Source of the DNA: Pedobacter sp. L105
Lineage (GTDB): Bacteria > Bacteroidota > Bacteroidia > Sphingobacteriales > Sphingobacteriaceae
Length of the DNA: 64,000 nucleotides
Direction: 5' to 3'
NCBI RefSeq assembly: GCF_009765875.1
Contig: NZ_LMUP01000003.1
Span: 94,646-158,645 of the forward strand
The translations under genes and the position numbers were made by a program. Each line of letters opens with the position of its first letter. The stretch's first letter is position 1. Shown piece by piece: positions 1-64,000 of this stretch. The notes under the pieces were generated by a model, which was given only the letters and a program-made list of their open reading frames with translations, was not told the origin of the DNA and did not search any database.

Positions 1-1384
1 GCAGGTTGGCTTTGGCATTTACACTGTCGGGAACTACTGAAAGCAGGGTGATAGGCTGATGGGAAGTTTTGTCTTTAAAGAGAACCGCAAGATCCAGCAT
101 GTTGTCCAGGTTATTGAAATCGGCTATCGGGATCAGTATATTTTCTACTTCAGGTGTGATCTCGGGTCCGTCGGTTTCTTCAGCCAGTATAATCCGGCGG
201 CTGGCGCGTTCAGTAGCAAAAGAAGCGATTACACAGGTCACCAAAATTAGGATAATGGTACCATTCAGGATATTGTCATCAATGATTTTGGCTTTATAAC
301 CTACCAATATAATAGCCAGTGTTGCAGCCGCATGGGCACTGCTCAAACCAAATATTAATAAACGCTGATTTTTTGTGTATTTGAATATCCATTGTGTAAA
401 AGTAGCGGAGAGATATTTTCCTATCAGGGCTACCAGAGTTAAAGATCCGGCAACGATCAGTGCTTCGGGCCCTCTGAACAATACGCGAAGGTCTACCAGC
501 ATACCTACACCAATCAGGAAAAAAGGAATGAATAAGGCATTACCTACAAATTCAATCCTGTTCATCAGGATAGAAGAATGAGGAATCAGTTTATTCAACG
601 CCAATCCGGCCACAAAAGCACCAATAATAGGTTCTATACCAGCAAGCTGTGCCAGGAAAGCAGAGAAAAAAACCACAGAAAGTACAAAGATATAATGGGA
701 GGTTTTTTCACTTTCCAGTTTAGTGAAGAACCATTTAGCTATCCTGGGGATCACTAAAAATACGATAGCTGTAAATATGCTCAGGGATATGGTCAGCTGA
801 ATCCAGAATGAAGTATCCAGATGTCCCTGTACAGAACCCATGATCACCGCAAGGATGATCAGTACAGCGGTATCGGTTAGTATGGTGCCACCTACAGTCA
901 CAGCTACGGCTTCGTTTTTAGAAATGCCAAACTTATTGACAATAGGGTAGGCTACAAGGGTATGTGTAGCAAACATACTGGCGGTAAGGATAGAGGTGAC
1001 CAGGGAATAATGAAGCCCGTAATAACAAACCGGAAAGCCAATAAGGATGGGTACCGCGAAAGTGAGGAACCCGAAAACGAAACTCTTGTGTTTTTTCTTT
1101 TTAAACTCCCCCAGGTCGAGCTCTATACCCGCGATAAACATAATATATAAAAGGCCTATAGTAGAGAAGAGCTCTATGGCAGAGTTTTTTTTAAGGATAT
1201 TAAAGCCATTGGGGCCAATCATAATACCGGCAATGATAAAACCCACAATGCCGGGGATTTTTATTTTACCTAATAAGATTGGGGCGATTAGAATGATAAA
1301 AAGTAACAGTGAAAAAATGAGGACCGGATTGGTAAAAGGGAGGTCGAATTGTCTGGAAAGATGATCGAAGAAATTCGCGTGCAT
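1..1384 (-). CDS. CPA2-family cation:proton antiporter with UspA-like tail (3' partial)
   Basis: Reads continuously from an ATG at 1384 down to base 2 without a stop, so the C-terminus lies outside the window (461 residues seen). The N-terminal ~380 residues are a string of hydrophobic segments with Kef/NapA-type features (KIKIPGIVGFIIAGIMIGP and IMFIAGIELDLGEF near the start), typical of inner-membrane Na+ or K+/H+ exchangers of the CPA2 family. The last residues seen (HQPITLLSVVPDS) look like the start of a universal-stress-protein domain, which many Bacteroidota CPA2 proteins carry. It lies 87 bp downstream of the CPA1 antiporter on the same strand and may be cotranscribed. Which cation it carries cannot be told. 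Confidence 0.9.
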   Translation of the reverse strand, partial: MHANFFDHLSRQFDLPFTNPVLIFSLLLFIILIAPILLGKIKIPGIVGFIIAGIMIGPNGFNILKKNSAIELFSTIGLLYIMFIAGIELDLGEFKKKKHKSFVFGFLTFAVPILIGFPVCYYGLHYSLVTSILTASMFATHTLVAYPIVNKFGISKNEAVAVTVGGTILTDTAVLIILAVIMGSVQGHLDTSFWIQLTISLSIFTAIVFLVIPRIAKWFFTKLESEKTSHYIFVLSVVFFSAFLAQLAGIEPIIGAFVAGLALNKLIPHSSILMNRIEFVGNALFIPFFLIGVGMLVDLRVLFRGPEALIVAGSLTLVALIGKYLSATFTQWIFKYTKNQRLLIFGLSSAHAAATLAIILVGYKAKIIDDNILNGTIILILVTCVIASFATERASRRIILAEETDGPEITPEVENILIPIADFNNLDNMLDLAVLFKDKTSHQPITLLSVVPDSVNAKANL

Positions 1385-1471
1385 AAATAAGTGTTAAGTG
1401 AGCTTGATAAGGGTTTAACGAAAATTGACGGATTAAAGTTTAATTGTGAATATCTAATAGGGTAAGGTAAA

Positions 1472-2710
1472 TTAAGTTGCAAGTTTGTTAACTACTTTGT
1501 TTAGGGTTAAACCTTGTACAATGATTGAAAATATAACGATCAGATAACTGGCAGAAACGATAAGTGGCTTGTAATTTGATTCGGGTAAGGAAAGCGCAAG
1601 TGCTACTGAAATCCCGCCTCTCAAACCTGCCCAGATCACAATACCCATTTTATTATAAGAGATATTCAGGGATCTGTTCAGCAATACCGTTGGAACAGCG
1701 ATGCTGATCGCCCTGGCTACGATCACAAAAAGAATAGCCAAAAGGCTGATCAGCCAGTAATGGCCGAAAAATGGAATGATCACTACCTGAAGGCCGATCA
1801 TCACAAAGAGGATTGTATTCAGCAGATCGTCAATTAGTCCCCAGATCTTATCCAGTAATTCTTTGAGATGGGCTGAGCTGCTGGATTCACCCAGAGTCAT
1901 ATTGCTCAGCATCAATCCGGCGGTAACTGCTGCCAGGGGGATAGAGACATGTAATAAGCCACCGCATACGGCAATTTCCATCACCATGGCCAGGGTAATC
2001 ATCACGATGGTTTGCAGTTCATCAATTTTTTTGACCATTAGTGTACAGAGGTAACCAGAGATAATACCAAGGACTATACCTCCAAATACTTCCTGAACAA
2101 AGAGGTGTCCGGAGTGTGCCCATGAAAATTCTATACCATTGTCTTCTACAATCTCTCTCAGCGTAACAAATAACAGGATGCCTACGCCATCGTTAAATAA
2201 CGATTCACCGCCAATAATGGTCTCCAGGGAAGGCGGGATCTTTGATTTCTTTAAAATAGATAAGACAGCGACAGGGTCGGTAGGGGAGATCAGGGCGCCA
2301 AAGAGGAAACAGTACATCAATGGGATTTCGATACCCAGCAAGGTAGCCGCCCAGTAAAATAAAAAGCCAAAAATCGTGGTAGATCCAATAACACCTATGG
2401 TGCTTAAAATCAAAACAGGCAGCTTTTGCGCTTTTAGCTTTTCAAAGTCAAAATGCAAAGCACTGGCGAAAAGCAAAAAAGCAAGCATTACATCCAGCAG
2501 GGTTTTGGTGAAATCCAGGTTCGAGCTCAACTCAATCACAAAACCATGCATCTCCGGAAACGCCTTTCCCGCAATCATGATCAGGATAGAAAGTGTAATC
2601 GCGATTACCATAATGCCTATGGTGCCGGGTAATTTTACATAGCGATAATTGAAGAAAGAGATCAATGCACTGATGGTAACCAGAATTGTAATCGTAGTAA
2701 AAGTATCCAT
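1472..2710 (-). CDS. CPA1-family (NhaP-like) Na+/H+ antiporter
   Basis: 412 residues, almost wholly hydrophobic with about 12 membrane segments. Family motifs are clear: ISPTDPVAV with Asp145 and GGESLFNDGVG with Asn173-Asp174, the cation-binding positions of CPA1 exchangers. It exchanges sodium (or potassium) for protons at the inner membrane. There is no cytosolic RCK or cyclic-nucleotide tail, so it is a short form. It is divergent from the aldo/keto reductase across a 258-bp gap and lies upstream of the CPA2 gene, so both antiporters may share a transcript. Confidence 0.92.
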   Translation of the reverse strand: MDTFTTITILVTISALISFFNYRYVKLPGTIGIMVIAITLSILIMIAGKAFPEMHGFVIELSSNLDFTKTLLDVMLAFLLFASALHFDFEKLKAQKLPVLILSTIGVIGSTTIFGFLFYWAATLLGIEIPLMYCFLFGALISPTDPVAVLSILKKSKIPPSLETIIGGESLFNDGVGILLFVTLREIVEDNGIEFSWAHSGHLFVQEVFGGIVLGIISGYLCTLMVKKIDELQTIVMITLAMVMEIAVCGGLLHVSIPLAAVTAGLMLSNMTLGESSSSAHLKELLDKIWGLIDDLLNTILFVMIGLQVVIIPFFGHYWLISLLAILFVIVARAISIAVPTVLLNRSLNISYNKMGIVIWAGLRGGISVALALSLPESNYKPLIVSASYLIVIFSIIVQGLTLNKVVNKLAT

Positions 2711-2968
2711 TAAACGAATTAAAAATTTTGTGTAAGTCCGTACGTATTCAACAAAATAAGCTATTTTCCTTAGTTTTCCATCTTTTAAATGTCATTCTGA
2801 AGCAATGGCTGAACTATTGTCTAAATAATCTCAGGATTTAAAAAAAACAATTAGCTTAGCAAACCCTATTTGATAGGATAATATGATCGCTTCATCAAAG
2901 CAGTAAAATATAAAATGCAATCAATAGTAATAACAATTAACAGCAGAAAACGTTTAAAGAATTAACAT

Positions 2969-3865
2969 ATGCAATATTCAAAACTGGGAAAATCTGATCT
3001 GAAGATCAGTAAAATTGGTTTCGGCTGTATGTCTTTAAAAGGAACTGCTGCAGAAAATGAAATCATTGTAAATAAAGCCCTGGAGTTGGGCATCAATTAT
3101 TTTGATACGGCCGATCTGTATGAAAATGGAGAGAACGAAATCAAAGTAGGTAAACTGTTAAAATCCAATCGCCATCAAATCGTACTGGCTACCAAAGTAG
3201 GTAACCAGGCCAGGCCGGATGGTTGCGGATGTGACTGGAATCCCAGTAAGGCATATATTTTAAGTGCAGTAGAAAATAGCCTCAAACGACTGCAAACAGA
3301 TCATATTGATCTCTATCAGTTACATGGCGGTACAAAAGAAGACCCTATTGATGAAACGATTGAAGCTTTTGAAAAGCTAAAAGAACAGGGGAAAATAAGA
3401 TATTATGGCATCTCTTCCATCAGGCCAAATGTGATCAGGGAATATGTAAAAAGATCTTCTATAGTAAGTGTGATGATGCAGTACAGCCTGCTGGACAGAA
3501 GACCCGAAGAAGAATGTCTTGACCTATTAAAAGAGCATCATATCAGTGTGTTAACCCGTGGAAGCGTGGCCCAGGGTTTGCTGGTTGACAAGCCGGGAAG
3601 ACCCTACCTCACCTGGTCGCCTGCGGCGGTGAGTGCAGCAGCAGAGATTGTGCATCAGGTAACAGGTAAAAGCGGAAGTGCCGCTCAGACAGCCATTCGT
3701 TTTGTTTTACATCATGATGCAGTAAGCAGTGCGGTAGTAGGGATCAGGACTTTGGCACAACTGGAGGATATCACTGCTTCGGCAGATGCCGAAGAACTCT
3801 CAGCGCAGGAGATGGATGTGCTCACCCATGCCGCATACCCGCAGTTTTATTCAGACCACAGGTAA
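2969..3865 (+). CDS. Aldo/keto reductase
   Basis: 298 residues, a complete (beta/alpha)8 aldo/keto reductase. The NADPH-dependent catalytic tetrad can be read as Asp46, Tyr51, Lys76 and His119 (FDTADLYE, ATKVG, LYQLHGG). The family reduces aldehydes and ketones in the cytosol; the substrate is unknown. A Cys-rich GCGCDW stretch at residues 85-90 is noticeable but has no assigned role. The next gene starts 3 bp downstream, so the two form an operon. Confidence 0.93.
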   Translation: MQYSKLGKSDLKISKIGFGCMSLKGTAAENEIIVNKALELGINYFDTADLYENGENEIKVGKLLKSNRHQIVLATKVGNQARPDGCGCDWNPSKAYILSAVENSLKRLQTDHIDLYQLHGGTKEDPIDETIEAFEKLKEQGKIRYYGISSIRPNVIREYVKRSSIVSVMMQYSLLDRRPEEECLDLLKEHHISVLTRGSVAQGLLVDKPGRPYLTWSPAAVSAAAEIVHQVTGKSGSAAQTAIRFVLHHDAVSSAVVGIRTLAQLEDITASADAEELSAQEMDVLTHAAYPQFYSDHR

Positions 3866-3868
3866 AAT

Positions 3869-4378
3869 ATGAAGTTATCTTTCGGTACAGAAGTTAATCA
3901 TCAGCCCAATTATTTTCTGGAGAAAATATGGAAAGGCCTGTTACAGGGGCCGGGAAAACTGGAAGAAAGTTACCTGAATTACCAGAGCCGTTACCTGGAA
4001 AAGTTTGGTCAGTTCTGGGAAGGGGATACCTTTGGTGAATTTCTGGAGCCGAAGATCCACACGATCAGGAGGGATGCAGATCATGAGTGGAAGGCAGGAA
4101 TGGATATTCAGCTGGTCATTAACCTCAATACCCCTGATGAATTTCAGTTTGCCCCTTTATTGAAATGCCAGTCTGTTCAAAGAATCCAGATTGACTATTC
4201 CAACCTGATCAGTGAAAAAGGGCCGGCAGTATTTATAGATTATGAACTCCTGGACAGGGTAACCCTTGCACAGATGGTGATGAATGATGGATTCCCCACG
4301 ATAGATGATTTTTTTCTGTATTTCAATGAAGAGTTTACAGGGAACCTCATTCACTGGACTCCCTTAATCTACAGTTAA
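3869..4378 (+). CDS. Hypothetical protein, cotranscribed with aldo/keto reductase
   Basis: 169 residues with no signal peptide or membrane segment; a mixed acidic/aromatic soluble protein. Residues ~20-80 are rich in Trp, Tyr and Phe (IWKGLLQGPGKLEESYLNYQ). It starts 3 bp after the aldo/keto reductase stop, so it is translated from the same message. Its stop is separated by 1 bp from the convergent ABC transporter stop. I do not recognise the family; it has normal local codon use and seems a real gene. Confidence 0.75.
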   Translation: MKLSFGTEVNHQPNYFLEKIWKGLLQGPGKLEESYLNYQSRYLEKFGQFWEGDTFGEFLEPKIHTIRRDADHEWKAGMDIQLVINLNTPDEFQFAPLLKCQSVQRIQIDYSNLISEKGPAVFIDYELLDRVTLAQMVMNDGFPTIDDFFLYFNEEFTGNLIHWTPLIYS

Positions 4379-4379
4379 G

Positions 4380-6236
4380 CTAGCGGTATCCCATGGCCTG
4401 CAGGTTGAACAGTTCCGCATATCTTCCTTTTTTTTTCAGTAATTCCTGATGGCTTCCAATCTCCACCAGTTCTCCTTTTTCCAGTACAAGTATCCTGTTA
4501 GCCATTCTTACGGTAGAAAAGCGGTGGGAGATCAGGACTGCCGATTTTCCCCGGGTCAGTTCTGAAAAACGCTGGAATACTTCATATTCTGCCCTGGCAT
4601 CCAGAGCCGCGGTTGGCTCATCGAGGATCAGCAGCTGTGCATCTTTCATATAAGCCCTGGCAAGGGCAACTTTCTGCCATTCACCTCCGGATAGTTCAAC
4701 TCCCTTTGCAAATCTTTTGCCCAATACCTGATCATATTTGGCCGGCAGCTTTTCTGCAAGCATATCTGCCAGGCTTTGGTGGGCAGCTGAGTGGATCAGG
4801 GGATTATTGTCTTTCTCTTTGATATTGCCTACTGCAATATTCTGTGAAAAGCTCATTTGATAACGGATATAATCCTGGAAGATAATACCCAGGTTCATTC
4901 TTAAATCTGCCAGGTCATATTCTTTCAGGTCTATTCCATCCAGTAAGATGCGTCCTTCTGTAGGATCGTATAATCTGGACAGTAATTTAACCAGTGTTGT
5001 TTTTCCTGCTCCGTTTTCTCCTACCAGCGCCAGTTTTTCACCAGGATATAAAGTGAAATTCAGGTGCCGATTGGCCCATCGGTCGGAGTGGAGGTACTGA
5101 AAACCAACATTTTCAAAGGTAAATCCCTGCTGAATAGGTTTTGGGAAAGGCAGTGATTTTGCAGCTGTTTTGATTCGCGGACTGATCTCAAAGAACTCGA
5201 AAAAATCCCGCAGGTAAATGGCCCCTTGCGAGACGGCCGTGAAACGGTTCAGGATTCCTTCCAGTAATGTTCTCAATTGACGGAAAGAACCCGCTAAAAA
5301 GGTCAGTTCCCCAATAGTTACTTTTCCTGATACGGCATCAAGTATGATTACAATATAAGCACCATAATAACCTGCCGTGCCCAGCAGGGCGAAAAAGGTA
5401 CCCCAGGTTGAACGCTGGATGCTTAGTTTTTTATTGGCGATGTAAAAACGGTCGGATAAAGTAGCAAAACGATCGATCACAAAACCAGAAAGGTCAAAGA
5501 TCTTCATTTCCTTCGCTGTTTCGTCGCTAGCTCCCAGGAACCTGAGGTAATCGAGTTCCCTTCTTTCGGGCGTTTGCCCGCGGGTAAGCGCATAACTGCG
5601 GTCATTAAAATAAGACTCGCCCATAAAAGAGGGGATAACCGCCAGCAGCAACAATAAAATGAGCCATGGGTTAAAGACGATCAATCCTGCTGCCAGGAAG
5701 CCCATGGTGATCAGGTCCTGCAACTGGCTCATCACCTGTGAAAGTAATATGGTACGGCCAATAGTTTGCTGCCTGGCCCGCTCCAGCTTGTCATAGAATA
5801 CTGCATCTTCAAACTGGTCCAGATCTAGCGTTGCCGCATGGGCCATGATCTGTATAGAAGTATGTTTAGAGAAAAGATCACCCAGTAAGCTGTCAATCAG
5901 GGTAATCACCCTGTTCAGCAGATCCGAACTGACTGCCAGTACAAATTCCAGTACAACCAGTTTCCAGATCAGTGTAAGGTTAGGATGTTGCGGCGTTTTA
6001 CTGATATGAACCACCTGGTCGATGATCAGTTTGCCTACGAAAAGCATAGCTAGCGGAATGGCTGATCTGACGATGCGCAGCAGTAAATTGCTGATGGTCA
6101 TTGCCGGACTGGTTTGCCAGACCATCCTGAAAAATTCGGGCAGGTTGCCCAGGGCTGCAATCCGCTCTTTGAAAGTTAAGCCATCTTTCTTTGAATTTTG
6201 TAAGGAAGATTTATTGAAGAGCTTCTCTGTAGCCAT
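4380..6236 (-). CDS. ABC exporter, fused permease and ATPase
   Basis: Type-I exporter half-transporter: about six membrane segments in residues ~30-330, then an ATPase domain with Walker A (GENGAGKTT), signature LSGGEWQKVALARAY and Walker B/D-loop LLILDEPTAALD. Works as a dimer at the inner membrane; the substrate is unknown (lipid, peptide or drug). I prefer the ATG at 6236 (MATEKLF) to the farther ATG at 6299, because the shorter form overlaps the upstream phosphoesterase by only 26 bp. Last gene of a three-gene operon with the phosphoesterase and DUF47 genes. Confidence 0.92.
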   Translation of the reverse strand: MATEKLFNKSSLQNSKKDGLTFKERIAALGNLPEFFRMVWQTSPAMTISNLLLRIVRSAIPLAMLFVGKLIIDQVVHISKTPQHPNLTLIWKLVVLEFVLAVSSDLLNRVITLIDSLLGDLFSKHTSIQIMAHAATLDLDQFEDAVFYDKLERARQQTIGRTILLSQVMSQLQDLITMGFLAAGLIVFNPWLILLLLLAVIPSFMGESYFNDRSYALTRGQTPERRELDYLRFLGASDETAKEMKIFDLSGFVIDRFATLSDRFYIANKKLSIQRSTWGTFFALLGTAGYYGAYIVIILDAVSGKVTIGELTFLAGSFRQLRTLLEGILNRFTAVSQGAIYLRDFFEFFEISPRIKTAAKSLPFPKPIQQGFTFENVGFQYLHSDRWANRHLNFTLYPGEKLALVGENGAGKTTLVKLLSRLYDPTEGRILLDGIDLKEYDLADLRMNLGIIFQDYIRYQMSFSQNIAVGNIKEKDNNPLIHSAAHQSLADMLAEKLPAKYDQVLGKRFAKGVELSGGEWQKVALARAYMKDAQLLILDEPTAALDARAEYEVFQRFSELTRGKSAVLISHRFSTVRMANRILVLEKGELVEIGSHQELLKKKGRYAELFNLQAMGYR

Positions 6237-7362
6237 GTTTGCTAAAATACGTAAATTCCTCGAAGAGATAGGCATCTTCACCCGGCTGCAGGCCTTCATG
6301 AGGAATAGCGTAATATTTTCCCTCGATCTGGATTCCCGTCGTTGTTCTTGTTAATTCCAGGTTGAGGAAACCATGCTGCATGGTCAGGTAATTTTCCAGT
6401 TTAACACCTTCAAAGATTTCGCTGTTAGCTGTATAAGTAATATCATCGGCCTCTGCCAGCCAGTGCAGTTCATCAAAACCACCGGCGCCGCAAACAATAA
6501 AAGGAACTATTTTACCGCTGCTATAAATTTTGCTGAAGCGCTGGTAATTATGTACATGTCCGCTTAATACGAGGTCAGGAACCACACCAGAGATCGTAAA
6601 AGCTTCTTCAAGAAAAGTGATCATTGGCAGGCTGGAACTGTGGTTAAAATCGGCTGAGTAGGGGGCATGGTGTAAACAAACGATGATTGCTTTATCAGGG
6701 TGTGAAGTTGCTGCATAGTGCAGTTCCTCAATGAACCACTTTTTCTGCTCTTCTGTAATTATCCCATATTTGGGCACATTACTGGCCAGCCCAATGATGG
6801 TAGCTAAAGGGGTTTCCATTGTCCAGTAGACGTGGGGCTGCAAACCGCTTTTACGCGTTTTGTTGTCTCCGAAAGGAACTGGTCTGTGTTGATCCTTAGT
6901 TCCGCAAAAAACACTGGTAAAAGGATAAAGGCTTGCGTATGGTGCGTCGGCAAGCGGGTTAACATCAGCATCGTGGTTACCGGGAATAGCAAAAATTGGT
7001 AATGGATAGTTTTTATAAGGTTTGAAAAACTGTCTTTCGTATTGTGTTGCTTCTCCAAAATGATAGACAATATCGCCTACATGATAAAGAAACGAAGGTT
7101 TATCTGTTACCTTTTTTGCATTTAAATATTGCTTGCCCATTTGTTCTGCAATGAGCTGCTGAAAGGCGGGGGACTTGAGGCCGCCGGTGTCGCCCGCTAC
7201 CTGGAAAATCATCTGATCAGGTCCTGAAAGTTCCAGTTCGGGTGCTAAGCGGTAGGGGTATGGGCCAAAAGGCTGTGGCAGGGGCTGGAATTTATAATTG
7301 TCGTCTGCTTGATTTAATTTGAATAGTGGTGTTGTTGGTATACTTTTGTTTTCTGATGACAT
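6211..7362 (-). CDS. Calcineurin-like metallophosphoesterase
   Basis: 383 residues with the complete metal-binding motif series of the calcineurin-like fold: VGDIVYH, GNHDAD, HHAPYS and SGHVHNYQRF. These ligate two metal ions used to hydrolyse phosphoesters; the overall pattern is closest to purple-acid-phosphatase-like members. No signal peptide is visible, so it is probably cytosolic. The gene starts 5 bp after the DUF47 gene and its 3' end overlaps the ABC transporter start, so the three are translated together. Confidence 0.9.
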   Translation of the reverse strand: MSSENKSIPTTPLFKLNQADDNYKFQPLPQPFGPYPYRLAPELELSGPDQMIFQVAGDTGGLKSPAFQQLIAEQMGKQYLNAKKVTDKPSFLYHVGDIVYHFGEATQYERQFFKPYKNYPLPIFAIPGNHDADVNPLADAPYASLYPFTSVFCGTKDQHRPVPFGDNKTRKSGLQPHVYWTMETPLATIIGLASNVPKYGIITEEQKKWFIEELHYAATSHPDKAIIVCLHHAPYSADFNHSSSLPMITFLEEAFTISGVVPDLVLSGHVHNYQRFSKIYSSGKIVPFIVCGAGGFDELHWLAEADDITYTANSEIFEGVKLENYLTMQHGFLNLELTRTTTGIQIEGKYYAIPHEGLQPGEDAYLFEEFTYFSKHGYREALQ

Positions 7363-7367
7363 GCTAT

Positions 7368-8009
7368 TTAAGCGTTTTTAATCAGGATCGATTCCAGCAC
7401 ATTGGCAGCATCATCGCACATATCTGTGGCCATTTCCAGGGACTGGAGGATCTCTTTTTGTTTGATGAGCTCGATGGCGTTTGTTTCTGTTTTAAACAGA
7501 CGCGCAATGGCAGTATTGCATAGATGATCTGCCTGGCTCTCTCCTTTGTTTATCTTAATACAAATGTCGGTAATAATTTTGGTATTCCTTAGCTTACGGA
7601 GCTCTAAAATTGCGATTTCGAGATCTTTACACATATCTGCAAGTAAGTTGGCCAGCTGAACCAGCTCATCACCAAAGGTGGTAATCTTGTATAACTCGAT
7701 GTTGAGTGCAGTGGTATAGATATTATCGGCCACGTCATCAATAGCAGTAACCAGGGTGTGGATATCCTCCCTGTCGAAGGGTGTAATGAAATTTTTGCAC
7801 AGCTCCAAAAAGATAATATGTGTGATTTCGTCGCCTGCTTTTTCCAGACGCTGTATTTCCAGAAAATGGACACTGCGCTTATCTTCATCTTCTTCATTCA
7901 ACGCAAACATTAAACTTTGGGATAGGTTAACCAGGTTTTTAATGTCTTGTTCAAAGAGCGACTGAAACTTTTTATCCTTGGGTCTAAAGAAGCTAAATAG
8001 AGAATTCAT
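7368..8009 (-). CDS. DUF47/PhoU-like phosphate-transport regulator
   Basis: 213 residues, mostly helical and charged, with the PhoU/DUF47 look: DIHTLVTAIDDVADNIY in the first half and ESQADHLCNTAIARLFK in the second. In other genomes such proteins usually sit beside a PiT phosphate permease and modulate it. Here no PiT gene is present; instead it heads an operon with a phosphoesterase, hinting at phosphate scavenging (inference). Confidence 0.9.
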   Translation of the reverse strand: MNSLFSFFRPKDKKFQSLFEQDIKNLVNLSQSLMFALNEEDEDKRSVHFLEIQRLEKAGDEITHIIFLELCKNFITPFDREDIHTLVTAIDDVADNIYTTALNIELYKITTFGDELVQLANLLADMCKDLEIAILELRKLRNTKIITDICIKINKGESQADHLCNTAIARLFKTETNAIELIKQKEILQSLEMATDMCDDAANVLESILIKNA

Positions 8010-8079
8010 GAAGGTTTTTTATTTGCCGTAAAATTATAAAGGCAATGTTAAGTTTTCATAAAGTCTGTGTAAGCTTAAC

Positions 8080-8310
8080 CTATATGTTATGTTTCCTGAG
8101 TACCAGCTGTCTTAAATCTGTATCCGTCACCAGCTCCGGATCTTTAAACTGACGGTTTAAAATGGCGTTTTTAATTCGTAAAGTGCCCGTAGTAGTGATC
8201 ACAACTGCTACCTGCTGGTTAAAAGTATGGGAAACGTAAGATCCTATGGAAGGGTCAAATCGCTGTATTCTGATGATCAATTCGTAGATAATAAAAATAG
8301 GTATCGGCAC
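8080..8310 (-). CDS. Small hypothetical protein, GTG start
   Basis: 76 residues beginning at GTG 8310; there is an in-frame stop 9 bp upstream and no ATG in the N-terminal third. The sequence has an Ile-rich N-terminus followed by a polar domain (VVITTTGTLRIKNAILNRQF). Family unknown. Expression is doubtful because the start is weak, but the frame looks coding and lies in an otherwise empty gap upstream of the DUF47 gene. Confidence 0.4.
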   Translation of the reverse strand: MPIPIFIIYELIIRIQRFDPSIGSYVSHTFNQQVAVVITTTGTLRIKNAILNRQFKDPELVTDTDLRQLVLRKHNI

Positions 8311-8506
8311 ATCGCAAAGCTAATTTAACAATTTGGTAATCTTTAATTATCATTCTGTTAATAAACGACTAGAGTTAACATGAATTTAATATTGCATCAT
8401 TATGGTTACTTCAAAGATAGCAGTTGTGAAAAAGGAAATATGCGCGGAGATTAAATTTATATTAGAAAATAGCGAAAATAGTGCTTCTCAATGCTTTAAC
8501 AATTAC

Positions 8507-8514
8507 TACCTTTG
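8507..8514 (+). promoter_or_regulatory. Bacteroidota -7 element (TACCTTTG) of kup
   Basis: Exact match to the TAnnTTTG -7 consensus of the Bacteroidota housekeeping sigma factor, 24 bp before the kup ATG. No clear TTTG -33 box is present at the expected distance. Implies a 5' leader of only about 15-20 nt. Confidence 0.6.
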
Positions 8515-8538
8515 CGCCACTAATTTTAAAAGGGAATA

Positions 8539-10479
8539 ATGGGAAATCACAAAGATGTCAATAAACTAACTGCTGCTGGTTTATTAATAAGCTTAGGGAT
8601 CATTTATGGAGATATAGGTACTTCTCCGCTATACGTGTTTAAGGCGATCATTGGCGACCGGCTGATTACCGCAGATCTGATTTTAGGAGGTTTATCCTGT
8701 ATATTCTGGACACTTACACTACAAACTACTATAAAATATGTAGTGATCACACTTCAGGCCGATAACAAGGGCGAAGGAGGGATCTTCTCACTTTATTCCC
8801 TGGTTAAACGCAGGGCCAAATGGCTGATCATTCCAGCAATGATAGGGGGTGCAGCACTGCTCGCTGACGGAATTATGACCCCTGCGGTGACGGTTTCTTC
8901 TGCCATTGAAGGATTAGGTATTATTTACCATGGCCTGCCAACAGTGCCCATCGTTATTCTGATCATTACTTTTCTGTTTGCGATACAACAATTCGGTACT
9001 TCTTTTATCGGTAAGGCCTTTGGCCCTATTATGTGGCTCTGGTTTACAATGATTGCTGTATTGGGCGGTATTTATGTAGCGCAATTTCCTGAAATATTAA
9101 AAGCAATCAATCCATGGTACGCTTATCATATCCTGACCACCAACAGGGAAGCCTTTTTAATTATCGGCGCTGTTTTCCTTTGTACAACCGGAGCTGAAGC
9201 TTTATATTCTGACCTGGGGCATTGCGGACGTTCTAACATCCGTGTAAGCTGGGTATATGTAAAAACCTGTTTGGTTTTAAATTACATGGGCCAGGGTGTA
9301 TGGCTAATGCAATTGCAGGGCAAACACCTGGGAGAATTGAATCCCTTCTTCCATATTATGCCGCAATGGTTCCTGATCTATGGTATCCTGATTGCAACCG
9401 TAGCTGCGGCAGTTGCTAGTCAGGCCTTGATTTCAGGCTCTTTCACTTTAATTTCCGAAGCCGTACGTTTAAACTTATGGCCAAAAGTTAAAATCAACTA
9501 TCCAAGTAATTCTAAAGGTCAGTTGTATGTACCTTCCATGAACTGGGTACTGTTTATTGGTTGTATCCTGGTAGTATTGATCTTTCAGAAATCAGAGCAC
9601 ATGGAAGCTGCTTATGGTCTGTCGATCACGGTAGCCATGTTAATGACTACCATTCTGGTGACCATATTCCTGATGCGGAAAAAAGTACCGATGTACCTGA
9701 TCGTCATTTTTGCTACTGTCTATACCATTATTGAAATGACCTTCCTTTTAGGTAATACCGCCAAAATATTGCATGGAGGATGGTTTACACTGATATTAGG
9801 TATTTCCCTGTTCTCCATTATGTGGGCATGGTCTAATGGAAGAAGGATCAGAAACCGCTACATGCGTTTTGTAGATATAGAAAAGTTTTATCCAATTATC
9901 AGTAAAATTAGCGAAGACGATAGTATCCCTAAATATGCCTCTCAGCTGGTTTACCTGACCAGTGCCAATTTTAACTCTGAAATAGAGTCTTCTATCATGT
10001 ATTCCATGATTCAGAAACACCCTAAACGGGCAGATGTATATTGGCTGCTTCATGTTGACGTTACCGATGAGCCATTTACAATGGAATATAAAGTACAGCA
10101 GCTGATTGATAAAAAGCTGATCCGTATAGATTTTCGTCTGGGCTTCCGTGTAGAGCAGCGCGTTAATGTGCTGTTTAGAAAGGTAGTGGAAGAAATGGTT
10201 AAAAACGGGGAAATTGATATCACCAGTCAGTATAAATCATTAAAAGAACACAAGATTGTGGGCGATTTCAGGTTTGTTGTGATTGAAAAGGTATTCACCA
10301 ACACTTCTACGGGTCTTAATTTTAAAGAGCGGTTTACCATGGCTTATTATTCTATTCTTAAAACATTCAGTGTACCTGAAGAAAAAGGGTTTGGTTTGGA
10401 TTTAAGCTTTGTAGCCGTAGAAAAGGTGCCTTTGATTGTTGATCTGCCTACTGATTTCTTCCTGAAAAGGCTAAGTTAA
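8539..10479 (+). CDS. kup: Kup-type potassium uptake protein
   Basis: 646 residues with the diagnostic Kup N-terminus GIIYGDIGTSPLYV, about 12 membrane segments in the first ~430 residues and a ~200-residue cytosolic tail. Imports K+ together with H+ at the inner membrane. Full length for the family. It ends on a palindromic TTAA shared with the convergent AraC gene, so the two stop codons overlap. Together with the two antiporters at 1-2.7 kb it suggests monovalent cation homeostasis. Confidence 0.96.
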   Translation: MGNHKDVNKLTAAGLLISLGIIYGDIGTSPLYVFKAIIGDRLITADLILGGLSCIFWTLTLQTTIKYVVITLQADNKGEGGIFSLYSLVKRRAKWLIIPAMIGGAALLADGIMTPAVTVSSAIEGLGIIYHGLPTVPIVILIITFLFAIQQFGTSFIGKAFGPIMWLWFTMIAVLGGIYVAQFPEILKAINPWYAYHILTTNREAFLIIGAVFLCTTGAEALYSDLGHCGRSNIRVSWVYVKTCLVLNYMGQGVWLMQLQGKHLGELNPFFHIMPQWFLIYGILIATVAAAVASQALISGSFTLISEAVRLNLWPKVKINYPSNSKGQLYVPSMNWVLFIGCILVVLIFQKSEHMEAAYGLSITVAMLMTTILVTIFLMRKKVPMYLIVIFATVYTIIEMTFLLGNTAKILHGGWFTLILGISLFSIMWAWSNGRRIRNRYMRFVDIEKFYPIISKISEDDSIPKYASQLVYLTSANFNSEIESSIMYSMIQKHPKRADVYWLLHVDVTDEPFTMEYKVQQLIDKKLIRIDFRLGFRVEQRVNVLFRKVVEEMVKNGEIDITSQYKSLKEHKIVGDFRFVVIEKVFTNTSTGLNFKERFTMAYYSILKTFSVPEEKGFGLDLSFVAVEKVPLIVDLPTDFFLKRLS

Positions 10480-11270
10480 TCCTGTTTTCCGAAATCTGAC
10501 GGTCTGATATTGGTCAGCTGATAAAAAGCTTTACTAAAGGCCGCCAGACTATTGTATCCGGTAAGATAGGCTATTTCGGTTGTCGTGTGATCTCCCTGCA
10601 TGATCAATTCTATAGCTTTCGTTATCCTCATCAACTTTAAATGTTGCAGGAAAGAGACGCTCATCGCAGACTGAAAAAGGCGCGATAAGGTGCGTTCTCC
10701 CATTCCAAAACGCGTTGAAATATTTTCCAAAGTAATAGGATCAGAAAAATTCTGCCACATATACAACACGATAGGCCTTAATTTGGAATTGGTAGTGGTG
10801 GGTAATGCGATAGAGAAAGATTTGGTGCTTAATTGCGGCAGGATATTCTTTATGGCCGCCATAAATACATAGGCCTTATCTTTTTTTTCAATGTATCCAT
10901 TCCAGTTTTCCGTGAAACTTATCATTTCGAATAGCAAATTGTTGACAGGGTATATCCCCAATTTACTGTAAAAAGGATCATTATTGTCATCTTCTGTATA
11001 AAAGTATAAGTTCTGGGTTACAGTGGCAGAACTTCTTACTTTCAGAAAATGAGGCAACCCCTGTGGTATCCAAACGTAATGCCGTGCCGGAATCACCCAG
11101 GTTTTGTCTTCCATGAAAATATAGGCTAAACCACCATCTACATAAGTAAACTGACCCTTGGAATGGGTATGAAGCGGCAGGTTCCTTTCCATTCTTTCAT
11201 GGACGATAAAAACACTCCTGGGCTTCATTTCAATGTCGTGAAGATACTCTTCGATGTTTGAATTCTGCAT
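10476..11270 (-). CDS. AraC-family regulator, cupin sensor domain
   Basis: N-terminal cupin-like ligand domain (LPLHTHSKGQFTYVDGG), then a C-terminal double helix-turn-helix (ENISTRFGMGERTLSRLF; TTEIAYLTGYNSLAAFSKAF). The start at 11270 (MQNSNIEEY) is preferred over 11318. It is divergent from the TolC-HlyD-MFS operon with ~80 bp between starts, so it very likely controls that efflux system, perhaps in response to a drug or aromatic compound (inference from position). Confidence 0.9.
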   Translation of the reverse strand: MQNSNIEEYLHDIEMKPRSVFIVHERMERNLPLHTHSKGQFTYVDGGLAYIFMEDKTWVIPARHYVWIPQGLPHFLKVRSSATVTQNLYFYTEDDNNDPFYSKLGIYPVNNLLFEMISFTENWNGYIEKKDKAYVFMAAIKNILPQLSTKSFSIALPTTTNSKLRPIVLYMWQNFSDPITLENISTRFGMGERTLSRLFQSAMSVSFLQHLKLMRITKAIELIMQGDHTTTEIAYLTGYNSLAAFSKAFYQLTNIRPSDFGKQD

Positions 11271-11328
11271 TGGCTGGAATGGACAAATATTTGGTAATAT
11301 AGATAAAATTAGGGGCATTACATACGTG

Positions 11329-11336
11329 TAATTTTG
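11329..11336 (+). promoter_or_regulatory. -7 element (TAATTTTG) of the efflux operon
   Basis: Exact TAnnTTTG match 15 bp before the ATG at 11352. It sets the likely transcription start near 11343, which rules out the farther ATG at 11334 and supports a TolC start at 11352. No -33 TTTG is found at the usual distance, consistent with dependence on an activator. Confidence 0.55.
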
Positions 11337-11351
11337 TGTAATATTTATGAT

Positions 11352-12677
11352 ATGTATTACTTTAATAAAAAATTAACCCTCATTTGTTGCACGATCTTCC
11401 TGCTGAACAATGCCAAAGCTCAGCAAGCCCCGAAGATGCAATTGTCTATTTCCCAGGTATGGGATAAGGTGTCTGCCAATAACAAAGCGATCAAGATGCA
11501 GGACCTGAGGGTCCAGCGTACAGTAGAAGGTATTAAAGATGCGAAAGCGGAACGTCTTCCGGAAATTACGGCTGACGGTCAATACTCTAAGATTACTAAT
11601 GTCCCTATCTATAACAATGGTTTGTTAAAAGCGCATACAGAATATGAAGCTGTACATACGTTATACAGCTTTGGCGGGGATGCTTACTTTAACTTGTACA
11701 ATGGCGGTAAAGTAAACGTCAGGATAGATGAAGAAAAGAAAGAAAGCGAAATTGCAACCGAGCAGAAAAACCTGACTACTGAAGAAATGAAATTAAGGGC
11801 AACGGCCTATTATCTCGACCTTCAGCGCAGCCATATTTTCAAAGACCTGCTGTTGAAAGATATCAGTACTCAGGAAAAACAGCTGGAAGAAATCAAACAG
11901 CTCCTTAAAAACGGGGTGATCTTAAAAAGTGATGTGTTGCGGGGAACGCTGAAATTATCAAGACAGAAAATGTCACTGATACAACTCGATAATGATATTC
12001 TCATCGCTAACCAGAAACTTAATATTCTTACTGGTTTACCCGATGAAACCGTGATTGAGCCTGTAGACGATGAAAAAAGTGAGCTTCCTGTTTTAAAACC
12101 TTATGCAGATTACCTGAATGACGCGATGGAACATTCTTATGCTTTTAAGATATCTCAAAAAGAAACTGAACTGAGTAAACTCGATATAAAAAATGTAAAG
12201 GCTAACGGCGCTATTAAACTGGGTCTCTTCACCAATTACAATTACACTTATCCACAGATTTTATTATATCCCTATTCAATGGCTATTTATGGTTTGGGTT
12301 TCTCTGGTATTAAAGCAAGTATTCCAATTTCAGCTTTATATACCAATAGGCATAAAGTAAAGGCGGCCGAGCTGAAATATAAACAGCAGGAAGTAGAGCA
12401 TGCGGATACAGAGGACAGGCTAAGACAGGAAGTGAATGAATCTTATTTGCGATACAAAGAAGCACTGATCCGTATTGATGTAGCCAAAGAAAATATCAAT
12501 CAGGCGACTGAGAATTTAAGGATTGTGAACAACACTTATTTCAATCAGCTTTCATTGATCACTGATCTGCTGGATGCAGATACCCAATTGCTACAAACCC
12601 GTTTCGATTATGCAGCTGCAAGGATAGCAGCTCAATTACAATATTATCAATTACAAAAGGCCATAGGTAACCTCTAA
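11352..12677 (+). CDS. TolC-family outer-membrane efflux channel
   Basis: 442 residues from ATG 11352, with a signal peptide (LTLICCTIFLLNNAKAQ). Long helical, Gln/Glu/Lys-rich repeats of the outer-membrane factor fold follow, with the typical late motif LITDLLDADTQLLQTRFDYA. Trimeric channel through outer membrane and periplasm. First gene of a three-gene operon: its TAA overlaps the ATG of the adaptor gene (TAATG). Regulated by the divergent AraC protein, as inferred from position. Confidence 0.92.
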   Translation: MYYFNKKLTLICCTIFLLNNAKAQQAPKMQLSISQVWDKVSANNKAIKMQDLRVQRTVEGIKDAKAERLPEITADGQYSKITNVPIYNNGLLKAHTEYEAVHTLYSFGGDAYFNLYNGGKVNVRIDEEKKESEIATEQKNLTTEEMKLRATAYYLDLQRSHIFKDLLLKDISTQEKQLEEIKQLLKNGVILKSDVLRGTLKLSRQKMSLIQLDNDILIANQKLNILTGLPDETVIEPVDDEKSELPVLKPYADYLNDAMEHSYAFKISQKETELSKLDIKNVKANGAIKLGLFTNYNYTYPQILLYPYSMAIYGLGFSGIKASIPISALYTNRHKVKAAELKYKQQEVEHADTEDRLRQEVNESYLRYKEALIRIDVAKENINQATENLRIVNNTYFNQLSLITDLLDADTQLLQTRFDYAAARIAAQLQYYQLQKAIGNL

Positions 12678-13735
12678 TGAAAACGCAGAATAACTACACA
12701 CAAACCGATCGTTTAATTACCAAAATAACGGCATGGATAGCCGGAATCATCACCATAGCATTGGCTGTTTGGGGAGTGATTACCGTGATAGACTTGTATA
12801 GCAATGAAGAAACCAATGATGCCCAGGTAGAGGAATATATTAATCCGATTACTTCCCGTGTAATCGGTTATATCAGGGAAATCAAATACGAAGAGAACCA
12901 GGAAGTAAAAAAAGGGGATACACTGCTGATCATAGATAACAGTGAGTATAAGTTACAGCAGGAGGAAGGGGAAGCAGCCCTGACCAATGCCCAGGCACAG
13001 ATCAATGTGCTGGAAAGTAACGTTACCACTACCTCAAAAATGACTGAGGCAGGTTTATCGCAGATCGCATCGGCTAAAGCTAAGTTGTTAAGACAGCAAC
13101 AAGACTACGACCGCTATTCTAAATTATTTAAGGTAGAATCTGCCACACAACAGCAGCTGGAAAACAGCAGGGCAGCATTGGATGTAGCTACCTCAGAATA
13201 CCAGGCGGCAAAAGAAAATTATCAGGCTTCTTTATCAAAAGTAAATGATATTAAAGCGCAGAAAGGGGTTTATGAAGCAGAGATCCTGCGTCGTAAAGCT
13301 TTGCTTAACCGTAGTAAACTCGATGTGGGTTATACGGTAATCAGGGCCCCTTACAATGGTAAAATGGGAAGAAGGACAATACAGGAAGGACAGATCATCC
13401 AGCCAGGGCAAACATTAGCCTTTATTGTTGATCAGGATGCCGGCAAATGGGTGATTGCCAATTTCAAGGAAACCCAGATTGAACATATGCATATCAATGG
13501 AAGTGCAGAGATCACCGCTGATGCTTTTCCAGGAAAAAAATTTAAAGGTGTGATTATCTCTCTTTCACCTGCTACGGGAGCGCGGTTTTCTTTACTGCCA
13601 CCCGATAATTCGACAGGTAATTTTGTGAAAATTGTACAGCGTATACCCGTAAAAATTAAATTGACAGAAAGCCCGGCGGTGATAGAACAGCTGCGTGCCG
13701 GAATGAATGCCAACGTAACGATAAAAAAGGACTAA
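12677..13735 (+). CDS. HlyD/EmrA-type membrane-fusion adaptor
   Basis: 352 residues: one N-terminal membrane anchor (~residues 17-37), a biotinyl-lipoyl half (NDAQVEEYINPITSRVIG), a long coiled coil (~residues 90-215) and the second lipoyl/beta-barrel part (VIRAPYNGKMGRR). Links the inner-membrane pump to the TolC channel. Translationally coupled to the TolC gene by TAATG and followed 1 bp later by the MFS pump. Confidence 0.93.
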   Translation: MKTQNNYTQTDRLITKITAWIAGIITIALAVWGVITVIDLYSNEETNDAQVEEYINPITSRVIGYIREIKYEENQEVKKGDTLLIIDNSEYKLQQEEGEAALTNAQAQINVLESNVTTTSKMTEAGLSQIASAKAKLLRQQQDYDRYSKLFKVESATQQQLENSRAALDVATSEYQAAKENYQASLSKVNDIKAQKGVYEAEILRRKALLNRSKLDVGYTVIRAPYNGKMGRRTIQEGQIIQPGQTLAFIVDQDAGKWVIANFKETQIEHMHINGSAEITADAFPGKKFKGVIISLSPATGARFSLLPPDNSTGNFVKIVQRIPVKIKLTESPAVIEQLRAGMNANVTIKKD

Positions 13736-13736
13736 A

Positions 13737-15332
13737 ATGAGTTTAGCACAACCGGTATTTAAATCGTGGGCCCCTGTATGGCTGATCAGGATCACTATTT
13801 TCCTGCTCATCACACCCAGTTTGCTGCTGTTTACCTTATCTACTGCCAGTTCAGTTGCGGCAGCTGGCTATTATGGAATTGAGCCTGCCGATGTGCTGTA
13901 TTCTATGATTGTATTTTATGCCGCATTAGCCGGGTTTTTTGCTTTGGAAAGAAGGTTTTTTACTTTCTTCGCTACTAAGGAGTACTTTTTAATCTGTATG
14001 GTGATCGAAGCAATTACCTGTTATGCCTGTTTTCATACCAATAATCTTTATGTACTGTTGCCTGTTCGCTTTATCCAGGGGTTGGCCAACTGTATGTCTA
14101 CCAGTATTCTGATCACCCTGATGTTTGGGAGCTTACAAAGTGAAAGGGCTAAGGAAATCGGATATTCTGTATTTTATGGGTTATTACTGGCTATAGCACC
14201 CATTTCTGCACTCATTACTTCCCCGATCATTGATGATTTTGATTTTAATGTATTGTATAAGTTTATTATTTTCTCTTTCGTTCCCGGTAGTGTGGTCTTA
14301 CTGCTGATCATGAATAATGTACGGTTAAACAGGAAAATGCCTCTCTATCAGGTAGACTGGTATAGTTTTGTACTCTATTCTGGTATGCTGTGCTCCATAG
14401 GTTATGTGTTGTTATATGGGCAGCAGTATTACTGGCTGCAGGATAAACGGATTGTTATAAACCTGATTGCCAGTGCTGTGCTGATGGTGATCAATATTCT
14501 TCGTCAGCTTCATCAGAAACGCCCATATATTGACCTGACTATTTTTAAAAGGAGAAATTTTGTGGTCGGCGCAGTGATGATCTTTCTGCTTTATTTAGTG
14601 CGCGGGGCTTTTGGGATTACCACACTTTATTTTGGTTCAACATTGGGGATGGACCCAAGAAATATAGGTTATCTGCTTATTGTCAATCTTATAGGGATTG
14701 TCATAGGAAGCCTTGTATCTTCAAGAATGGTGATCTTGAGAAGGCCAATGCGCTTAATATGGTTATATGGCTTTTTCATTTTACTGATCTTTCATTCCTG
14801 GATGTGGTTTTTATTCAGTACCCAGGCTGATGCGCTGACCTTTGCCGTCCCATTGTTTCTTCAGGGGGCAGGAGTGGGGATGCTGATGACGCCTATTATC
14901 ATTTTTATGATCTCCTCAGTGCCCGGTCATTTAGGGAGTTCGGCCTCGGCAGCAGGTGTTTTTTTTCGCTTTATGGGTTTTTGCACCAGCATAGCCCTGG
15001 TAAATTATTTTTCACTGCGTTTCAAAACAGATCATATGAACCGTTTTCAGGATCAGTTAAGCAGTTTAAATCCGGTTGTTGCAGAACGTTTAAAAATGTA
15101 CACAGGGGCACTCACTTCAAAAGGTGTAGCTCCGGATCAGGCGGCTAAAATTGCCCGGGGATTGTTAAACAGATCTGTAGAAGCGCAGGCATCCCTGCGT
15201 ACAATGATGGATTATTATTTATTGGTTAGCATTTTAATTGCTGTTATACTGCTGATCATTGCCCTCATTCCATACCTGAACAGGACAAAAATTAATCTAA
15301 AATCTAATCAGCCAGCTCCCGCAGGTTACTGA
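13737..15332 (+). CDS. MFS efflux pump, DHA2/EmrB-like
   Basis: 531 residues with about 14 hydrophobic segments, as in the DHA2 drug:H+ antiporter group that partners HlyD and TolC proteins. Some classic EmrB motifs are weak, so it belongs to the divergent Bacteroidota branch. It completes a tripartite exporter encoded by 11352-15332. Its last 7 bp overlap the convergent 15326-15643 gene. Confidence 0.9.
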   Translation: MSLAQPVFKSWAPVWLIRITIFLLITPSLLLFTLSTASSVAAAGYYGIEPADVLYSMIVFYAALAGFFALERRFFTFFATKEYFLICMVIEAITCYACFHTNNLYVLLPVRFIQGLANCMSTSILITLMFGSLQSERAKEIGYSVFYGLLLAIAPISALITSPIIDDFDFNVLYKFIIFSFVPGSVVLLLIMNNVRLNRKMPLYQVDWYSFVLYSGMLCSIGYVLLYGQQYYWLQDKRIVINLIASAVLMVINILRQLHQKRPYIDLTIFKRRNFVVGAVMIFLLYLVRGAFGITTLYFGSTLGMDPRNIGYLLIVNLIGIVIGSLVSSRMVILRRPMRLIWLYGFFILLIFHSWMWFLFSTQADALTFAVPLFLQGAGVGMLMTPIIIFMISSVPGHLGSSASAAGVFFRFMGFCTSIALVNYFSLRFKTDHMNRFQDQLSSLNPVVAERLKMYTGALTSKGVAPDQAAKIARGLLNRSVEAQASLRTMMDYYLLVSILIAVILLIIALIPYLNRTKINLKSNQPAPAGY

Positions 15333-15643
15333 CGGATGATCCTTTCATCCTTGTCTTCGTGCGCGTCCCTTTGCCCGTTGCCAAGGTCGGTTTTGGTGTT
15401 TTCGCCGAAGATGGAATCGTCATTTTTTGGTACTGATGGGGTAGAATCGTCTCCATTTGCTGATTTTGGTTCACTTTTTAACCCATCTGTTTGATTTAAA
15501 TTTTCAATCGCCGGCGCTCCAGCTGCATTGCGGTGATCGGAGTTGCTATTGAACTTTGGAAAGGTCTCGTTTTGAGGTTTTTCAACGTTATAGTGCTCTG
15601 AACCAACTACTTTCGGGTTTTCTTTTTCGTTTTCGTTTTCCAT
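15326..15643 (-). CDS. Hypothetical hydrophilic, low-complexity protein
   Basis: 105 residues from the ATG at 15643 (MENENEKENP); a start at 15679 would add 12 residues. Extremely rich in Asn, Glu, Lys, Asp and Gly with no hydrophobic core, so probably intrinsically disordered. Family not recognised. It is convergent with and overlaps the MFS gene by 7 bp. Confidence 0.6.
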   Translation of the reverse strand: MENENEKENPKVVGSEHYNVEKPQNETFPKFNSNSDHRNAAGAPAIENLNQTDGLKSEPKSANGDDSTPSVPKNDDSIFGENTKTDLGNGQRDAHEDKDERIIRQ

Positions 15644-15810
15644 GATATTGTTCTTTTGAATAGGTAGTTTAACTAACAAACCCGTTCTTAAATGGTTTTA
15701 AATAAACATCTATATATATTAAAAGGCAATATTCGAACGTTAATCATTTGGAAGAAAACCAATAATTATTAACTTTAAGCCCATAAATCAAATTTAATTA
15801 ACAAAATATC

Positions 15811-15990
15811 ATGGAAAAATTCGCAAAATTAAAAGAGTTAATCGCCGGAGTTGAGGCAGATGCTGACAAGTTTTACAATTCAGGTAATGGTGCTGCTGGT
15901 ACAAGAGTACGTAAAGCTATGCAAGATTTGAAAACCCTTGCTCAGGACATCCGTACTGAAGTAACTGAAAAGAAAAACAGCGATAAATAA
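15811..15990 (+). CDS. Histone H1-like protein Hc1 (Bacteroidota small form)
   Basis: A 59-residue ORF starting MEKFAKLKELIAGVEADADK, with the conserved central AAGTRVRKAMQDLKTLAQ and a Lys-rich tail. This matches the short Hc1-like histone proteins common in Bacteroidota, thought to bind DNA in the nucleoid. It has a strong downstream terminator and its own upstream AT-rich promoter region, so it is a single-gene unit. Confidence 0.85.
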   Translation: MEKFAKLKELIAGVEADADKFYNSGNGAAGTRVRKAMQDLKTLAQDIRTEVTEKKNSDK

Positions 15991-16025
15991 ATAATTAGTT
16001 TTTGCTGATAGCATACTAAGAGAAG

Positions 16026-16060
16026 ATCCCGGTTGGTATTTACTAACCGGGATTTTTATT
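16026..16060 (+). terminator. Rho-independent terminator of the Hc1-like gene
   Basis: Nine-base-pair perfect stem (ATCCCGGTT at 16026-16034 with AACCGGGAT at 16045-16053), a 10-nt loop, then a T-rich tract. It lies 35 bp after the stop codon. Confidence 0.9.
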
Positions 16061-16143
16061 TGTTAGCCAATTTGTATTTTTAAAATTGATTTCTGTTTTA
16101 TATTTATAAATAATCTATTTTTATCTTTTCAATAGCTCTCAGC

Positions 16144-16920
16144 ATGGTTAATACATTTAAAAGAAATATCCGTCTAGGCCTGGGCATATCGCTTTTGGCT
16201 TTAATTCTAAGTTCCACTGCTTCTTATGTCAGTATCCGGAAATTACTGGAAAGTAACGAATGGTTAAACCATACCAGTGTGGTTATCCAGGGGCTCGACG
16301 ATATCCTTTCCCGCATGAAGGATGTGGAAACGTCCCAACGGGGTTATCTGCTGACCGGAGACCAAGTGTTCTTAGAACCTTACACTGGTTCAAGGGAGGA
16401 TGTAACAACCGATGTTGATCATATTCAATTGCTTACCGCTGATAATAAGTGGCAGCAAAAGGATATTCCATACTTAAATAGCCTGATCAATCAAAAATAT
16501 GCAATTGTTGACCGTACAATTTCCGATAAGAAAAACGGTATTTCTGTAACTAAAACGTCTTTGCTGGAAGGTAAGGGCATCATGGATCATATCAGGAAGC
16601 AGATCCATCTGATGAAGTACCGTGAGCATCAACTGATGGTTGCCAGAACTTCAAGAGTAAATCGCTTCGCTACTTTTACACCCCTGCTGATTCTGCTGGC
16701 TTCTCTGGTAGCTGTAGTGGTGACTTTTGTTTTTTACCGTCGCATGAAAGCCAATCTGGCTGATAATCAGTTTCTAATGGAAGAACTGGAAAGAAAAGAA
16801 AAAAGTACACAAAAAAATATTGCAATGATCAGTAACCTGGCAGAGCAACTGGCAAAAGGTAATTACGATGTGAGAATTAAAGACAACGATTTAAAACCTC
16901 CGCGTGATAATCCTTTTTAA
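16144..16920 (+). CDS. CHASE3-domain membrane sensor lacking an output domain
   Basis: 258 residues: membrane segment ~13-30, a periplasmic CHASE3 domain (DDILSRMKDVETSQRGYLLT), a second membrane segment ~180-198, then ~50 cytosolic residues (HAMP-like/coiled coil, SNLAEQLAKGNYDVRI) and a stop. CHASE3 normally feeds kinases or cyclases; no catalytic domain follows here. A LysR gene starts 9 bp downstream, so the two are probably cotranscribed. Confidence 0.85.
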   Translation: MVNTFKRNIRLGLGISLLALILSSTASYVSIRKLLESNEWLNHTSVVIQGLDDILSRMKDVETSQRGYLLTGDQVFLEPYTGSREDVTTDVDHIQLLTADNKWQQKDIPYLNSLINQKYAIVDRTISDKKNGISVTKTSLLEGKGIMDHIRKQIHLMKYREHQLMVARTSRVNRFATFTPLLILLASLVAVVVTFVFYRRMKANLADNQFLMEELERKEKSTQKNIAMISNLAEQLAKGNYDVRIKDNDLKPPRDNPF

Positions 16921-16929
16921 AAGATCATT

Positions 16930-17826
16930 ATGTCAGATTTTCGTTTAGAAGTTTTTTATACTGTAGCCAGGCGTCTCAGTTTTACCAAAGCTGCGGCCAG
17001 TCTATTTATTACTCAACCGGCTGTAACCAAACATATTTATGAATTGGAGCAACAATATGATAATAAACTTTTTGAGCGTAACGGCAATAAAATCAAGCTG
17101 ACCATTGCCGGAGAAATCCTTTTCAGTCACACAGAATCTTTATTTGATATCTACCGGAAAATAGACTTTGATATGAATGCCCTCGTTCATAAAAAGGAAG
17201 GGATATTACACATGGGAGCAAGTACTACCGTTTCGCATTATGTGATTGCACCTCTATTGGCAGGCTTCAGGAAAAAGTTTGAAGCTATTCAAATTAATCT
17301 GATCAATGGTAATACGGAGCAGATTGAAAAGTCGCTGCTGGATAAAGAAATAGAAATGGGGATCATCGAAGGAAGGTCCAGAAACCCGGAGATCAGTTAT
17401 ACCGAATTCATTAAAGATGAGATTGTGCTGGTTTGCGGTAAAAATCACCCGCTGGCCGGTCGAGCTGAAGTAGGGGCTGAGTTATTAAAATCCAGCTCCT
17501 TTGTGATGCGTGAACAAGGTTCGGGCACGCTGGAAGTGATTGATTATTCACTAAAAGAAGTGAACATGAGCATTGCTGATCTAAAGGTGGAAATTCAATT
17601 GGGAAGTACAGAAAGCATTAAATCTTACCTCCAATATTCCGATTGCCTGGCCTTTATTTCCATCCATGCGCTAACCAATGAATTACAGAGCGGAACACTT
17701 AGAGTTATAGACGTTGAAGGATTGACTATCGCCCGTAATTTCTATTTTATCCATTTACAAGGTAAAACGGATGGTTTAACAGAAGTTTTCCAACGGTACG
17801 CCAGGCTATTCTATAACTTAAAGTAA
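16930..17826 (+). CDS. LysR-family transcriptional regulator
   Basis: 298 residues: N-terminal winged HTH (FYTVARRLSFTKAAASLF; QPAVTKHIYELEQQ) and a LysR substrate-binding domain. It resembles CysB/YeiE-type regulators and lies just upstream of a YeiH-type transporter on the same strand. LysR-yeiH pairing is a known arrangement, so that gene is its likely target. Confidence 0.93.
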   Translation: MSDFRLEVFYTVARRLSFTKAAASLFITQPAVTKHIYELEQQYDNKLFERNGNKIKLTIAGEILFSHTESLFDIYRKIDFDMNALVHKKEGILHMGASTTVSHYVIAPLLAGFRKKFEAIQINLINGNTEQIEKSLLDKEIEMGIIEGRSRNPEISYTEFIKDEIVLVCGKNHPLAGRAEVGAELLKSSSFVMREQGSGTLEVIDYSLKEVNMSIADLKVEIQLGSTESIKSYLQYSDCLAFISIHALTNELQSGTLRVIDVEGLTIARNFYFIHLQGKTDGLTEVFQRYARLFYNLK

Positions 17827-17846
17827 TGGCAGATCAAATTTAACAA

Positions 17847-17878
17847 TTTGACTGGCCTTCCTGTTAGTGACACCTTTG
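17847..17878 (+). promoter_or_regulatory. Promoter of the YeiH-type gene
   Basis: TTTG at 17847-17850, a 20-bp spacer, then CACCTTTG at 17871-17878 (one mismatch from TAnnTTTG). This is the Bacteroidota -33/-7 arrangement and lies ~20 bp before the GTG start. Confidence 0.55.
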
Positions 17879-17898
17879 TTTAACAAAAAACAAAGATC

Positions 17899-18834
17899 GT
17901 GGAACTCAACCTCACTACCAGAAAAATCATTTTTATCATTGCCGCACTGGTTTGCCTGCTGCCTTTAATGTCTCCTCCTTTAGCCCTTTTGCTCGGATTA
18001 ATACTCGCGCAGCTCATGGAACATCCTTACCAGCACTTCAATCATAAAGCTACCAATTGGTTGTTAAAAGTATCTGTTATAGGCCTTGGTTTTGGGATGG
18101 ATGTATTCAGCGCAATGATGGCGGGAAAGGAAGGAATACTGTTTACAATCGTTTCTATCTTCGGTGTATTGACACTCGGATACATACTGGGGAAGATCTT
18201 CAAAATTGAACTTAAAACATCATTTCTAATCTCAGCCGGTACTGCCATCTGCGGTGGAAGTGCCATTGCAGCTTTGTCTCCTGTAATGAAAGCCGATGAA
18301 AAGGACATATCAGTTTCATTGGGAATTGTGTTCGTCCTGAATTCTGTAGCCCTGTTTCTATTTCCTGCTATAGGACATGCTTTAAACTTATCACAAAGCC
18401 AGTTTGGAATGTGGTGCGCCATTGCCATTCATGATACGAGTTCTGTAGTTGGGGCTGCCAGTAAATATGGAAACCAGGCTTTGCAGCTAGCTACCACGGT
18501 AAAACTGGCCCGTGCATTATGGATTGTACCTGTAGCTTTTGGCACTGCTTTTCTGTTTAAAAGCGAGAAGGCGAAAGTTCAGGTTCCTTATTTTATAGGC
18601 CTGTTTATTTTAGCGATGCTGGCTAATACCTACCTGCCATCCGTACAAAACATTGCCCCTTATGTAGTAAACCTGGCAAAAAAGGGGCTGACTTTAACTT
18701 TGTTCCTTATTGGAAGCGGCTTGTCGGTTAAAGTGATCCGGTCAGTGGGCGTGAAACCTTTTCTGCAAGGGGTTATTTTATGGGTAGTGATTTCTTCTGC
18801 TTCGCTTTGGGCCATTGTAACGCTGGTTGCTTAA
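17899..18834 (+). CDS. YeiH/UPF0324-family putative sulfate exporter
   Basis: 311 residues, about 10 membrane segments, with the family signatures GLGFGMD near residue 55 and AGTAICGGSAIAALSPV near residue 115. The start is GTG at 17899 (MELNLTTRK); there is no ATG before the first membrane segment. The family is proposed to export sulfate or related anions; the true substrate is unproven. It has its own promoter downstream of the LysR gene. Confidence 0.9.
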   Translation: MELNLTTRKIIFIIAALVCLLPLMSPPLALLLGLILAQLMEHPYQHFNHKATNWLLKVSVIGLGFGMDVFSAMMAGKEGILFTIVSIFGVLTLGYILGKIFKIELKTSFLISAGTAICGGSAIAALSPVMKADEKDISVSLGIVFVLNSVALFLFPAIGHALNLSQSQFGMWCAIAIHDTSSVVGAASKYGNQALQLATTVKLARALWIVPVAFGTAFLFKSEKAKVQVPYFIGLFILAMLANTYLPSVQNIAPYVVNLAKKGLTLTLFLIGSGLSVKVIRSVGVKPFLQGVILWVVISSASLWAIVTLVA

Positions 18835-18951
18835 ACAAAACAGAATTATATAAAAAGTAAGTCTAATTTTGTAAAGACCAGAGGGGCAAAGGATTTTACC
18901 TTTACACTTTGATAATATCAGTTAATCCATGAATTTAGTTAATTATTAGCT

Positions 18952-19449
18952 ATGAAAAAGATCATCTTCATCCTTACCCTGCTTACCACAACTTTCAGTC
19001 TGCAAACATTTGCAACAAACAGCGCAGCGTCTCCTCTTTCGGCTCTATTGAACAGTTATTTTGATGTTAAAAATGCACTGGTAAATTCTGATGGTATTGC
19101 GGCAGCAGCAAAATCAAAAGAATTGTTAGCTACTATTGAAGCTGTTGATGTGAAAAACCTTTCTACTGATGACGCCAAAGTTTTTCTGCCTTTAAAAGAA
19201 AAGCTGAGTGTATCCGCCAAAGCCATTGCTGGAGCAAAAGATATTGCTGCACAAAGAAGTTCTTTCGCAAATCTGTCAACAGATTTTTATGCATTGACTA
19301 AAAATGTAAAGATCAGCAGTACGCCTGTTTATTATGCTTATTGTCCAATGACAAAAAACTATTGGCTAAGCAATGATCAGGTGATCAAAAATCCTTATTT
19401 CGGAAAACAAATGCTAAGCTGTGGAACAGTTAAAGATACGTTGATCTAA
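18952..19449 (+). CDS. DUF3347 periplasmic protein, copper-locus type
   Basis: 165 residues with a clear signal peptide (cleaved near TFATNS) and a helical body. The C-terminus carries the family hallmark: YAYCPM, NYWLS, NPYFGKQMLSCG. The spaced Cys/Met residues suggest metal binding. DUF3347 domains are often found in copper and heavy-metal efflux proteins of Bacteroidota. It ends 1 bp before the multicopper oxidase start, so the two act together. Confidence 0.88.
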   Translation: MKKIIFILTLLTTTFSLQTFATNSAASPLSALLNSYFDVKNALVNSDGIAAAAKSKELLATIEAVDVKNLSTDDAKVFLPLKEKLSVSAKAIAGAKDIAAQRSSFANLSTDFYALTKNVKISSTPVYYAYCPMTKNYWLSNDQVIKNPYFGKQMLSCGTVKDTLI

Positions 19450-19450
19450 A

Positions 19451-21658
19451 ATGAAGTTCTTCTGGCTGATCCTTTTCTTTTTTACTGTCCAGGGTGTTTA
19501 TGCCCAGCAAACCGAACGTCCTAAAACCCTGCGGTATGATTTGAATGTGGCGGAAAAGATGGTGGATTACACTCGTAAAATGAGGATGGCTATGGCGATA
19601 AACGATTCCATACCCGGGCCTACCTTATATTTCACAGAAGGAGATACAGCAGAGATCTACGTGCATAATAATTTAAAAGAAGAAACTTCTATCCACTGGC
19701 ACGGTTTAATCCTGCCTAACCAGTATGACGGTGTTTCTTACCTCACCACTCAGCCAATCAGGGCCGGGGAAACACATTTGTTTAAATTCCCTATTGTACA
19801 GCATGGTACTTATTGGTACCACTCCCATACTAGTATGCAGGAACAGATGGGCATGTATGGCGCCCTGGTTCTCCGCCCAAGAAATGAACCGGTTCATAAA
19901 GAGTATACCATGGTGCTCAGCGACTGGGCGGATATGGATGCTATGGAAATAAACCGTAGTTTGCATAACGCTACCGACTGGTTTGCGATAAAGAAAAATT
20001 CTGTACAAAGTTATGCCGAAGCGATTAGACAAGGACATTTTGGTACCAAGCTAAATAGCGAATGGAAACGGATGCCGGCGATGGACGTAAGTGATGTAGC
20101 ATATGATAAGTTCCTGATCAATGGTAAAACTATCAATGAACAACCTCAGTTTAAAGCCGGGGATAAGGTTAGGCTACGAATTGTAAATGGCGGTGCTTCA
20201 ACTTATTTCTGGCTAACGTATGGCGGCGGAAAAATGACGGTCGTAGCCAACGATGGGGAAGCTGTACAGCCTGTGGAGGTAGACCGGCTAATTATAGCGG
20301 TAGCGGAAACCTATGATGTGATTGTTACCATTCCCGAAAATAAAAATTACGAATTTCGGGCAACAGCAGAAGATCGCACTCAATTTACCACTTTATGGTT
20401 AGGTTCAGGAGCCAGAATTAAAGCACCCGCTTTGCCTGCACTTCACTATTTTGAAGGCATGAAAATGATGAACGGCATGATGCAGCTCAATGGAAAGATG
20501 AAGGCGATGGAAGGAATGAAAATGACCAACCAGGAAATGGATATGAATGCAGTCATGTACCCGGAGATCACAGGCAGCCCCGATAAAATGGATATGGGAA
20601 TGAAAATGGACATGGGGAAAGAGAAGGGAATGAAAATGGGGGCTCCAGAAGATATCGTTACTTTGAATTATGGTATGCTGAAAGCAACGCAAAAAACGAC
20701 ACTTCCTCCGGGAAAGTTTAAGCTGCTGCGTTTTAACCTGACCGGAAATATGAACCGTTATGTATGGTCTATCAATAACAAAACGGTATCTGAAGCAGAT
20801 AAAATACTGATCAAAAAAGGCGAGAATGTAAGGGTAATTTTGACTAATAATACCATGATGCGTCATCCTATGCACCTTCACGGGCATTTTTTTAGGGTGC
20901 TGAACGGACAGGGAGAATATTCTCCTTTAAAAAACACCCTGGATATCATGCCAATGGAAACCGATACGATAGAATTTGCTGCAACAGCCAGTGGCAACTG
21001 GTTTTTCCACTGCCATATTTTATACCATATGATGAGCGGCATGGGAAGAATCTTTGAGTATGAAAACTCTCCTCCTAATCCGGAAGTGCCTGATCCTGCC
21101 TATGCGTTAAAGCAAATTAATAAAGATGATGAACGTTTCCATGCGATGGCCAGTGTAGGATTAGAAAGTAATGGCTCTGATGGACAAGCAGGGATCTCCA
21201 ACACCCGCTGGAAGATCAATACCCTATGGCATTTGGGTACCAGCAGTACAAAAGGTTATGAAAGTGAAACCATGGTAGGCAGGTATTTGGGTGAAACACA
21301 GTGGTTAATGCCCTATGTAGGTTTTGATTATCACTACCGGAAATCTGACGAACAGGAAAATAACCTGTTTGGACAGTCGAGCGATAAAAATAACCGGAAA
21401 ACATTTATGGTGGGTTTTGCTTATACTTTACCCATGCTTGTTGTAGCAGATGCCCGGATTGATGGAAATGGGAAATACAGGTTCCAGCTGGGAAGGGATG
21501 ATATACCGGTTTCCAAAAGATTAAGGGCTAATTTTATGGTTAATACCGATAGGGAATATGCCGCAGGACTAAAATATGTACTCACCAAATATATTGCTTT
21601 ATCAAGTCACTATGATAGCGATATGGGCTGGGGCGGAGGATTAACAATTACTTATTAA
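19451..21658 (+). CDS. CopA-type multicopper oxidase fused to a CopB-like barrel tail
   Basis: 735 residues. A signal peptide ending near VYAQ; three cupredoxin domains with all copper motifs: HWH82-84, HSH124-126, HPMHLHGH 472-479, and HCH520-522 with His526 and Met531 at the type-1 site. A Met-rich insert (~residues 337-400, about 20 Met) resembles copper-binding loops of CueO/CopA. After ~residue 555 comes a separate beta-rich domain of aromatic, alternating strands (GRYLGETQWLMPYVGFDYHY) ending at a terminal aromatic residue, as in CopB outer-membrane proteins. It probably oxidises Cu(I) or binds copper at the outer membrane. Confidence 0.93.
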   Translation: MKFFWLILFFFTVQGVYAQQTERPKTLRYDLNVAEKMVDYTRKMRMAMAINDSIPGPTLYFTEGDTAEIYVHNNLKEETSIHWHGLILPNQYDGVSYLTTQPIRAGETHLFKFPIVQHGTYWYHSHTSMQEQMGMYGALVLRPRNEPVHKEYTMVLSDWADMDAMEINRSLHNATDWFAIKKNSVQSYAEAIRQGHFGTKLNSEWKRMPAMDVSDVAYDKFLINGKTINEQPQFKAGDKVRLRIVNGGASTYFWLTYGGGKMTVVANDGEAVQPVEVDRLIIAVAETYDVIVTIPENKNYEFRATAEDRTQFTTLWLGSGARIKAPALPALHYFEGMKMMNGMMQLNGKMKAMEGMKMTNQEMDMNAVMYPEITGSPDKMDMGMKMDMGKEKGMKMGAPEDIVTLNYGMLKATQKTTLPPGKFKLLRFNLTGNMNRYVWSINNKTVSEADKILIKKGENVRVILTNNTMMRHPMHLHGHFFRVLNGQGEYSPLKNTLDIMPMETDTIEFAATASGNWFFHCHILYHMMSGMGRIFEYENSPPNPEVPDPAYALKQINKDDERFHAMASVGLESNGSDGQAGISNTRWKINTLWHLGTSSTKGYESETMVGRYLGETQWLMPYVGFDYHYRKSDEQENNLFGQSSDKNNRKTFMVGFAYTLPMLVVADARIDGNGKYRFQLGRDDIPVSKRLRANFMVNTDREYAAGLKYVLTKYIALSSHYDSDMGWGGGLTITY

Positions 21659-21686
21659 TACATCAGCTGATCGGAGTTAAAATGTA

Positions 21687-21727
21687 TTAAATATATTTAA
21701 AAGCTATTTGCTAGTTAAATATATTTA
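21687..21727 (+). promoter_or_regulatory. Two identical palindromic sites upstream of the ECF sigma gene
   Basis: TTAAATATATTTA occurs exactly twice (21687-21699 and 21715-21727). The core TAAATATATTTA is a perfect 12-bp palindrome, and the copies are 28 bp apart, ending 24 bp before the sigma start. It could be a repressor operator or an AT-rich promoter element. Confidence 0.45.
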
Positions 21728-21750
21728 GTAATATAGCAAAAAAAACTCTC

Positions 21751-22365
21751 TTGCAGCTACCTTTAAATCATCCTTCTGTCTCTGCCAAAGCATATTGGTC
21801 GTCCTTGAAAAAGGGAGATGCCAATGCGCTTGAAAACCTTTATACATTGTATGCTAATAGTTTATACAATTACGGATCGAAGTTTACGCCAGATAAAGAC
21901 CTCATTAAGGAATGTATACAGGAGTTGTTTGTAAACCTCTGGACCAGGAGAACGTTTATCGGCAATCCGCCGGATGTTAAAAATTATCTCTTTAAATCAT
22001 TCCGGCTTTCGGTTTTTAAAAAAGCAGCCCTGCTGCAAAAACATCAGGAATATCAGGAAGCAGAAGACTATCCTTTTCACATCACGTTAAGCATAGAAGA
22101 AGATATCATTACCGGTGAAAAAAACGAAACACTAAAAAAGCGTATAGAAGCTGCGCTTGAGCAGTTAACAGACCGGCAAAAGGAAGCTGTCTTTCTTAAA
22201 TTCTATGAAAATCTTTCTTATGATGAAATTGCAGCAATCATGGATATTTCAGTAAAAGCTACCTATAAACTAATGGCGCGTTCATTGGGCTTTTTAAAGG
22301 AAAACTTATCTAAAGATGACCTGCTACTATTAATTACTCTATTTTATTTAAAAATATATCATTGA
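21751..22365 (+). CDS. ECF sigma factor, FecI-like
   Basis: 204 residues, sigma-70 region 2 (ALENLYTLYANSLYNYGSKF; CIQELFVNLWTRR) and region 4 (LTDRQKEAVFLKFYENLSYDEIA). The only usable start is TTG at 21751, as no ATG occurs before the conserved part. It heads an ECF-FecR-receptor operon, so it should direct transcription of that operon when the anti-sigma factor releases it. Confidence 0.9.
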   Translation: MQLPLNHPSVSAKAYWSSLKKGDANALENLYTLYANSLYNYGSKFTPDKDLIKECIQELFVNLWTRRTFIGNPPDVKNYLFKSFRLSVFKKAALLQKHQEYQEAEDYPFHITLSIEEDIITGEKNETLKKRIEAALEQLTDRQKEAVFLKFYENLSYDEIAAIMDISVKATYKLMARSLGFLKENLSKDDLLLLITLFYLKIYH

Positions 22366-22447
22366 TAATCAATTGTTTGAATAATAATATTTAAGGCCGT
22401 GGGGTAAAAAAATAGTTTTTCAGCTAATAGGATTGAAAAAGAAATTT

Positions 22448-23473
22448 ATGAATATGCAATCTGCTGATTTTAGTTCCTACACGCTGGAAGATTTTATAGA
22501 TCATCCCCGCTTTATACTTTGGGTGAGCGCCCCAGATCCTGCACTTGATGCCTTCTGGCAAAAAGTACAGGAAGATTATCCTGAAACTGTGGCTATCATC
22601 ACAGATGCCCGAAAAATAGTATTATCTCTCCGCTTTCAACAGGAGTATTTAAATTCAGCTGAACAGCAATCCCTGTGGAATGCCATTGCGCAGCAAAGCA
22701 AATTGTATGAAAAACCGGTTTTCCGTTTGTCCTTTTGGCTGCGGTCGGCTGCAGCAGTTTTACTGCTTGGGTTATTGGCTATTTCCTTCTTCTTTTACCA
22801 GCAATACCAAAAAATTACAGTGGATACCCGATATGGTCAGGTGAAAACTTTAACCTTGCCGGATGGAACCATAGTTACACTGAACGCCAATTCAAAACTG
22901 CGATATCCAAAAAACTGGAACAGCGCCAATACCAGGGAAGTATGGATAGAAGGGGAAGCTTTTTTTAAAGTAAACCACCTGCATAAATCAGGAGTGATCA
23001 AAGAAGGAGATCATTTTGTAGTCCATGCGCAAAAACTGAAGGTAGAAGTGCTGGGTACGTCATTTAATGTAAACAACAGGCGCGGGCTGGTAAAAGTAGC
23101 ATTGGCAACAGGCCGCGTTGGGCTTGAAGTTAAAGGACTGCAACGGCCGCTGATTAAACTTCAGCCGGGTGATCTGGCAGAATATCGGGAAAAAGAGGAA
23201 ACTATTGTGAAGCGAAAAATTTATACGCCCGACTATGTTTCCTGGAAAACTGGCGAACTGCACTTTAACAGTACACCGCTTAGCGAAGTACTGCGTATCA
23301 TTGAGGATGATTATGGAGATAAAGCAATCTTGAAAGATCCTGCTATAGGTTATAAAAGACTATCAGGTAATTTCTCTGTAAGTTCTGAAGATGCCTTACT
23401 GAAAGCAATATCAACTTCTTTGGGTATTTCTATACAAAAAGATCAGGCAGCTCATCAATTGATCATTAACTAA
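22448..23473 (+). CDS. FecR-type anti-sigma factor
   Basis: 341 residues from ATG 22448 (a TTG at 22433 would add 5). A cytosolic N-terminal sigma-binding part, one membrane segment (~residues 95-115, AAAVLLLGLLAISFFFYQQY), then the periplasmic FecR domain (LPDGTIVTLNANSKLRYP; EAFFKV) and DUF4974-type C-terminus. It binds the ECF factor and senses the receptor's signalling domain. The TAA overlaps the receptor ATG (TAATG). Confidence 0.92.
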   Translation: MNMQSADFSSYTLEDFIDHPRFILWVSAPDPALDAFWQKVQEDYPETVAIITDARKIVLSLRFQQEYLNSAEQQSLWNAIAQQSKLYEKPVFRLSFWLRSAAAVLLLGLLAISFFFYQQYQKITVDTRYGQVKTLTLPDGTIVTLNANSKLRYPKNWNSANTREVWIEGEAFFKVNHLHKSGVIKEGDHFVVHAQKLKVEVLGTSFNVNNRRGLVKVALATGRVGLEVKGLQRPLIKLQPGDLAEYREKEETIVKRKIYTPDYVSWKTGELHFNSTPLSEVLRIIEDDYGDKAILKDPAIGYKRLSGNFSVSSEDALLKAISTSLGISIQKDQAAHQLIIN

Positions 23474-26193
23474 TGCGCAGTTCTTTTTTGATGAAATCAA
23501 TCCCTCAGAGGGTTTGTTTATTGCTGATCTGTATCCTGTTTCATAGTATAGTTTATGGGCAGGCAGTTAAATCTCCCGGTACCTTAATGCCATTGGCCGA
23601 TGTATTAAAGCAGCTAACAGCACATTATCAGACCAATTTTCTATATGAAGAAGGTAACGTCCGGGATAAAAAAGTAAACTTTAGCAGCGAAACTTTAAAG
23701 GATAAAAATATAGAACAGGTGTTAACCGGATTACTTTCTCCATTAGGGCTCAGCTGGTATAAAATAGATACCAAAAACTATTCTATATTTCCAGTCAGGG
23801 ATAAAAAGCAATCCTTAAAAACAGAAACCGGGCAAGGGATATCAACGGCTGTTGACTCTGCAGGCACAGGAAAAATAACTGGCCGTGTTACAGATCAAAA
23901 ATTACAGGGGCTGGAGTTTTCAACTATGACTTTGCTGCGTGCTGCAGATTCTGCAGTGCTGAAAAAAGTACTCAGTGATACTTCTGCATCTTACCTTTTT
24001 ACAGCGGTAAAAGCAGGTGAATATAGAATCAGGGCTTCGAGTATTGGTTACCATGATGCTTTTTCACCGAAATTTATGATGGAGGATGGAGGTAGCTTAA
24101 CTTTGCCGCCTCTGCTGATAGAAGCACTTTCCAAAACCTTAAACGAGGTAAAGATAAGTGCCAGCAGGGCTGTGGTGGAAACAAAAAGCGACCGATTTAT
24201 ATTTAATGTAGAGAATAGCGCGATGGCTTCCGGAAATTCCATACAGCTGTTAAAGAGTGCTCCCTTTGTAAAAGTTTCTGCCGACAATACGGTTAGTCTG
24301 CAAGGGAAAAAAACAATGGTTCTGATCGATAATAAACCAGTTCCTGATGCTTCTTTAGAGAGTATTCTCGAAACATTACCTGCTGGTAATATTGCTAAAA
24401 TTGAGCTGATCACCCAGCCGTCCGCAAGGTATGATGCTGCCTATGGTGCAGTGATCAACATCATCACGAAAAAAAGCCAGGTGGATGGCTTAACCGGTAA
24501 TATACGTGCAGAAGGATCATTAGGAGAATATGGCCGGTCCGATATAAATGCTGCTGTCACCTGCAAACATAAAGCGCTAACGGTTTTTGGAACTGGCGGT
24601 ATCAACAGACAGGATGAATTATTTTCCATCAATACAGAGAAAATTCTTGGCGTTTCAGCCACCCCTGAGATACTTCAAATGAATTTACGCAGACTTGGTC
24701 ATGATAAATCTTATTATTTTCAGGCTGGCGCAGATGTTGAACTGGGTAAGGATCAAACCATTGGATTACTCGTGAACGACAATGTTTTTAAGCTTAACGG
24801 ACCATGGACATCCGTCACTTCATTTCACAAACAGGGTTCAGGAATTGATTCTGTTTTGAACACCAATTCCTCTTTTCATGTAAATCAATCTACCTTTACC
24901 TATAATGTTAATTATCACCTGCTGGCAGATTCGGGCAAAAATGAATTGACATTCCTGACTTCATTAACGCCGTTCAGACATGTCTTATCCCAGGATTTTC
25001 CATCCGTATTGTTGAATTCTTCAGGAGAAACGATCAGAACACCTGCAACTTATCAAACTATAAATACAACGGCTATTAATATTTATATTGCCCAGGTAGA
25101 TTACCTGCATCAATTCAATCACAGATGGACTATTGAGACCGGATTGAAATATCAGGAAACCTATTCTAAAAATGATGCAGATTACCTGGTCAATAACCAG
25201 GGACATTTGGATCGTGATCCGGCTTTTTCCAGTAACAGTAAGTTAGATGAAGCTATATCTGGTGCTTATGGTGTGCTAACCAAGAATTGGGCGTCTGATA
25301 AATTGCAGGCCGGCCTGCGTGTAGAAAATACAAAAACCGTTTACACAGGTTATTATTCGCACAATTACCTAAACGCATTTCCTGCATTGTTATATCAGCA
25401 TACCTTTAATGCCGACTATAATCTTTCCTTTTCTTTCAAACGCACCATCACCAGGGCCCCATATTATGACCTTGTTCCCTATACAGTTTTTAATAATCAA
25501 TATACAATAGAACAGGGTAATCCTGCGCTAAAACCTGAATATGATAATATTTATACGATCAGCACAAACGTTCATAAATTGAATATTTCTTTTAATTATA
25601 CAGCTGGTAAAGGAATGTTTGCCATGCTTCCATCAAAAGAAGATTATGTAAATAATGTAACTTATTCTTCCCTGCAGAATTTGAACAATTCATCCGACCT
25701 AAACCTCAATCTTTTTTATCCCCTGCAGCTTACCTCATGGTGGGGAACGCAGAATAGCGGAGCTATTTTAGGTCATAATAAGGTAGAAGGGACAATATTA
25801 AATGCCTCTTATGCGCTTTCAGGTTTTTATTCTGACTTCAAGTCTGCCCAGATATTTACATTATCAAAAAAAGTCAAACTTCAGCTGGATGCCTATTACT
25901 TTACCTCGTATAAACAAAGTCTGTCTAATTATAGTGGTTATAAAAATATCGATGCAGGATTACTAATTGACCTTTTTAATGGAAAAGGGCAGTTAAGATT
26001 GAGCGGGAATGAAATTGTATTTAAAAGGAACGACTACCATCAGGATCAATATTTTACCGGTTATACCTCCAGACAGGTTTACAATACGGATAGCAGAAGA
26101 GCAAGCATCGGCTTCACGTATAAATTCGGAAAAAGCAATATTAAATCATCAAATAAGAAATTAGGGAATGAAGATGTGATCAAGAGGCTTTAG
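23473..26193 (+). CDS. TonB-dependent receptor with N-terminal STN signalling domain
   Basis: 906 residues: signal peptide (to ~VYGQ), STN/secretin N-domain (~residues 40-110, VLKQLTAHYQTNFLYEEG), a carboxypeptidase-like Ig domain (~residues 135-220), the plug (~residues 235-335) and an OMP beta-barrel of the outer_membrane_beta-barrel family 3 type, ending IGFTYKFG plus a short tail. The STN domain fits FecA-like signalling to the FecR protein encoded just upstream. The ligand is unknown; the neighbouring copper genes make a metal chelate possible. Confidence 0.9.
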   Translation: MRSSFLMKSIPQRVCLLLICILFHSIVYGQAVKSPGTLMPLADVLKQLTAHYQTNFLYEEGNVRDKKVNFSSETLKDKNIEQVLTGLLSPLGLSWYKIDTKNYSIFPVRDKKQSLKTETGQGISTAVDSAGTGKITGRVTDQKLQGLEFSTMTLLRAADSAVLKKVLSDTSASYLFTAVKAGEYRIRASSIGYHDAFSPKFMMEDGGSLTLPPLLIEALSKTLNEVKISASRAVVETKSDRFIFNVENSAMASGNSIQLLKSAPFVKVSADNTVSLQGKKTMVLIDNKPVPDASLESILETLPAGNIAKIELITQPSARYDAAYGAVINIITKKSQVDGLTGNIRAEGSLGEYGRSDINAAVTCKHKALTVFGTGGINRQDELFSINTEKILGVSATPEILQMNLRRLGHDKSYYFQAGADVELGKDQTIGLLVNDNVFKLNGPWTSVTSFHKQGSGIDSVLNTNSSFHVNQSTFTYNVNYHLLADSGKNELTFLTSLTPFRHVLSQDFPSVLLNSSGETIRTPATYQTINTTAINIYIAQVDYLHQFNHRWTIETGLKYQETYSKNDADYLVNNQGHLDRDPAFSSNSKLDEAISGAYGVLTKNWASDKLQAGLRVENTKTVYTGYYSHNYLNAFPALLYQHTFNADYNLSFSFKRTITRAPYYDLVPYTVFNNQYTIEQGNPALKPEYDNIYTISTNVHKLNISFNYTAGKGMFAMLPSKEDYVNNVTYSSLQNLNNSSDLNLNLFYPLQLTSWWGTQNSGAILGHNKVEGTILNASYALSGFYSDFKSAQIFTLSKKVKLQLDAYYFTSYKQSLSNYSGYKNIDAGLLIDLFNGKGQLRLSGNEIVFKRNDYHQDQYFTGYTSRQVYNTDSRRASIGFTYKFGKSNIKSSNKKLGNEDVIKRL

Positions 26194-26441
26194 CCAGTGA
26201 AATGTAATTTATCGTTAAAAAAGAGCCATTTGTTTGAAGATAAATTAACCGTCCGGTGTTACGCACTCTAAAACAGGCAGATAATTTTTTTTATTGAAAT
26301 CTGTTGTTATATTAGTGTGCCAATTATAAAGACTGTGATGAACCCTGTTCAGGTAAATAGGGTATTAGCAACTCAGGGATTAATTCTATAAATGAGACTT
26401 CATCTTTATTTTTATATGGGCTTAACACTTATTTCAATTGT

Positions 26442-27002
26442 ATGGATAGTCCTCTTGAAGAGAAAGAACTGCTAAGACGTTTGGCAAATGATGATCGTAA
26501 AGCATTCGATGAACTTTATGTTATGTATATGCGTGGTTTATACAACTTCGTTCATTTGTTGTGTAAATCGAAGGATACTACCGAAGAAGTTCTGGAGGAT
26601 CTTTTTGTTAAGATTTGGAGAGATCGTGAAAAGCTGGAGCAAGTTGTCCATTTCAAAGTCCATATTTATCGTACAGCGCAGCATTTACTGGTAGAAAGGA
26701 CAACGAGGCTTGAGATGGAAATAAAAGGGGCAGAAAAGATCAGGCTGCTCAGTAAAGGTAGTGATCAGCAAGCCCGCAGGGACTTCATTTGCCAGCAGTT
26801 TGAACAATTGACTATAGAAGTAATTAACAGCCTGCCAGAGAATAGAAAAGAGATTTTAACGCTTCGTACTCAGGATAAGCGCTCTCCTGAAGAAATTTCA
26901 GATCTCCTGGATATCCCTAAATTTGTTATAAAAAAGCAATTGACTAACGGATTAGTGCTCATCCGTGATTATATCCATCAGCACAATGATGGATTTGCCT
27001 GA
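26442..27002 (+). CDS. ECF sigma factor without an adjacent anti-sigma gene
   Basis: 186 residues, sigma-70 region 2 (DDRKAFDELYVMYMRGLYNF) and region 4 (PENRKEILTLRTQDKRSPEEI). Related to Bacteroidota FecI-like factors that control SusC/SusD systems. Here no FecR or receptor gene follows: the next gene is a GH127 glycosidase, 172 bp away. It probably governed a polysaccharide locus now partly lost. Confidence 0.88.
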   Translation: MDSPLEEKELLRRLANDDRKAFDELYVMYMRGLYNFVHLLCKSKDTTEEVLEDLFVKIWRDREKLEQVVHFKVHIYRTAQHLLVERTTRLEMEIKGAEKIRLLSKGSDQQARRDFICQQFEQLTIEVINSLPENRKEILTLRTQDKRSPEEISDLLDIPKFVIKKQLTNGLVLIRDYIHQHNDGFA

Positions 27003-27128
27003 TACCCTCCTCTATATTTAAATAGTAATTATTTTTAGGGGTTTTTATTTTTTAAATTTTTTAAACATCATATTGACGGATGAATTGCCTGATGGCCGAT
27101 AAACTATTAATGAGTTGCAAAAAGGATT

Positions 27129-27140
27129 CAGCAGCTGCTG
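27129..27140 (+). promoter_or_regulatory. 12-bp perfect palindrome before the GH127 gene
   Basis: CAGCAGCTGCTG is its own reverse complement and lies 35 bp before the start codon. A possible operator; no regulator can be assigned. Confidence 0.25.
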
Positions 27141-27174
27141 ATACTAGTAATGATTAATTTTTGTAAAATATACG

Positions 27175-29112
27175 ATGATGAAAGCTAAAGTAATTTTTAT
27201 CCACTTACTGATGCTGGCAGTCAGTTTTGCTTTTGCCCAGCAGAAGGATTATCCCATACAGCCGGTGTCTTTTACCAAAGTAAAACTGGATGATACTTTT
27301 TGGCTGCCAAGGATAGAAACCAACAGAACAGTTACCATTCCTGCATCTTTTGCAAGGTGTGAAAATACAGGGAGGGTAAAGAACTTTGAAATGGCCGCTG
27401 CAAAAAGCGGTAAGTTCTGTACCAAATTCCCCTTTGATGATACTGATATTTATAAAACTATAGAAGGGGCTTCTTATTCTTTGGCTATGCACCCGGATGC
27501 AAAATTAGATGGATATGTAGATTCGCTGATCAATAAAATAAAACTGGCACAAGAACCTGATGGTTATTTATATACTGCTCGTACCATTGATCCCCTGCAT
27601 CCCCATGCCTGGTCGGGCTCCGAGCGCTGGGTAAAAGAAAATGAACTCAGTCATGAATTGTATGATTCGGGGCATCTGTTTGAAGCTGCTGCCGCCCATT
27701 ATCAGGCTACTGGCAAACGGAACTTCCTTGATATCGCCCTGCGCAACGCAGATTTGCTGGTAGAAACCTTTGGCCCGGGCAAAAGGCATGTGGCTCCGGG
27801 ACATGAGATCGTAGAAATGGGACTGGTTCGTTTATACAGGATCACCGGAAAACAGGATTACCTAAGCCTGGCCAAGTTTTTTATTGATGAACGCGGTAAG
27901 CGTACCTATGATAAAAACAATAAGGATGTATGGAAAAATGGTAAGTACTGGCAGGATGATGAGCCGGTTACTACACAGGAACAGGCAGAGGGACATGCGG
28001 TAAGAGCTATGTACCTCTATAGTGGCATGGCCGATGTAGCCGCTTTAACCGGTGATAAAGATTATATTGATGCCATTGATAAGATATGGGACAATATGGT
28101 GGGCAAGAAAATCTATGTGCAGGGAGGAATAGGCGCGGTTCCCGATGGTGAACGTTTTGGCGAGAACTACGATCTGCCCAATGCTACCGCCTACAACGAA
28201 ACCTGCGCTGCAATAGGCAATGTTTTCTGGAACCAGCGGATGTTTTTACTGCATGGAGATTCAAAATATATTGATGTCATGGAAAAGGTTTTATATAATG
28301 GACTCATCTCGGGTGTTGGCCTGGATGGTAAATCTTTTTTTTATACCAATGCCCTGCAAATCACAAAAGGGTTTACCCATCCGGCACTGGAACCCAACCG
28401 TTCCGGATGGTTTGAATGCTCCTGCTGTCCAACTAATATAGCCCGCTTTCTACCTTCACTTCCGGGTTATATGTATGCACAGAAAGGAAATGATACTTAT
28501 GTGAATTTGTATATCAGCGGAACTGCCGAACTTAAAATTGAAGAGCAGCCGGTGACTATCGTTCAGCAAAATAACTATCCATGGAGCGGCCTGCTGAGTT
28601 TTGTGGTATCGCCAAAAGAAGAACAGCAGTTTACCCTGCGTTTCCGCATCCCCGGATGGGCAGAAAATAAAGCAATGCCAACTGATATTTACAACTTTGC
28701 ACAGCCTGTTTCTTCGGTTGTTACTCTCAAAATTAATGGAAGTCCTGTAAAATATGAAATACAAAACGGATATGCTGTCATTTCACGCAGCTGGAAAGCA
28801 GACGACCTGGTTCAGTTAAATATACCTATGCCAGTACGTAAAGTAATTGCCAATAACCAGATCAAAGATGATCAGGGTAAAGTAGCTTTGCAGCGCGGGC
28901 CGTTGATGTATTGCGCAGAATGGACAGATAACCGGGCAAAAATAAACAGCCTGACTGTTCCTTTAACTACCAGTTTTAAACCACTTTTTGATTCAGATCT
29001 TTTAAATGGGGTCATTAAATTAAAAGGCGGCGGATTTACAGCCATTCCTTATTATGCCTGGGCTAACCGGGGCAAAGGAGAAATGACAGTCTGGTTCCCT
29101 TCTGCAAAATAA
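27175..29112 (+). CDS. GH127 beta-L-arabinofuranosidase-like enzyme
   Basis: 645 residues with signal peptide (cleaved near FAFAQ), an (alpha/alpha)6 barrel and C-terminal beta-domains. The zinc/thiol active site is intact: Glu342 and Cys344 in NETCAAI, and Cys417-Cys418 in CSCCPTN, matching the nucleophile arrangement of the characterised GH127 enzyme HypBA1. It removes L-arabinofuranose from arabinan or glycoprotein sugars in the periplasm. Located between an orphan ECF gene and a GH39 gene. Confidence 0.92.
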   Translation: MMKAKVIFIHLLMLAVSFAFAQQKDYPIQPVSFTKVKLDDTFWLPRIETNRTVTIPASFARCENTGRVKNFEMAAAKSGKFCTKFPFDDTDIYKTIEGASYSLAMHPDAKLDGYVDSLINKIKLAQEPDGYLYTARTIDPLHPHAWSGSERWVKENELSHELYDSGHLFEAAAAHYQATGKRNFLDIALRNADLLVETFGPGKRHVAPGHEIVEMGLVRLYRITGKQDYLSLAKFFIDERGKRTYDKNNKDVWKNGKYWQDDEPVTTQEQAEGHAVRAMYLYSGMADVAALTGDKDYIDAIDKIWDNMVGKKIYVQGGIGAVPDGERFGENYDLPNATAYNETCAAIGNVFWNQRMFLLHGDSKYIDVMEKVLYNGLISGVGLDGKSFFYTNALQITKGFTHPALEPNRSGWFECSCCPTNIARFLPSLPGYMYAQKGNDTYVNLYISGTAELKIEEQPVTIVQQNNYPWSGLLSFVVSPKEEQQFTLRFRIPGWAENKAMPTDIYNFAQPVSSVVTLKINGSPVKYEIQNGYAVISRSWKADDLVQLNIPMPVRKVIANNQIKDDQGKVALQRGPLMYCAEWTDNRAKINSLTVPLTTSFKPLFDSDLLNGVIKLKGGGFTAIPYYAWANRGKGEMTVWFPSAK

Positions 29113-29166
29113 AACTCCATACGCTTTTAACAGCTGGAATTAATTTGGGTACTAATTTGAAGATAA

Positions 29167-29327
29167 ATCCCCACAGAATCATTGATTACAGTATATATTG
29201 TATCCTCTTCCATAGATCCAGCAGCAGAAACAGGGCTAAGGTCTATGAAAATGTATCTAATTATCTGATCAAACCGATGAACTCAGAGCAGCTAAAAGAA
29301 ATACTACGTGAACATCAAAATGATTAA
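29167..29327 (+). pseudogene. Frameshifted response-regulator receiver remnant
   Basis: Two frames each hold half of a receiver domain. At 29167-29247 the frame reads TVYIVSSSIDPAAETGL, the beta4 region with its conserved Ser. From ~29239 another frame reads KVYENVSNYLIKPMNSEQLK, the beta5 Lys-Pro motif and alpha5, ending in TAA at 29327. The order and spacing are those of the receiver C-terminal half; the N-terminal half with the phospho-Asp is missing. A decayed gene tail. Confidence 0.65.
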
Positions 29328-29351
29328 TTTACATTCCGTATAATAGGCAGC

Positions 29352-30284
29352 CTAATGAATCAATTTTTCAGCTTTTAATATTGTCCTGGTTTTTTTTATA
29401 AAGCTTATAGAAATATCTGTATAGTCCATAATTTGCTGGTCTGAAAAACCATGTTTAATAATTAGACTACGAATTACATCTTCTTTAGCTTCCTTTTTTC
29501 CTTCTATTTTACCCTTCTTTTTTCCTTTAAAATATCCGGTTATTTCAGCGTCCTCATATATCGCATCTGCAATTGTATACATATCTTTAGTGTTTTTATT
29601 GGTTAATATATTAACTTTTAGTTCAAATTTAGCGGTTGTTTCTGAATATTCAAAATTTATGTAATAAAAAAGAAAATCCATTATTGCGTTTTGCTTATGA
29701 ACAGGTAATTTACGTTCCAATAGCAGTTTAACCATTTCGATTTTATGTGTCAGTAACCGCTCATCAAATTCAAGGTTATTCTTACAGCTTTTTTTTAGCA
29801 GGACTGATTTTGCAATTAAGAGGATTAATGCAAACGGGCTAGGATGATTAATCAGATCGTCAATATGCTGACTGGCAATTTTACAGGTGTTAAACTGATA
29901 GTTCATTACAGTTCCCATATAATCAATTCGGAAAGTGTTTTCACGATCAATTTCATTTGGTTCTGTAAAGATAGCACAGGCAATTATTGGCAATTTATAT
30001 TTAGCATACAGTCTGTTGAAATAACTGTACATCCTTTCACTAAAATCTTTGTTATATTTTTCCTGTACTTCCAGATGCACCAATAGTTGTTTTCCATCTT
30101 TGGTATGCAGCTTTACTAGTTTGTCTAATATTTTCTGTTCATACTTCCCATTTTCAATCGGGATTACTGAGTTAAGTTCTTTATTCAAAAATTCGAAACC
30201 TTTGGTCAGATCAACGGACTGAACTAAACCGGGGTTAATAAAAGGCAGGAAATCTTCGAATAGCTGTTCCAGTGCGCCTTTCAA
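29352..30284 (-). CDS. Rpn-family (PD-(D/E)XK) recombination-promoting nuclease / putative transposase
   Basis: 310 residues with the nuclease core LLVHLEVQEKYNKDFSERM (the E-x-Q motif of the PD-(D/E)XK fold) and a Lys/Gly/Glu repeat linker near residue 255 (KGKKKGKIEGKKEAKED) before a C-terminal helical tail. Known relatives promote DNA exchange and behave as mobile or rapidly spreading genes. It lies between the two glycosidases on the opposite strand, beside a response-regulator remnant, which suggests insertion with local decay. Confidence 0.85.
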   Translation of the reverse strand: MKGALEQLFEDFLPFINPGLVQSVDLTKGFEFLNKELNSVIPIENGKYEQKILDKLVKLHTKDGKQLLVHLEVQEKYNKDFSERMYSYFNRLYAKYKLPIIACAIFTEPNEIDRENTFRIDYMGTVMNYQFNTCKIASQHIDDLINHPSPFALILLIAKSVLLKKSCKNNLEFDERLLTHKIEMVKLLLERKLPVHKQNAIMDFLFYYINFEYSETTAKFELKVNILTNKNTKDMYTIADAIYEDAEITGYFKGKKKGKIEGKKEAKEDVIRSLIIKHGFSDQQIMDYTDISISFIKKTRTILKAEKLIH

Positions 30285-30400
30285 TATATGTCTTTTTGTT
30301 TTGCCATATGCTAACGTACTTCCAAAATTTCGAATAGTGGTAATTTATTTCTTATATTTATAATCAACAGGTTAAATTCACCCGAAATAAATCTCATATT

Positions 30401-32086
30401 ATGTGGTTCAAAAAAACGGCCTTAATGATCATAATTGTCTGTACCTGTATGCCTTTTTTGGCTTACAGCCAGGATCCGATAACTGTTCAGGTAGATCTAA
30501 GTGTATCTAAAGCACCAATGAAACCCATATGGGCATGGTTTGGTTATGATGAACCTAACTATACCTACATGAAGGATGGTAAAAAACTGCTGACAGAGAT
30601 TTCGAAGTTGAGTAAAGTGCCTGTATATGTACGTGTGCACAGTTTGCTGGTAACCGGAGATGGAACTGCCGCTTTAAAATGGGGTTCTACCAATGCCTAT
30701 ACCGAAGACGCAAAGGGCAATCCTGTCTATAACTGGACTATTATCGATAAAATATTTGATACCTTCATTGCCCGGGGCATGAAACCAATTGCACAGATCG
30801 GCTTTATGCCCGAAGCGCTTTCTGTTAAACCCAAACCTTACCGTCATCACTGGACGCCGGCTTCCAATTACAACGATATTTATACCGGATGGGCTTATCC
30901 GCCAAAGGATTATCAAAAATGGGAGGAACTCGTTTACCAATGGGTAAAACATTCCGTTGCCAGATATGGACAGAAGGAAGTTGAAAGCTGGTACTGGGAA
31001 GTATGGAATGAACCCAATATCGGGTACTGGAAAGGAACCACTGAAGAATATATTAAACTTTACGACTATTCCGCTGCGGCTGTAAAACGTGCTTTGCCAA
31101 CGGCCAGAATAGGAGGGCCGGAAGTAACCGGGCCTTCATCGGCACAGTCGGCCGTATTCCTTAAAACCTTTCTGAATCACGTAACCGGAGGAAAAAACTA
31201 TGTTAACGGAGGGATTGGATCACCCATCGATTTTATCACTTATCATGCTAAAGGATCCCCAAAATTGGTAGATGGGCATGTACAGATGAACATGGGCACC
31301 CAGCTCAGGGATATCGACAGCGGATTTCAGATCGTGGCTTCGTATCCGGTGCTGAAGAAACTTCCTATCATTATCGGGGAGTCTGATCCGGAAGGATGTG
31401 CCGCCTGTTCTGAAGATTTTAATCCTCAGAATGCTTATCGTAATGGCACCATGTATTCAAGTTATACCGCGGCGGTATTTGCCCGTAAATATGAACTGTC
31501 AGAAGCACGCGGGGTAAACCTGGCAGGAGCAGTTACCTGGGCATTTGAATATGAAGACCAGGCCTGGTTTCGCGGTTTCCGCGACCTGGCGACTAATGGA
31601 GTGGATAAACCTGTACTTAATGTATTCAGAATGTTTGGCATGATGGCCGGAAACCGTGTTGAAGTGATACAAAACCTGGCTTATGATTACAAAAAAGTAA
31701 GGGATGAAAGTGTACGCGGTGCTGCGGATATCAACGCTCTGGCAGCTAAAAGTATCAAATCTGCAAGTATTATGGTATGGAATTATCATGATGACATGAC
31801 CCCGGCTCCGGATGCCACAGTAAATGTAGCTATAAAGGGACTGCCCGCAAACAAAGTATTATTGCACCATTACCGTATTGATGGTAAGCATAGCAATTCC
31901 TATACGGTTTGGAAAAGTATGGGGTCTCCGAAACAACCGTCCGCACAGCAGATCCTGATCCTACAGCAGGCGGGTCAGCTACAACAGCTTAATGCCCCCC
32001 AATGGGTTAGTCCAAAAAATGGAACAGCCCTTATAAAGATGCAGCTTCCGCGACAGGGAGTTTCATTACTTCAGTTTACCTGGTAA
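30401..32086 (+). CDS. GH39 family glycosidase (beta-xylosidase-like)
   Basis: 561 residues, signal peptide (to ~AYSQ), then a GH-A clan (beta/alpha)8 barrel. Catalytic residues are readable: acid/base Glu204 in EVWNEPN and nucleophile Glu327 in IIGESDPEG. The family cleaves xylosides or related substrates; secreted or periplasmic. A C-terminal beta-sandwich follows. Activity on xylan versus other glycans is not decided by sequence alone. Confidence 0.88.
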   Translation: MWFKKTALMIIIVCTCMPFLAYSQDPITVQVDLSVSKAPMKPIWAWFGYDEPNYTYMKDGKKLLTEISKLSKVPVYVRVHSLLVTGDGTAALKWGSTNAYTEDAKGNPVYNWTIIDKIFDTFIARGMKPIAQIGFMPEALSVKPKPYRHHWTPASNYNDIYTGWAYPPKDYQKWEELVYQWVKHSVARYGQKEVESWYWEVWNEPNIGYWKGTTEEYIKLYDYSAAAVKRALPTARIGGPEVTGPSSAQSAVFLKTFLNHVTGGKNYVNGGIGSPIDFITYHAKGSPKLVDGHVQMNMGTQLRDIDSGFQIVASYPVLKKLPIIIGESDPEGCAACSEDFNPQNAYRNGTMYSSYTAAVFARKYELSEARGVNLAGAVTWAFEYEDQAWFRGFRDLATNGVDKPVLNVFRMFGMMAGNRVEVIQNLAYDYKKVRDESVRGAADINALAAKSIKSASIMVWNYHDDMTPAPDATVNVAIKGLPANKVLLHHYRIDGKHSNSYTVWKSMGSPKQPSAQQILILQQAGQLQQLNAPQWVSPKNGTALIKMQLPRQGVSLLQFTW

Positions 32087-32484
32087 TCATTGAAAGAATG
32101 TCTTTCGTGTTTGAAATGTCCAATCATTAAGCAAAATAGTCCAAAATTATAAGCTCTGCCTGCGCTAACTTTGATGTGTTATTAGGTATAACTATTAAAA
32201 GAATTAACAAACACACCGTTATCCACTGGCAGGTGAAGCTGAGATCTGGTTATTTTAGCCGATCATCATATAATAGACTTTTTACTCAATCAGCATTTGA
32301 GCTTTGGTCTGCCAGTTTATTTTATTGGTTTGAGGATATCCATCAATGACGTCCAATCATGCCACTGTTAGCGGAATTATCTCTGAACAAACTACCAATA
32401 TTTTACAATTAAAAAAAGCCTGCTTTTACTGCTGAGTTACAGAACTGGATGGCGAAGAAAGCTGCCGGTTATGGCTTTGTATAA
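32087..32484. other. Gene-free gap with orphan promoter and a possible gene tail
   Basis: About 400 bp between GH39 and AraC. It holds a -7-like TAACTTTG and AraC-site-like repeats near the left end. At 32414-32482 a 22-codon frame, PAFTAELQNWMAKKAAGYGF, ends in TAA and looks like a protein C-terminus with no gene body. The 10-mer GTCCAATCAT occurs twice. It seems to be a deletion scar. Confidence 0.4.
32118..32173 (+). promoter_or_regulatory. AraC-like direct repeat and -7 element with no gene downstream
   Basis: GTCCAATCATTAAGC at 32118 and GTCCAAAATTATAAGC at 32139 are direct repeats 21 bp apart (two helical turns), as AraC-type activators need. TAACTTTG (exact TAnnTTTG) follows at 32166-32173. 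No ORF starts downstream in this orientation. Confidence 0.5.
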
Positions 32485-33354
32485 TCAGCGTTTTCTAAAT
32501 TCGCCTGGCGTAATCCCAAGGTGTTTTCTAAATAACCGGGAAAAGTATGCCGGATCTGAAAAATTAAGCAGGTAAGCTATTTCTGACATCGAGTAGGAGG
32601 TAAAGATCAGTAATTTTTTTGCTTCCAGAATGGCATGTTCCTGCAAGATCCATGAGCATGATTTTCCGGTAACCGTATGGCAAACGCGGTTTAAATGAAC
32701 GGCTGTAATATTCAATTCTGCAGCATAATCCGGAATAGTTCTGGTAAAGGGCGGATGGTTCTTGAAACTCTTTTTAAAATTCTGGTAGTAATTTTCATTT
32801 AATCCCTGCTGGGCAATTGCCGAGCGATTGTTATCTAAAAGGCGGTACAGTTTAAGGAATAAAAAGCTCAGTTGTGTTTTTAAAGCCAACTCTCTTTCTT
32901 CAAAATCACCAAACAGTTCTTTATCAATTTCTAAGCTGATATCCATCAAATGATCAAAAGATATTTCCTGATCAAATTCACTGATGAATTGTATCTTTTT
33001 TAGGTTCAGCATTAACCCTGCGGCCAATTGGAGCAGCTGTTCTAAATACATGTCTTCGAGGGTGATCACGCGTCCTATAACCAGAGGGTCATAAATAAAT
33101 CCATGTACATTGCCGGGAGGAATGATCATTATTCCCGGTGCGATCAGTTCATAAGATCCCTGTGTCATCTCTACTTTGACTGATCCGCTTTCAATAAAAA
33201 AGATCTGTAACAGGTGTTGATGTACATGTGGGCTGATCTGCCAGTTAAACAGACTGCTGCGGTCCCTGATCGATTCGCTGCGTATATACGAAGGAGATAA
33301 AACAGATACATCTTCCTTGTATAAGCCGTCGTAATTTTGAAATTGCTTTTTCAT
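32485..33354 (-). CDS. AraC-family transcriptional regulator
   Basis: 289 residues: N-terminal cupin-like sensor (ISPHVHQHLLQIFFIESGSV) and C-terminal AraC double HTH (YSMSEIAYLLNFSDPAYFSRLF). Likely controls sugar utilisation genes near it (GH39 or the lost gene at the orphan promoter), by position. A pair of 20-bp-spaced direct repeats upstream may allow autoregulation. Confidence 0.9.
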   Translation of the reverse strand: MKKQFQNYDGLYKEDVSVLSPSYIRSESIRDRSSLFNWQISPHVHQHLLQIFFIESGSVKVEMTQGSYELIAPGIMIIPPGNVHGFIYDPLVIGRVITLEDMYLEQLLQLAAGLMLNLKKIQFISEFDQEISFDHLMDISLEIDKELFGDFEERELALKTQLSFLFLKLYRLLDNNRSAIAQQGLNENYYQNFKKSFKNHPPFTRTIPDYAAELNITAVHLNRVCHTVTGKSCSWILQEHAILEAKKLLIFTSYSMSEIAYLLNFSDPAYFSRLFRKHLGITPGEFRKR

Positions 33355-33440
33355 TAGGATATATTTGTTTTTGGGTCGTATCTATTGTTGTTTATCTCAG
33401 GATTGTCTTCGCGGTTTTAATTCATTGTATACGCTTCATA

Positions 33441-33469
33441 GTATAAATAACGCCATTAGCGTATAAATA
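33441..33469. promoter_or_regulatory. 20-bp-spaced direct repeats upstream of the AraC gene
   Basis: GTATAAATA occurs at 33441-33449 and again at 33461-33469, exactly two helical turns apart and ~90 bp before the AraC start. Spacing fits an AraC-dimer site. Confidence 0.35.
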
Positions 33470-33637
33470 CTATATAAATATAAGATAATGATTTGAATGT
33501 TTTTAATATCCGGGCTTCCGGATGTTTTGTGCTATTTAGTTGATTATAAAATGTTCAAATAAGCTGGGATGCGTTTATTAGCTATATATTCAATTGACCT
33601 GAAAAGGTTGTTAAACAACGCGTATCACGGAAAATAA

Positions 33638-33790
33638 GCATTTAAAAACCGGATATACATCAGTGAGGTTACCACTAAACCCTGGTCGTTGGAAGAAGAC
33701 GTGGCCGGTTACAAGCGTAATCATCCGGGGACTGGCACTGCGTAGCAGGAAGATGTTCTACAGGCAACTGCAGGTACCGGTTTAGCTTAA
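33638..33790 (+). pseudogene. Possible decayed ORF of unknown family
   Basis: A 51-codon frame with one in-frame TAG at 33743. Residues before it (KPWSLEEDVAGYKRNHPGTG) and after it (EDVLQATAGTGLA) look protein-like. It lies in a 450-bp gap otherwise without genes. The parent family is not recognised. Confidence 0.3.
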
Positions 33791-33809
33791 AAGACAAATG
33801 CATTGGAAG

Positions 33810-34178
33810 CTAGCTGATTGACTTTCCAAACGGGGAAAATGCAAGGTTCATCAATTTAAAATGCTGTCTTCCAAAGGGAATACCTATGATGGTCAGGCAT
33901 AAAAGGATACCAAAAAACAGATGTGTCAGCGCTATCCAGAAACCGCCGCAAAGTAGCCAGATGATATTCATGATGGTAGACAAACAACCGGTGTTGGAAG
34001 AAGTATCTGTAATTCTAACCCCAAAAGGAGCGAGGCCTACAAAGGCAAATTTAAAACATTGTAACCCGAATGGGATACCCACGATGGTAAGGCATAAAAT
34101 TAGACCGCCTATCATGTATTCAAAAAAGATAATTAATCCCCCGAAAATTATCCATAATATATTGCCTATAAAATTCAT
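33810..34178 (-). CDS. yccF: YccF-domain inner-membrane protein
   Basis: 122 residues with two copies of the YccF motif: GGLILCLTIVGIPFGLQCFK and FGILLCLTIIGIPFGRQHFK, each within a membrane segment pair. Function unknown in general; small inner-membrane protein. Monocistronic and divergent from ppnP. Confidence 0.9.
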   Translation of the reverse strand: MNFIGNILWIIFGGLIIFFEYMIGGLILCLTIVGIPFGLQCFKFAFVGLAPFGVRITDTSSNTGCLSTIMNIIWLLCGGFWIALTHLFFGILLCLTIIGIPFGRQHFKLMNLAFSPFGKSIS

Positions 34179-34292
34179 TCTGTTAGTTTTAATTAAGATA
34201 AAAATTAACCGGATTAGTTACAGCGGTAACATTTAAATTTTTATAATTTGCATCCGAATGCAGATACAGTTATTATAATCCCTTAAAAAATC

Positions 34293-34574
34293 ATGAGTAT
34301 ATCCCACAATACATATTTTGAAGGCAACGTTCAAAGCCTTGGTTTAGACACCTCAGAAGGTAAGGCTACGTTAGGCGTGATGAAAAAAGGAGCCTATACA
34401 TTTTCGACCTCTTCACCTGAAAAAATGAAAGTCCTGTCGGGCAGCCTGGAAGCGAAATTAGATGACAGCGGTTTTCAAACCTACAATGAACAAGAAGAAT
34501 TTACTGTAGCCGCAGGTGTTTCATTTGATGTGAAATGCGGCACAGATGTAGCTTATATTTGTTATTATGGATAA
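34293..34574 (+). CDS. ppnP: Pyrimidine/purine nucleoside phosphorylase PpnP
   Basis: 93 residues, single small cupin of the UPF0345/PpnP family, full length. Signature stretches: GKATLGVMKKGAYTFST, LSGSLEAKL and YICYYG at the end. Phosphorolyses nucleosides to base and ribose-1-phosphate. It overlaps the DUF2461 gene by 8 bp. Confidence 0.92.
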   Translation: MSISHNTYFEGNVQSLGLDTSEGKATLGVMKKGAYTFSTSSPEKMKVLSGSLEAKLDDSGFQTYNEQEEFTVAAGVSFDVKCGTDVAYICYYG

Positions 34575-35259
34575 GTTACAGCCAAAAGTTCGGGCTTCAA
34601 GCCTGGATTTTTTAAAATTGTTAAGAGAGAACAATAACCGGGAGTGGTTCAATGAACACAAAGATGAATTTTTAGAACAACAGAAGCTTATTGAAACTTT
34701 TGCTGATGGATTACTGACTGAATTGAATGTTCATGATTCGATTGAAACGCCTTCAGGCAAAAAAAGCCTGCACCGGATTTATAAGGATACGAGGTTCTCT
34801 AAAGAAAAGATACCTTATAAAACCAATTGGAGCGGTAGTTTTACACGGGCTACGAAAAAACGCAGGGGCGGATATTATTTTCATATTGAACCCGGGAATA
34901 CCTTTATTGGAGGTGGGTTCCAGGCACCTGATGCACAGGATTTGAAAAGAATACGGGAAGATATTAGTGCTGACCCAATCCCGCTCAGAAATATACTGGC
35001 CAGCAAATCATTCACAGAAACATTTGGTATACTGAAGGGAGAACAGCTGAAGACCACACCCAAGGGTTTTGATGCCAGTGATGAGGCGATAGACTTACTG
35101 CGTTTTAAACAATTCAGACTGGTAAAGAAATTTACAGATCAGGAGGTTTTGGCGCCTTCTTTTGTGAAAGAAGCTGGCCTGGTGTTTAAAAATATGCGTC
35201 CGTTTTTTGATTATATGAGCGAAGTTTTAACCACAGATATTAACGGGCTTGATCTTTAA
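34567..35259 (+). CDS. DUF2461 domain protein
   Basis: 230 residues covering the full DUF2461 family, with NNREWFNEHKDEF at the N-terminus and the central RFSKEKIPYKTNWSGSF. Function unknown. Overlaps ppnP by 8 bp and is probably translated by coupling. Confidence 0.9.
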   Translation: MDKLQPKVRASSLDFLKLLRENNNREWFNEHKDEFLEQQKLIETFADGLLTELNVHDSIETPSGKKSLHRIYKDTRFSKEKIPYKTNWSGSFTRATKKRRGGYYFHIEPGNTFIGGGFQAPDAQDLKRIREDISADPIPLRNILASKSFTETFGILKGEQLKTTPKGFDASDEAIDLLRFKQFRLVKKFTDQEVLAPSFVKEAGLVFKNMRPFFDYMSEVLTTDINGLDL

Positions 35260-35436
35260 GTGATCAAAAATTCATCAGCTTATTAATTATAGTTGATGCC
35301 TTAAGCAACACATCTTCATTTTGGGTATCCCTGCTGCAATTTTAGATGAATGATTGATTTTGATAAAAACCGGATTGATTTGCGTAAACTGTATAAATGG
35401 GATAACAGCTATTTTTGTTTTATAATACTATAACTT

Positions 35437-35798
35437 ATGATCGTCAAACTAATTAGCGGAGTTCTGATTTTATTTACAGTTTACATGGGCATTACACATG
35501 GGTGGAAGGGCTTAACTATAAAACCCGGCGATACAGGCCCTGAAGCGATCTTTTCAAGAAAATAGACCTGAGTCCGGCTACTCTAAAAATAGTTGCTGTA
35601 TTGAGTATTTTAAGCAGTGTTCTCATTCTGGCTCCTCAAACATTTCTTGCCGGAAACCTGATCAATGCGGCGGTTATCCTATTTCTGATAGTTATGTTTT
35701 TGAATGTCAGGGAAATTAAACCTGCCCTGATCGAAATTCCATTCTTGATGATCCCTTTGATATTAATCTACTTGAAGCACCCGTTCGCCGTAAAATAA
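35437..35798 (+). pseudogene. Small four-helix membrane protein gene with a -1 frameshift
   Basis: An ATG at 35437 opens a 42-codon frame (one membrane segment, GITHGWKGLTIKPGD) stopping at 35565. The adjoining frame continues from ~35556 as KIDLSPATLKIVAVLSILSS with three further membrane segments to TAA at 35798. Adding one A to the AAAA run near 35560 joins them into ~120 residues. Either a real mutation, translational slippage or a sequencing error. Confidence 0.65.
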
Positions 35799-35896
35799 GC
35801 AAGCTTCTACGGGAGTCAAAAAGAAGACCTAATGAAAAACTATGAACTATCTTGTTCGTAACTTTTCATTAGGTCTATACAGTGAATACTTTTTTA

Positions 35897-36904
35897 TTAA
35901 GGCTGCCCGCCGCCTCCGGCAGCACCATAAACCTGTCCGGTTGCGTAACTGCCGTCATTTGCAGCCAGCTGAACATAAATCGAAGCGAGTTCTACGGGTT
36001 GTCCTGGTCTGCCCAGCGGGGTCATACCGCCAAAGTTTTTTAATTTTTCCTGAGTTGCCCCACCAGTAACCTGTAATGCTGTCCATATAGGTCCCGGTGC
36101 TACGCCGTTAACGCGAATACCTTTTGGGCCTAACTGTTTTGCCAGTGACTTCACATAATTCATTGTGGCGGCTTTAGTCTGCGCATAATCATACAGGTCT
36201 GGTGATGGATCATAGGCCTGTTCGGATGTAGTTCCAATGATGGCCGATCCTGGCTGCAAATGTGGCAACGCAGCTTTAATGATCCAGAAAGGAGCATAGA
36301 TATTGGTTTTCATAGTCCAGTCAAACTGTTCAGTGGATATATCCAGAATGGAAACATGGCTTTGCTGCCTTCCTGCGTTGCTCACTACGATATCAAGCCC
36401 GCCAAGGCTTTTTACTGCTTCTGCTACCAGTTTCTGGCAAAAAGCTTCTTCACGCAGGTCGCCGGGAATACCAATCGCTTTTACGCCTTCTGCTTTCATC
36501 AGTGCAATCACCTCACGTGCATCCGGTTCTTCTGCTGGTAAATAATTAATCACCACATCCGCACCTTCACGTGCATAAGCGATGGCGGCAGCACGTCCCA
36601 TTCCCGAATCACCGCCTGTAATAAGTGCTTTTCTGCCCTTTAAGCGGCCTGATCCTTTATAACTAGTTTCACCATGGTCGGGTACGGGGTTCATCTTGCT
36701 GGTTAAACCCGGCCAGGGCTGAGTCTGACCATTAAACGGAGGTCTTGGATATTTTGTAGTTGGATCTGTCAATTTCTCCGGTGCAAACGATAGCGGTTTT
36801 GGCGATCCTTCTGCTGATAAAACTGGTGCCATAGCCACTGCGGCCAGGCCGAGTCCTAATCCGCCAATCACTTTGCGGCGGCTGATTTTATTTTCATTGT
36901 TCAT
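35897..36904 (-). CDS. SDR oxidoreductase with N-terminal Tat-like signal
   Basis: 335 residues. The N-terminus has a twin-arginine-like segment (SRRKVIGGLGLGLAAVAM), suggesting export, then a Rossmann SDR domain: TGGDSGMGRAAA, SNAG and YAQTK (catalytic Tyr-Lys). It resembles glucose-1-dehydrogenase-like YhdF proteins. Exported folded SDRs of this kind occur in Bacteroidota; the substrate is unknown. Confidence 0.9.
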   Translation of the reverse strand: MNNENKISRRKVIGGLGLGLAAVAMAPVLSAEGSPKPLSFAPEKLTDPTTKYPRPPFNGQTQPWPGLTSKMNPVPDHGETSYKGSGRLKGRKALITGGDSGMGRAAAIAYAREGADVVINYLPAEEPDAREVIALMKAEGVKAIGIPGDLREEAFCQKLVAEAVKSLGGLDIVVSNAGRQQSHVSILDISTEQFDWTMKTNIYAPFWIIKAALPHLQPGSAIIGTTSEQAYDPSPDLYDYAQTKAATMNYVKSLAKQLGPKGIRVNGVAPGPIWTALQVTGGATQEKLKNFGGMTPLGRPGQPVELASIYVQLAANDGSYATGQVYGAAGGGGQP

Positions 36905-36971
36905 AATATATGCTCCTCATAGATGTTGGAGCAATAACTAAACAACCTGTAATAAGTTTTGAAAAAATAGA

Positions 36972-37322
36972 TTATTGGAAATCCTGAAGTTCTTCCGGTT
37001 GTATTTTGCGTTCGGGTCTGTAGCCAATCAATGCCAGATTGATTTCATCCTGTGTGCTTGGATTAATCAACCGTGAACAATAGTTATTTCCGCTTTCATG
37101 GCAAAAGCTGATTACTACCCGCTCAATGGGGAAATCAATTTCAGGCAATGACCCTAATACATCGTATAATCCCTCGAAGGCACTTTTAATGTCTTCTTCT
37201 TCCGGCAGGATGAATAAGATTTCTTCTCTTTTTGGCGTAAAGTAGGTGAGTGTACGCCAGTTCCGTTCATGATAATAAGCTTTGAGGTTCAACAGGAGTT
37301 GTGCTTTGTACGGGTGTTTCAT
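36972..37322 (-). CDS. Hypothetical protein
   Basis: 116 residues, soluble, alternating alpha/beta character with ILFILPEEEDIKSAFEGLYD. Not recognised. It lies 38 bp before the response regulator start on the same strand, so it could be part of that operon, downstream of the two-component genes. Confidence 0.6.
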   Translation of the reverse strand: MKHPYKAQLLLNLKAYYHERNWRTLTYFTPKREEILFILPEEEDIKSAFEGLYDVLGSLPEIDFPIERVVISFCHESGNNYCSRLINPSTQDEINLALIGYRPERKIQPEELQDFQ

Positions 37323-37360
37323 TATTTCTTGGTTGATTTCGCTAATATAAGTTTAATTCG

Positions 37361-38047
37361 TTAATAGATTAGCTTATAACCTTGCCCTCTGATGTTAAGA
37401 ATACAAACCGAGGGATCTTCTTTTAAATAACGGCGTAATTTAGTGATAAACACATCCAGACTACGACTGCTGAAGTAATCGTCATTACCCCATAAATTGA
37501 TAAGTAGGTCTTTCCGAATGACGATCATATTCTTCTGTAAAATCAATAAATGAAGGATTTCGCTTTCGCGTGTGGTCAGCATCCGTGCCGAACCAAAACT
37601 TTTTAATACTCCCTTAGGGTACTGAAAGGTATATAACCCTAATTCTATCGTACTGCTATCCGTTGCTGATTTGAATATTGGTTTGTTTTTATGTAAGAGT
37701 GCTTTCATTCTGACAATCAACTCTTCCAGACTAAAAGGCTTTTTCAGGTAATCATTTCCGCCGCTTTCAAAACCTTCCACTACATCCCGGGGCAGTGATT
37801 TTGAGGTCAGAAAAATGATGGGGATCAATGTATCTACATTCCTGATCTGTCTGGCTAATTCAAATCCGCTGCCATCAGTCAGCATCACATCCAGTATAAT
37901 CAGCTGCGGGTTATACTGATAATATTGAAGTTTGGCATCGGCCAGTGTATTTACATGTAATAATTCAAAACCGCGCGACTGTAAACTTTCCTGCACAATT
38001 TCAGCCAGTACCGGTTCATCTTCAACGAATAGGATCTTTGCGTTCAT
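37361..38047 (-). CDS. OmpR-family response regulator
   Basis: 228 residues: receiver domain (acidic FVEDEP, phospho-acceptor Asp in LIILDVMLTDG, Lys in YLKKPF) and C-terminal winged helix (LTTRESEILHLLI; LLINLWGNDDYFSSRSLDVF). Its start overlaps the kinase stop by 4 bp, a translationally coupled pair. Confidence 0.94.
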   Translation of the reverse strand: MNAKILFVEDEPVLAEIVQESLQSRGFELLHVNTLADAKLQYYQYNPQLIILDVMLTDGSGFELARQIRNVDTLIPIIFLTSKSLPRDVVEGFESGGNDYLKKPFSLEELIVRMKALLHKNKPIFKSATDSSTIELGLYTFQYPKGVLKSFGSARMLTTRESEILHLLILQKNMIVIRKDLLINLWGNDDYFSSRSLDVFITKLRRYLKEDPSVCILNIRGQGYKLIY

Positions 38048-39561
38048 ATCGGCCAGCCTAAGCTAAAAATACTTCCTTTACCATATTCACTTTCTATACT
38101 GCACCATCCGCTATGCCTTTCAATGATACTTTTCACGTAATTTAAACCAAGGCCATGTCCCTTTATCTGGTGCTGCTCATGATGAGGTACCCGGTAAAAT
38201 TTTTCAAACACCAATGACAGGTCTTGCGCAGCTATTCCGATGCCATTGTCTTTAACTGAGATCACAAAAAAGGCGTTTTTTATGACACAATCCACCTCAA
38301 TAGTCACTTCATCACCTGCATATTTAATGGCATTGTCGATAATATTACTGACCGCATGCTGAAAATAAAGCTGGTCGGCATTGAGCAACACTATTGTGGT
38401 GTGGTTGGCATAAGACCAGTTCACTACTTTGCCGGGAGCGGAGGCAAAATTGATTAGCATCGTTTTAACCGTGCTTTCTACGTCAAATAAAATGGGCCTG
38501 ATTGTAAATTGCTGGTTTTCATAAATAGAGATATTCAATACCTTATCTACCAATGCAGATAACCTTTCCAGTTCGTTTTTACCATGCTGAAGATAACGGG
38601 AAGTTTTCTCCCTATCGTCCAAAACATCAAAGCCAATCAAAGCCTCAATGGCTGCCGATGCACCGGCTATCGGTGTTTTCAGTTCGTGGGTAATATTGCT
38701 GATAAAATCATTTTTAATGGCTGATAGACGTTTTTCTGCAAAAAGTAAACGAACTATCCAGAGCAGACTTAAAGCAACCACTACAATAATCAACAGCGAG
38801 CCGGCAAACATCAGTCCCATTCTTTCCAGAACATACGAAACCGGGTTGGTGAACATTGCCCGGACGTATTGCTGCTTGCTTCTTTGCTTAAAGGTGGGGT
38901 AAGATTTGGTGATAAAAGGAAATTTTGCCAGTAATTTAGGGCTAAACTGACTGCGGTTAAAAGTGCTGTCAGTTTCCCTGATATAAAATTTAAAGGGCAC
39001 GTGAATATTCCTTTCATTGAGGTAATGCTTCAATACAGGTCGTAAACGGGTGGTGTCGAAATCATATCTGATTATACATTGATCAATATAGTCACCCAAT
39101 TTCTGTGTACGGTAATAAACAATATGATGTTCCAGATCCTCACTGCGCATCGCAAAAGCCATGCGTTCTGCAATTTTTCTTTTAAAGATGGTATCCCCAT
39201 TCATTAAGGGTTTATTAAGACGGCCGTCACTCATTGACGTGGATAAAATTTTATCATCAGGATGTATATCTCTGCTTGCAGTAGACAGATAGTATTGATA
39301 AACCCTGTGTTTCGGGTCATATTCCCCGTTAATTTTAAACGCCGTGGTATCCATCAGGTGAAGGGCAATCAAATGCTGTATGGTATCGCAGCGCAGGCTA
39401 AACTCTTTTTGGATGGCATCTTCAAAAGCCATGTTCACTTCCTTTTCAAAGGTGGCCTGGTTTACCTGGTAATAACTGCTGATCCAGTAAAATTGCAGCA
39501 GTAATACAATGACTATCGCCGCGGTACAGACCAACACAATAAACCGGGTGTTTTTGAGCAT
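38044..39561 (-). CDS. Membrane sensor histidine kinase
   Basis: 505 residues from ATG 39561 (a TTG 6 bp earlier is possible). Two membrane segments bracket a ~200-residue periplasmic sensor. Then H-box (FISNITHELKTPIAGA), N-box (NIIDNAIKYAG), G1 (VKDNGIGI) and G2 (KGHGLGLNYV). It phosphorylates the overlapping response regulator. It is divergent from the TlpA-like protein, a likely target. Confidence 0.93.
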   Translation of the reverse strand: MLKNTRFIVLVCTAAIVIVLLLQFYWISSYYQVNQATFEKEVNMAFEDAIQKEFSLRCDTIQHLIALHLMDTTAFKINGEYDPKHRVYQYYLSTASRDIHPDDKILSTSMSDGRLNKPLMNGDTIFKRKIAERMAFAMRSEDLEHHIVYYRTQKLGDYIDQCIIRYDFDTTRLRPVLKHYLNERNIHVPFKFYIRETDSTFNRSQFSPKLLAKFPFITKSYPTFKQRSKQQYVRAMFTNPVSYVLERMGLMFAGSLLIIVVVALSLLWIVRLLFAEKRLSAIKNDFISNITHELKTPIAGASAAIEALIGFDVLDDREKTSRYLQHGKNELERLSALVDKVLNISIYENQQFTIRPILFDVESTVKTMLINFASAPGKVVNWSYANHTTIVLLNADQLYFQHAVSNIIDNAIKYAGDEVTIEVDCVIKNAFFVISVKDNGIGIAAQDLSLVFEKFYRVPHHEQHQIKGHGLGLNYVKSIIERHSGWCSIESEYGKGSIFSLGWPI

Positions 39562-39689
39562 AACCAAATATAAACTTTAGGATTGGCATGAGGAATCCCG
39601 TTAACGTAATATAACCTTTATTAACCATAGGGATAACACATTTTGTTTAGGCTTATCAGCAATTTTGACGGGTAAAACCATTCAAGGTC

Positions 39690-40892
39690 ATGAAAAAACT
39701 AATTACTTTTATTTTACTCGCTGCTGCCTGTTCTGCATCGGCACAGCAACTCATCAACACGGGAGATCAATTCCCTGCAATCAGTATTGGTCCTTTAATC
39801 AATGCTCCTGTCCATTCATTTTCTATCAGTGAAGATATGGGAAACCGGTTTTATATTTTAAATCTTTGGGGAACCTGGTGCACTCCCTGTATTCCCGAAA
39901 TGGATGCCCTGGCCAAATTGCAGGATGTCAATCCAAATACTTTGCAAATTATAGCTATATCAGACGATTCGCCGGAAAGGCTGAAGAAATACCTGATCCA
40001 AAAGCCGTCAAAAATTTGGCTGGCCAGTGATACTTCGGACTTTTTTTATCATGCATTTGGTTTGGTAGGTGTGGGACAAAGTGCTATTATCAACAGTAAA
40101 CATGAGGTTGTCGCTATGGTAAAAACAGATTCCATTAACCAGCAAATGATCACTGACCTGGTGAAAGGAAAAAAGATAAAATCAACCGCAAATCTTAAAG
40201 AACAGACTGTATCGGGTGGAAAAGACCTTTTTGGGGTGGATAGTACCATGACGGAAGACTTTACCTTACGGGGATATATGAAAGGGCAGCGAAGTGTGGG
40301 ACAGACTTATCTTGATGCACCATATTTTGGTAGAAGGATCAGTTTTGTTAATTCCTGTATCACCACTTTTTATAAGGAAGCTTACCTGATCACCTCTTCC
40401 CAGCAGATCATTTACGAAATAAACGAAAAGGAGGCTTGTAATTTTGATGATAAAAGCTCCCTTTATTGTCTGGACCTGCTGGTGAAGCCGGAAGAGAAGG
40501 ATAGCCTTTATCGTATCATGCAAAAGAAACTTCAGGTCATGCTGCCCGTAAAAGCAAGACTGACGGAAAAGTTAATGCCTGTATATGTTTTGAAACTCAA
40601 TCCGGCAAAACAGCTGAGTATTCCTATATCGGCTTCACAAAAGTTAAGCTATGAATTTGGTGGAAGAGGTTTTAACGGAACGGGTGTTTCTGCAGCCGAT
40701 TTTGCCACTATCTACCTGAGCAATGAATATGATTTGCCAGTAGTAGATGAAACCGGGCTGACCGGGCGTTATGATATTCATACGGTTGTAGACATAAGGA
40801 ATTTAAAAAATATCACTCAATCAATAAGTGACCTGGGCTTTATGCTGGAGAAAGAAGAAAGAAAAATGAAGGTGCTAGTGTTGTATAAATAA
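39690..40892 (+). CDS. TlpA-like thioredoxin fused to a DUF3738 domain
   Basis: 400 residues: signal peptide (to ~ASAQ), a redoxin domain with the active site WGTWCTPC (Cys64, Cys67), and a C-terminal TIGR03435/DUF3738-type domain (residues ~200-400). Exported thiol-disulfide reductase. Its partner domain is known in Bacteroidota and Acidobacteria but has no known role. Divergent from the kinase/regulator pair (122 bp apart). Confidence 0.88.
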   Translation: MKKLITFILLAAACSASAQQLINTGDQFPAISIGPLINAPVHSFSISEDMGNRFYILNLWGTWCTPCIPEMDALAKLQDVNPNTLQIIAISDDSPERLKKYLIQKPSKIWLASDTSDFFYHAFGLVGVGQSAIINSKHEVVAMVKTDSINQQMITDLVKGKKIKSTANLKEQTVSGGKDLFGVDSTMTEDFTLRGYMKGQRSVGQTYLDAPYFGRRISFVNSCITTFYKEAYLITSSQQIIYEINEKEACNFDDKSSLYCLDLLVKPEEKDSLYRIMQKKLQVMLPVKARLTEKLMPVYVLKLNPAKQLSIPISASQKLSYEFGGRGFNGTGVSAADFATIYLSNEYDLPVVDETGLTGRYDIHTVVDIRNLKNITQSISDLGFMLEKEERKMKVLVLYK

Positions 40893-40908
40893 ACCGCCTA
40901 AAAAAGAA

Positions 40909-40937
40909 AGGGGAAATGATCTATGACCATTTCCCCT
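40909..40937 (+). terminator. Hairpin between TlpA-like and SDR genes
   Basis: Ten-base-pair stem (AGGGGAAATG with CATTTCCCCT) and 9-nt loop, with only weak T content after it. Could serve either gene because the genes converge here. Confidence 0.55.
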
Positions 40938-41008
40938 CATCTAATTAACGCTCTCATATACTAAAGCGTCAAAATGTAATGAATATTGTGCAGGCAGGTA
41001 ATTATTTT

Positions 41009-41971
41009 TTATTTTTCTCTCAGCGCTAAAAATCCTGCTGCTGCAACCAGCAACAAACTGGCTGCAATATATTTTCGATGCGCTTTTGGCCTTCCTGGTA
41101 AGCCCCAGCCGCCATAAACGGAATTACCATAATCCACCGGCCCAAAAACATTACCATCAGATTTTGGCATGGTATCGGCATGGTTCAGGTAATAGCTGAT
41201 TACTTTTGAGGTAATTCCGCGTGTTAAACCGGGAAACAGACTATAAGATACCCTTAAAAGTGAAGATAAACTTCCAACCATTACTTCCGGACGGGGTTTC
41301 TCTGCGAGTTTAACAATGGCCATCGCTACGCGCCTTGGGTCATAAACAGGAGGGGCAGGTTTTAGATATTTACCAGTGTAATTAGCGGCATGCTGAATAC
41401 CAGGCGTATCCAGAAAAGCAGGGAAAACATCGCAAACGTGAATACCAGGCCGGTTGGATAACTCTGCTTTCAGCGCTGAAGAAAAACCGCGCAAGCCAAA
41501 CTTACTGGCAGAATAGCCTACCCCGAAGGGTACGGGCAGGAAGCCACCTATGGAAATATTGTTGATCAGCACACCGTAATTTTGTTTTTTAAAATAGGGC
41601 AGTATAGCATGTGCACCATTCATGTAACCAATCAGGTTAGTCTCAATTACCTGCTGGTGGACTGCCATAGGGGTTTCTTCAAATTGTCCGGCGGCCAGTA
41701 AACCGGCATTATTTACCCATACGTCGATGCTGCCGCCAAAAACATGGGCTTCATTTGCCAGCTGCACCATGGCACTGGTTTCAGTGACATCGGTTACCAC
41801 CACTTTAACTTTAGCACCCAGTGAGCGGCATTCGTCTGCTACTTCATTCAGGGCATTTATATTTCTGGAAGCCAGCACCAATTTAGGCTGCTGCAAGGCA
41901 AATTCTAAGGCAATTGCTTTTCCTGCTCCGCTGGAGGCTCCGGTTACGACTATAGTTTTATCTTTAAGCAT
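41009..41971 (-). CDS. SDR oxidoreductase with C-terminal membrane anchor
   Basis: 320 residues: Rossmann motif TGASSGAGKAIA, NNAG, catalytic YSASK, and a Lys/Arg-flanked hydrophobic tail (residues ~302-317, YIAASLLLVAAAGFLAL). NAD(P)-dependent oxidoreductase, tethered to the membrane; substrate unknown. Divergent from the next SDR gene. Confidence 0.9.
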   Translation of the reverse strand: MLKDKTIVVTGASSGAGKAIALEFALQQPKLVLASRNINALNEVADECRSLGAKVKVVVTDVTETSAMVQLANEAHVFGGSIDVWVNNAGLLAAGQFEETPMAVHQQVIETNLIGYMNGAHAILPYFKKQNYGVLINNISIGGFLPVPFGVGYSASKFGLRGFSSALKAELSNRPGIHVCDVFPAFLDTPGIQHAANYTGKYLKPAPPVYDPRRVAMAIVKLAEKPRPEVMVGSLSSLLRVSYSLFPGLTRGITSKVISYYLNHADTMPKSDGNVFGPVDYGNSVYGGWGLPGRPKAHRKYIAASLLLVAAAGFLALREK

Positions 41972-42107
41972 AATACTAGGATTAGTTGTTTCCTAACCCC
42001 TAAGTCGGCTTTAATGTTTTGAAGAATTACCCTGATCGTTATTTACATTGTTTAAATAAAACCTACCGTCCTTTTTTGTTGTTAAACCAGATATCAATTG
42101 AATTACC

Positions 42108-42851
42108 ATGGAAAACAACATTAAAGGAAAAGTAGTAATTATTACCGGTGCCAGCAGTGGTATCGGAGAAGCTGTAGCTAAACACCTGGCCTCATTAGGT
42201 GCCATATTAAGCCTTGGTGCACGCCGTAAGGAAAAATTGGACGAATTAGTTAAAGATATAAAAGCGGCGGGAGGCCAGGCGCAGGCTTTTGTGACCGACG
42301 TAACCAAACGCGAAGAGGTAGAAGCACTGGTTAAAAGTACTGTCAGCGCTTTTGGAAAGGTCGATGTTCTTTTTAACAATGCCGGATTAATGCCGCTTTC
42401 TAAACTGGAAGAGCTGCACCATGAAGAATGGGAGCAAATGATAGATACCAATTTAAAAGGAACATTATATGGTATTGGTGCAGTATTACCATTGTTTAAA
42501 GCACAGAAAGGCGGACATGTGATCAACGTATCATCTGTTGCAGGCCATAGGGTAGGACCAGGCGGAGCGGTATATTCGGCAACTAAATTTGCTGTAAGGG
42601 CTTTGTCGGAAGGATTTCGTCAGGAAGTTAAACCGTATAACATCCGTACTACGATTATTTCGCCGGGTGCCATCAAAACTGAATTACCCAATACGATCAC
42701 AGATACTCAGATTAAAGAATCTATGAAAACTGTATTGGACAAAGCGATATCCCCGGAATCTATCGCACGTGGAGTGGCCTATGCGATTGAGCAGCCTGCA
42801 GATTACGATGTCAATGAGATTATTTTAAGACCAACATCACAGCCGTCTTAG
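42108..42851 (+). CDS. SDR oxidoreductase
   Basis: 247 residues, classical [24 protein letters not shown]. Cytosolic; relatives reduce various ketones. A promoter region of 136 bp separates it from the divergent SDR at 41009-41971. Single gene, convergent with the ECF42-type operon. Confidence 0.93.
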
Positions 42852-42947
42852 CAAGTAATCTTTAAAGACACCTGTTCTTCTGATGCATTGCCGGGGAATT
42901 TTGACAATAATTGGGCATCGTTTCAGAAGGACAGGTTTTTTTACATA

Positions 42948-44186
42948 TTATATCAAGCCCTCAAGCCGACTGATGTTCTTCATTATCGTTGCCCGATCTG
43001 CGGCTGAGCTGGCCAGGTGATGAGCTATCTCGAAATGTCTTATGGCTTTTGCCCGATCAAAATCAGTATACAAATGGCCCAGCAAAGAATAATAAAAGTG
43101 GTTGTCTGTAAGGTTTAACTTTTCGGCTTCCAGGATGGCCTCCCATTTTCCATTTGTTTTAGCGAGTGCGAAAGTCCTGTTTAACGCTGCAATTGGTGAA
43201 TATTCCAGGAGGAGCAGGTTATTATATAGCTGCAAAATGTTTTCCCATTTTTGATGGCTATCTTCCTTTTGGGTATGCCAGTACGCAATACCTGCTTCCA
43301 GATGATATTTTGTAAGCTGGGTACCCGTTGCCGCTTTGCCTAAATAATAACCGCCTTTAACCATCAGCTCTTTGTTCCAAAGTGTTTCATCCTGGTCTTC
43401 GTACAAAATTGTTTCGCCACTTTCATTTACCCTGGCTTCAAATCTTGAAGCATGAAAACACATTAAGGCCATCAGTGCATTCACAGCAGGTTTATTCGTA
43501 GTGGGGTTTTCAGTCAGTAAATAAGTCAGCCGGATGGCTTCCGCACAAAGATCTTTACGCAGCACCGTATTTTGCGCAGTTGAATAATAACCTTCAGAAA
43601 ACAATAAATATAGGGTCGTTAAAACAGTATCCAGTCTGTTATTGATCTCCTCCAAACCAGGCTGCTCTATTTTGATATGGGCTTCTTTCAGCTTTTGTTT
43701 CGCCCTGTTTATTCTTTTATAAACCACTTCTTTATTGGTTAAAAATGCATCGGCAATTTCCTGAATGCCAAAACCGCATAATAAATTGAGGGCGAGGGCT
43801 ACTTGCGACTCGCTGGAAATAGCCGGATTACAAACTGTGAAGATCATGGCTAGCTGGCTGTCGGTTATGTTTTTAACCGATAGGTCGATCTCTATTTCCG
43901 CTGTAAGGTGACTATTGTATTGAATCTCCGCTGTTATTTTCTGCCCGAAAAGTGAATTGCGCTTTAAATAATTCCTGGTTTTATTCTTCGCCACCGTATA
44001 AAGCCAGGCTATAGGATTTTCAGGTAATCCTTTCTGGCCCCATAATTCGGTAGCAGAGAGAAAAGTATCACTGACAATATCTTCGGCAATCTCTATATGT
44101 TCAATGCCAAATAAATAACAAAGCACCGAAACTATCTTTTGATATTCCTGTCTGAATAAATTTGGTAAGAGTTCCCTTTCTTCCAT
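42948..44186 (-). CDS. ECF42-type sigma factor with C-terminal extension
   Basis: 412 residues from ATG 44186 (MEERELLPNL); an ATG at 44216 lies inside a hairpin and is less likely. Sigma regions 2 and 4 are followed by a ~200-residue TPR-like helical extension (NALMALMCFHASRFEARVNE), the architecture of the ECF42 group. ECF42 genes are characteristically next to YCII/DGPF protein genes, as here. Such factors lack a classic anti-sigma gene; the extension is thought to regulate them. Confidence 0.9.
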   Translation of the reverse strand: MEERELLPNLFRQEYQKIVSVLCYLFGIEHIEIAEDIVSDTFLSATELWGQKGLPENPIAWLYTVAKNKTRNYLKRNSLFGQKITAEIQYNSHLTAEIEIDLSVKNITDSQLAMIFTVCNPAISSESQVALALNLLCGFGIQEIADAFLTNKEVVYKRINRAKQKLKEAHIKIEQPGLEEINNRLDTVLTTLYLLFSEGYYSTAQNTVLRKDLCAEAIRLTYLLTENPTTNKPAVNALMALMCFHASRFEARVNESGETILYEDQDETLWNKELMVKGGYYLGKAATGTQLTKYHLEAGIAYWHTQKEDSHQKWENILQLYNNLLLLEYSPIAALNRTFALAKTNGKWEAILEAEKLNLTDNHFYYSLLGHLYTDFDRAKAIRHFEIAHHLASSAADRATIMKNISRLEGLI

Positions 44187-44198
44187 GGCGTTTTTGAG

Positions 44199-44220
44199 AG
44201 CCTTTGCATCCGGCAAAGGC
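44199..44220 (-). promoter_or_regulatory. Hairpin between YCII and ECF42-type genes
   Basis: Perfect 8-bp stem (GCCTTTGC with GCAAAGGC), 5-nt loop, between the stop of the YCII gene and the sigma start. No T-run follows, so an attenuator or mRNA-processing site is more likely than a terminator. Confidence 0.5.
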
Positions 44221-44230
44221 TCCGTTTCTA

Positions 44231-44581
44231 TTAGTCTTTAAGCGAATTTGCCATCCTCACTTCTACATTTCCGCCCAGCTGTAAAATCGGGCAGCCTTGT
44301 GCAATGGATACGGCATCATCATAATCTTCTGCTTTAATGATGATCACACCGCCAATCGACTCCTTGATTTCGGCATAAGGCCCATTGATTACCTGTTTAT
44401 TTTGTTGTACTACTTTTCCTTCGCCATCCCATCGCTGTAATGGTCTTGCCAGTTTATTTTGGGCCGCAATACCGCCAAACCAATTTTGCCAGTCCTTAAT
44501 AGAATTTTGCAGCTCTTCAGACGATGGTTGTGCTTCTTTGCTGGTGAAATCCCTGCGAAAGATCAATAAGAAATCGTTCAT
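44231..44581 (-). CDS. YCII/DGPF-family protein
   Basis: 116 residues, dimeric alpha/beta-barrel family. The DGPF signature appears as NGPY (VINGPYAEIKESIGG). Function unknown but the family is a stable partner of ECF42 sigma factors. Lies 14-44 bp before the sigma gene on the same strand. Confidence 0.9.
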   Translation of the reverse strand: MNDFLLIFRRDFTSKEAQPSSEELQNSIKDWQNWFGGIAAQNKLARPLQRWDGEGKVVQQNKQVINGPYAEIKESIGGVIIIKAEDYDDAVSIAQGCPILQLGGNVEVRMANSLKD

Positions 44582-44603
44582 TTTTCTATGGTTTAAATTT
44601 TGA

Positions 44604-45056
44604 TTAGCCGAACTGGCCTACTTTATATGTTCCCGGTTCATTTGGAAAGGCAAGGTTAATGCGGTTCCAGGTATTGATGGTGGTAATCGCCAATGTCAAA
44701 TCTATCATTTCTTCATCTGTAAACTGCTCTTTTACCTTATTGTAAATCGCATCAGGTACCTCACATTTGGTGAGGGCTTCAGCCCAGGCTAAGGCAGCCC
44801 TTTCACGGTCGCTGAAATAAGGTGTTTCGCGCCACGAACTGATACCATATAAACGCTGTTCTGTTTCTCCTGCAGCACGGGCATCTTTGGAATGCATATC
44901 CAGACAATAAGCACAGTTGTTGATTTGTGATACCCTGAAAAAAACAAGTTCCAGAATGGCGTCTTCAACTGGTGATTTCTTCAGATAACCTGTTATTCCG
45001 TAAAGAGGTTTTAAAGCGTTTTGTCCTTTAGCATAGACGTTGATTCTCTGTTCCAT
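44604..45056 (-). CDS. Carboxymuconolactone decarboxylase/AhpD-like protein
   Basis: 150 residues with the AhpD redox motif: Cys48-Ala-Tyr-Cys51 and His55 in NNCAYCLDMHSKDAR. Such proteins act as peroxidase partners or handle peroxides. First gene of a three-gene operon with the YCII protein and the ECF42-type sigma factor, suggesting the operon responds to oxidative or electrophile stress. Confidence 0.92.
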   Translation of the reverse strand: MEQRINVYAKGQNALKPLYGITGYLKKSPVEDAILELVFFRVSQINNCAYCLDMHSKDARAAGETEQRLYGISSWRETPYFSDRERAALAWAEALTKCEVPDAIYNKVKEQFTDEEMIDLTLAITTINTWNRINLAFPNEPGTYKVGQFG

Positions 45057-45304
45057 TTTATTAAATTTTGATTGTTAAAACCTAAAGACAATCTGATTTT
45101 CAGAATTGGACAAAATGAATAATATATTTTTATTTATAAAATTATCAGCGGTTACACAAAGATAAATATAGGCATCTAATGATAAATTTTACAGGTAATT
45201 CCTTATAAAGTGATAGTAATCCTGAGCAACAGACTATCTCCGCCTTATCATTATCAGGAACTTTGTTGCTGTAATTATATCATAAACAATTCAATACAAA
45301 TAAC

Positions 45305-46237
45305 ATGAAAATTAAAAAAGTTTTTCTGACTGGCGCTAACGGTTATATAGGTGGGTCTATCGCACATTTACTGATAAAAAAAGGATATGAAGTATCGGGG
45401 CTGATCCGCCAGAAAGAACTTGCCGGACAGCTGGAAGTTCTTGGTATAAGGCCCGTGATAGGGACTATAGATGATCCTGAACTGATCAAAAGAGAAGCCG
45501 AAGCCGCAGATGCAGTGATCAATACGGCCACTGTGGTGGATGCCTTTTTTATCGATAATTTAATAGAAGCGTTAAAAGGAACAGGCAAAACCTTAATCCA
45601 TACCTCGGGATCAAGCATTCTGGGTACAAAAGACCTGGGTGAGCGCACAGATTTTATTTATACAGAAGATTTTCCTTTACGGCCCAGGTTTGAAAAAGCA
45701 CTGTGGGTGGAGATCAATAACCAGGTTTTATGGTCGGCCAGACAAGGGATACGTTCTATGGTGATTGTCCCTACGATGGTTTATGGCGAAGGACTGGGCT
45801 TACGTAAAGAAAGTATCCAGCTGCCTTTTTTATGGCGTTTGGCGGCAGAAAAAGGTGAAGGGGTATATGTTGAAAGAGGTGAAAATATATGGTCGAATGT
45901 TCATATCGCCGACCTGGCGGAATTATATATTCAGATGATGGAAAAAGCAGCTGCCGGTTCTTATTTTTATGCAGAGAATGGAGAGGCCAGCATGAAGGAC
46001 ATCGCTAAAGACATCAGTAAAAAGATGGGCAGGGGAGAACATACTTCTTCCATTTCCATTAACGAGGCAATTGCTTTTTTTAAAAATGCCGATGTTGTTC
46101 ACTTTGGACTGGCTTCTAACAGCAGGTGCACGTCAGATAAAGCACGTAAACTATTGGATTGGCAGCCGCGCTACACGTCAATTTTTGAACATATCCATGG
46201 CCTTGTTCCTAAAGGGGCAAGAGATTTGGGCTTTTAG
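45305..46237 (+). CDS. NAD-dependent epimerase/dehydratase family protein
   Basis: 310 residues, extended SDR fold: GANGYIGGSIAHLL at the N-terminus, conserved TSGSS near residue 100. A -7-like GAACTTTG lies ~40 bp before the start. The AraC gene follows 21 bp after it, so both are probably cotranscribed. Substrate unknown. Confidence 0.9.
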   Translation: MKIKKVFLTGANGYIGGSIAHLLIKKGYEVSGLIRQKELAGQLEVLGIRPVIGTIDDPELIKREAEAADAVINTATVVDAFFIDNLIEALKGTGKTLIHTSGSSILGTKDLGERTDFIYTEDFPLRPRFEKALWVEINNQVLWSARQGIRSMVIVPTMVYGEGLGLRKESIQLPFLWRLAAEKGEGVYVERGENIWSNVHIADLAELYIQMMEKAAAGSYFYAENGEASMKDIAKDISKKMGRGEHTSSISINEAIAFFKNADVVHFGLASNSRCTSDKARKLLDWQPRYTSIFEHIHGLVPKGARDLGF

Positions 46238-46258
46238 GTTTACATAAACGGTAATCAA

Positions 46259-47236
46259 ATGAACACTAACCATAAAGACATCCCTACATTAACTACACAG
46301 ACGTACAAAGAGAATTACTTTAAGCGCAGTGCCGATAATGCTGCGATTTACAATTCGTTAAATACCAAAACCGGACATTTCGAAATACACCGCAGGGATG
46401 ATTACCGTTACCAGTGTAAAGAGGTGATCCCTTCCAACCGGCTTGATTTTTTTATGGTCAATTTAGTGACCGGCGGGGAAGGGATCAAAACCTTTGGTGC
46501 CAAAGAGTATTATGTGAAAAGAGGGATGCTTTGCTTTGAATCGCCGGGTAAAATCACCTCCTGGCAGGCCAAGGCCGATCGTCATGAAGGTTACTTCTGT
46601 GTGTTCCATGCTGATTTTTTTCAGCAGTCGTCGCAGGTTTCAGAACTGCTGAACAGCTACCCGTTCTTTCAGCTGGATGGATGTTCTGCTTTACAGCTGG
46701 ACGAAGAGGAAACGGAATACTTTAACGGTTTGTTTAAAGAAATGGAAAAAGAATATGAGTCGGACGATCTGTATAAAGCTGATGTGATCAGGGCATTTCT
46801 TACCATTATCCTTAAAAAAGCCCAGCGTCTGCATATTTCTGGTAACTATCAGGCGGCACTTGTAAACAGCAATGCAGGGCTTCGCCTCACCAAGGCTTTT
46901 ACGCAGCTTTTTGAAAAGGATTTTGAAAGTGTTAAACGCAATCAGCAGGCATCGCTGAAAAACCTGAGCTGTTACGCTGGTTTACTAAATGTATCCAAAA
47001 ACCACCTTATCAACACCGTAAAATCTGTTTCAGGAAAACCACCGGGTTTATTGATCCATGAACGTATGGTGAGAGAGGTTGCCCAGCTCCTGGTACATAC
47101 AGAATTGAGCATCGCCGAGATCTGTTACCTGTTTAATTTTGAAAATCCATCTTATTTTACCCGATTTTTTAAACGGTATATGGATAGTACTCCATCACAA
47201 TACCGGGAAAAAGAAAAGCTGGTTAAGATGAGTTGA
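46259..47236 (+). CDS. AraC-family transcriptional regulator
   Basis: 325 residues: N-terminal cupin-type domain and C-terminal AraC double HTH (HTELSIAEICYLFNFENPSYF). Downstream of the epimerase gene in a likely operon. Probably its regulator. Confidence 0.9.
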   Translation: MNTNHKDIPTLTTQTYKENYFKRSADNAAIYNSLNTKTGHFEIHRRDDYRYQCKEVIPSNRLDFFMVNLVTGGEGIKTFGAKEYYVKRGMLCFESPGKITSWQAKADRHEGYFCVFHADFFQQSSQVSELLNSYPFFQLDGCSALQLDEEETEYFNGLFKEMEKEYESDDLYKADVIRAFLTIILKKAQRLHISGNYQAALVNSNAGLRLTKAFTQLFEKDFESVKRNQQASLKNLSCYAGLLNVSKNHLINTVKSVSGKPPGLLIHERMVREVAQLLVHTELSIAEICYLFNFENPSYFTRFFKRYMDSTPSQYREKEKLVKMS

Positions 47237-47607
47237 ATTAAGTGAAAAGGCGCATGGGGGCAGCGGAGATCATTCCATGACTTTACTCTATAGATTATTT
47301 ATGAACAATTACCGCTTTAATTAAGAGCGCATTTGTGCGTAGCATTTTAGTGAAAAGCTTAAGTTTGCCCATATCGGAACGAAATACATCTGCACGTAGA
47401 CGATCATTTTCAGACACATTAGTAATGTATGTTTCTGAAGGTTCGCTAAAAATGTTATTAACTTTCTTTTTCATATTGCTTCACGCATTTTATGCACTGG
47501 AATTTACGCATCATATCTGGATTTTCAATAATATTCAATCCTTCTAAAGGATAGGTTTTTTTTAAGATGACAGATAATTCTTGTTTAAGACTGATTATTT
47601 TTATTAG
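47237..47607. other. AT-rich gap with no recognisable gene
   Basis: The region contains scattered short ORFs on both strands and no convincing start or homology. One reverse frame ends in FQCIKCVKQYEKES, perhaps a gene remnant. Boundary of the gene-poor island. Confidence 0.5.
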
Positions 47608-47877
47608 ATGACTCTTTCTAATCAGCATATTAATTATATCAGAAGTTTTTTTTCTGGTAGGCCAGTAAAAAAGGCTTATGTATTTGGTATATATGCATGA
47701 GATGAAAATAGTGATATAGATATTCTGGTTGAATTGGATCATATGAAACCTATCGGAATGAAATTCTTTTCCTATCAGATTCGAAATAAAAAAGTGGGTC
47801 TAGTTAGCTATGAGGGACTGTCTAAATATGTTAAACCTTCTATTGATAAGGATAAGGTTTTAATATATGAAAGGTAG
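47608..47877 (+). pseudogene. MNT-type nucleotidyltransferase with internal TGA
   Basis: A 90-codon frame from ATG 47608 to TAG 47877, interrupted by TGA at 47698-47700. The parts read KKAYVFGIYA then DENSDIDILVELD, i.e. the GSxxR-x-x-SDxD catalytic motif with the Arg codon turned into TGA and the Ser replaced by Ile. The rest (KPIGMKFFSYQ, KDKVLIYER) fits the small nucleotidyltransferase partner of HEPN toxin-antitoxin pairs. No HEPN gene follows. Nonfunctional. Confidence 0.8.
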
Positions 47878-48037
47878 ATTAGATGTTAAATTAAAAGAAT
47901 AATTCTTTAAAAAAGTGCTTTAGGTATAAATACTTATCTTTAGAAATGAGTATTTTCACGCTTGTGAAAATTTTATTATTCTCTTTTTTTGTAATGAACG
48001 ATCAATATTTTTTATTAACCTCTTAAAATCATGTTTC

Positions 48038-48349
48038 ATGCCCATATTAAGACCAAATTCCATACTTAATATTCCAGCTAAATATATTCAGATCAGAATT
48101 AGAAATTACAGCGACACCGAACATGGTAGCTGTAGTATTACCACAGAAATGGAAAGTCAGGATTACTCTTTTAAGCCCGACCAGATTAGGATTATCAAAC
48201 TTCAGCGTGGGGATGTACGGTTTGAAAATACTGGCAGAACAGAGTTAAGCATAAGATACAGTAAAAAGCCTTTTTTAAGAATATTAAAGGATCTCATTTT
48301 CCCATCCCACATATTTCACTTTTTTTGGATAAAGGTTAAAATTAATTAA
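48038..48349 (+). CDS. Hypothetical protein
   Basis: 103 residues, basic and aromatic-rich, ending in a hydrophobic segment (IFPSHIFHFFWIKVKI). Not recognised. It stands alone in AT-rich DNA with weak upstream signals, so it may be a real orphan gene or a chance ORF. Confidence 0.4.
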   Translation: MPILRPNSILNIPAKYIQIRIRNYSDTEHGSCSITTEMESQDYSFKPDQIRIIKLQRGDVRFENTGRTELSIRYSKKPFLRILKDLIFPSHIFHFFWIKVKIN

Positions 48350-48553
48350 TAGGTTTTAAAATTAATATTAAAGAAAAATAAGTTCTTTATTATGCTTTTT
48401 TATGGATGATTATTCCTATCTTAGTAATGTGATAGTTGATCGGTTATGATCGATTACTCAGTTTAATAATTGATTTTTAATCAAAAAAACTTTGTTTAAG
48501 TGGACGTAGGAATCTGATTGCACACAAAGTTATGGAGATTGAAAGCACTTTTT

Positions 48554-48671
48554 CTATCTTTCCGATAGCGATATGGCCGTTCTCTGTAGTGTGTGCAACG
48601 GGAATTTATTCCTCCCTTCCTACGGGGTACTACTTATGCATGCGGAGAGCGGCCATATTTCATACCGCTCT
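48554..48671 (+). ncRNA. Candidate structured RNA (6S-like hairpin)
   Basis: An 18-bp stem pairs 48571-48588 with 48641-48658, allowing three G-U pairs and no bulges. Its apical part holds a GGAA/TTCC hairpin (48601-48612). A small hairpin (CTATC/GATAG, 48554-48568) precedes the stem. A competing stem, AGAGCGG (48646-48652) with CCGCTCT (48665-48671), is followed by T-rich DNA. The GC content is much higher than in the surroundings. Single-stem shape and ~120-180 nt size resemble 6S RNA; a leader of the following short ORF is an alternative. Confidence 0.5.
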
Positions 48672-48713
48672 TTCTAAAGTTTTTCTTGCTTAAGGATCTT
48701 AAAATTTAAAGCA

Positions 48714-48869
48714 ATGAAGAAACTGTATCTAAAAGAATCCGTCTTTATTTTTTTCGCTATTGTGATCAGTCAGATGGCTACAAATTGCTTCGTAATTTCA
48801 TCAATTCAACATCAATGTGGGTTTAGTAAATTTTTCAGCTTTCAAGTCAAAGCCAAGCCTCCAGGCTAA
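48714..48869 (+). CDS. Possible small secreted peptide
   Basis: 51 codons from ATG 48714: MKKLYLKESVFIFFAIVISQ gives a positive start and hydrophobic segment like a signal peptide, followed by a Cys-containing polar part (NCFVISS, HQCGFS). It starts ~43 bp after the structured RNA. No family is recognised. Confidence 0.35.
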   Translation: MKKLYLKESVFIFFAIVISQMATNCFVISSIQHQCGFSKFFSFQVKAKPPG

Positions 48870-49016
48870 TTCTCTTTCTGTAAAATCTAATTCATAGACA
48901 ACATTTACAATAGGGATTTTATCCCAATGGCATCGCCATGTCTAAATTTTAATAAAATCATCATCAGTGTAGGAATTAAACTGATGGTCAATTTAATCAT
49001 TTTTAAAAAAATCACC

Positions 49017-49193
49017 ATGGAAGATCAAAAATCATGTTCATGTAAAAGAACTGAAATCGAGCAATACTATATGGATTTATTGAAACAACTCAATTTTTCC
49101 ATTCGTCTCTCAGAGCAAGAGAAAGCTGGGCAGGTGCTTTTTCTGCTAAAGCAATGGGGAAATGAACTGAATGAATGTTACAGACTTTGCTGA
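49017..49193 (+). CDS. Small hypothetical protein
   Basis: 58 residues from ATG 49017 (MEDQKSCSCKRTEIE); the longer form from 48927 has an unlikely hydrophobic extension. Soluble, helical and Cys-containing at both ends. Not recognised. Orphan in the AT-rich island. Confidence 0.45.
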   Translation: MEDQKSCSCKRTEIEQYYMDLLKQLNFSIRLSEQEKAGQVLFLLKQWGNELNECYRLC

Positions 49194-49244
49194 TCATTCA
49201 AAACCGTGTTATGATTTTGAGTTAAGTTTGTTTAATACCACTTA

Positions 49245-49320
49245 TAGTCCACGCATAGTCCACTCATTCACTATGAATTTAATTAAATTAGTACTAGATG
49301 AGTGGACAATGCGTGGACTA
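49245..49320. repeat. 23-bp inverted repeat around an AT-rich palindrome
   Basis: Left arm 49245-49267 and right arm 49298-49320 match at 22 of 23 positions as reverse complements. TAGTCCA occurs twice inside the left arm, and the right arm is followed by another TGCGTGGA. The 30-bp spacer contains AATTTAATTAAATT. May be an operator or the end of a lost element. Confidence 0.85.
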
Positions 49321-49468
49321 TGCGTGGAATATAATAGATCGATTACATAACACCTCCGGATCAAACTATTAGTGATTTGGGAAGTCTCTGTTTCCTCCTA
49401 AACAGAATAATATTTGGTAAATCTGAAGAGGTTCCAGAAGTGATCAGAAAAAAAGGAATGCTAAATTG

Positions 49469-49508
49469 TCGGAAATTATCGGAAATTACCGGAAATTATC
49501 GGAAAAAA
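49469..49508. repeat. 10-bp tandem repeat upstream of DUF6266-like gene
   Basis: Four consecutive units, TCGGAAATTA (x2), CCGGAAATTA, TCGGAAAAAA, exactly 10 bp each, ending 71 bp before the start at 49580. The unit length equals one DNA turn. Confidence 0.8.
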
Positions 49509-49579
49509 TCAGGTGTTCAGCTTGTTAGCTATTGTTTTTTATTTTCTTGTAATTTATATTTAAAGAAAAAGATAAAATT

Positions 49580-50374
49580 ATGGCAAAAAAAGATGGAAAA
49601 TTTATACGTGGCGCAATAGGTGATCTCGTATATAGGGTGGTTAATGAAAAACAATCTGTTTATCCGAAACCAGACCCGAAAAAATTGAAACAAACAGACA
49701 ACACAAAAAGGGCAGCTGAAGTTTTTGCAAGAGCAGGATTAATTGGCCGTTACCTCAGGGTATCTTTAGCTAACCAGATCAATAGTTATGCAGACTATAA
49801 GATGAAGAACCGGTTACTGGCAACCCTACGACAATGTTTAAAGGGTTCGCCTAATGAAACAACTGGGATTTTCAATTTTAAAGAAGACAGTTTTACCAGC
49901 TTAGAGGGCTTTGAGTTTAATGAGGATTCCAAACTCTCTAAATTGCTCTCTAATAGGTCAACAACCACTTTAAATGAAGGCATATTGACTGTTACCATTC
50001 CTGAAAATAAGATAGGAAGTGAATTGAAATTTCCGGGTAATACCTTTTATTGCAAAGTACTGGTAAACGTATCCCTTTGCCGGCTGGAGGATGGTTATAT
50101 GGAGAAAGAGGCTGAAAGTCAGCTGATCACAATAGCTAGGGATGAAGACTTACTAGAACAGCAAACGTTTAGTTTTAACGTGCCAGACGGCTGTTTATGC
50201 ATTGTTAGTACATTTCTTCAATATGCTAACTATGCAAAAAATAATCCATCGGTGATTAATCATAAAACGTTTAATCCCGGACAGATCAGCAAAGCATTGA
50301 TCACACCGGGTGTTTATCAGGATAACGACGACAGTAGCTGGGAAAAAATGGAGGCGAAGCCAAAACGCAAGTAA
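49580..50374 (+). CDS. DUF6266-like protein
   Basis: 264 residues with no signal peptide. The N-terminus (KDGKFIRGAIGDLVYRVVN) is similar in pattern to the DUF6266 protein downstream (G-x-x-RG-x-x-G-x-x) and is followed by a YRV/VYPKP stretch and a beta-rich body. Divergent paralogue of the next gene, 73 bp apart, same strand. Function unknown. Confidence 0.65.
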   Translation: MAKKDGKFIRGAIGDLVYRVVNEKQSVYPKPDPKKLKQTDNTKRAAEVFARAGLIGRYLRVSLANQINSYADYKMKNRLLATLRQCLKGSPNETTGIFNFKEDSFTSLEGFEFNEDSKLSKLLSNRSTTTLNEGILTVTIPENKIGSELKFPGNTFYCKVLVNVSLCRLEDGYMEKEAESQLITIARDEDLLEQQTFSFNVPDGCLCIVSTFLQYANYAKNNPSVINHKTFNPGQISKALITPGVYQDNDDSSWEKMEAKPKRK

Positions 50375-50447
50375 AAGGTTTCTTGATCTATATGGTACAG
50401 GCTAGCCGAAATTTAAATTTATAGGTAATCAATCTAAATCATAACAT

Positions 50448-51119
50448 ATGGCAACAACAAAAAATGGGCTCCTCCGCGGACTTAGCGGTAAGGTAGGGCC
50501 GATAGTAGTCTGTAAAGGCAAGGATAAATCAATCGTAAAAATTCTTCCTAAAAAAACAACAAAAGCACCGAAACTGCCGCAACTTAGTCAGCGTGCTATT
50601 TTTAAAATGGTGAAACAGTTTATAGATCAAACTCAGCAGGTCATGCGGATCGGGTACTATGATTATTTGCACACAGAAAGACCTCTGAATGCTGCAACTG
50701 CTTATCATTTAAAAAATGCGGTTATAGGTGTTTATCCGGATTTCACCATGGATGCGGTTAAAATTAAGGTCAGCAGGGATCAGGGTGGTTTGAAACAGGA
50801 ATTTAATGCTACAGTTTCGATAGATGCAGGTGATATCCTGAAAGTAAGCTGGGATTTTGCAACAATTTATAACCCTTTTGAAATGCTGAAGCGAAAACTT
50901 GACCAGGCGGTATTGCTGATCTTTGATGAAACAAAGCAACTTACTTCTAGCCGTATTGGCGAGGTAACCAGGGCTGCAGGAAAACTTGAAGTGAGCTTGC
51001 CAAAAGCGTTTCAAGGAGATCAATTGCATTGTTATTTCTTTTTTGCTGCTGAGGATGGCAAAGTTTCAAACACTCAGTATCTGGGAGTGATCAGTAATTA
51101 TACACCAAGTATGATATAA
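50448..51119 (+). CDS. DUF6266 family protein
   Basis: 223 residues matching the Bacteroidota DUF6266 pattern: N-terminal KNGLLRGLSGKVGPIVVCK, PKKTTKAPKLPQLSQRAIF, and YHLKNAVIGVYPDF in the middle. The C-terminal half is beta-rich. Function unknown; widely distributed and often multicopy. Strong terminator directly after it. Confidence 0.8.
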   Translation: MATTKNGLLRGLSGKVGPIVVCKGKDKSIVKILPKKTTKAPKLPQLSQRAIFKMVKQFIDQTQQVMRIGYYDYLHTERPLNAATAYHLKNAVIGVYPDFTMDAVKIKVSRDQGGLKQEFNATVSIDAGDILKVSWDFATIYNPFEMLKRKLDQAVLLIFDETKQLTSSRIGEVTRAAGKLEVSLPKAFQGDQLHCYFFFAAEDGKVSNTQYLGVISNYTPSMI

Positions 51120-51122
51120 TAT

Positions 51123-51157
51123 AAAAGCCCTCTTTACGTCATAAAAGAGGGCTTTTG
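51123..51157 (+). terminator. Strong terminator of the DUF6266 pair
   Basis: A 13-bp perfect stem (AAAAGCCCTCTTT with AAAGAGGGCTTTT), 8-nt loop, ending in T's, 4 bp after the stop codon. Confidence 0.92.
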
Positions 51158-51177
51158 CAGAATGACGTTGTAATTGA

Positions 51178-51273
51178 TTAAGGTTTAGGTTCTAATTTAA
51201 TCGTATACTCATTTGGAGTGATCCTATTAACAGCACCGGTTAACAAATCGATACCCCAGGCGATGGGATTCAT
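51178..51273 (-). pseudogene. C-terminal fragment of a lipoprotein-like gene
   Basis: 31 codons reading MNPIAWGIDLLTGAVNRITP and ending in ...LEPKP. The GIDLLTGA pattern is like the C-terminal signature of Bacteroidota surface lipoproteins. An in-frame stop lies a few codons upstream, so only a tail remains. Confidence 0.5.
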
Positions 51274-51389
51274 TAAGTTTTGCTACTTCGCTGTAATTTA
51301 TTAGAACTATCAATTGAAACATAGTAATTATTAATGTAAAATAACTTACAACAGTTAAGGGTTATGGAGAAATTATATCGAAATAATTT

Positions 51390-51405
51390 CTTGCCATTTG
51401 GCAAG
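51390..51405. promoter_or_regulatory. 7-2-7 inverted repeat before the 51456 gene
   Basis: CTTGCCATTTGGCAAG is a 7-bp inverted repeat with 2-bp spacer, ~50 bp before the start codon. An operator-like site; no regulator identified. Confidence 0.4.
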
Positions 51406-51455
51406 ATAACTGGCGTAATTACTTAAGATCTTTACTGATGTAATCACAATTAAAC

Positions 51456-51815
51456 ATGAATAAAGAAATTATGGACACTCAAAAAAAGGTAGACCTGACT
51501 ACTCCGACAACAAAAATACTGGCCATTGGCCGATGGACAGAAAAAGGGATGATTCAGAGCGATAGGCTTCCTGTTATGGTAAAAGAAGTACCTGCTACAG
51601 TGCGTTTATACTTAACTGGTAAAATTGAAATGTGGTACGTTAAACCGGACTTAAATGGCGTGGTATTTATCATGAACCTTACCGACCCGGAAGAAGCGCA
51701 CCAGCTGCTGGAAAAACTTCCTTTAGGCGTAGCAAAAATGATGGAATTTGATTTTATTCCGCTTGGCCCAATCAGTCCGCTTCGCTTCCTTCTGGATGAT
51801 GAACCAGCAGCCTGA
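51456..51815 (+). CDS. Muconolactone-isomerase-like/dimeric alpha-beta barrel protein
   Basis: 119 residues (a start at 51471 is also possible). Small soluble protein with VPATVRLYLTGKIEMWYVKP, an alternating strand/helix pattern and the tail FIPLGPISPLRFLL. It fits the ferredoxin-like dimeric alpha/beta barrel class, but the precise family is not certain. Single gene. Confidence 0.7.
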   Translation: MNKEIMDTQKKVDLTTPTTKILAIGRWTEKGMIQSDRLPVMVKEVPATVRLYLTGKIEMWYVKPDLNGVVFIMNLTDPEEAHQLLEKLPLGVAKMMEFDFIPLGPISPLRFLLDDEPAA

Positions 51816-52081
51816 TCAAAAGTCGTGACAACTGAAGTGTTTTTGTAAAAATAATTGAAGGATTATTGAAATTTAGCTGTAATTCTTCAATTACTTTTAT
51901 CCCGCCCGGGACACAATTTATGCGGCAGGTGCTGTATTCCCGAACGACTAAGGATGTATCAAACAATATCCTGCTTTTTAAGTTATTAAAGCAGAATAAA
52001 CATTAATCAGGCAGTTAAATCAGTATATTGGATTAAAGATATCCGGACTGCATTAATCAAGTTAATTTAAAGAATGATATC

Positions 52082-52576
52082 ATGGAACACAAAGAAAATA
52101 ATAGAACTACCTATTTGGAAGAATTGAGCGGAAGCGACTATGAAATTGCGGATGATCAGCCAGATATTAGCGGCTGGAGAATCGCAGATAGCAGTGGCAG
52201 TGAAATAGGGGAAGTTAAAGACCTGATCTTTGACAGTAATGCAGGTAAAGTACGTTATCTGATCAGTAGTATTGATGTAGATGCAGACAGGGACGGTGAT
52301 AAGGAAACCAGAGTGGTGCTTATTCCGATTGGTGTTGTATCCTTTGATGAAAAAAAAGATGAAGTGATCCTGCCGGCTGTTTATACTTATCGTTTAGGAA
52401 CGCTACCTGAATATGAAAGTGGTAAGATAATTTCCCCGGTAGAAGAACTGGCTATACGTTATGCATTTCTTGGAAAAGATTCACTTCCTCATGCAGACAG
52501 CGTTGTCTATGAAAGCCACCCTGATGATTTTTATGATCATGACCATTTTAATGATAATCACTTTACACGCAGTTAG
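52082..52576 (+). CDS. PRC-barrel domain protein
   Basis: 164 residues with a PRC-barrel (DISGWRIADSSGSEIGEVKD; VVSFDEKKDEVILPAVYTY) and an acidic, His-rich tail. PRC-barrel proteins are often stress or envelope related; function unknown. Monocistronic. Confidence 0.9.
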   Translation: MEHKENNRTTYLEELSGSDYEIADDQPDISGWRIADSSGSEIGEVKDLIFDSNAGKVRYLISSIDVDADRDGDKETRVVLIPIGVVSFDEKKDEVILPAVYTYRLGTLPEYESGKIISPVEELAIRYAFLGKDSLPHADSVVYESHPDDFYDHDHFNDNHFTRS

Positions 52577-52602
52577 TCGCAGTTGCGTGGTCAACCCAAA
52601 GC

Positions 52603-53160
52603 ATGGAAATTAAACTCAGACAGGAAAAACAGGTAGATCATTCTGCCGTTGCTGAAGCCATTATAGCTTCTTATAAAGATGTTGGATATAGCAACCACAG
52701 GGAACAACTGATGGTTGAAAGATTAAGAAATTCGGATTCTTTTGTTCCTGAATTATCAATTGTCGCTGAAAATGAACACCAGGAGATTGTGGGTCATATT
52801 ATGTTGACTAAAATGCACATACAAAACAAGGGTATCGACTATAGTGCATTGACCTTAGCACCACTTTCTATTATACCATCTTATCAAAATAAAGGTATTG
52901 GTTCCAAATTAGTGATGGAAAGCCATCGGATTGCTGCGGATCTGGGTTTTAAATTCATTGCCATTTTAGGTATCCCAAATTATTATCCAAAATTTGGATA
53001 TGAACTGACTAGTCGATATGATATTAGCTTACCCATTAAAATTGCTAAATCAAATTCTTTGATCATTTCCTTAATTGATCATGATTTCTCTGAGATCATT
53101 GGGGGCACGATTAAGTATTCCGATGAATTTTTTGAAAAAGATCAAATGGAGACATCATAA
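52603..53160 (+). CDS. GNAT N-acetyltransferase
   Basis: 185 residues with the GNAT acetyl-CoA motif region YQNKGIGSKLVMESHRIA and FKFIAILGIPNYYPKFGYEL. Target unknown. It starts 26 bp after the PRC-barrel gene and may be cotranscribed with it. Confidence 0.9.
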   Translation: MEIKLRQEKQVDHSAVAEAIIASYKDVGYSNHREQLMVERLRNSDSFVPELSIVAENEHQEIVGHIMLTKMHIQNKGIDYSALTLAPLSIIPSYQNKGIGSKLVMESHRIAADLGFKFIAILGIPNYYPKFGYELTSRYDISLPIKIAKSNSLIISLIDHDFSEIIGGTIKYSDEFFEKDQMETS

Positions 53161-53172
53161 CATAAAAAGTCT

Positions 53173-53225
53173 CTATCATTATAAATCCCCAAAATTTAAA
53201 TAATTTTGGGGATTTATAATGATAG
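53173..53225. terminator. Perfect 23-bp hairpin between convergent genes
   Basis: 53173-53195 and 53203-53225 are perfect reverse complements with a 7-nt loop and a CCCC/GGGG core. Placed between the GNAT and M1-peptidase stops, it probably terminates from both sides. Confidence 0.85.
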
Positions 53226-53265
53226 GAGGATATTAATACCTGGTCAGCGGTTGAAATTTCCGTAA

Positions 53266-55326
53266 TTAATCTTTCTTATTTTTTGTCCACACGTTATTCG
53301 ATGGATTAAAATCTGGCAATACATTGTCGGGGTCATAAGTAACAGACTCAATTTCTTCTGTGGATGGATATTTGAATCTCCAGCTTACATTACGCTCCCA
53401 GATTTCTGCCGGTAATTTAATACGGTCGGTTTTTCCGCTTTTGGTTTTAACTTCCAGGATGACAGGCATAGCCATTTTTTCCAGGTTATCCAGAACAATG
53501 ATAGCTCCTTTGGAAGGATCATTATCTACGTATTTTACCTCGCGAACGGAAACGTCCAGTCGCCAGTTGTTCACAAACCAGCCTCTCCAGAACCATTGCA
53601 GGCTTTCGCCAGCGGCATTTTCCATGGTACGGAAAAAGTCATCCGGTGTAGGGTGTTTAAATGCCCATCTGTTAATATAAGTAGTAAAGGCAAAATCAAA
53701 ACGCTCAGGGCCTAAGATCTGTTCACGCAATAGTACCAGTCCTGCGCTTGGTTTGCTGTATAATAGTGTACCGTTATTTTTCTCTTTTAAATTCTCAGGA
53801 TTACTCAGGATAGGTTCCAAAGTTGGCAGGGTGAAATTATCACCAATCTTATGCATATCCCTTGGCAGGGTGCTTTTATATTCACCATTGTTAAAGTTTG
53901 CGGTAGACAGGGTATTGATAAACGTGTTAAACCCTTCGTCCATCCATCCGTACAAACGCTCGTTAGATCCAACGATCATTGGGAACCAGGTATGGCCAAA
54001 TTCATGGTCATTTACGCCCCATAAACCACGTCCGCCGGCTTTAGCGCCGCAGAATACAATACCAGGATATTCCATTCCTCCAGGTGTTCCGGCAACTGCC
54101 GTCGCATTAGGATAAGGGAACTCAAACCATTTGGCAGAGTTGTATTCAATTGATTTTTTCACAAACTCTGTTGAACGTCCCCAGGCAGTGATCCCATCGC
54201 TTTCTACCGGATAGGCAGAAATTGCCATTGATTTCTTTCCGCTTGGAAGGTCCATCTTAGCAGCATCTATAATAAATGCGGAGGAAGCACCCCAAGAGGC
54301 ATCACGTGCATTTTTGATGATAAAATGCCAGGTCAGTTCAGTTTTTCCGGCAGGGCGTGACTGAGCGTCTGTTACTTCTGCAGCAGAACGGATAACCACC
54401 GTTTTTTCACTCTGTGCAGCCTGTGCCCATCGTTTTTGCTGTTCAGCAGTATATACTTCCGAAGGGTTTTGCAGATCTCCGGAACATACCACGATGTCTT
54501 TTGAAGGAGCAGTGATTTTAATATCGAAATCACCATATTCTAAGTAAAATTCACTTGGTCCGGTATATGGCAAAGTATTCCATCCGCTAATATCATCAAA
54601 TACGCACATCCGCGGATACCATTGTGCAATGGTAAATATCTTTCCGTTTTTAGTTTGCATGATACCCATCCGGTCTGATCCGTAATCAGGAGAGATAAAG
54701 GAATACTCAATTTTCAGTTTTAATACACCACCGCCAGCAGTTACTTCTTTAGGTAAGAATACCTGCATACGGGTGTCGTTGATCATGAATTTAACATCAG
54801 TAGCAGTAGTTCCTTTTGGACCGCTTAATAATTTGACAGATTTGATCTTGTAACCTGCATCAAATATTTGTCCGTGGCCGGCATTACGACTGCCTACTAA
54901 AGGTACAATGGCGCTTCCCCTTGAATCTTGCTTAAACAAGTTCTGGTCGAGTTGCATCCATATAAAACCTAGTTTCAGCGGGCTGTTATTGGTATAGGTT
55001 AGAATTTCGGTACCCGTTATTTCATTGGTTTCGTCATTTAACTTCGCTGCCAATTGATAATCGGTGCGATTTTGCCAGTACTTAGGTCCGGGTTCACCCG
55101 TTGCGGCCCTGTATTCTGTACCATTTTTACTATAGAAAAATGGGGCAAATGCATCATGGTAATCATATTTTGTAGGCGGAGCATTTGGATCTGGTGGTTC
55201 TACGGGGCGCCGTGAAGCAGCAGGAGGGGGAGTGCTTGTAGCCGGAGGTGTAGTGACTTGTGCGGAAACTACATTTATACCTGCCAGAAGAACCAGTGAA
55301 AGGCTGTAAAGTAAGTTTATCTTCAT
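53266..55326 (-). CDS. M1-family metallopeptidase
   Basis: 686 residues with signal peptide and a Pro-rich linker (residues ~25-47). Catalytic zinc site HEFGH (His441, Glu442, His445) with Glu464 in WMDEGF, 18 residues on. The exopeptidase motif reads GGMEYP. Exported aminopeptidase-like enzyme. Full length for the Bacteroidota form. Confidence 0.93.
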
Positions 55327-55651
55327 GGAAATAATTTTAAATATGTCTGTTTCACAATTATACTATAAAAATAAACAGGAAGAATGTGCGTAAATATATT
55401 GTTACGGTTATTTCTGGTGTAAATTATAATCACACAACGCGTTAAATGATTAAAATTGAGGTGAAATGTTCGAACGAATCCTTGTTTATTTAAAATTGAT
55501 GGATTTTGATATTAATAATATAGAATTATTCTGATTTCTATTCAAATTCTTGAGGAGATTAAGGCTAGTGTTAGTTGTTCGCTTTTGAATATGAACAATC
55601 CGTTTCGAGCAGCGAAGTCAAATGCTGTGGATGCGTTGAAATATGAATAAA
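55327..55651. other. Intergenic region without recognised feature
   Basis: AT-rich; contains the promoter region of the M1 gene on its left side and no ORF with convincing coding character. Confidence 0.6.
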
Positions 55652-55688
55652 AATAAGCCATAACATCAGGTTGAAGTTATGGCTTATT
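55652..55688 (-). terminator. Terminator-like hairpin after the SDR gene
   Basis: AATAAGCCATAAC pairs with GTTATGGCTTATT (13 bp, 11-nt loop), just after the stop of the SDR gene at 55706. Confidence 0.75.
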
Positions 55689-55705
55689 CATTCTTAACAA
55701 AATCT

Positions 55706-56428
55706 CTATGGGTTCATTTTACTAAAATAGTCGCCAATGGTTTCATTATTTGCTGCTGCCCTTGTTTCACTTGTCCCAAACGTCAATTCAGTTTTACCCT
55801 CTTTCAGTTGTTTAAATATGGATTCAACAAAATCGCTTACAGAAGGATGTTCATTGTGAATACCTTTTCCGCCAAGGTCTGTGTTCAATGCTGGGGGGAT
55901 AATTTCAATCACTTCAATACCTGTTGATTTCAATTGATGTCTTAGTGACAGTGTGAATGAACGCATAAATGCTTTTGTACCACAATACACAGGGACTTTT
56001 GAAAATGGCACAAAGGCTAAGCCAGAGGTAACATTCATAATCGTATCTAACGATTTTAAGTTCAAAAACAGTTTTGTTAAATGAATTGGAGCGGTAATAT
56101 TGGTTGCAATTTCCTCAGACGACTTTTCATAAAAATCATCATCTGAGACATTCATCCAATTTTGAATGCCCGCATTATTCATTAATACATTCAGGTCGGG
56201 ATGATTCTCTTCTACCCAGTTGAATAGTTCAGTGCGTTCTTCTTCATCAGAAAGGTCGCATACCTTAGTGATTACAGCAGGAAATTTAGCTGCAACTTCT
56301 TTGAGCACAGACTCTCTTCTTCCGCAAATGATCACGGTATTGTTTTCCCTGATAAATCTTTCTGTTAATCCCAGGCCGATACCACTTGCTCCTCCGGTAA
56401 TTAGAATTTTATTGTTTGCTGTTTTCAT
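55706..56428 (-). CDS. SDR oxidoreductase, DltE-like
   Basis: 240 residues, classical SDR with TGGASGIGLGLTERF, NNAG and YCGTKA. Cytosolic. Third gene of a run on this strand after an AraC and an epimerase-like gene, 85 bp from the AraC start. Confidence 0.92.
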   Translation of the reverse strand: MKTANNKILITGGASGIGLGLTERFIRENNTVIICGRRESVLKEVAAKFPAVITKVCDLSDEEERTELFNWVEENHPDLNVLMNNAGIQNWMNVSDDDFYEKSSEEIATNITAPIHLTKLFLNLKSLDTIMNVTSGLAFVPFSKVPVYCGTKAFMRSFTLSLRHQLKSTGIEVIEIIPPALNTDLGGKGIHNEHPSVSDFVESIFKQLKEGKTELTFGTSETRAAANNETIGDYFSKMNP

Positions 56429-56513
56429 GAGTTTATGTTGGTGTAAACGGATTATTTACATTTATAGTTAGTGAATTTAAATGTATATGCTATTCCTGCA
56501 AAATGTGTGCTAA

Positions 56514-57317
56514 CTAATGATTTTGCTTTTTTTTTCCTGTCAGTTCGGTTGGGGTAATCCCGAATAATTTTTTGAAGGCAACGGAGAAGTGCGACAGGCT
56601 TTCGAAGCCCAGGTCGAGATAAATCTCGGTTGGTTTTTTATTCTTTTTCTGCATCAGGAAATAAGCATCCTGTAAACGTTTGTTTACCAGCCAGTGACTC
56701 GGAGTTTTTTTAAATATGATTTTAAAATCCCGCTTAAAAGCCGATAAACTGCGTCCGGTTAAATAAGCGAACCGCTCAATGCGTACATTGAATTTATAAT
56801 TGCGGTTCATAAACTCTTCCAGGTTAATTTTTTCGGGACTGGCATAATCAAAGAGTATACCAGCAAGTTCCGGCTGATTTTTCAAGAGGATAATCAGCAA
56901 TTCTTCATATTTTATATCGGCAAATGCCTCATCAATATTTCCTGAATGATCTGAGTAAGGTTCCAGCGAACGAATGAAATCAGGTATTAATGCTGTAGGG
57001 TTTATCCTAATAAAAGTATCTGCTGAATTGGATTTCGCTGCCGTCAATTGGTGTTTTTCCTGAAAATTCCTGATGAACTTTTCTTCAAAACAGAAAATAA
57101 CCTTTTCAAATTCGGCAGCACCTTTCTCACTTTCGTATCTCGCCAGACTATTTTTACGTACCAGGCAGTATTCGCCCGCTTTGAAAATATGGCTTTTGTT
57201 GCCATCATAACAGCGCAACGATCCTTTTGTCACATAAACAAATACATGATCAGGGATAAATTGTTCCTGCGCAATTTCAGGCTCACTTAAACAATTCTTT
57301 GCTGCGTTCGCGTTCAT
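56514..57317 (-). CDS. AraC-family transcriptional regulator
   Basis: 267 residues with C-terminal AraC HTH (EIYLDLGFESLSHFSVAF) and a cupin-like N-terminus. Its start overlaps the stop of the upstream epimerase gene by 4 bp, so it is cotranscribed and coupled with it. Probably regulates the SDR genes around it. Confidence 0.9.
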   Translation of the reverse strand: MNANAAKNCLSEPEIAQEQFIPDHVFVYVTKGSLRCYDGNKSHIFKAGEYCLVRKNSLARYESEKGAAEFEKVIFCFEEKFIRNFQEKHQLTAAKSNSADTFIRINPTALIPDFIRSLEPYSDHSGNIDEAFADIKYEELLIILLKNQPELAGILFDYASPEKINLEEFMNRNYKFNVRIERFAYLTGRSLSAFKRDFKIIFKKTPSHWLVNKRLQDAYFLMQKKNKKPTEIYLDLGFESLSHFSVAFKKLFGITPTELTGKKKQNH

Positions 57318-58351
57318 TTTACAATTCCGAGTTTGATCATACTTTCCATTGAAGCCAGAATAGCCCCTTCATTATTTGTAACTGGTGTCCAGCCTAAAAC
57401 TTCCTTCGCCTTTGCATTGCTCACGTTTCGGCTGATTTTTATAAAGGAAACGGCCTGTTTTGCCAGCGGGTTAAATAAGGCCGCGATTTTAAGCACCCAG
57501 TTAGGGAATGTTTTTTCAGCGACTTTTTTTGACACAGCGGGCATTTTATTTTTCAGCAAGATAGCAATTTCAGGTAAGGATATCTGACCGTCTGCCGATG
57601 CGATAAAGCGTTGCCCTTTAGCGTCAGGATTCGTCATTGCGCGAATATGCAGATCGGCTACGTCCCGGATATCAACAACATTCAAAGGGATATTGGGGAC
57701 AGCCTTCATGGTACCGTCCAATAAATGTTTCAGGAGCCCAAGGCTAGGGGATGTGGAAGGGCCCAGTGATGGCCCGAAAATAGCAACAGGATTGATGGCT
57801 GCCAATTCTAAACTGCCGCCTTCTTTGCTCATGAACTCCCAGGCTGCACGTTCTGCCAATCCTTTTGATTTTTCATAAGCAGACAAACCTTTTTCATTCG
57901 GATCTGTCCAGTCTGCCTCTGTTGTTAGCCTGTTCGGGTTTTTGTTGCTAAAACCCAGGGCACCAAAACTGGAAGTCAGGACTACGCGTTTTACACCTGC
58001 ATTGCGGGCAGCTTTTAAAACACGGAGCACGCCGTCTACCGCAGGACGGATCATCTCATTTTCATCTTTGGGTGTTAAAGAATGCGTTGGTGATGCAACA
58101 TGGAGAACATAATTACAATTTTTCATAACTTCATCCCAATGATCATCTTTTATCAGATCTGCTTCCATAAAAACAAGATTGTCAAAGACAGTAATGCCGC
58201 CTGTTTTAAGCATTTCAATCACTTCACTTTTTTTGCTGATGGAGCGGAGCGTAGTTTTTACGCTGTACCCTTTTTGCAATAATTGAAGGATACAATGAAC
58301 GCCTACAGCTCCTGATCCTCCCGTAACTAAAACTGTTTCTGAATTTTCCAT
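57314..58351 (-). CDS. NAD-dependent reductase, dihydroflavonol-4-reductase-like
   Basis: 345 residues from ATG 58351 (MENSETVLVTGG). Extended SDR: VTGGSGAVGVHCI and catalytic YEKSK. Such enzymes reduce aldehydes and ketones. Divergent from a Crp/Fnr gene across ~180 bp. Confidence 0.88.
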   Translation of the reverse strand: MENSETVLVTGGSGAVGVHCILQLLQKGYSVKTTLRSISKKSEVIEMLKTGGITVFDNLVFMEADLIKDDHWDEVMKNCNYVLHVASPTHSLTPKDENEMIRPAVDGVLRVLKAARNAGVKRVVLTSSFGALGFSNKNPNRLTTEADWTDPNEKGLSAYEKSKGLAERAAWEFMSKEGGSLELAAINPVAIFGPSLGPSTSPSLGLLKHLLDGTMKAVPNIPLNVVDIRDVADLHIRAMTNPDAKGQRFIASADGQISLPEIAILLKNKMPAVSKKVAEKTFPNWVLKIAALFNPLAKQAVSFIKISRNVSNAKAKEVLGWTPVTNNEGAILASMESMIKLGIVK

Positions 58352-58535
58352 TGTCTGAATTTTATGGTACAAAATTGCTCATAATAATCCCGGTAAGTTT
58401 TCCTGAGAAGTCCAAAATAGCTTTATTGAGAAGTCCAGATGAAGGTAGGATGGGGACAAAAACGAGTTAATGATATCGTATTGTTAAAGCTTATACATCT
58501 TTCGTATGTTTGAAGGGCTATATATAAGATTCATC

Positions 58536-59117
58536 ATGGCAACAGATCAACTCATCGCTTATTTTAATACCTACATTCCGCTCAGGGAAAGTGAAAGAAG
58601 TGAATTAAATAGCCGGGTAGTTGAAAGGAAAATCAAACGCAGGCAATTTATTTTGCAGGAAAATGATATTTGTAAACACTACACATTTGTTGTTTCCGGC
58701 TGTTTTAAATTATATGGGGTTGATAAAAATGGTACAGAGCATAACCTTCAGTTTGCTTCCGAAAATGAATGGATTACAGATATCAGCAGCTTTCATTCAG
58801 GAAAGGAAAGCCGCCTTTACATTGAAGCTATTGAACCGTCGATAATCTTACAGATAGAAAAAATAAACCTGATCTATCTTTACCATCATCATCCGAAATT
58901 TGACAGGATTTTTAGAGTGATGATTGAAAATAAATTTGAGGAACTTCAAAACAGGGTCTTGCAGAATATCAGCTCGACGGCAGAGGAGCGATACCTGGCA
59001 TTTCTAGCGCAATATCCAACCCTGGCAAATCGGCTGCCTAATACGCAGATTGCTTCTTACCTGGGGATTACACCTGAGTTTCTGAGCAAGCTAAGAAGGA
59101 TTATCGTTAAAAAGTAA
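58536..59117 (+). CDS. Crp/Fnr-family regulator
   Basis: 193 residues from ATG 58536 (MATDQLIAYF). Cyclic-nucleotide-binding fold without the Fnr cysteines, and a C-terminal HTH (NTQIASYLGITPEFLSKLRR). Paralogous in style to the gene at 62813. Position suggests it controls the divergent reductase or the SnoaL-like gene. Confidence 0.9.
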   Translation: MATDQLIAYFNTYIPLRESERSELNSRVVERKIKRRQFILQENDICKHYTFVVSGCFKLYGVDKNGTEHNLQFASENEWITDISSFHSGKESRLYIEAIEPSIILQIEKINLIYLYHHHPKFDRIFRVMIENKFEELQNRVLQNISSTAEERYLAFLAQYPTLANRLPNTQIASYLGITPEFLSKLRRIIVKK

Positions 59118-59215
59118 ATGATCCTTAACCTAAGTTAAGCCCATTTCTTAACCTTGTTTAAGGGCTGTTTCATTTGATTGTAGGTTCCTTTGTCCTGTAC
59201 TCAAAACAACGTACA

Positions 59216-59614
59216 ATGGAAATGGATACAACAACAGAAAAATCGGCTATAGAAAAGTTAATCTTTTCTTTCAGCGAAGCCTTCAATGCATCAGATATAT
59301 TAAAAGCGATGTCATTTTATGCAACCGATGCCATACTGATGCCCAATAATGGGCCACTGGCAAAAGGATACGAGGCCATAAAAGCCACCTATGAAATGCT
59401 TTCTAAGAACTTTGAAATCAATATTGAATACTTTATTGACGAAGTGAATGTAAATGGGGATTACGCTTATGTCAGGACAAATTCAAAAGTAAGTACGCTT
59501 ATAAGAGCCAGTGGACAAACCATTTCGTTAAAAAATAAAGAAATGTTTGTACTGCATAAAGACACGCATTGGAAGATATCGCATTACATCTTTAATAATA
59601 CCCATCAGGAATAA
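59216..59614 (+). CDS. SnoaL-like / DUF4440 protein
   Basis: 132 residues from ATG 59216; a start at 59174 is possible. A TTCCTTTG -7-like element lies at 59185-59192, which favours the shorter form. NTF2-fold pattern: FNASDILKAMSFYATDAILM, ending WKISHYIFNN. Function unknown; downstream of the Crp gene. Confidence 0.88.
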   Translation: MEMDTTTEKSAIEKLIFSFSEAFNASDILKAMSFYATDAILMPNNGPLAKGYEAIKATYEMLSKNFEINIEYFIDEVNVNGDYAYVRTNSKVSTLIRASGQTISLKNKEMFVLHKDTHWKISHYIFNNTHQE

Positions 59615-59747
59615 AGGAATAATTGTTTCTTGTGTTAATTTTTATAAAGGTCATAGAGCTGTTTTTGTAATTCAGCTCTTTGTCTTATTAAATCATTTAA
59701 ATTTTCCCTTTTAGTAACGTTATTAAGTTGTCAAAGGTAAAGGGCCA

Positions 59748-60662
59748 TTAATTAAAAGATCGCCTGAATTCCAAAGGAGAGTAAGTAGTTTTTGTCTTGA
59801 ATAATTTACTAAAAGATTGGGAATGTTCAAAGCCCAGTTCGTATGCCACTTCACTTACAGACAAGCTGGTGGTGGACAATTTTTCTTTTGCTTTTTCAAT
59901 TAGCTTGTGATGTATGTGCTGCTGGGCATTTTGCCCGGCCAGGGAACGAAGCATATCACTTAAATATCTTGGTGACATATTCAGCTTGTCGGAAAGGTAT
60001 TGAACTGTAGGAACCCCTTCGGTTAAAGGCTTTTCATCTGTAAAATAGGCTTCTAATATTTCTTCAAGCTGCTGTAGCAAGTTGTGGTTTACTGCTTTGC
60101 GGGTAAGGAACTGACGCTTGTAAAAACGATTGCTGTAATTTAATAATAATTCAATCTGTGAAATAACAACATCCTGACTGAAATCATCTATTCTGCTTTT
60201 TAATTCTTCATCAATTATTTTAAAAATTGAAAGGATAGTTGTCTTTTCATGATCAGACAGATGTAAAGCTTCATTTGTGGCATAGGAAAAGAAGCCATAA
60301 GTGGTAATTTTCTTTGCCAGCGGATAGGTCAGGAAAAAATCCGGATGGATATGCAATACATACCCTGAACTCCCATTTTCCCGAGGGGTTTCAAACAATT
60401 GGTTCGGTGCTGAAAATATCAGTCCGCCTTCACCAAAATCATAATAATTTTGACCGTATTTTGCCTGGTTACAGGCATTTGTTTTATAAGCGATTTGGTA
60501 AAAACCGAGTATAAATGAATCGGGTAGTTCATCAGCATCAATTTTTATGTCGTTGATCTCTCTTAAACTGATCAGCGGATGCAAAGGTTTTGCTAACCCG
60601 AACAGACGGTTAAAATCAGTTAACGATTCAAATTTACGATAGCTATTCTCTTCTTTTTTCAT
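59748..60662 (-). CDS. AraC-family transcriptional regulator
   Basis: 304 residues from ATG 60662. Full AraC double HTH (SLSVSEVAYELGFEHSQSF) and a cupin-like sensor. It follows the SDR gene on the same strand (~60 bp between start and that gene's stop), so the two may be cotranscribed. Confidence 0.9.
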   Translation of the reverse strand: MKKEENSYRKFESLTDFNRLFGLAKPLHPLISLREINDIKIDADELPDSFILGFYQIAYKTNACNQAKYGQNYYDFGEGGLIFSAPNQLFETPRENGSSGYVLHIHPDFFLTYPLAKKITTYGFFSYATNEALHLSDHEKTTILSIFKIIDEELKSRIDDFSQDVVISQIELLLNYSNRFYKRQFLTRKAVNHNLLQQLEEILEAYFTDEKPLTEGVPTVQYLSDKLNMSPRYLSDMLRSLAGQNAQQHIHHKLIEKAKEKLSTTSLSVSEVAYELGFEHSQSFSKLFKTKTTYSPLEFRRSFN

Positions 60663-60720
60663 TTCGAAAACTTTATACAATGATAACCGATATATTGATA
60701 TATCAGTTATCATTTATCTA

Positions 60721-61596
60721 TTACTTTAATGTTCCCTGTGCTGAGCTGGAAACTTCCTGCCATGCCTCCCAGGTTTCCAGTCTATCAGTATATGCAGCTC
60801 GCACCCATGCTAAATTGTGACTGCCAAGGTTAAATCTCAATGGCGGATTTTCTGTATCAACGATTTTAAAGATGGCTTCTGGCGTTGCATTCGGATCACC
60901 TCTTTCCATGCCTTGCATGCCTTCAAAAACCTGTTTTTTAAAATCTGCATAAACATCCAGGCCTGCTGCAAACTTCGCAGACAAAGGACTGCCAAATTCA
61001 GTTGCATAGGCACCGGGTTCTATGATCGTTACTTTGATACCAAAGGCTTTGACCTCTAAGGCCAGGCTTTCATGGATCGACTCGAATGCCCATTTCGTAG
61101 AACAATAATAGCCAACTACTGGTAATGTCACATGTCCAACGCCACTCGATGTACCCAGAATATGACCATAGCCTTGCTTTCTCAGCAATGGCAAAACCGC
61201 CTGAATGACAGTAATTGCACCAAAAACGTTGGTTTCATATTGAGCCCGGATGTCTTCGGTACTGGATTCCTCAATCGTTCCTACCAGTGTATAACCTGCG
61301 TTATTAGCGATGATATCCAACCTTCCAAAGTGGGAATGAGCTTGTTCCACGGCTGTTTTTACCTGATCGGGCTTGGTTACATCCATCTCTAAAGTAAGCA
61401 CGTTCTCGCCATATTTTTCTTTCAGGCCTGCAATGCTTCCCAGCGTGCGGGCTGTAGCCGCGACTTTATCACCACGGTTAAGTGCTGCTTCGGCCCATAC
61501 ACGTCCAAAACCACGTGATGCACCTGTAATGAACCAAACTTTATCTGAAGTGCCAGAGGATTGCGCTAAAGCCGAAGTTTCATTTTGATCTGCCAT
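60721..61596 (-). CDS. SDR oxidoreductase
   Basis: 291 residues: TGASRGFGRVWAE, NNAGYTLVG and YYCSTKWA. Classical SDR, cytosolic. Likely regulated by the downstream AraC gene. Confidence 0.92.
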   Translation of the reverse strand: MADQNETSALAQSSGTSDKVWFITGASRGFGRVWAEAALNRGDKVAATARTLGSIAGLKEKYGENVLTLEMDVTKPDQVKTAVEQAHSHFGRLDIIANNAGYTLVGTIEESSTEDIRAQYETNVFGAITVIQAVLPLLRKQGYGHILGTSSGVGHVTLPVVGYYCSTKWAFESIHESLALEVKAFGIKVTIIEPGAYATEFGSPLSAKFAAGLDVYADFKKQVFEGMQGMERGDPNATPEAIFKIVDTENPPLRFNLGSHNLAWVRAAYTDRLETWEAWQEVSSSAQGTLK

Positions 61597-61943
61597 AATA
61601 TTATATTTTAAATGATTAACAATACAAAAGTCAGTATATGCTATCCGTGAGATGTAGCCGTATTGATGATTTTTGTAGCCATAATGGCGAAGCGGGTTAA
61701 CTAAAATTTTACCATCAGCGAATGATGATCACCTTTACAGGCTGCTGCAAAATATATCGCAACCGTCTTATGTGAGAGAGAATCGTGATAAAACGCTGGC
61801 GCCTTCCGCGAACAATACCGTAAATAGTCCTATCAATACAACGATATATCTATTTCTGTTTATTTGAAAAAGTGGTTCTTTGTAGCATTCAATAATGTAT
61901 TACAAGGATATGTTTGTTGTAAAAAAAACTCTACATCGTATAC
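61597..61943. other. Gap with small coding remnants
   Basis: Forward frame at ~61738-61865 reads RLLQNISQPSYVRENRDKTL and ends in TGA; it looks like a protein tail but no family is recognised. No complete gene. Confidence 0.4.
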
Positions 61944-62255
61944 TATGAATTTAAGAAACAGCACCTTCCGTGTTCTACGGAATCGTAATTATGCTTTATT
62001 CTTTGCCATTCGCCCTGACCTCAGACTTGGGCTCCATCATGCCCATTTCTGCCCAGTATTACCATAATACAAGTAGAGATGAACCTCGCATGAGAGGCCG
62101 GGTAATGAGTGTCAGGCGCCCCGCTCACGGTGCTTTGTCAAAGCATTACCACTCTGTTTATCGCCGCAATGTTCTTTAATTTATTACCCTTTGTAAAACC
62201 TTATCAAGGTCATAAAGAGATGGTAAAGCAAGTGCCTCCATTGCAAAATAGATAA
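61944..62255 (+). pseudogene. Decayed MFS transporter
   Basis: Starts as MNLRNSTFRVLRNRNYALFF, the usual MFS N-terminus. It then breaks into other frames carrying LGSIMPISAQ, the conserved RDEPRMRGRVMS motif, and a tail FIAAMFFNLLPFVKPYQG ending at TAA 62255. Most membrane segments are missing. A large internal deletion and frameshifts. Confidence 0.8.
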
Positions 62256-62274
62256 TTATTAATCAACTAAAAAA

Positions 62275-62787
62275 ATGGAACAAACTCAAAATACTGCGCT
62301 ATTGGTCATTGATATGCAGGAAGAAATTCTAGCGACGATGCCAGATGAAACTTCAGTAATTATAGAAAATACAGGAAAAGCAATAACAAGTGCCCGGTAT
62401 TATAACATTCCCGTTATTTATGTGGTGGCTGGTAAAACTCATCCTGCAACCAGGAATATAGATGAGTCTATGAAAGTTCATCCTGATTTATTACCCGGAA
62501 ATGAGGAGGTGACAGTAATGAGAAGGCGCGTGAGTGCTTTCACCGGCACTGATTTAGAGATTATATTAAGATCATTCAACATTCGGAATATTGTGCTCAC
62601 TGGAATTTCTACCAGTGGGGCGATACTGTCAACTTTATGCGAGGCGGCCGACAAAGGTTACGGCCTAACTGTATTGCTGGATTGCTGCGCCGACCCCGAC
62701 AAGGAGGTTCACCGCATATTTATGAGCAAATTATTTCCCTGTCAGGCAGAAGTTGTGACGGTTGATGAGTGGTTTAACTGGTGGTAA
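62275..62787 (+). CDS. Isochorismatase-like hydrolase lacking the catalytic Cys
   Basis: 170 residues with the isochorismatase fold: LVIDMQEEIL (Asp), a Lys in AGKTHP, and the loop LTGISTSGAILST. In active cysteine hydrolases the loop residue is Cys (e.g. ATDVCV); here it is Ala. It may use another mechanism or bind without cleaving, as in related members. Confidence 0.88.
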   Translation: MEQTQNTALLVIDMQEEILATMPDETSVIIENTGKAITSARYYNIPVIYVVAGKTHPATRNIDESMKVHPDLLPGNEEVTVMRRRVSAFTGTDLEIILRSFNIRNIVLTGISTSGAILSTLCEAADKGYGLTVLLDCCADPDKEVHRIFMSKLFPCQAEVVTVDEWFNWW

Positions 62788-62812
62788 CCTCTGGAACCTT
62801 AGAATTTGACGT

Positions 62813-63391
62813 TTATTTATGAGAGAACTGGTTCCTGATCCGGCTTAAAGTTTCTCTTGATACACCCAGGTAGGAGGCGATCATATGCAAGGGAACGCGG
62901 TAAAAGATATCAGGAAAAGAGGTCATAAAATTCTGATATTTTTCTTCAGCGGTAGAACTGATATTTGTCATTATCCTGTTTTGGCTGGCATCAAAACTCC
63001 TTGCCTTCAGAACTTCTATATAGTTTTTTAATCTGGGTATAGTGGTTAGTAAATCATCGAAAGCCGGCTTGTCTATCAGGATAACTTCACAGTTTTCCAG
63101 CGCGTCGATGTTGCTTTTTGAAGGATTGCCAGTATTATAACTTTCACGATCACTGATCCACCAATTTTCAACGCCAAAACGTAGTATGTGTTCAGCCCCG
63201 TCTTCGCCAACTCTGTACAAGCGAAGGCAACCTTTTACGATAAAACAGTTATAATGGCAAACATCACCTTCCTGAAGGAGATACTGTCTTTTCCTTATCT
63301 TTTTTTCAATGCTAACGGCACGCACCGCGTCAATTTCGCCATCGGTTAAATCCGCTTTTTGCTTTAAGTATATTTCGAAGGCTTCAAACAT
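62813..63391 (-). CDS. Crp/Fnr-family regulator
   Basis: 192 residues from ATG 63391 (MFEAFEIYL); the longer form to 63532 has no family support. Cyclic-nucleotide-binding domain and HTH (IASYLGVSRETLSRIRNQ). Convergent with the isochorismatase-like gene; divergent from the SDR at the window end. Confidence 0.9.
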   Translation of the reverse strand: MFEAFEIYLKQKADLTDGEIDAVRAVSIEKKIRKRQYLLQEGDVCHYNCFIVKGCLRLYRVGEDGAEHILRFGVENWWISDRESYNTGNPSKSNIDALENCEVILIDKPAFDDLLTTIPRLKNYIEVLKARSFDASQNRIMTNISSTAEEKYQNFMTSFPDIFYRVPLHMIASYLGVSRETLSRIRNQFSHK

Positions 63392-63655
63392 AGATAAAAC
63401 AAATCTATCTAAAATCGTCTCTTTTACAGTTTCTAAATTAAAAAATGGAATCCGGGTGACCGACAATTTATTGCAATTTTTGCGATCAGCAATGAAGCTC
63501 TCCTTTATCAGACTTGCGAAACCTATGCGCATGCTTGTGTGAAGGCTATCGTGATAAAAGTCACGGGTATTTTGCTTTAAATGTCCTTGTTCCAGGCGAA
63601 TTGTTCTCCTAACCTTTGTAGAGTTCTCATGAGTGAGATTTTAAATAAGAAATAT

Positions 63656-64000
63656 ATGTCAAAGACGATTTTAATAACCGGAACAAGTTCCGGATTCGGA
63701 AAACTAATGGCTTTAGATCTGGCCAAAAAAGGAAACAGGGTAATTGCTGCTATGCGCAATATAACTACTAAAAATGCTGATATAGCAAAGGAATTGGGTG
63801 TTATACCTAATATCGAAGTGGTTGAAATGGATGTGACCAGCACCGCCTCGGTAAACGCTGCTGTCGAAACAACAGTCAAAAAATACGGGCAGATTGATGT
63901 ATTGGTCAATAATGCGGGAATAACCGGATTTGGATTATTCGAAGCAACTTCTATCGAACAAATGAAAAATATTTTTGAAGTGAACGTTTGGGGTTCTGTA
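63656..64000 (+). CDS. SDR oxidoreductase (3' partial)
   Basis: Starts at ATG 63656 (an ATG at 63629 is possible) and is open to the window end. Rossmann motif GTSSGFGKLMALDLA and NNAG are clear. Truncated only by the window edge. Confidence 0.9.
   Translation, partial: MSKTILITGTSSGFGKLMALDLAKKGNRVIAAMRNITTKNADIAKELGVIPNIEVVEMDVTSTASVNAAVETTVKKYGQIDVLVNNAGITGFGLFEATSIEQMKNIFEVNVWGSV

Follow-up and report, generated by a model that had tools for sequence, protein, structure and literature searches.

The DNA at positions 48483-48693 (plus strand) of the window, that is, of the whole 64,000-nucleotide stretch of the Pedobacter sp. L105 genome analysed here, aligns end to end, in a permissive scan, with the model of the Rfam family RF01715, Pedo-repair (positions 1-211 of 211), scoring 67.9 bits with an E-value of 1.1e-14, and, judged by this match, is a divergent homologue of a known, functionally unexplained RNA family. 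With moderate confidence, we propose that Pedo-repair-like RNAs are two-state leaders which, together with a mini-ORF predicted to slow the ribosome, stand before uptake and thioredoxin genes. New with respect to the family are a competing stem (stem B), pairing strands private to each copy, a promoter-type box in a loop, a mini-ORF ending in Pro-X-stop, and a link to genes for regulators, SusC/SusD and TlpA.

A divergent homologue of Pedo-repair

The window copy agrees with RF01715 in sequence and fold across the entire model, and the outer pairing of the family (P1, P1b and P3a) is present with covariation, helices 1-4 being paired in 86.5-97.7% of cells. The window copy does not reach the gathering score of the family (150 bits), nor does any of the eight copies of the RNA in the window's genome, and we therefore file it as a divergent homologue rather than as a curated member; at Rfam gathering scores the entire window yields no match. 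The earlier note had recognised no riboswitch consensus in the sequence; an RNA family does match it, and the element begins about 70 nt upstream (at 48483) of the stretch considered there, with a further conserved fold competing with stem B, the 18-bp stem of that note.

Searches with RF01715 gave matches in 8 of 119 genomes of the genus and 21 of 399 genomes of the family, its cut-off being exceeded in a single genus genome (G047, Pedobacter sp. BAL39 or a twin of it). A covariance model of our own (R1), built from 32 copies with the window copy among them, matched in 43 of the 399 family genomes, representing 9 of 25 genera, and at the class level in 2 of 345 genomes, one of which is the window's own; these large genome searches were run with stricter filters, at which weak copies may be lost. 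Three other copies in the window's genome, recovered by BLAST, share no more than 68-69% identity with the window copy. A sequence pattern search of genome contigs returned BAL39 only (six contigs), the window's own records possibly lying outside the search, and the same pattern was not found in viral contigs.

Throughout, set 1 comprises the 36 loci found by RF01715 and set 2 the 29 loci found by model R1 only, and alignment A1 was made from 32 copies of set 1, leaving aside its four most divergent members. For fold energies, T counts and box counts, 9 of the 72 covariance model matches were set aside (seven antisense or partial ones, the chance match L149, and L146, in which the RNA breaks off); identical sequences were then removed, leaving 61 copies for the T counts, 60 for the fold energies and 61 for the boxes. 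At L146 (near 3130-3333 of contig C11, genome G275) the RNA ends after the loop region, near the contig end, in an insertion-like break.

The 2010 listing of Pedo-repair is reportedly the work of Weinberg et al. In its table, the motif comes from Pedobacter, with 'y' entered under RNA and '?' under cis-regulatory (PMC2864571). Set against that tabulated entry (PMC2864571), the copies described here come from more genera, add stem B as a competing fold, the Pro-X-stop mini-ORF and a short motif behind it (motif 2), and have regulator, SusC/SusD and TlpA neighbours, with RadC confined to BAL39. The name 'Pedo-repair' was met in a single paper of the literature searched. Among the literature matches listed on small RNAs and leader peptides of SusC/TonB genes (Bacteroidetes, Pedobacter), nothing concerned this element, and the motifs looked for in a paper on EF-P (PMC11611912) were not found there.

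Two mutually exclusive folds

The structural features of the window copy are as follows.

48483..48693, plus strand: whole Pedo-repair-like RNA element (full-length RF01715 match, E-value as above)
48489..48495, plus strand: 5' arm (ACTTTGT) of hairpin P2h (RNAalifold, compensatory changes)
48524..48530, plus strand: 3' arm (ACAAAGT) of hairpin P2h (RNAalifold, compensatory changes)
48571..48588, plus strand: segment 2, the 5' strand of stem B (changes on both sides in 12 of 18 pairs)
48641..48658, plus strand: segment 3, the 3' strand of stem B (compensatory changes)
48644..48652, plus strand: 5' arm of hairpin P5, the competitor of stem B (minimum free energy fold; helix 9 of fold I, 73.9% of cells paired)
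48665..48673, plus strand: 3' arm of hairpin P5 (minimum free energy fold, compensatory analysis)

The 18-bp stem noticed earlier lies where it had been placed, 48571-48588 pairing with 48641-48658 (three G-U pairs) around a loop of 52 nt, and a competing hairpin is formed by 48644-48652 and 48665-48673. The description of the region as a highly structured RNA was likewise borne out, since the 231-nt region folds better than 198 of its 200 dinucleotide shuffles (z -3.1) and compensatory changes go beyond chance. The reverse strand is unusually structured as well (z -2.7, 1 of 200 shuffles as good), as is expected of inverted repeats. The earlier note had suggested looking for compensatory changes of the stem in homologues, and these are plentiful: across 32 copies, 94.8% of stem B cells are paired and 12 of the 18 pairs have changed on both sides. 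None of 500 shuffles reaches the values observed for stem B plus the inner hairpin, and every measure drops when the stem B partners are slid against each other. RNAalifold, applied unaided to the 32 copies, returned the 5' hairpin P2h and stem B. Furthermore, the non-Watson-Crick cells of stem B comprise 80 G-U as against 5 A-C, out of 575, which argues for a plus-strand RNA stem rather than a DNA palindrome; on this pattern of substitutions, we regard stem B as a plus-strand RNA stem. The 10 nt around its 3' end contain 5.7 T on average, and 4 in the window.

The second arrangement, fold I, is close to the Rfam structure: the loop of P2h, whose 28 nt between the arms contain most of the 5' strands of fold I, pairs with the stem B loop, and segments 1 and 2 pair with each other. 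Because segment 2 can pair either with segment 1 (fold I) or with segment 3 (stem B), the two folds compete. Counted with P4 and P5, fold I has changes on both sides in 34 of 49 pairs, a value as high as which was seen in none of 500 shuffles; the corresponding counts are 23 of 36 pairs for helices 1-6 and 20 of 26 for helices 1-4. Helices 5 and 6, which lie inside hairpin 1:2, show little covariation on alignment A1 (3 of 10 pairs), and by eye this hairpin is reconstituted with different letters in some groups. The strand bias of fold I is weak, with 27 G-U and 18 A-C cells in P1, P1b and P3a together. Conserved stretches of the alignment include AGAC and AAATC. The compensatory changes found in each arrangement thus support two mutually exclusive folds.

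Attenuators and transcription-terminating riboswitches consist of segments 1, 2 and 3, of which the second pairs with the first or the third. The same alternation is found here, as are two mutually exclusive conserved stems, with the reservation on the inner hairpin 1:2 made above; the differences are the 52-nt loop of stem B in the window, the modest U-stretch and the position of the ORF, which is behind the stem rather than before it. The earlier suggestion of a riboswitch- or attenuation-type leader is thereby upheld as to form (a pair of exclusive conserved folds, a short ORF and placement as a leader); no match to a riboswitch family was listed here up to E 10.

According to predictions that omit pseudoknots and take the stretch ending just past stem B, fold I is the minimum in 59 of 60 distinct copies, with a median difference of 12 kcal/mol, and the window copy is the only one in which stem B is the minimum, by 7.4 kcal/mol; with longer flanks, the predicted minimum of the window copy, too, turns to the fold I type. 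In all eight copies of the window's genome and in all six BAL39 copies, the predicted best partner of the 5' strand of fold I is the 3' strand from the same copy, the mean energies for own and other-copy pairing being -22.0 and -9.1 kcal/mol in the former and -23.4 and -12.5 kcal/mol in the latter. In these pairing models, the address strands of fold I are private to each copy.

Promoter-type boxes upstream of and within the RNA

In Bacteroidetes, the primary sigma factor is described as having TAnnTTTG for its -7 consensus (PMC7366714). Two boxes of this type are associated with the window copy.

48417..48424, plus strand: TATCTTAG, an imperfect TAnnTTTG match and likely upstream promoter (sequence)
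48555..48562, plus strand: TATCTTTC, the window's version of TAnnTTTG in the loop of hairpin 1:2, a possible inner promoter (position-conserved box)

A strict TAnnTTTG is present between -100 and -30 in 40 of 61 distinct copies, the window copy not being among the strict ones. The inner box occupies a fixed place, where 51 of 61 distinct copies have a strict TAnnTTTG and 60 of 61 have TAnnTT, compared to a background of 284 in 11562 windows; by eye, it has no evident -33 element. A short RNA begun at the inner box would lack segment 1 and form stem B only. If real, such transcripts would explain why stem B is conserved despite not being the predicted preference of the long RNA.

A mini-ORF ending in Pro-X-stop

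The 51-codon ORF reported to follow just after the structure is indeed there, and its start codon is part of a further small hairpin.

48686..48691, plus strand: 5' arm (TTGCTT) of the start-codon hairpin (sequence)
48709..48714, plus strand: 3' arm (AAGCAA) of the start-codon hairpin, running into the ATG (sequence)
48714..48869, plus strand: 51-codon leader ORF with the end ...KAKPPG-stop (ORF list; penultimate Pro across copies)

A start-codon hairpin is seen by eye in many copies, for example as CATTGCTCA/TGAGCAATG or CATTGTTCA/TGAACAATG. The common trait of the mini-ORFs is the end of the encoded peptide. When the ORF was chosen by an ATG rule blind to the C-terminus, the penultimate residue was proline in 30 of the 36 set 1 copies, compared to 270 of 4537 control ORFs (ATG-started, 10-130 residues, from the same loci, with nested starts and the mini-ORFs themselves included); in the other two frames the counts were 0 of 15 and 0 of 34. 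The same kind of rule gave a penultimate proline in 16 of 28 of the more distant set 2 copies, 28 of the 29 loci having an ATG in range. Among the set 2 misses, some arose because the rule took another ATG although a Pro-type end is present (e.g., ...GIPP or ...CAPE), and two carry the proline one place earlier (KPAD and KPAG). The ends include KPPG (window), KPPS, DPPG, APE, PPE, PPD and IPP, and the proline codons vary synonymously among CCA, CCT, CCC and CCG. In set 1, mini-ORFs with a Pro-type end have bodies of 14 to 129 residues, which have little in common between groups; those of copies other than the window's are basic or unrelated, conservation being restricted to the end. This pattern looks like selection on how translation ends, as far as coding sequences can tell. 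The signal-peptide-like start which had led the earlier note to think of a secreted peptide is not common to the other copies. A candidate conserved ORF inside the RNA itself, starting from the frequent AAAATGCCC, was dropped upon inspection by eye, the ATG being absent in many copies of the second group.

The closest parallels are with two leader systems. In TnaC, the leader of the Escherichia coli tna operon, a proline next to the stop codon arrests ribosomes (PMC8429421). Both TnaC as described there and the mini-ORFs are short leader ORFs with proline at the end, and in both an arrested ribosome would govern what follows, which for the present case is a prediction; the conserved proline at or next to the last residue is present in the proportions of set 1 and set 2 copies given above. 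The proline of TnaC is the last residue, however, and TnaC senses tryptophan, whereas here the proline is mostly penultimate, the body is not conserved and a two-state RNA precedes the ORF. In Rhodobacter capsulatus CutF, a C-terminal proline-rich motif is described as working together with a stem-loop (PMC9973294). This arrangement at cutO shares with ours an upstream ORF with a C-terminal proline motif and an RNA stem-loop before the next gene; CutF, in the same account, is an exported copper sensor with a CxxxC motif, whereas the mini-ORFs have, by eye, no common signal peptide or metal motif.

The region behind the mini-ORF

Two further features follow the mini-ORF in the window.

48913..48942, plus strand: motif 2, GGGATTTTATCCC followed by ATGGCATCGCCATG, two small inverted repeats (genome pattern scan)
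49017..49193, plus strand: small ORF, its frame open from 48927, related to a protein of 79-81 aa (BLASTP cluster, 5 loci)

With up to three mismatches, motif 2 occurs at five places in the genome, every one of them near an RNA copy. The product of the small ORF matches no Pfam family; its relatives of 79-81 aa are encoded 1.8-2.8 kb behind the RNA at four other copies of the same genome and come after a gene for a protein of 409-426 aa at three of these four places. Since the relatives mostly follow this larger gene, it may have been lost at the window.

Terminator-like hairpins were found behind 7 of 56 mini-ORFs (shuffled mean 2.05, maximum 5 in 20 rounds), and a classical terminator at this place, being only slightly above chance, is not relied on. 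A stretch with C in excess of G follows the mini-ORF in 23 of 31 set 1 and 12 of 25 set 2 cases (background 44%), base composition thus favouring a Rho site in set 1 only. The mini-ORFs for these composition and terminator scans were chosen for a Pro-X or Pro end, so the scans say nothing on the end itself.

Several observations concern the DNA farther downstream. An imperfect inverted repeat of GTGGACTATGCGTGG-like units lies just past the small ORF (49240-49340, by eye), and a short tandem repeat of CGGAAATTAT/CGGAAATTAC units (49466-49505, by eye) precedes an ORF at 49580-50374. The latter has no Pfam match and is adjacent to a second ORF (50448-51119) that belongs to DUF6266 (PF19781, E 6e-28). 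Relatives of these two ORFs are found near RNA copies in G024, in BAL39 and at another locus of the window's genome, in either orientation.

Genomic context of the RNA copies

Gene neighbourhoods were compared at 64 loci (36 of set 1 and 28 of the 29 of set 2, the chance match G305b being excluded), with neighbours labelled through BLASTP to reference proteins that had themselves been labelled by eye, and a sample checked with Pfam and NCBIfam. A SusC-type gene lies behind the RNA at 17 of 36 set 1 and 23 of 28 set 2 loci (40 of 64; this and the following counts are raw ones), SusD at 16 and 21 and a TlpA-type gene at 12 and 16 loci of the respective sets. A divergent regulator-like gene precedes the RNA within 400 nt at 17 of 36 and 26 of 28 loci (43 of 64), and the RNA is flanked by a divergent gene and SusC together at 15 and 21 loci, respectively. 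The sampled SusC matched NCBIfam TIGR04056 (469.6 bits) and Pfam Plug, the sampled SusD matched Pfam SusD-like_3, and the sampled TlpA-type protein matched thioredoxin/redoxin families. HTH_3 scored above the cut-off in two sampled divergent genes and below it in a third. Of the 43 divergent genes, 18 are nearest to HTH references and 25 to a kind of 146-158 aa, one example of which had no Pfam or NCBIfam match, the term 'regulator' resting there on inspection by eye.

In the window's own genome, six of the eight copies precede a gene for a protein of 342-426 aa, and two of these six proteins, when examined, matched no Pfam family; seven of the eight copies are without a divergent gene of the kinds looked for. 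RadC lies behind 5 of 36 set 1 loci and 0 of 28 set 2 loci, all five being in BAL39 (PF04002 for the one examined), and the 'repair' in the family name probably reflects these BAL39 neighbours. The window and four other set 1 loci (5 of 36) have none of the associated genes looked for. Given this absence and its predicted preference for stem B, the window copy is probably a remnant or a reduced module.

In five loci with the leader and SusC (L064, L065, L073, L076 and L079), the opposite strand encodes a MauE-like membrane protein (BLAST cluster; PF07291 for one of them), accompanied in some of these loci by small, secreted-looking proteins encoded on the same strand, by eye; leader/SusC loci with the MauE-like protein may form one functional system. 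Upstream of the RNA in the window, 47640-47877 (plus strand) appears by eye to be a broken gene, with an in-frame stop, for a small nucleotidyltransferase, which we take to be MntA-like.

A proposed two-state leader and competing readings

How the two-state leader might work can be sketched from these elements. The RNA would take either fold I, the long paired structure, or stem B (fold II), and this choice would determine to what extent the downstream genes are transcribed and translated. RNAs started at the upstream promoter would adopt fold I, and those begun at the loop box, or with segment 1 held by something, would form stem B, which, followed by its moderately U-rich stretch, may stop transcription. 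A ribosome slowing at the Pro-X-stop of the mini-ORF would alter access to the RNA behind it, including motif 2, and would thus provide a second layer of control comparable to TnaC or CutF.

Two folds that compete within a leader, and conserved stretches such as AGAC and AAATC, could also be those of a ligand-binding riboswitch, in which fold I would be an aptamer stabilised against stem B by a metabolite or ion and the mini-ORF just the first small gene. We consider this doubtful: no riboswitch family matches the locus up to E 10, and the conserved Pro-X-stop end would be left unexplained. Aptamer cores are usually invariant, and the variable pairing found here, largely copy-specific as in a pairing device, therefore counts against a riboswitch.

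A comparably tentative alternative takes the loop box as a real promoter and assumes that a short RNA made from it regulates the long RNA of the same copy; joined to this, and no firmer, is the proposal that in this short RNA stem B carries a loop able to base-pair with that of the 5' hairpin. The fixed place of TAnnTTTG (51 of 61 copies) and the copy-specific complementarity (14 of 14 copies of two genomes) are consistent with such a nested pair of RNAs, and if stem B belongs to a short RNA of its own, its conservation makes sense despite fold I being the predicted minimum of the long RNA in 59 of 60 copies. However, the inner box lacks, by eye, a -33 element and could equally be a conserved RNA loop. 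If taken further, this idea suggests, at a similarly low level of confidence, a self-addressed device of two RNAs at each locus: the upstream promoter would yield a long RNA in fold I, and the loop promoter a short RNA with stem B only, the loop of which would carry a private address that best matches the 5' hairpin of its own copy. The device would gate a free-bodied mini-ORF that parks the ribosome at Pro-X-stop, and hence the SusC/SusD/TlpA operon, and several such devices could operate in one cell without cross-talk.

That the peptide itself is the effector, a short signalling or toxic product read by the neighbouring regulator, with the RNA only controlling its synthesis, appears improbable. 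The presence, at 43 of 64 loci, of a divergent regulator-like gene within 400 nt, and the conserved peptide end, would fit this scenario, but the bodies, of 14 to 129 residues, have little in common between groups, and the end is kept in Pedobacter copies that are without a divergent gene of the kinds looked for (seven of the eight copies in the window's genome).

A mobile repeat or a DNA-level inverted repeat without RNA function, which would account for the multiple copies in a genome, the patchy distribution (8 of 119 genomes of the genus), the recurrent neighbours and the weak strand bias of fold I (27 G-U and 18 A-C), is very unlikely and was ruled out as the main reading by the strand-biased covariation of stem B (80 G-U versus 5 A-C), despite the little bias in fold I; compensatory changes in both folds and the identity of only 68-69% between the window copy and three other copies of its genome also speak against it. 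Finally, the 6S-like RNA proposed in the earlier note, to which a promoter-like box within the loop of a long hairpin might point, is hardly credible, as an all-Rfam scan of 48300-49000 listed no 6S family up to E 10 (6S-Flavo, RF01685, included) and the RNA is present in up to eight copies per genome, eight in the window's own, often in leader positions in relatives; family search, position and copy number together rule it out.

Leader control has been little studied in this phylum. Should the two-state leader hold, an Rfam family of unknown function would gain a testable role, as a leader that precedes uptake-type operons in the family to which Pedobacter belongs, and, if the mini-ORF is kept only for its end, it would be a clear example of a leader under selection for the way its translation ends.
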